From Boothiomyces macroporosus (taxonomy: Eukaryota > Chytridiomycota > Chytridiomycetes > Rhizophydiales > Terramycetaceae), in NCBI GenBank assembly GCA_027604185.1, contig JADGKB010000204.1:1-12959 (forward strand): DNA of 12,959 nucleotides, read 5' to 3'. A program made the translations under genes and the position numbers. A model generated the notes under the pieces. That model made no database searches. It saw only the letters and a program-made list of their open reading frames with translations, and had not been told where the DNA came from. Below are positions 1 through 12,959 of the stretch, in pieces. Position 1 is the first letter of the stretch; every line of letters starts with the position of its first letter.

Positions 1-78
1 GACTTCATCTTCATCAAGGTTGAAAGATAATTCCTCCATTGTATCACTGTGATTTCCCCTGATATCTGGATTTACCAT
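1..78 (-). CDS. Start of an acidic protein, cut by the window edge
   Basis: An ATG on the minus strand at 78, in the favourable context CGCAATGG, opens a frame of 26 codons that runs off the left edge without a stop. The visible residues are rich in Asp and Glu near the end (ELSFNLDEDEV). No domain can be recognised from so little. The region upstream on this strand (79-156) is A/T-rich and contains no in-frame extension worth claiming. It could be the N-terminus of another transposase or of an ordinary gene. The call rests only on the open frame and start context. Confidence 0.35.
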   Translation of the reverse strand, partial: MVNPDIRGNHSDTMEELSFNLDEDEV

Positions 79-144
79 TGCGAAAAAGATAAGCAGGAAG
101 TTGAAAAAAAAACTTTAAAACCTAGAAACCAAAAATCTCGTCCA

Positions 145-177
145 TTAGGTTTTTTGTTAAAACCTCAAAAAACCTAA
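145..177. repeat. Perfect 12-bp inverted repeat (hairpin)
   Basis: TTAGGTTTTTTG at 145-156 is the exact reverse complement of CAAAAAACCTAA at 166-177, with a 9-nt loop. Further AAAACCTA motifs occur on both sides (about 115-200). It lies at the stop codon of the broken minus-strand gene at 157, so in that gene's transcript it would form a stem in the end of the coding region or the 3' end. It has no T-tract like a bacterial terminator. It may be a small decayed repeat. Confidence 0.55.
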
Positions 178-665
178 GTTTATAAAACCTAGTATCTTCA
201 TCCCTGATTTTTTACGCTTCAAATCTTTCTGCATATTTTCTATACCGATAGGATCATGATCAAGCTCGAACCATGCAAGCCACGAGAAACAAAAAGTATG
301 ATACGGATTGATTCTTACTCTAACGGATTCAACTTCACAATCTTGGCATGAACAACAAAGTACTCCACTCCCATCGCACATACGGGAAGATTCCTGAGCC
401 TCGCGATTAAACATGTCCAACTTCTCTTTTGACCACTTGAGACTCTTTATGAGCTGTAGAATTTCTGAGTTGATTTCCTTCGTTTTCTCCAATCTCGTTT
501 TCGACAGTTGCAAACGGCTCTTTGCAATGTGGATAAAATATTCCTTCTTCGATTTAAGAGATTGAAGTGATTTCTTCCCTTAAATGCCTTGAACCAAGCT
601 GGATCGTCATCAATCGAATCTTTTGAGGGAAGTGGATCGGTGGACGCAGCAGTGAAGATCACCAA
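157..665 (-). pseudogene. Broken gene of unknown function (coiled coil plus Cys-rich segment)
   Basis: Two overlapping minus-strand frames look like one protein split by a frameshift near 570. The first is open from 710 with no ATG and reads an acidic stretch (SKDSIDDDPAWFKAFK). The second begins after a TAA in its own frame and reads a Lys/Glu-rich segment that would form a helix or coiled coil (for example LSKTRLEKTKEINSEILQLI). It then reads a cluster of five Cys residues within about 15 residues (MCDGSG then CCSCQDC) and a Trp/Phe-rich end, with a stop at 157. A one-base indel at AAGGGAAG (about 571) would join the frames, and no convincing splice pair was found. I do not recognise the family. 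It lies 95 bp downstream of the CD-NTase-like gene on the same strand, so it could be a decayed third member of that locus, but nothing in its sequence shows this. Confidence 0.35.
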
Positions 666-759
666 CTTGATAAAAGACCCTTGTCTTCCTAATACATAAT
701 TTATTCCATTTTATTTATCATCGCCTACTCTCCAAAGTTTCAAATATCAATCTATCAGT

Positions 760-1620
760 TCAAAACCCAAATATATTATTTTCTTGAAATACACTTACTA
801 CTTCCTCTATATTTCTGCAGGCATTAATTGAATGTAAAATTGGATACATTATCTTACGGATAGATGTCACCCTATTAAACTTCTTTTCTCCTTCTCCGGA
901 AAAATCAAAATATTGATTTGCCTTCAATGCTTCATAAATGAACGTTGACTGGTCGCGTAAGCATTCTAGGTTGTATTTTGAAATATCATAAATATTTAGC
1001 GCAGTCCATGAACCTATTAAAGATTGAATTTGACGCGATGTTAGTTTTACCTTTTTTGCTAGCACGATTCTTTTCCAAGTCCTTACAAAGTTTTTGAAAT
1101 TAGGAAAGATTCTATTGAGCTCAATTAATCGGCTGTAGTCCATTAAAGCATCAGTCACTATCCATGATTTCCCTTTCTCATTGGGAATTAATAGATACTG
1201 AGTAAGTTGATTGTTTCTAATAATTCGAATGGCGGGTGTTATATCGATTGGGACAGTTTTACCTGAAGTATTACCTCGAATAGATGCGGTTGAAGTGTAG
1301 ACAAAAGAAGGGTAATCCACTATTCCATTTCCTAATACATTTTCAATTTTCCTGAAATACTTAGCATGATTCATGTAGTCTATAATATCGTCAGTTATAG
1401 GAGATTCTTCAAAATCCCAGAAATAGGGTTCTTCAGGAAATATAAGTAGGTAATCAAAATCTGGTCTGTGTATAGCTAAAGCTTTGGATGTACTTCCAAT
1501 TTCTTTGATATCTCCAAGTACATTTAATTTATCCGCTGTTTCATTAGCCTTGGTTTCTCGTTGGGAATGGTATTCCTTTGTATTTACAGCTTTGAAAAAC
1601 TCTCTCCATGTATAATCCAT
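760..1620 (-). CDS. CD-NTase/OAS-like nucleotidyltransferase
   Basis: 286 residues, ATG at 1620; an in-frame TAA 15 nt upstream makes this the first possible start. The nucleotidyltransferase core is visible in order. GS at residues 42-43 lies in the motif EIGSTSKALAI. The paired metal-binding acids D54 and D56 follow in RPDFDYLLIF. The third acid, D126, is in VPIDITPAI. The downstream pattern (IPNEKGKSWIVTD, about 145-157, then LNRIFPNFKNFVRTWKRI) matches the helical half of CD-NTases and oligoadenylate-synthetase relatives, where a conserved R..K.W helix precedes the C-terminal bundle. Known family role: making cyclic or linear oligonucleotide messengers from NTPs on sensing infection. Other pol-beta-type enzymes (CCA-adding, poly(A)) are possible, but the IDITPA motif and the adjacent SLATT gene favour the CD-NTase reading. 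No intron or break is seen. The product and trigger are unknown. Confidence 0.8.
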   Translation of the reverse strand: MDYTWREFFKAVNTKEYHSQRETKANETADKLNVLGDIKEIGSTSKALAIHRPDFDYLLIFPEEPYFWDFEESPITDDIIDYMNHAKYFRKIENVLGNGIVDYPSFVYTSTASIRGNTSGKTVPIDITPAIRIIRNNQLTQYLLIPNEKGKSWIVTDALMDYSRLIELNRIFPNFKNFVRTWKRIVLAKKVKLTSRQIQSLIGSWTALNIYDISKYNLECLRDQSTFIYEALKANQYFDFSGEGEKKFNRVTSIRKIMYPILHSINACRNIEEVVSVFQENNIFGF

Positions 1621-2225
1621 TTCTGATCTGGTTTAATTTTTTGACCGAAAAGATAGACATCTCAAAAATTAGCAAAGAAGACATTAAAAATGAAGCTATG
1701 AAGATTATTGAAGACTGTACCTATTCCTCTAAGAAGTATTTTAACGATGCTGACACTTTACATGCAAGACATGAATCCATTTCAAATTACAGCACATTTC
1801 TTTCAGGTTTTACTGGAGTTACTGGTATGGTAGGAGTTGGAAGTTTTCAAGAAACTATGATGAAGAAATTCCCTTCTATGAAGTATCGTATGTTATTTTT
1901 CGGCGTTTGTAGTATTGGAGGCTTTACTGTATCTGGATTAAACATTCTATTAAAAAGCCAAGACCACTTATCAAAATCAGTAGCAGCTAGAAAAATTGGG
2001 GGAGAATATTTATCCTTACGAAAGAGGGTTCAATTTTTTATGAATTTAGAACTACCTAATATTGAAATTGATGGTGCTATTAAGTCCTTGAAGGAATTTA
2101 AGGAAACAAATATTGATATTGATAATAGGAATCCTCCACTATTTTATGCAGCATCTTTTACGAAGGCACAAGAGGGAATAGAACGCGGAGAAGCAACCTA
2201 TGCAAATGAAGAAAAGAATGAATAA
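1608..2225 (+). CDS. SLATT-family two-transmembrane protein (predicted membrane effector)
   Basis: 205 residues. ATG 1608 is the first Met after an in-frame TGA at 1593; Met at 1695 is a possible shorter start (176 residues). Two hydrophobic segments are visible at about residues 60-81 (STFLSGFTGVTGMVGVG) and 94-116 (MLFFGVCSIGGFTVSGLNIL), separated by a short basic loop. Before them is an amphipathic helix ending ARHES, and after them a basic helix (AARKIGGEYLSLRKRV). The end PPLFYAASFTKAQEGIERG fits the Pro-Pro...KA...I..G tail of SLATT (SMODS and SLOG-associating 2TM) domains. In bacteria SLATT proteins accompany CD-NTases and are predicted to act at the membrane, probably as pores or channels; fungal SLATT families also exist. 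The gene is head to head with the CD-NTase-like gene, the expected partner. The hAT element begins soon after its stop, so the 3' flank may have been replaced. Confidence 0.82.
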   Translation: MYNPFLIWFNFLTEKIDISKISKEDIKNEAMKIIEDCTYSSKKYFNDADTLHARHESISNYSTFLSGFTGVTGMVGVGSFQETMMKKFPSMKYRMLFFGVCSIGGFTVSGLNILLKSQDHLSKSVAARKIGGEYLSLRKRVQFFMNLELPNIEIDGAIKSLKEFKETNIDIDNRNPPLFYAASFTKAQEGIERGEATYANEEKNE

Positions 2226-2328
2226 GAGTAATAAATCTTATATCAAGGATGAATTGAATAAAAGAACATCGCTATGCGCACCCCATTCTAAGGTAGTTGA
2301 AAGAAGAAGAAGGAATGCCCATAAACAC

Positions 2329-4174
2329 TCACCAAAAGTAAAGCATTTGGAATGTAACTACTGTGGCGAATTTTGTGTACAATGGAACAAAAGGCATGCT
2401 TGGCCATTTGCGAACAAAGCATTTAGACAAATGTTCTAATATTCTTGAATCAGATAAAAAACTCAAAGCAGAAAAAGCGGCGTTAGCTCAAAGGAAATCC
2501 CGTTTTTTTGACCAATCCAAGATGATATAACCATTTGATCTAGATGTATTCATGGGGAAATTGCTTACCTGGATCATCAAAACTAACCAACCATTTTCAG
2601 TAGTAGATGACCAATACTTTATTGATATGCTAGAGTATTTAAAGAGAGGAACTCTAGAACAACGATCATGCGTAGATTAGAGGAGATGTATCACGAAAAG
2701 CGATTGCAGTTTTTAGAAAGATTAAAGTCATTCAGCTCAAAGTTCTCAATAACCACAGATATATGGACAGCCCCAAACAATTTGTCATTCTTATCCGTCA
2801 CAGTGCATTATATTGATGATAATTTGCAAAAACACGATGGATTAATGGCTTTTAAATATCTTGAAGTTGAACATTCAGGCGAAGAATTGGCAAGCGTATT
2901 GATTGATATCTTGGAAAAACATCAAGTAGCAGATAGAGTTCTGGGGATTACAGCTGATAATGCTTCAAATAATACAACTATGATTGAGCATATGGAAAAA
3001 TTTTATAATCGACAGTATCCTGAAGCTGGATTTAGCCTTGCGTGGAACAAAATAGAGTGTTTGGCACATGTATTGAATTTAGCTGCAAAGGAAATTCTGG
3101 AACCATTTAAAGGAATAATTTCAAAGAATGATGATCCAGATTCGCGTGATACTATGACCACCGCTATCACAAGAGTGTCTAAATTAGTAAGAAAATTCAG
3201 AGGCACTCCAAAAATCACTAGGCTTATGAAAAGGTAAACGATGTTTAAGAGTCAGAATTGCCAAGGAGAATGACGAGTTGTTCCTAAAGTTAATACTTGA
3301 TGTACCTACACGTTGGAACAGTACTTTGGACATGTTGGAAAGATTTTTAGAATTAAAAGAGCTTATCAGAAAAACCATTTATATTTTGGAGGATGAAGAG
3401 GTGACAAAGATGCAGCTCAAAGTTAAGCATTGGATCTGTATTTCAGAATTAGTTTCCATTTTATCACCACTAAAGAAGCATACACTCACAGTATCTGGAA
3501 GCGGCTCAAACTACTTTGGCATAACCAGGTCGCTAATGTGCTATCATCAATGCTTAAAGCATCTCCAAACTTATTCCATAAAGTATGATGAATCTGAAGA
3601 TATCAGTATTGGAATTAATTGTGCCATAGAAAAGCTCATTCACTACTATGATCAAATATCTCCAATGGTTGGTATTTCAGTCATGTTAAACCCGAATATG
3701 AAAAAGAAGCATTTTAAAATCGTCCTTGATTGGAAAGACGAATGGATTAAAAGTGCAGAAGAGCGCTTTGAAGACAGTTTCAGTTTCTATAGTAACAAGC
3801 ATTCTTTACAAGTTGTTGAGCGACCCAAGAAGAAGCAAAGAGCATACAAAGACTTTGTTGAAAGTGTTGATATGATACTCTTTGACCAGTACGAAGAAGA
3901 AACCGTCGATAATGAAATTGACGCTTATTTTGGAGAAAAATCAAGTGCGATTCCAGATATTTTGGGATATTGGAGGGATAACGCAGCAAGTTACCCGATT
4001 TTAGCAGCAATGGCCAAAGACTATTTGACAGTGCAAGCGTCTAGTGTCCTTTCGGAAAGGGCATTTTCATCGGCTGGCAATTTAGTAACATTCGATAGGG
4101 CAAGATTAAAAGGAGACACTATCGAAATGGTTCAATATTTAAAATATCATATATTACAAGCACCTACGAAATAA
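2329..4174 (+). pseudogene. hAT transposase, BED zinc finger, several frameshifts
   Basis: The reading frame changes at least three times. The BED finger starts at about 2340 (CNYCGEF) and is broken near 2393. Its second half (GHLRTKHLDKCSNI) continues in another frame from 2396 and meets a TAA at 2528. The next part (QPFSVVDDQYFIDMLEYL) runs to about 2655. The catalytic region 2668-3237 carries the first Asp in TTDIWTAPNN (codon at 2758) and the second in ITADNASNN, followed by the C..H helix ECLAHVLNLA. After a shift near 3235 the RW motif (DVPTRWNST) and the C-terminal dimerisation domain follow (YWRDNAASYP, SVLSERAFSSAGN, stop at 4174). A hAT transposase excises and inserts DNA through a DDE-type RNase H fold. 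This copy cannot make an intact protein without several corrections, so it is dead as an autonomous element. Confidence 0.88.
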
Positions 4175-4212
4175 ATTACAAAGTCCAATTTTCAAGTTTT
4201 TAAATATATATC

Positions 4213-4295
4213 TTGGGGATATATGGGTGGGATGGGATGGGGATCACGTCCAATATGGGACGGGTTGGGATAAAGATTTCCCTGCCCCATCCCTA
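4213..4295 (+). repeat. G-rich subterminal repeats of the first hAT element
   Basis: Repeated GGGA/GGGT units occupy the last 80 bp of the element. GGGTGGGATGGGATGGGG (4225-4242) contains four runs of at least three G with 1-2 nt loops, a standard intramolecular G-quadruplex pattern. TGGGACGGGTTGGGA follows at 4256-4269. The terminal CCCTGCCCCATCCCT (4280-4294) is complementary to the upstream G runs, so the end could also fold into a hairpin. Subterminal repeats in hAT elements are known as transposase-binding sites; that role is assumed here. Confidence 0.6.
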
Positions 4296-4419
4296 CATCT
4301 AACTGGCATATAGATTTTCCTTTTATATCGCAAATTGTACCCTTATTATAAAGATTGAAAATTTCTCAAGGTTCAATTTTTTTTTCTTTTTCGTATTTAT
4401 GAACTGTATTGGTTACTTC

Positions 4420-4486
4420 GACTTCAAATGCGAAATCACGGTTTCTTTATTTCAAAGGCCGGTTTATTTGCGAGAATACGTTAGTA
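4420..4486. mobile_element. Solitary right end of a TA-inserting element
   Basis: The sequence GGTTTATTTGCGAGAATACG followed by TTAG (4461-4484) and a TA (4485-4486) matches the right terminus of the MITE-like element at 7302-7325 with one mismatch in 24. The bases before it (GGTTTCTTTATTTCAAAGGCC) match the internal GGTCGTTTTATTTCAA units of that element. No opposite end was found nearby on either strand. It is therefore a truncated relative, with its left part lost or replaced, perhaps by the neighbouring hAT element. Confidence 0.6.
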
Positions 4487-5389
4487 ATAATCACTAACAA
4501 GATTGTTTACTATGTGTATATTTACAGTAAGAGCGACCTTAATGAAAAGCAATATTCAATTGATTACATGAAATATACATGAGGCCAGTAGAAAAGTGAT
4601 GTTATTAATACAATTGGCCATTTTGAAATTGAATTGGTGAATGTTGACCTGCGAAATAACTTTGCAGAATTCCGATTAAATTCATCACCTTTGATTAAAG
4701 TAATATTTTGAATCTTAATGATTAATTAACATTCTCTACTGATGAACGACACCAACAAAAATTATTTTCATTGTGTGTACGTACTACTATTAGATGTATA
4801 TGATAAATCAAACACTAGTAATAAACAGGAATCCTTGATATATTGAAGCATAGATATCAAGATAAATACAAGTAACCAACCATTGAATTGACAGTTTGCA
4901 TTATCCTCTATATAAACCTAGGTTCACCGCATCCAATTATACTCAAGAATCACTTATTTAACGTAAGGCAAGGTGTGTTTTGCAAGTTTACCCATTAGCC
5001 TTTAAATTATAAAGATTTTGTAATGGTTTGAACTGAATCACAAGAGGTAAATGTAAAATCACTGACTTTGATGAATTAAAACTCTTTAGCAGTGATTATT
5101 ATTATTTTCAAGGCATAATTCGCATTCTTTTTCTTTGGTATGGTGATAGAAAACCTTAGCACAATCTATTTGAATACTATTTTAAAATCAGAAATAGTAT
5201 CGCATAGCTGCCAAGTAATCTCGGTATTATCAGTGCAAATTATCTTTGTACACAGGCTATTTGTTCTTTGCACATGTTCAAAAGATAGTACAATTATATT
5301 TGTTGAATACCGAGTAGAGGAAGTTTAAAACAAAGTGGTTTTTGATAATTACAATTAGATTTGGATAACAACGCTTGGAAAACCATTTA
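4487..5389. other. About 900 bp without a supported gene
   Basis: AT-rich sequence. A 62-codon open frame exists at 5140-5328 (plus) but has no recognisable motif, and the opposite strand is equally open, so neither is called. A TATA-like site lies at 4909. CCAAT-type pentamers occur singly (for example ATTGG at 4613 and 4635). No RNA gene, long repeat or transposase remnant was recognised. Confidence 0.5.
4909..4916 (+). promoter_or_regulatory. Possible TATA box with no downstream gene
   Basis: TATATAAA at 4909-4916 is followed by a C/A-rich stretch ending ACTCAAGAATCACTTATTTAAC and then GTAAGG at 4962, which could be a 5' splice donor. The ATGs that follow (5024 and 5069) open only very short frames. 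It may be the promoter of a decayed or non-coding transcript, or chance in AT-rich DNA. Confidence 0.2.
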
Positions 5390-5557
5390 TTAACGTCCAT
5401 CAACACATTGAAAACTAACAGGAACGTTAGAACGCTTATCAATTATTCCCGCTAAGCAAGCAAGCCCCTTGTTACAGTCAGAGTGTTTAGTGCATGGAGA
5501 ACCAACACCACCAGCAGCAGCCAAGCCCAAAAGTACAAATACGAAATTATATTTCAT
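5390..5557 (-). CDS. Small secreted Cys-rich protein (55 residues)
   Basis: ATG at 5557, TAA at 5390-5392. Residues 1-19 form a clear signal peptide: a Lys at position 3, a hydrophobic core (FVFVLLGLAAAGGV) and a small-residue cleavage region (GVGS) near 19-20. The mature part is about 35 residues with four Cys at 22, 28, 34 and 51 (CTKHSDCNKGLAC, then FQCVDG), a spacing like small disulfide-knotted secreted peptides. Four Cys would allow two disulfides. Fungi that live with plants encode many such small secreted proteins, some acting as effectors; no specific function can be assigned. The gene has a TATA box (5587-5594) and shares a CCAAT-rich promoter with the divergent thioredoxin-like gene. 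A short intron to a further downstream exon cannot be excluded, but the present stop gives a complete small protein. Confidence 0.7.
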   Translation of the reverse strand: MKYNFVFVLLGLAAAGGVGSPCTKHSDCNKGLACLAGIIDKRSNVPVSFQCVDGR

Positions 5558-5586
5558 TTTTTATGTGGAGAACATTACTTGAACTC

Positions 5587-5594
5587 TATTTATA
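5587..5594 (-). promoter_or_regulatory. TATA box of the small secreted protein gene
   Basis: On the minus strand the sequence reads TATAAATA, 30 bp upstream of the ATG at 5557. With usual TATA-to-start spacing the 5' leader would be only a few nucleotides long. The same close arrangement is seen at the divergent gene (TATA 5883, ATG 5915). Confidence 0.55.
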
Positions 5595-5627
5595 TGCAAA
5601 TGAGGGACCTTGATTCTACAATAATCA

Positions 5628-5869
5628 CCCAATCAAAATCTACCCACATGGGAGCAGAAGTACAAATTTTAGTTTGTGTCTCAATCACAAGAATCAGCCA
5701 ATCAAAATAATCAAGAAATTACGGTTTGTGTCTCGATCACAAGAATCGGCCAATCAAAATAATCAAGAAATTACGGTTTGTGTCTCGATCACAAGAATCG
5801 GCCAATCAAAATTAAAGAAGTTTGTGTCTCAATCAAATGAATTATCCAATCAAAATCTGACCACATGGT
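5628..5869. repeat. 52-bp tandem repeat carrying CCAAT boxes, shared divergent promoter
   Basis: Two near-identical 52-bp units (5672-5723 and 5724-5775) are followed by a shortened unit (5776-5819) and a diverged one (from 5820). Each begins GTTTGTGTCTC and contains CCAATCAAAA. CCAAT pentamers lie at 5629, 5698, 5750, 5802 and 5846, giving spacings of 69, 52, 52 and 44 bp. An outer pair of related segments, AATCAAAATCT..CCACATGG followed by AGTACAAA, occurs at 5631 and 5850, so the array probably grew by duplication inside one promoter. CCAAT is the site of the HAP/NF-Y complex, which works in either orientation. The array sits between two divergent genes, each with its own TATA box. Confidence 0.75.
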
Positions 5870-5882
5870 AAAAAGTACAAAC

Positions 5883-5890
5883 TATAAAAG
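5883..5890 (+). promoter_or_regulatory. TATA box of the thioredoxin-like gene
   Basis: TATAAAAG at 5883-5890 lies 32 bp before the ATG at 5915, just downstream of the last CCAAT box (5846). The stretch in between is A-rich (CAACAAATAAAA) and ends TCCAAAATGACC, a good fungal start context. Confidence 0.6.
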
Positions 5891-5914
5891 CAACAAATAA
5901 AATTTTCATCCAAA

Positions 5915-6603
5915 ATGACCAACCCAGACATTCCACCAAGCAGAAAAGCGATTCCGAATTGGAAATATGATCCAACCGAAATTCCAAAAGACCAACTTCG
6001 CGCATTCTATAACCTTCATTATGAGATATTTGTAGTAAGGAATAATTATTTCACAGTTAAAGATCCAGAAAATCCAACTTTCGAAGAATTATGTGGTTAT
6101 TGGAATAAATATCAGCAATTTCACTGCGATTATATTTACCCGATAACCGGATCCAACTTTGATTATTCTATATTTGATGGAGCAAGTTACCTTAATGATT
6201 TGAAAGTTTCCACTCCAACAAAAACTTTGGTTGTATTCTGTAATTTTATATTAACTTTGATTGGAGTACTTCATGTGGGTTTTCAATTCCAACTATGCAA
6301 GACGTTTCAAAAATGCTACCAGAAAATGCCCAATTGGTTTCCGTTAACATGGATAGGGGTTTATATAGAATTTTAGCAGAGAATGGTAACCATCACACTT
6401 TTAGTTTGGAAAAAGTTAAAGCAAAATTAGAAGAAGCTCCTCAAGACATTCCACATATTGTGGATTTTGATGACAGGTTTCATGATATTTATCACATCAA
6501 AGCGCCTCGGTGTAGGTTCATCCCTGCTCTTCTCGTAGTGGAAAATGGTAAAGTTAGTTACATGGGACAAGTCGAATATTGGAAAGATTTGGTAAAAAAC
6601 TAA
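5915..6603 (+). pseudogene. Thioredoxin/redoxin-like protein, interrupted at its active site
   Basis: The first part (ATG 5915 to about 6239) has no recognised domain for about 100 residues and ends in the first thioredoxin strand, TPTKTLVVF. The second part, in another frame from about 6263 to the stop at 6601-6603, gives WSTSCGFSIPTMQ, where the Trp and Cys match the FWxxxCxxC region of redoxins (second Cys replaced by Ser). It continues with LVSVNMDRG and then IPALLVVENGKVSYMGQ, the cis-Pro strand and glycine hairpin of the fold. Removing exactly 23 nt (6240-6262) would join F to W in a perfect redoxin motif. That segment starts GTAATT and contains TTAAC like an intron, but ends ATT rather than AG and is very short. 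A 62-nt intron ending at CAAG (6301) would keep the frame but delete the active site. So this is either a mutated gene, an odd mini-intron, or a form without the redox centre. It is divergent from the small secreted protein gene. Confidence 0.6.
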
Positions 6604-6929
6604 AATTTCAATTTCTATAATCTTTAAATTACCCTTTTAAAAGATTGGTTCTTTACAAAAATTACAAACTAGTATTAAAAGAGAAGTACTATAAAGTCAA
6701 GAAACTTCTAATGTATCTTACTTGGTACAATCCAATTACCATTTATCCGAGTCAAGTACACTTTTTAAGCTAGTGTCAATGAAACAGAAGGAACAAGTAT
6801 AGACCAACCCCCGCTCAAATACACAAGCAACATAATTTTAAATATACTTTCTAACCCAATATTTTTATTCTAATCTATTTAAACTTGTCCATCATCTTTA
6901 GCTTGCCTCTCTATCTGCTATTCTACCTA
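6604..6929. other. Intergenic stretch without a gene
   Basis: AT-rich 3' flank of the thioredoxin-like gene. No open frame, RNA gene, repeat or clear polyadenylation motif was recognised. It ends at the TA dinucleotide (6928-6929) that begins the MITE-like element. Confidence 0.5.
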
Positions 6930-7325
6930 CTAACGTATTCTAGCAAATAAACCGACGGTCGTTTTATTGTTTTTGAGCATTTTTGGCAGTCACTTTATTT
7001 AAAGGTCATTATATTTCAATGGTCGCTTTATTTATCCATTCAGCACCTCAATCTTGGACTATAACGATTTCATTCTCCTCTAGCTCATTTTCGTTGAGTA
7101 GTGCGGATTGTTCTGACTGTAAAAGGTCTCAAGAAAACCATGTACTCTTAAATGCAGATCCATTCACATCGTGCTTGTAGATTTACTGCTCAAAGGTGGT
7201 TATTTTATTTATAGGTCGCTATAAAAAGATGGTCGTTTTATTAAAAGGTCGTTATATTTCAATGGTCGTTTTATTTCAAGGTTGGTTTATTTTAGATAGT
7301 TGGTTTATTTGCGAGAAGACGTTAG
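6930..7325. mobile_element. 396-bp MITE-like element with TIRs and TA duplications
   Basis: The left end CTAACGTATTCTAGCAAATA (then AACC) and the reverse complement of the right end match at 22 of 24 positions. Both sides are flanked by TA (6928-6929 and 7326-7327), the target-site duplication of Tc1/mariner, pogo and related elements. Inside both ends lie degenerate direct repeats of about 16 bp with the core GGTCGTTTTATTTCAA (about ten copies at 6957-7032 and 7196-7310). The middle (7035-7190) has no intact frame; on the minus strand it is acidic (LNENELEENEIVIVQD), which might be the tail of a pogo/CENP-B-type transposase. It is non-autonomous as it stands. Confidence 0.75.
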
Positions 7326-7496
7326 TATATATACGTATTTCCATGCTAAACACTTCGACAAAACTACTCCTACATTCTCTAAGGTAAGCTGTGGGCTTGT
7401 TCCTAAAGAATTGAATGGCCCATTTTACTTGAACTGAGTTGAAGCGGCCAACTCTGACTGACTCTAATTTCACCATCATTGGCGTATCGATTGACC

Positions 7497-7504
7497 CATC
7501 TGCT
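7497..7504. repeat. Left target-site duplication of the second hAT element
   Basis: CATCTGCT directly precedes the left terminus (TAGAGCTCCT). The identical 8-mer follows the right terminus at 9793-9800. Eight-base duplications are the hallmark of hAT insertion. Confidence 0.93.
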
Positions 7505-7514
7505 TAGAGCTCCT

Positions 7515-7600
7515 ACGAACTCGAACGAACGCGAACTCAGGCCTGTTCGAGTTCGAGTTCGAGTTTGTTCGCAGTGTTCGTCGAACTGATCGAACCTTTT
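7515..7600. repeat. Left subterminal GTTCG/CGAAC repeats
   Basis: CGAAC and GTTCG units are packed here, including three consecutive TTCGAG units (about 7546-7563) and an inverted pair GAACTCGAAC / GTTCGAGTTC that could form a hairpin around AGGCCT (7539-7544). Clustered subterminal repeats are usual hAT transposase-binding sites. They are of a different sequence class from the G-rich repeats of the first hAT element, so the two elements belong to different families. Confidence 0.7.
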
Positions 7601-7666
7601 AATGAAAGTGGTAGATATGATGTTCTATAGGCCTCGCTTCCATTATTCTTCCAACATCAGAAAAAA

Positions 7667-9685
7667 ATGCGAATTCTAGAAAGTGAATCAGAACTAGAGG
7701 AATTAGTGTCGGAAATAGAAGACCGGATGCCGATCGATGCTGAAATTAATGCAGCTCCTGCAATAGAAGATGTGGAAGTTCTACGTGCAAATGCAGTGTC
7801 AGATGCTTGGCTATGTTTTGATAAAGATAAGAAGTACAAAAAAAATGGCGTTGATGTTGTCAAATGTAATCAACCAAGCTGCGGTAAGGAATTAGTCCTC
7901 AATCCTTCAACCGCCTCTAACTTGGCTCGTCATGTTGGAAAGGTTCATTCCATACTTTTACCAAAAAAGAAAAAGAGTTAAAAAATTGAAGCAAATGAAT
8001 ATATCCTTCTCAGGCAAAGGAGAAGTTATTCCTCATTTTTCTCAAAGAGCATTCCTCCAGTACTTAACCACGTTGTTTGTTGTTGAAGATCTTCCATTTT
8101 TGCTGGTAGAATCCCCATCATTTAGAAGGTTCATTCGGCTAATGCGTTCAGAGGTTCAGGTTGTAAAGGCTGATGCATTGAAAAATTAAATTATGGACAG
8201 ATTCAACAAAATGAAGATTGAAATGAAAACCTTCTTCTCTTCCATTGATTCCCGTATATCATTTACTACAGATATTTGGACTTCGCCAAACGACTTGGCG
8301 TTTATGGCTATAACCGCCCATTGGATATCTCCCGATTTTGTAATTCATAGCATGTTGATGGACTTTGTTCAATTATTAGACAGTCATTCTGGAGTAAATA
8401 TCGAAAAGGCATTCTCTCAATCATTGAAAGATTTTGGAGTATTTGATAAAAAATTGGCAATTACATTAGATAATGCTTCCTGCAATGACAGTTTCATAGC
8501 TGCACTAATGGAAACAGACCCATCATTCGACAAGGAGCATCATATCCGCTGTTTTGGACATATTTTGAATCTTAGTGCCCAAGATGCCTTGGGATTAGTG
8601 CAAGAAGAACTTTCTGGTATTCGGGACTATATTAAGGCATCATTCATAAACCGAAAAGATTACAGCAATTGAAGGATGACTTTGAAGAAGCAGGAGGGAA
8701 GAAATTCGTCAAGCCAAAGTTGGACGTGAAGACACGATGGAATTCAACAGCTGAAATGATAATTAGGGCGATTCGGCTCAAAGACGGACTAAGCACTACG
8801 ATGGACTCAATGTTCCACGAAGCCGCAGCGAGGAAGAAACGCAGAGGCAAATATGGAGGTATTATTGATAATGGGGATGAAACATTCGTTCAAGTCAGCG
8901 AAGAACATTGGATGAACTTTGCTGATAATCTTGAAATTTTGGAGCCGTTCAAGAGTAGCACCGAGATGGTGTCTGGAGATAGCTATCCTTCTTTGAATAT
9001 GGTTGTACCTGTTTATGTAGCTATTTTGGACCATCTGGAGAAATTATCGTCTAGTAGTAGTGATTCTTCGATTTATAGCGAATCAAACTTTAAGGTTGAT
9101 GCGTCAAAAGCTGCGCTCATGAAGTTAAACAAGTACTACGACGTTTCTTCGGAACTTTGTACAATCGCGACAGTTTTGGATCCGAGACTTAAATTGGAAT
9201 TCTACAAGGCTGACAAAAATCCTTCAGCGGACAATCATGAAGAAATTCGATCTTACGTGAAGAGTTTCTACTTCCGAGATTACGCTCCTTCAAAATGTGA
9301 TGAGCCACGAAACCCATCCCCCACAAAACCAAGTATACTCAAAAAGTTTTACAAGAAATCCACCACCGCTGAAAAATCAGAAATTGAAGTTTACCTTTCT
9401 GAGCCAGTGGAGGAGGACCATCCAAATTTTAAAGTCTTGGACTATTGGAAACTCCATTCTGCCCGTTTCCCAAACTTGTCCAGAATGGCAAGAGATTATT
9501 TGGCTGTTCCTGGAACTTCTACTCCATCTGAAAGAGCATTCAGTGGAGGGAGACAATTGATTACTGATTTTCGCTGTAGCCTAGCCGGTGAGACCATTAC
9601 AGCTTGTATGTTGCTCAAAACCTGGTTACAGCAGTGGGATGATGTTATTCAACCTCGGCTAGGAACTATTACTCAAAATTTATAA
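7667..9685 (+). pseudogene. hAT transposase with BED finger, lightly damaged
   Basis: Domains in order: an acidic N-terminus (ATG 7667, ESESELEELVSEIEDRM), a BED zinc finger (KCNQPSCGKE then ARHVGKVH, about 7860-7950), a linker, then the first catalytic Asp in TTDIWTSPND and the second in ITLDNASCND. These are followed by IRCFGHILNLSA, the RW motif DVKTRWNST, and the dimerisation domain (YWKLHSARFP, STPSERAFSGGRQ), with the stop at 9685. Three lesions are visible. There is a frame change in the A-rich run at about 7962-7980, an in-frame TAA at 8187-8189 just before IMDRFNKM, and a frame change near 8650 between FINRK and RLQQLKDD. All else is intact, so this copy is much younger than the first hAT remnant. 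Confidence 0.9.
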
Positions 9686-9696
9686 TAAATATCTTC

Positions 9697-9792
9697 GAAC
9701 CTTTCGAACTTTTCGAACGAACCAAAATCTATGTTCGGGTTCGACGTTCGTTCGAAATTAAAACGAACTCGTTCGAGTTCGTAGGAGCCCTA
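9697..9792. repeat. Right subterminal TTCGAA/GTTCG repeats and terminus
   Basis: TTCGAAC occurs at regular 9-10 bp steps (9697, 9706, 9715), then GTTCGGGTTCGACGTTCGTT and CGAACTCGTTCGAGTTCGTA lead into the terminus GGAGCCCTA. This mirrors the left side and supports a single intact element. Confidence 0.75.
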
Positions 9793-9800
9793 CATCTGCT
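9793..9800. repeat. Right target-site duplication of the second hAT element
   Basis: CATCTGCT, identical to 7497-7504. The pre-insertion site reads ATTGACC-CATCTGCT-TGTAGTCG. Confidence 0.93.
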
Positions 9801-9822
9801 TGTAGTCGAAGCACTCTTTCTG

Positions 9823-9830
9823 TATATTTT
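9823..9830 (+). promoter_or_regulatory. Possible TATA box of the HTH/EEP gene
   Basis: TATATTTT lies 44 bp before ATG 9867 and only 22 bp inside the hAT target duplication. If correct, the hAT insertion kept the core promoter but separated it from everything further upstream. Confidence 0.35.
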
Positions 9831-9866
9831 GAACCAACGCCGCAAATACCTTTTTTACTTTTTCAA

Positions 9867-11192
9867 ATGAATGATCTAATGAATCAATATTTGCTTAAAC
9901 TATTCGATACTTTTGATTTTCCAATTGTAACTGGCGATCAAGCCAGAGAAGCTATTAAACATTTAAAGGAGAATAATAGGGTAAATTATAAAACAATGGC
10001 GTCAGAAGTAGGTTATTCAGCAAGTCATTTTTCTAATTGGAAGAACAATCCACAATCAAAAATGCCAGACATACAAAACAAAATAATTCAATGGCTCAAC
10101 TTACCTTATCAGGAAGAATTGAATAGGATTGTAACAAATGAAATACTTGCTGATTTGGGCAAACAACGCCAAGTAGAAGTAACCCAGACAACCGCTAAGA
10201 ATACTTCGGCCAAGAAGCCTGCAACAAAGAACAGTAGGAATGATGTAGAGCAACCAAAGAAGATTCACCAAGTTGAATCACCAAAACAAATGGGAAACCC
10301 AAAATCTCCAACTAATTCAACTGCAGACATTTTAAATGAAGAATCTAAACCAAAAGTGAATTATACTGTTAAACCAAATCTTAAGCCAGAGTCTCCAAAC
10401 CAATTTTCTGGCAAACAATTTTCATATCAAAATTCTATTCAATATGATAGGGAGAAAAGAGTGTCAAAGACAAATACTCGTAATTCTTTTGCAAGTTTCA
10501 ATGTTGACTACACAAAAAGACTTACAGACCCAAATACGAATAATAGTATTAGAAATAATTACGTTTTTAAAGCAGGTGAAGTTTCAAGAATCATATCTAA
10601 GGATTTTAAAGTACCTTCCATATTTTCTGTGGTTGAACTATCTGGAGGCAAGAAATTTGAAAATGCATTGATAGATGAATTCAAATCAAAAGGAGTTTTT
10701 TCATACCACTATCGTATACAGTATGACTCTAAAGAATATTATGCACAAATTTTTACTGGCTGGAATATAAACAATTACAAATACGTAACCTCTGTGCCTA
10801 CTAAAAAAAAGAGGTATATGGCAACAATACTTTACGATATTAATCAAAAAGAAAATATCATACATTTTTCAGCTCACTTTCCACGCATTAAAGAAACTTG
10901 GGAAAGTATGGCCAGTGATATATTAAATGTTTGGGAACTTTCCACTACTAAACATGAATGTTCACGGATTTCAATTGCTGGAGATTTTAACAAAGAACCA
11001 CAAGAAGTTCTTCAAGCCTTTCCAGAAATGACTGCAATGCTCTGTGATAATTCTAGGAAAACTACGACCGGTGATAATTCATTTGACAACATTTTAGTAG
11101 AAAATGACTATTATAGAATTTCCGATTCATCTATATTGGAAGGAGTTGCTTTTACCCATTATCCAATTTTTGCTGAAATTACAGAAAAGTAG
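9867..11192 (+). CDS. HTH-like plus endonuclease/exonuclease/phosphatase (EEP) domain protein
   Basis: 441 residues, intronless. Residues about 24-78 look like a helix-turn-helix: AREAIKHLKENN, then YKTMASEVGYSASHFSNWKN with the usual A..VGyS...S.W spacing. Residues 100-200 are a Lys/Ser/Asn/Pro-rich linker with basic clusters (AKKPATK). The EEP fold follows with its motifs in order: N212 in ASFNVDY, E257 in FSVVEL, the HFSAHFPRI strand at 333-341, GDFN at 372-375, D407 in DNILVEN, and H431 in THYPIFAEI. The usual SDH is FTH here, so the Asp that pairs with the catalytic His is missing. EEP enzymes hydrolyse phosphodiester or phosphomonoester bonds (DNases, AP endonucleases, LINE endonucleases, phosphatases). 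An HTH fused to EEP suggests a DNA-directed nuclease, or a transposon-derived gene; no reverse transcriptase follows. The hAT element sits just upstream. Confidence 0.72.
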   Translation: MNDLMNQYLLKLFDTFDFPIVTGDQAREAIKHLKENNRVNYKTMASEVGYSASHFSNWKNNPQSKMPDIQNKIIQWLNLPYQEELNRIVTNEILADLGKQRQVEVTQTTAKNTSAKKPATKNSRNDVEQPKKIHQVESPKQMGNPKSPTNSTADILNEESKPKVNYTVKPNLKPESPNQFSGKQFSYQNSIQYDREKRVSKTNTRNSFASFNVDYTKRLTDPNTNNSIRNNYVFKAGEVSRIISKDFKVPSIFSVVELSGGKKFENALIDEFKSKGVFSYHYRIQYDSKEYYAQIFTGWNINNYKYVTSVPTKKKRYMATILYDINQKENIIHFSAHFPRIKETWESMASDILNVWELSTTKHECSRISIAGDFNKEPQEVLQAFPEMTAMLCDNSRKTTTGDNSFDNILVENDYYRISDSSILEGVAFTHYPIFAEITEK

Positions 11193-11284
11193 TGTTGTTG
11201 TTATACGGTACGCAACACTCTAAATTCCTGCGCCTGGATTTTTAGGGGAGTAAAATTTGTGTGTAAAAATGCAATCTGAAGAGG

Positions 11285-11884
11285 ATGATATCATATAAAT
11301 TACAAATGGTTAAAGAAGCATATGATAGTTATGTTGAACAATCAAGGGGGAAGGATAAAGTAATTCCTCCGACAAAAGTTGATTTAGCAAGGCGAGTCAA
11401 GACTCTTATTGACTATAAAAGAAAAGAAGAATTGGAAAGTCTTAGAAAGAGTGGTTGTGATGAAGATTATGCCGATAAAGAGCAACTGCTAACAGAATTG
11501 ATTGAAATGATTGATAATCTGGAGGTTACCAGGAAGGAAAAAAAGGCAAAGGAAATTAAGCTTGATATTGAGGGTGGAAAGATTAGAGAAGCTGCAATTC
11601 TTAATCTCAATTGTTCGCCACCTTCTACCCCAACCCCATCCTCTGCTAAATCTGTTAATCAAAGAAAATCAAACTTGCACATGCAAATGTTGGAACTTGA
11701 CAGACAGTCACTAAAATTACAATCACAGCAACATGAAGAGGATATAAAAATACGAAAAGAAGAATTGGAGGTAAGAGGATGGAGGCCGAGAAATATGATA
11801 CAAATCCTTGGCGATACCCAAAAAAGTATGTTGGAGTATCTTCAGAAAGTAAGTGGTAAAGCCATTCATTTATTGCATCTTTGA
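11285..11884 (+). CDS. Harbinger-associated coiled-coil accessory protein (probable)
   Basis: 199 residues. It has a charged helical N-terminal part (MVKEAYDSYVEQSRGK, LARRVKTLIDYKRKEELESL), a Pro/Ser/Thr break (SPPSTPTPSSA), and a long Gln/Glu/Lys helix (MLELDRQSLKLQSQQHEE) ending in MIQILGDTQKSMLEYLQKV. This layout is like the Myb/trihelix-type second protein of PIF/Harbinger elements, which binds DNA and helps the transposase. However, the Trp-rich Myb repeats are not seen, so the DNA-binding part may be missing. An ATG at 11269 opens MQSEEDDII and stops after nine codons in a neighbouring frame, which may be the true N-terminus separated by a one-base change. Its 3' end overlaps the convergent transposase by 15 bp. 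Confidence 0.45.
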   Translation: MISYKLQMVKEAYDSYVEQSRGKDKVIPPTKVDLARRVKTLIDYKRKEELESLRKSGCDEDYADKEQLLTELIEMIDNLEVTRKEKKAKEIKLDIEGGKIREAAILNLNCSPPSTPTPSSAKSVNQRKSNLHMQMLELDRQSLKLQSQQHEEDIKIRKEELEVRGWRPRNMIQILGDTQKSMLEYLQKVSGKAIHLLHL

Positions 11885-12913
11885 TGTAACTGTAAACAAG
11901 TATTCTGCAGCAGTAGGCGGCTGGCAAGAAAACGCAGAAGAACAAACATTCCCTCTGTAACAGGTGAGAAGATTTTGAAGCAATACGGCAACGATATAGT
12001 ATTTTCCAATTGGTTGAAGATAAATCTTGAGATTTTTTTTGAAATCAACAAAACTCCAATTGCTAACTACACCACCAAAACACCATTCTACTGAAACTCT
12101 TACACTACTCATCCTTTTGTTGAAAAGTTGCTGTTGATCATTCAGTTGAGTTCCTTTAAATGGTGCAACTATATTCTTCCTCATTCCATATGCAGGATCA
12201 CCATATATTACGTATGTCTTTCCATCGACTTGTAGCGATTCCTGAAGAATTGGCAATAGATTGCTCTCTACCAGCATCCTAACATCATGTCTTTGACCCT
12301 CATAAGGACCACTAAAATGCGTAATTATTCCATCTGGAGTGTTTACTGACTGGAATTTTAATCCGTGAGTACTTTTGTGTCCATTGTAAGTTGATTTCTG
12401 ATATTTCGTTGGTCTGCATATTGGTCTAAGTGTCCCATCAATGAACCCAATACAGCAGTCAATTGGACTCCCTCTATTGAAAATTGCCTTGCTGAATTCT
12501 TGTAATTTCTCACTAGTTAATCTGCGAACATCCCAAACCAGCAGTTCCTGAAATTTATACATATGTTCAATCATATAATTGATTATCCTGGACAGTTTGT
12601 GTGAAGATATTCCAAAAAAATGCTGCAGATCAATAAGCCTACATGGGTAAGCAAATCTCTTTAATAAAATACAAAGTGCTGTGAAACTATCTACCACAGC
12701 TCCATTGTCCAATATAACTTTTGGGGGAATCTTCAACAACAAAACCAATTCAACTATTTCTGCTTTGGTGAATCGGAAGTGTTGAGGATAACTGTCTTCT
12801 CCAAAACCATCTGGAGTCCACTCAACTAGAGTTGGTGATTCATCATAATCTTTCTCTAGAAGAGATAAGAGTAGAAGTCTACGCGACTTGATTCTTCGAA
12901 TAAAGTGTTTCAT
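11870..12913 (-). CDS. PIF/Harbinger DDE transposase
   Basis: 347 residues from ATG 12913; the frame stays open to the window edge, so an upstream extension or exon is possible. The N-terminal part is helical, with a helix-turn-helix-like segment (LIDLQHFFGISSHKLSRIIN). The DDE domain (DDE_Tnp_4 type) shows D159 in CIGFIDGTLRPI, the conserved GLKFQSVNTPDGII and PYEGQRHDVRML, D239 in VIYGDPAYG, and E276 in VSVEWCFG. These are the three catalytic acids of PIF/Harbinger enzymes, which cut and paste DNA into TA-rich 3-bp targets. No stop or frameshift is seen in the core, so the enzyme could be active. The far C-terminus (CYRGNVCSSAFSCQPPTA) looks unlike the family. The right end of the element lies beyond the window. 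No left terminal repeat was recognised between 11193 and 11284. Confidence 0.88.
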   Translation of the reverse strand: MKHFIRRIKSRRLLLLSLLEKDYDESPTLVEWTPDGFGEDSYPQHFRFTKAEIVELVLLLKIPPKVILDNGAVVDSFTALCILLKRFAYPCRLIDLQHFFGISSHKLSRIINYMIEHMYKFQELLVWDVRRLTSEKLQEFSKAIFNRGSPIDCCIGFIDGTLRPICRPTKYQKSTYNGHKSTHGLKFQSVNTPDGIITHFSGPYEGQRHDVRMLVESNLLPILQESLQVDGKTYVIYGDPAYGMRKNIVAPFKGTQLNDQQQLFNKRMSSVRVSVEWCFGGVVSNWSFVDFKKNLKIYLQPIGKYYIVAVLLQNLLTCYRGNVCSSAFSCQPPTAAEYLFTVTSKMQ

Positions 12914-12959
12914 GATAAGAAAAATTTGAAGTTGCAACTGTACAAGCAAAAGCCACAAA

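Follow-up and report, generated by a model that had tools for sequence, protein, structure and literature searches.

The window analyzed in this work is the whole of contig C204 (12,959 bases) in the 15.2 Mb assembly of Boothiomyces macroporosus, a chytrid of the Rhizophydiales. It carries two ORFs lying head-to-head, each without interruption: a minus-strand frame of 286 aa for a predicted CD-NTase-like nucleotidyltransferase and a plus-strand frame of 205 aa for a predicted SLATT_4-type membrane protein. An initial annotation, made from the DNA letters, had described both frames as intact and their arrangement as divergent. The two frames are indeed open over 760-1620 (minus strand) and 1608-2225 (plus strand), and the divergent layout was confirmed. 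The features of the contig are as follows.

760..1620, minus strand: CD-NTase-like nucleotidyltransferase ORF, 286 aa, intronless (assigned by PADLOC and hhalign)
1608..1620, no strand: overlap of the starts of both ORFs, head-to-head, 13 bases
1608..2225, plus strand: SLATT_4-type membrane effector-like ORF, 205 aa, candidate start (assigned by PADLOC, NCBIfam and hhalign)
2226..4174, plus strand: split hAT transposon adjoining the 3' side of the SLATT gene, two ORFs, left edge set by eye; context, outside the pair
8193-9685: second hAT-type element on the same contig, read by eye
11870-12958: DDE transposase, frame open, with a second, 100% identical copy at another place in the genome

The longest ATG-to-stop ORF in 300 order-1 Markov sequences of window length had 154 aa at most, and 205 aa was reached in none of them (0/300). 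The lengths of both ORFs are beyond chance expectation. With these ATGs, the 13-base overlap of the starts leaves no room for an intergenic promoter region. No further copy of the enzyme gene or the SLATT gene was found in the genome. The initial annotation had also placed the pair among decaying transposons. This is right for the hAT copy next to the SLATT gene, which is split into two ORFs (Dimer_Tnp_hAT matches the second with E 6.2e-16), and wrong for the DDE transposase, which is open and has a perfect copy. Elsewhere in the genome, no DNA match to the hAT element at 2226..4174 was found. The pair as transposon cargo was considered and rejected, as no convincing terminal inverted repeats were found within positions 1-6000.

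Both genes resemble bacterial families and the contig is short, as would be expected of a bacterial contaminant in the assembly. The GC content and tetranucleotide pattern, however, fit the chytrid genome. The window has 35.4% GC, slightly low compared to 35.9-39.9% in 12 sampled genome stretches, and its mean tetranucleotide correlation is 0.42, compared to 0.42-0.54 for the 12 genome samples and 0.05 and 0.11 for two bacterial loci. The identical copy of the DDE transposase at the right contig end lies at the end of C178, a contig whose ORFs, judged by eye, look like ordinary fungal genes (presumably homoserine acetyltransferase-like and Erv1-like, among others). The window contig carries hAT elements as well, and the bacterial SLATT proteins that were found are only 25-29% identical to the one studied here. 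Based on the genome-like composition, the C178 transposase copy and the hAT elements, it was concluded that contamination is extremely unlikely. The fungal host assumed at the outset is borne out by the composition and the C178 copy.

PADLOC model PDLC00712, labeled 'Effector, 2TM' (a label which we take to belong to CBASS), matched the window SLATT protein with E 6.5e-19, and the PADLOC matches of this protein are to 2TM or reverse-transcriptase-associated SLATT models. NCBIfam SLATT_4 matched with E 4.3e-12 (46.1 bits, below the cut-off of 55). Pfam models gave no match at E up to 1, SLATT_4 and SLATT_fungal (PF18142) included; PF18142 also found no match in the genome, where the positive control was silent as well. 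In a search of 5.8 billion proteins with the SLATT protein, three were found: its own public entry P0002, P0003 (68%) and P0004 (59%). P0004 lies above both curated SLATT_4 cut-offs (NCBIfam 59.6 vs 55, Pfam 27.2 vs 27) and P0003 lies below both. An hhalign comparison of three fungal-type sequences with nine bacterial SLATT proteins, hand-picked from 18 with near copies omitted, gave a probability of 98.8% and E 1.1e-16, and the two sets aligned almost end to end. No match was found among phages searched with the SLATT protein. These comparisons support the small protein as a homolog of the SLATT_4/2TM effectors, in agreement with the SLATT type assigned in the initial annotation. Three features were marked within its gene.

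1791..1847, plus strand: first hydrophobic segment, residues 62-80, weak (Kyte-Doolittle mean 1.06)
1896..1952, plus strand: second hydrophobic segment, residues 97-115, strong (Kyte-Doolittle mean 1.70)
1883..1912, plus strand: 30-base stretch without counterpart in P0002 (HK103_002906), the public protein, as though removed by splicing

Two transmembrane segments had been read in this protein. By hydropathy the second is strong in the window at 1.70 and the first weak at 1.06; in P0003 and P0004 both segments have values of at least 1.5. Two such segments were also seen in 48 of 2000 shuffles. P0002 was reproduced exactly from the ATG at 1698 when bases 1883-1912 were omitted. The omitted bases overlap the second hydrophobic segment. 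P0003 and P0004 retain this stretch, and it is therefore probably coding. The start of the SLATT gene is uncertain, because codon 1653-1655, which aligns with the ATG of P0003 (alignment read by eye), is ATA, and upstream in the same frame a single ATG, at 1608, comes before a stop and falls within the enzyme ORF. The same two observations, together with the hAT and DDE elements on the contig, would suit a pair that was recently active and is now decaying in this strain, its SLATT start lost, its starts overlapping and transposons closing in. With 286 and 205 codons open and the conserved residues in place, we regard such decay as very unlikely.

In bacteria, relatives of the SLATT protein were found next to nucleotidyltransferase genes. 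The only plasmid match is in Methylobacterium radiotolerans, in which the SLATT gene is followed directly by a nucleotidyltransferase gene. Its product matches a PADLOC cyclase model with E 2.1e-109 and Pfam SMODS with E 2.3e-40. One genome from each of 84,980 prokaryote species was scanned, which yielded 17 SLATT relatives, all in Pseudomonadota and 25-29% identical; the scan used two peptide patterns, so closer bacterial relatives may be missed. In 16 of the 17 loci a CD-NTase-like ORF lies directly 3' of the SLATT gene on the same strand, overlapping it or one base apart (the exception is L028, which has no such ORF after SLATT). These CD-NTase-like genes were recognized first from their motifs and afterwards with a profile that some of them had helped to build, and 16/17 represents fewer independent cases due to near copies (L013/L014, L015/L017/L020 and the Mesorhizobium group). 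Two-gene CBASS has the same layout.

The motifs of a Pol-beta-like palm, G[ST]...DxD and a third acidic residue, are all present in the window enzyme, at the following positions.

1489..1497, minus strand: GST motif, residues 42-44, first motif of the Pol-beta-like palm
1453..1461, minus strand: DFD, residues 54-56, presumed first and second metal-binding carboxylates, aligned with bacterial DxD
1243..1245, minus strand: D126 in PIDITPA, presumed third carboxylate

The GS, DFD and third Asp listed in the initial annotation are thus in place. Among 28 bacterial CD-NTases aligned with the window GST, 27 have GS at this place and one has GG. Two relatives of the enzyme were found, P0001 (60%) and P0005 (51%). 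GST and DFD are invariant in both, and the position of D126 is Glu in both. Glu is also found at the third-carboxylate position in four of the 28 bacterial CD-NTases (L012, L055, L058 and L059).

PADLOC Cyclase model PDLC00802 matched residues 125-189 of the enzyme with E 3.3e-5, and PDLC00823 matched with E 9.1e-4. Five PADLOC models gave matches to one or more of the three enzymes (window enzyme, P0001 and P0005) with E values of 5 or less, and each of the five is an oligonucleotide cyclase model. The window enzyme showed no meaningful Pfam match and is above no curated family cut-off. SMODS (PF18144), Mab-21 (PF03281) and OAS1_C (PF10421) were unmatched by all three enzymes at E up to 10, a setting at which the filters remove most matches above about 0.1. 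P0005 has weak Pfam matches below cut-off to NTP_transf_2 (E 0.0052) and to the MTPAP-like palm of mitochondrial poly(A) polymerases, PF22600 (E 0.011). BLASTP of the window enzyme against the Methylobacterium enzyme gave E 0.074, which is not significant. The enzyme found no match among plasmids, a sequence search of the PDB gave no meaningful match, and viral contigs searched with alignments of both proteins contained no relatives.

The enzyme was further compared by profiles. Against 14 diverse bacterial CD-NTases, hhalign scores were 44-50 with a probability of 83-90% (four lead sequences). When the columns of the query were shuffled 200 times and compared with two of these four versions, the means were 14.4 and 14.6 and the maximum 22.2. 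Against 28 diverse CD-NTases, a target without shuffle control, the scores were 46-61 and the probability 80-95% depending on the lead sequence, and the similarity stops near residue 190. These 28 were hand-picked from 49 CD-NTase-like ORFs; copies, ORFs from stop-containing loci, fragments and one weak match were omitted. The first hhalign target, made of SLATT-partner enzymes alone (10 of the 17 were chosen by hand), gave 4%, compared to 0.25% for an unrelated control. The CD-NTase signal emerged once more diverse CD-NTases entered the target profile. A sequence profile of 14 bacterial enzymes scored the window enzyme at 16.1 bits, P0001 at 15.9 and P0005 at 7.9, and the best of 900 shuffles reached 5.3.

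Random seven-member CD-NTase profiles scored 25-57 in 15 of 15 cases vs 14-22 for three rival profiles, which were made from a small, mixed set (E. coli PcnB, Cca, GlnD and GlnE and three pieces of chytrid MTPAP-like genes). With single sequences as targets, a chytrid MTPAP-like protein (22.5) outscored 22 of the 28 CD-NTases (best CD-NTase 29.5), and the separation is therefore by profiles only. Identity as a housekeeping transferase was rejected on the comparison with the rival profiles. A grouping with housekeeping transferases, which the initial annotation had named as the outcome that would speak against it, was not seen among those tried. The best seven of the 28 CD-NTases in the single-sequence comparison include five SLATT partners, which are mutually close relatives. 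This ranking as proof of co-transfer was rejected, as the scores are mostly near noise and one rival stands above 22 of the 28.

A profile of the three fungal-type enzymes retrieved none of the known CD-NTases of six bacterial genomes, nor did any of 556 ORFs from the collected loci match it at E < 0.1; this profile is therefore too weak alone to find CD-NTases. The enzyme tree suggested in the initial annotation was built with three fungal-type and 28 bacterial enzymes. The fungal-type clade sits on a branch of 3.8 substitutions and is unplaced (deep fork 61/46), and the alignment behind the tree is visibly off beyond about residue 168. The results support a CD-NTase-like enzyme of low similarity, extremely divergent and without placement inside the family. 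They also support, by profiles, that it is nearer to CD-NTases than to the small set of other nucleotidyltransferases. The original CD-NTase assignment thus stands at the level of profiles, with no curated cut-off passed and single sequences failing to separate the families.

For P0001 (enzyme) and for P0003 (SLATT) the longest contig has exactly the same length, 14,513 bases, and P0003 occurs on a single contig. From the identical figure we infer that the two share a contig, and the enzyme-SLATT pair is probably linked in a second genome too. Of the three outcomes that the initial annotation had named as refuting it, none was seen, the linkage of the pair in one relative being likely. The relatives would be from other chytrids. 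It may be argued that the two genes are neighbors without joint function, namely a nucleotidyltransferase exapted for RNA tailing or development and a SLATT protein, likewise exapted, that abut by chance. The great divergence of the enzyme and the absence of an operon would fit, as would the weak MTPAP-like match of P0005 and the chytrid MTPAP-like protein scoring above 22 of 28 CD-NTases as single sequences. The Glu at the third carboxylate in two relatives would also fit, but the same residue occurs in 4 of 28 bacterial CD-NTases. Sixteen of 17 bacterial SLATT relatives have a CD-NTase-like partner and the 14,513-base contig probably retains both genes together; chance adjacency of two partners of one known system would be a rare event. 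Unrelated neighbors are therefore an unlikely explanation.

CBASS type I is defined in PMC10419184 as one cyclase plus one effector gene. One cyclase and one effector are found side by side in the window, as judged by homology only; the single operon and the prokaryotic host of type I are absent, the window pair being divergent and located in a chytrid. Because these two features are lacking, the pair was not filed as CBASS. It resembles bacterial type I CBASS (the Methylobacterium radiotolerans plasmid and the 16 Pseudomonadota loci) in that a CD-NTase-like enzyme adjoins a SLATT_4 protein, the SLATT protein is homologous over its length at about 25-30% identity, and the enzyme has the motifs GS, DxD and D/E. 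It differs in its fungal host, in head-to-head overlapping starts vs SLATT then CD-NTase on the same strand, in the extreme divergence of the enzyme, and in the SLATT protein, where the spacer between the hydrophobic segments is longer by about 20 residues.

Taking these comparisons together, we consider it reasonably likely that a two-gene (type I-like) CBASS module is the ancestor of this eukaryotic pair, which would consist of a CD-NTase-like synthase and a membrane effector. A common origin with the bacterial SLATT and CD-NTase operons by horizontal transfer is suggested, and the two products may be functionally coupled. Several observations were counted against a CBASS-derived pair: the divergent genes with overlapping starts vs the same-strand bacterial operons; the BLASTP E of 0.074, the lack of a passed cut-off and the 4% of the first profile comparison; and the 3.8-substitution branch, the silent fungal-type profile and the MTPAP-like resemblances. 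By analogy, the pair most likely works like CBASS. The minus-strand enzyme would make a cyclic or short linear nucleotide second messenger upon some trigger. The SLATT protein would bind this product, oligomerize and damage or permeabilize a membrane, and the infected or otherwise stressed chytrid cell would stop or die.

The logic of such a circuit could also be inverted. In Panoptes (mCpol plus 2TM-beta), as described in PMC12657230, a nucleotide cyclase is likewise combined with a two-TM protein, and a cyclic dinucleotide can inhibit a bacterial 2TM effector. In a chytrid version, a constantly made nucleotide would keep the 2TM protein quiet and its loss would lead to cell death, as in a toxin-antitoxin-like guard; a tight head-to-head pair would suit such a relation. 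The Panoptes enzyme, however, is Cas10-like and its effector has a beta-barrel (PMC12657230), whereas the PADLOC matches here are to oligonucleotide cyclases and to 2TM or reverse-transcriptase-associated SLATT models. We regard the inverted arrangement as quite unlikely for the window pair.

Among eukaryotic systems, the cGLR (cGAS/Mab21), OAS and eSMODS superfamilies described by Culbertson and Levin (PMC10732462) share with the window enzyme a CD-NTase-like palm in a eukaryote and a probable bacterial origin. Unlike them, the window enzyme has no Mab21, OAS1_C or SMODS match and has a membrane effector-like neighbor. In that paper, the eukaryotic CD-NTase pathways described act via STING or RNase L, Fungi are named among the groups in which many species lacked the surveyed immune homologs, and SLATT is not named in the main text. 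Fungal PNP-STING (PMC12424679) is another bacterial-type nucleotide-signaling immune part in fungi. It is described there as a receptor without detectable cGLR, whereas in the window a synthase-like gene and an effector-like gene are adjacent. SLATT_fungal (Pfam PF18142) is by its name a SLATT-type family of fungi, so SLATT proteins in fungi as such are not new. The window protein matches SLATT_4 models instead and adjoins a CD-NTase-like gene. A full-text search of the openly licensed literature found no paper on CD-NTase plus SLATT in fungi or on CBASS in chytrids, and in the wider literature none of the titles among the matches listed is about a fungus with this kind of pair.

The pair is real and unusual, a couple of a synthase-like and an effector-like gene in a chytrid that is probably derived from CBASS. 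More tentatively, with somewhat less than an even chance in our estimate, chytrids may keep a complete, working CBASS-derived pair of nucleotide alarm and membrane suicide, divergent with overlapping starts, as a STING-free eukaryotic synthase-plus-2TM-effector module. If true, an entire signal-effector circuit, beyond single parts, can pass from bacteria to an early-branching fungus. The pair would then offer a small, testable system for the re-wiring of a circuit without operons, and it would draw attention to an antiviral or self-killing response of chytrids that is so far unexplored.

The public counterpart of the SLATT protein (HK103_002906) is reproduced by a start at 1698 and a 30-base splice at window 1883–1912 (+), and this splice would take ten residues out of a membrane segment. 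Conservation in relatives speaks against the start as well as the splice. For this window's copy of the CD-NTase-like enzyme, no public protein was found among the matches listed in the homolog searches. The starts of the two divergent ORFs (enzyme and SLATT protein) overlap at window 1608–1620, so the promoter of each would lie within its neighbour unless a 5' exon is missing. Other features of the window:

157–513 (−): DFF40-like ORF, weakly matching PF09230 (DFF40/CAD nuclease domain)
5664–5863: 52-base unit repeated in tandem, roughly three to four times
9867–11192 (+): 441-aa ORF with a bacterial-type helix-turn-helix (HTH_19) at its start
11870–12958 (−): DDE_Tnp_4 transposase, second copy on another contig of the assembly (C178:19022–20107)

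The DFF40-like ORF shares the enzyme's strand and lies downstream of it. The match (E = 3.4e-5) covers PF09230 positions 83–148 of 225 and scores 24.1 bits, below the cut-off of 25. The ORF is probably a remnant. A genome search found no DFF40-like stretch besides this one.

The 52-base repeat is found just upstream of two overlapping ORFs (5915–6603), which on visual inspection resemble a single gene interrupted by an intron. The HTH_19 match in the 441-aa ORF (E = 4.3e-4) is under the cut-off; the C-terminal half looks, by eye, endonuclease/exonuclease/phosphatase-like. The second transposase copy is identical and located at the end of its contig: either the element has been active recently or the assembly was broken at a repeat.

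Among 17 bacterial SLATT relatives, one SLATT_4-like gene, from a Polaromonas MAG (L028:3971–4483), is the sole case without an adjoining CD-NTase. In another bacterial genome, a weakly matching SLATT-like ORF (L058:2324–2935, E = 7.3e-7) is found near a CD-NTase-like ORF (L058:1501–2382). These two ORFs are a possible further SLATT/CD-NTase-like pair, in which the enzyme would be of another type.
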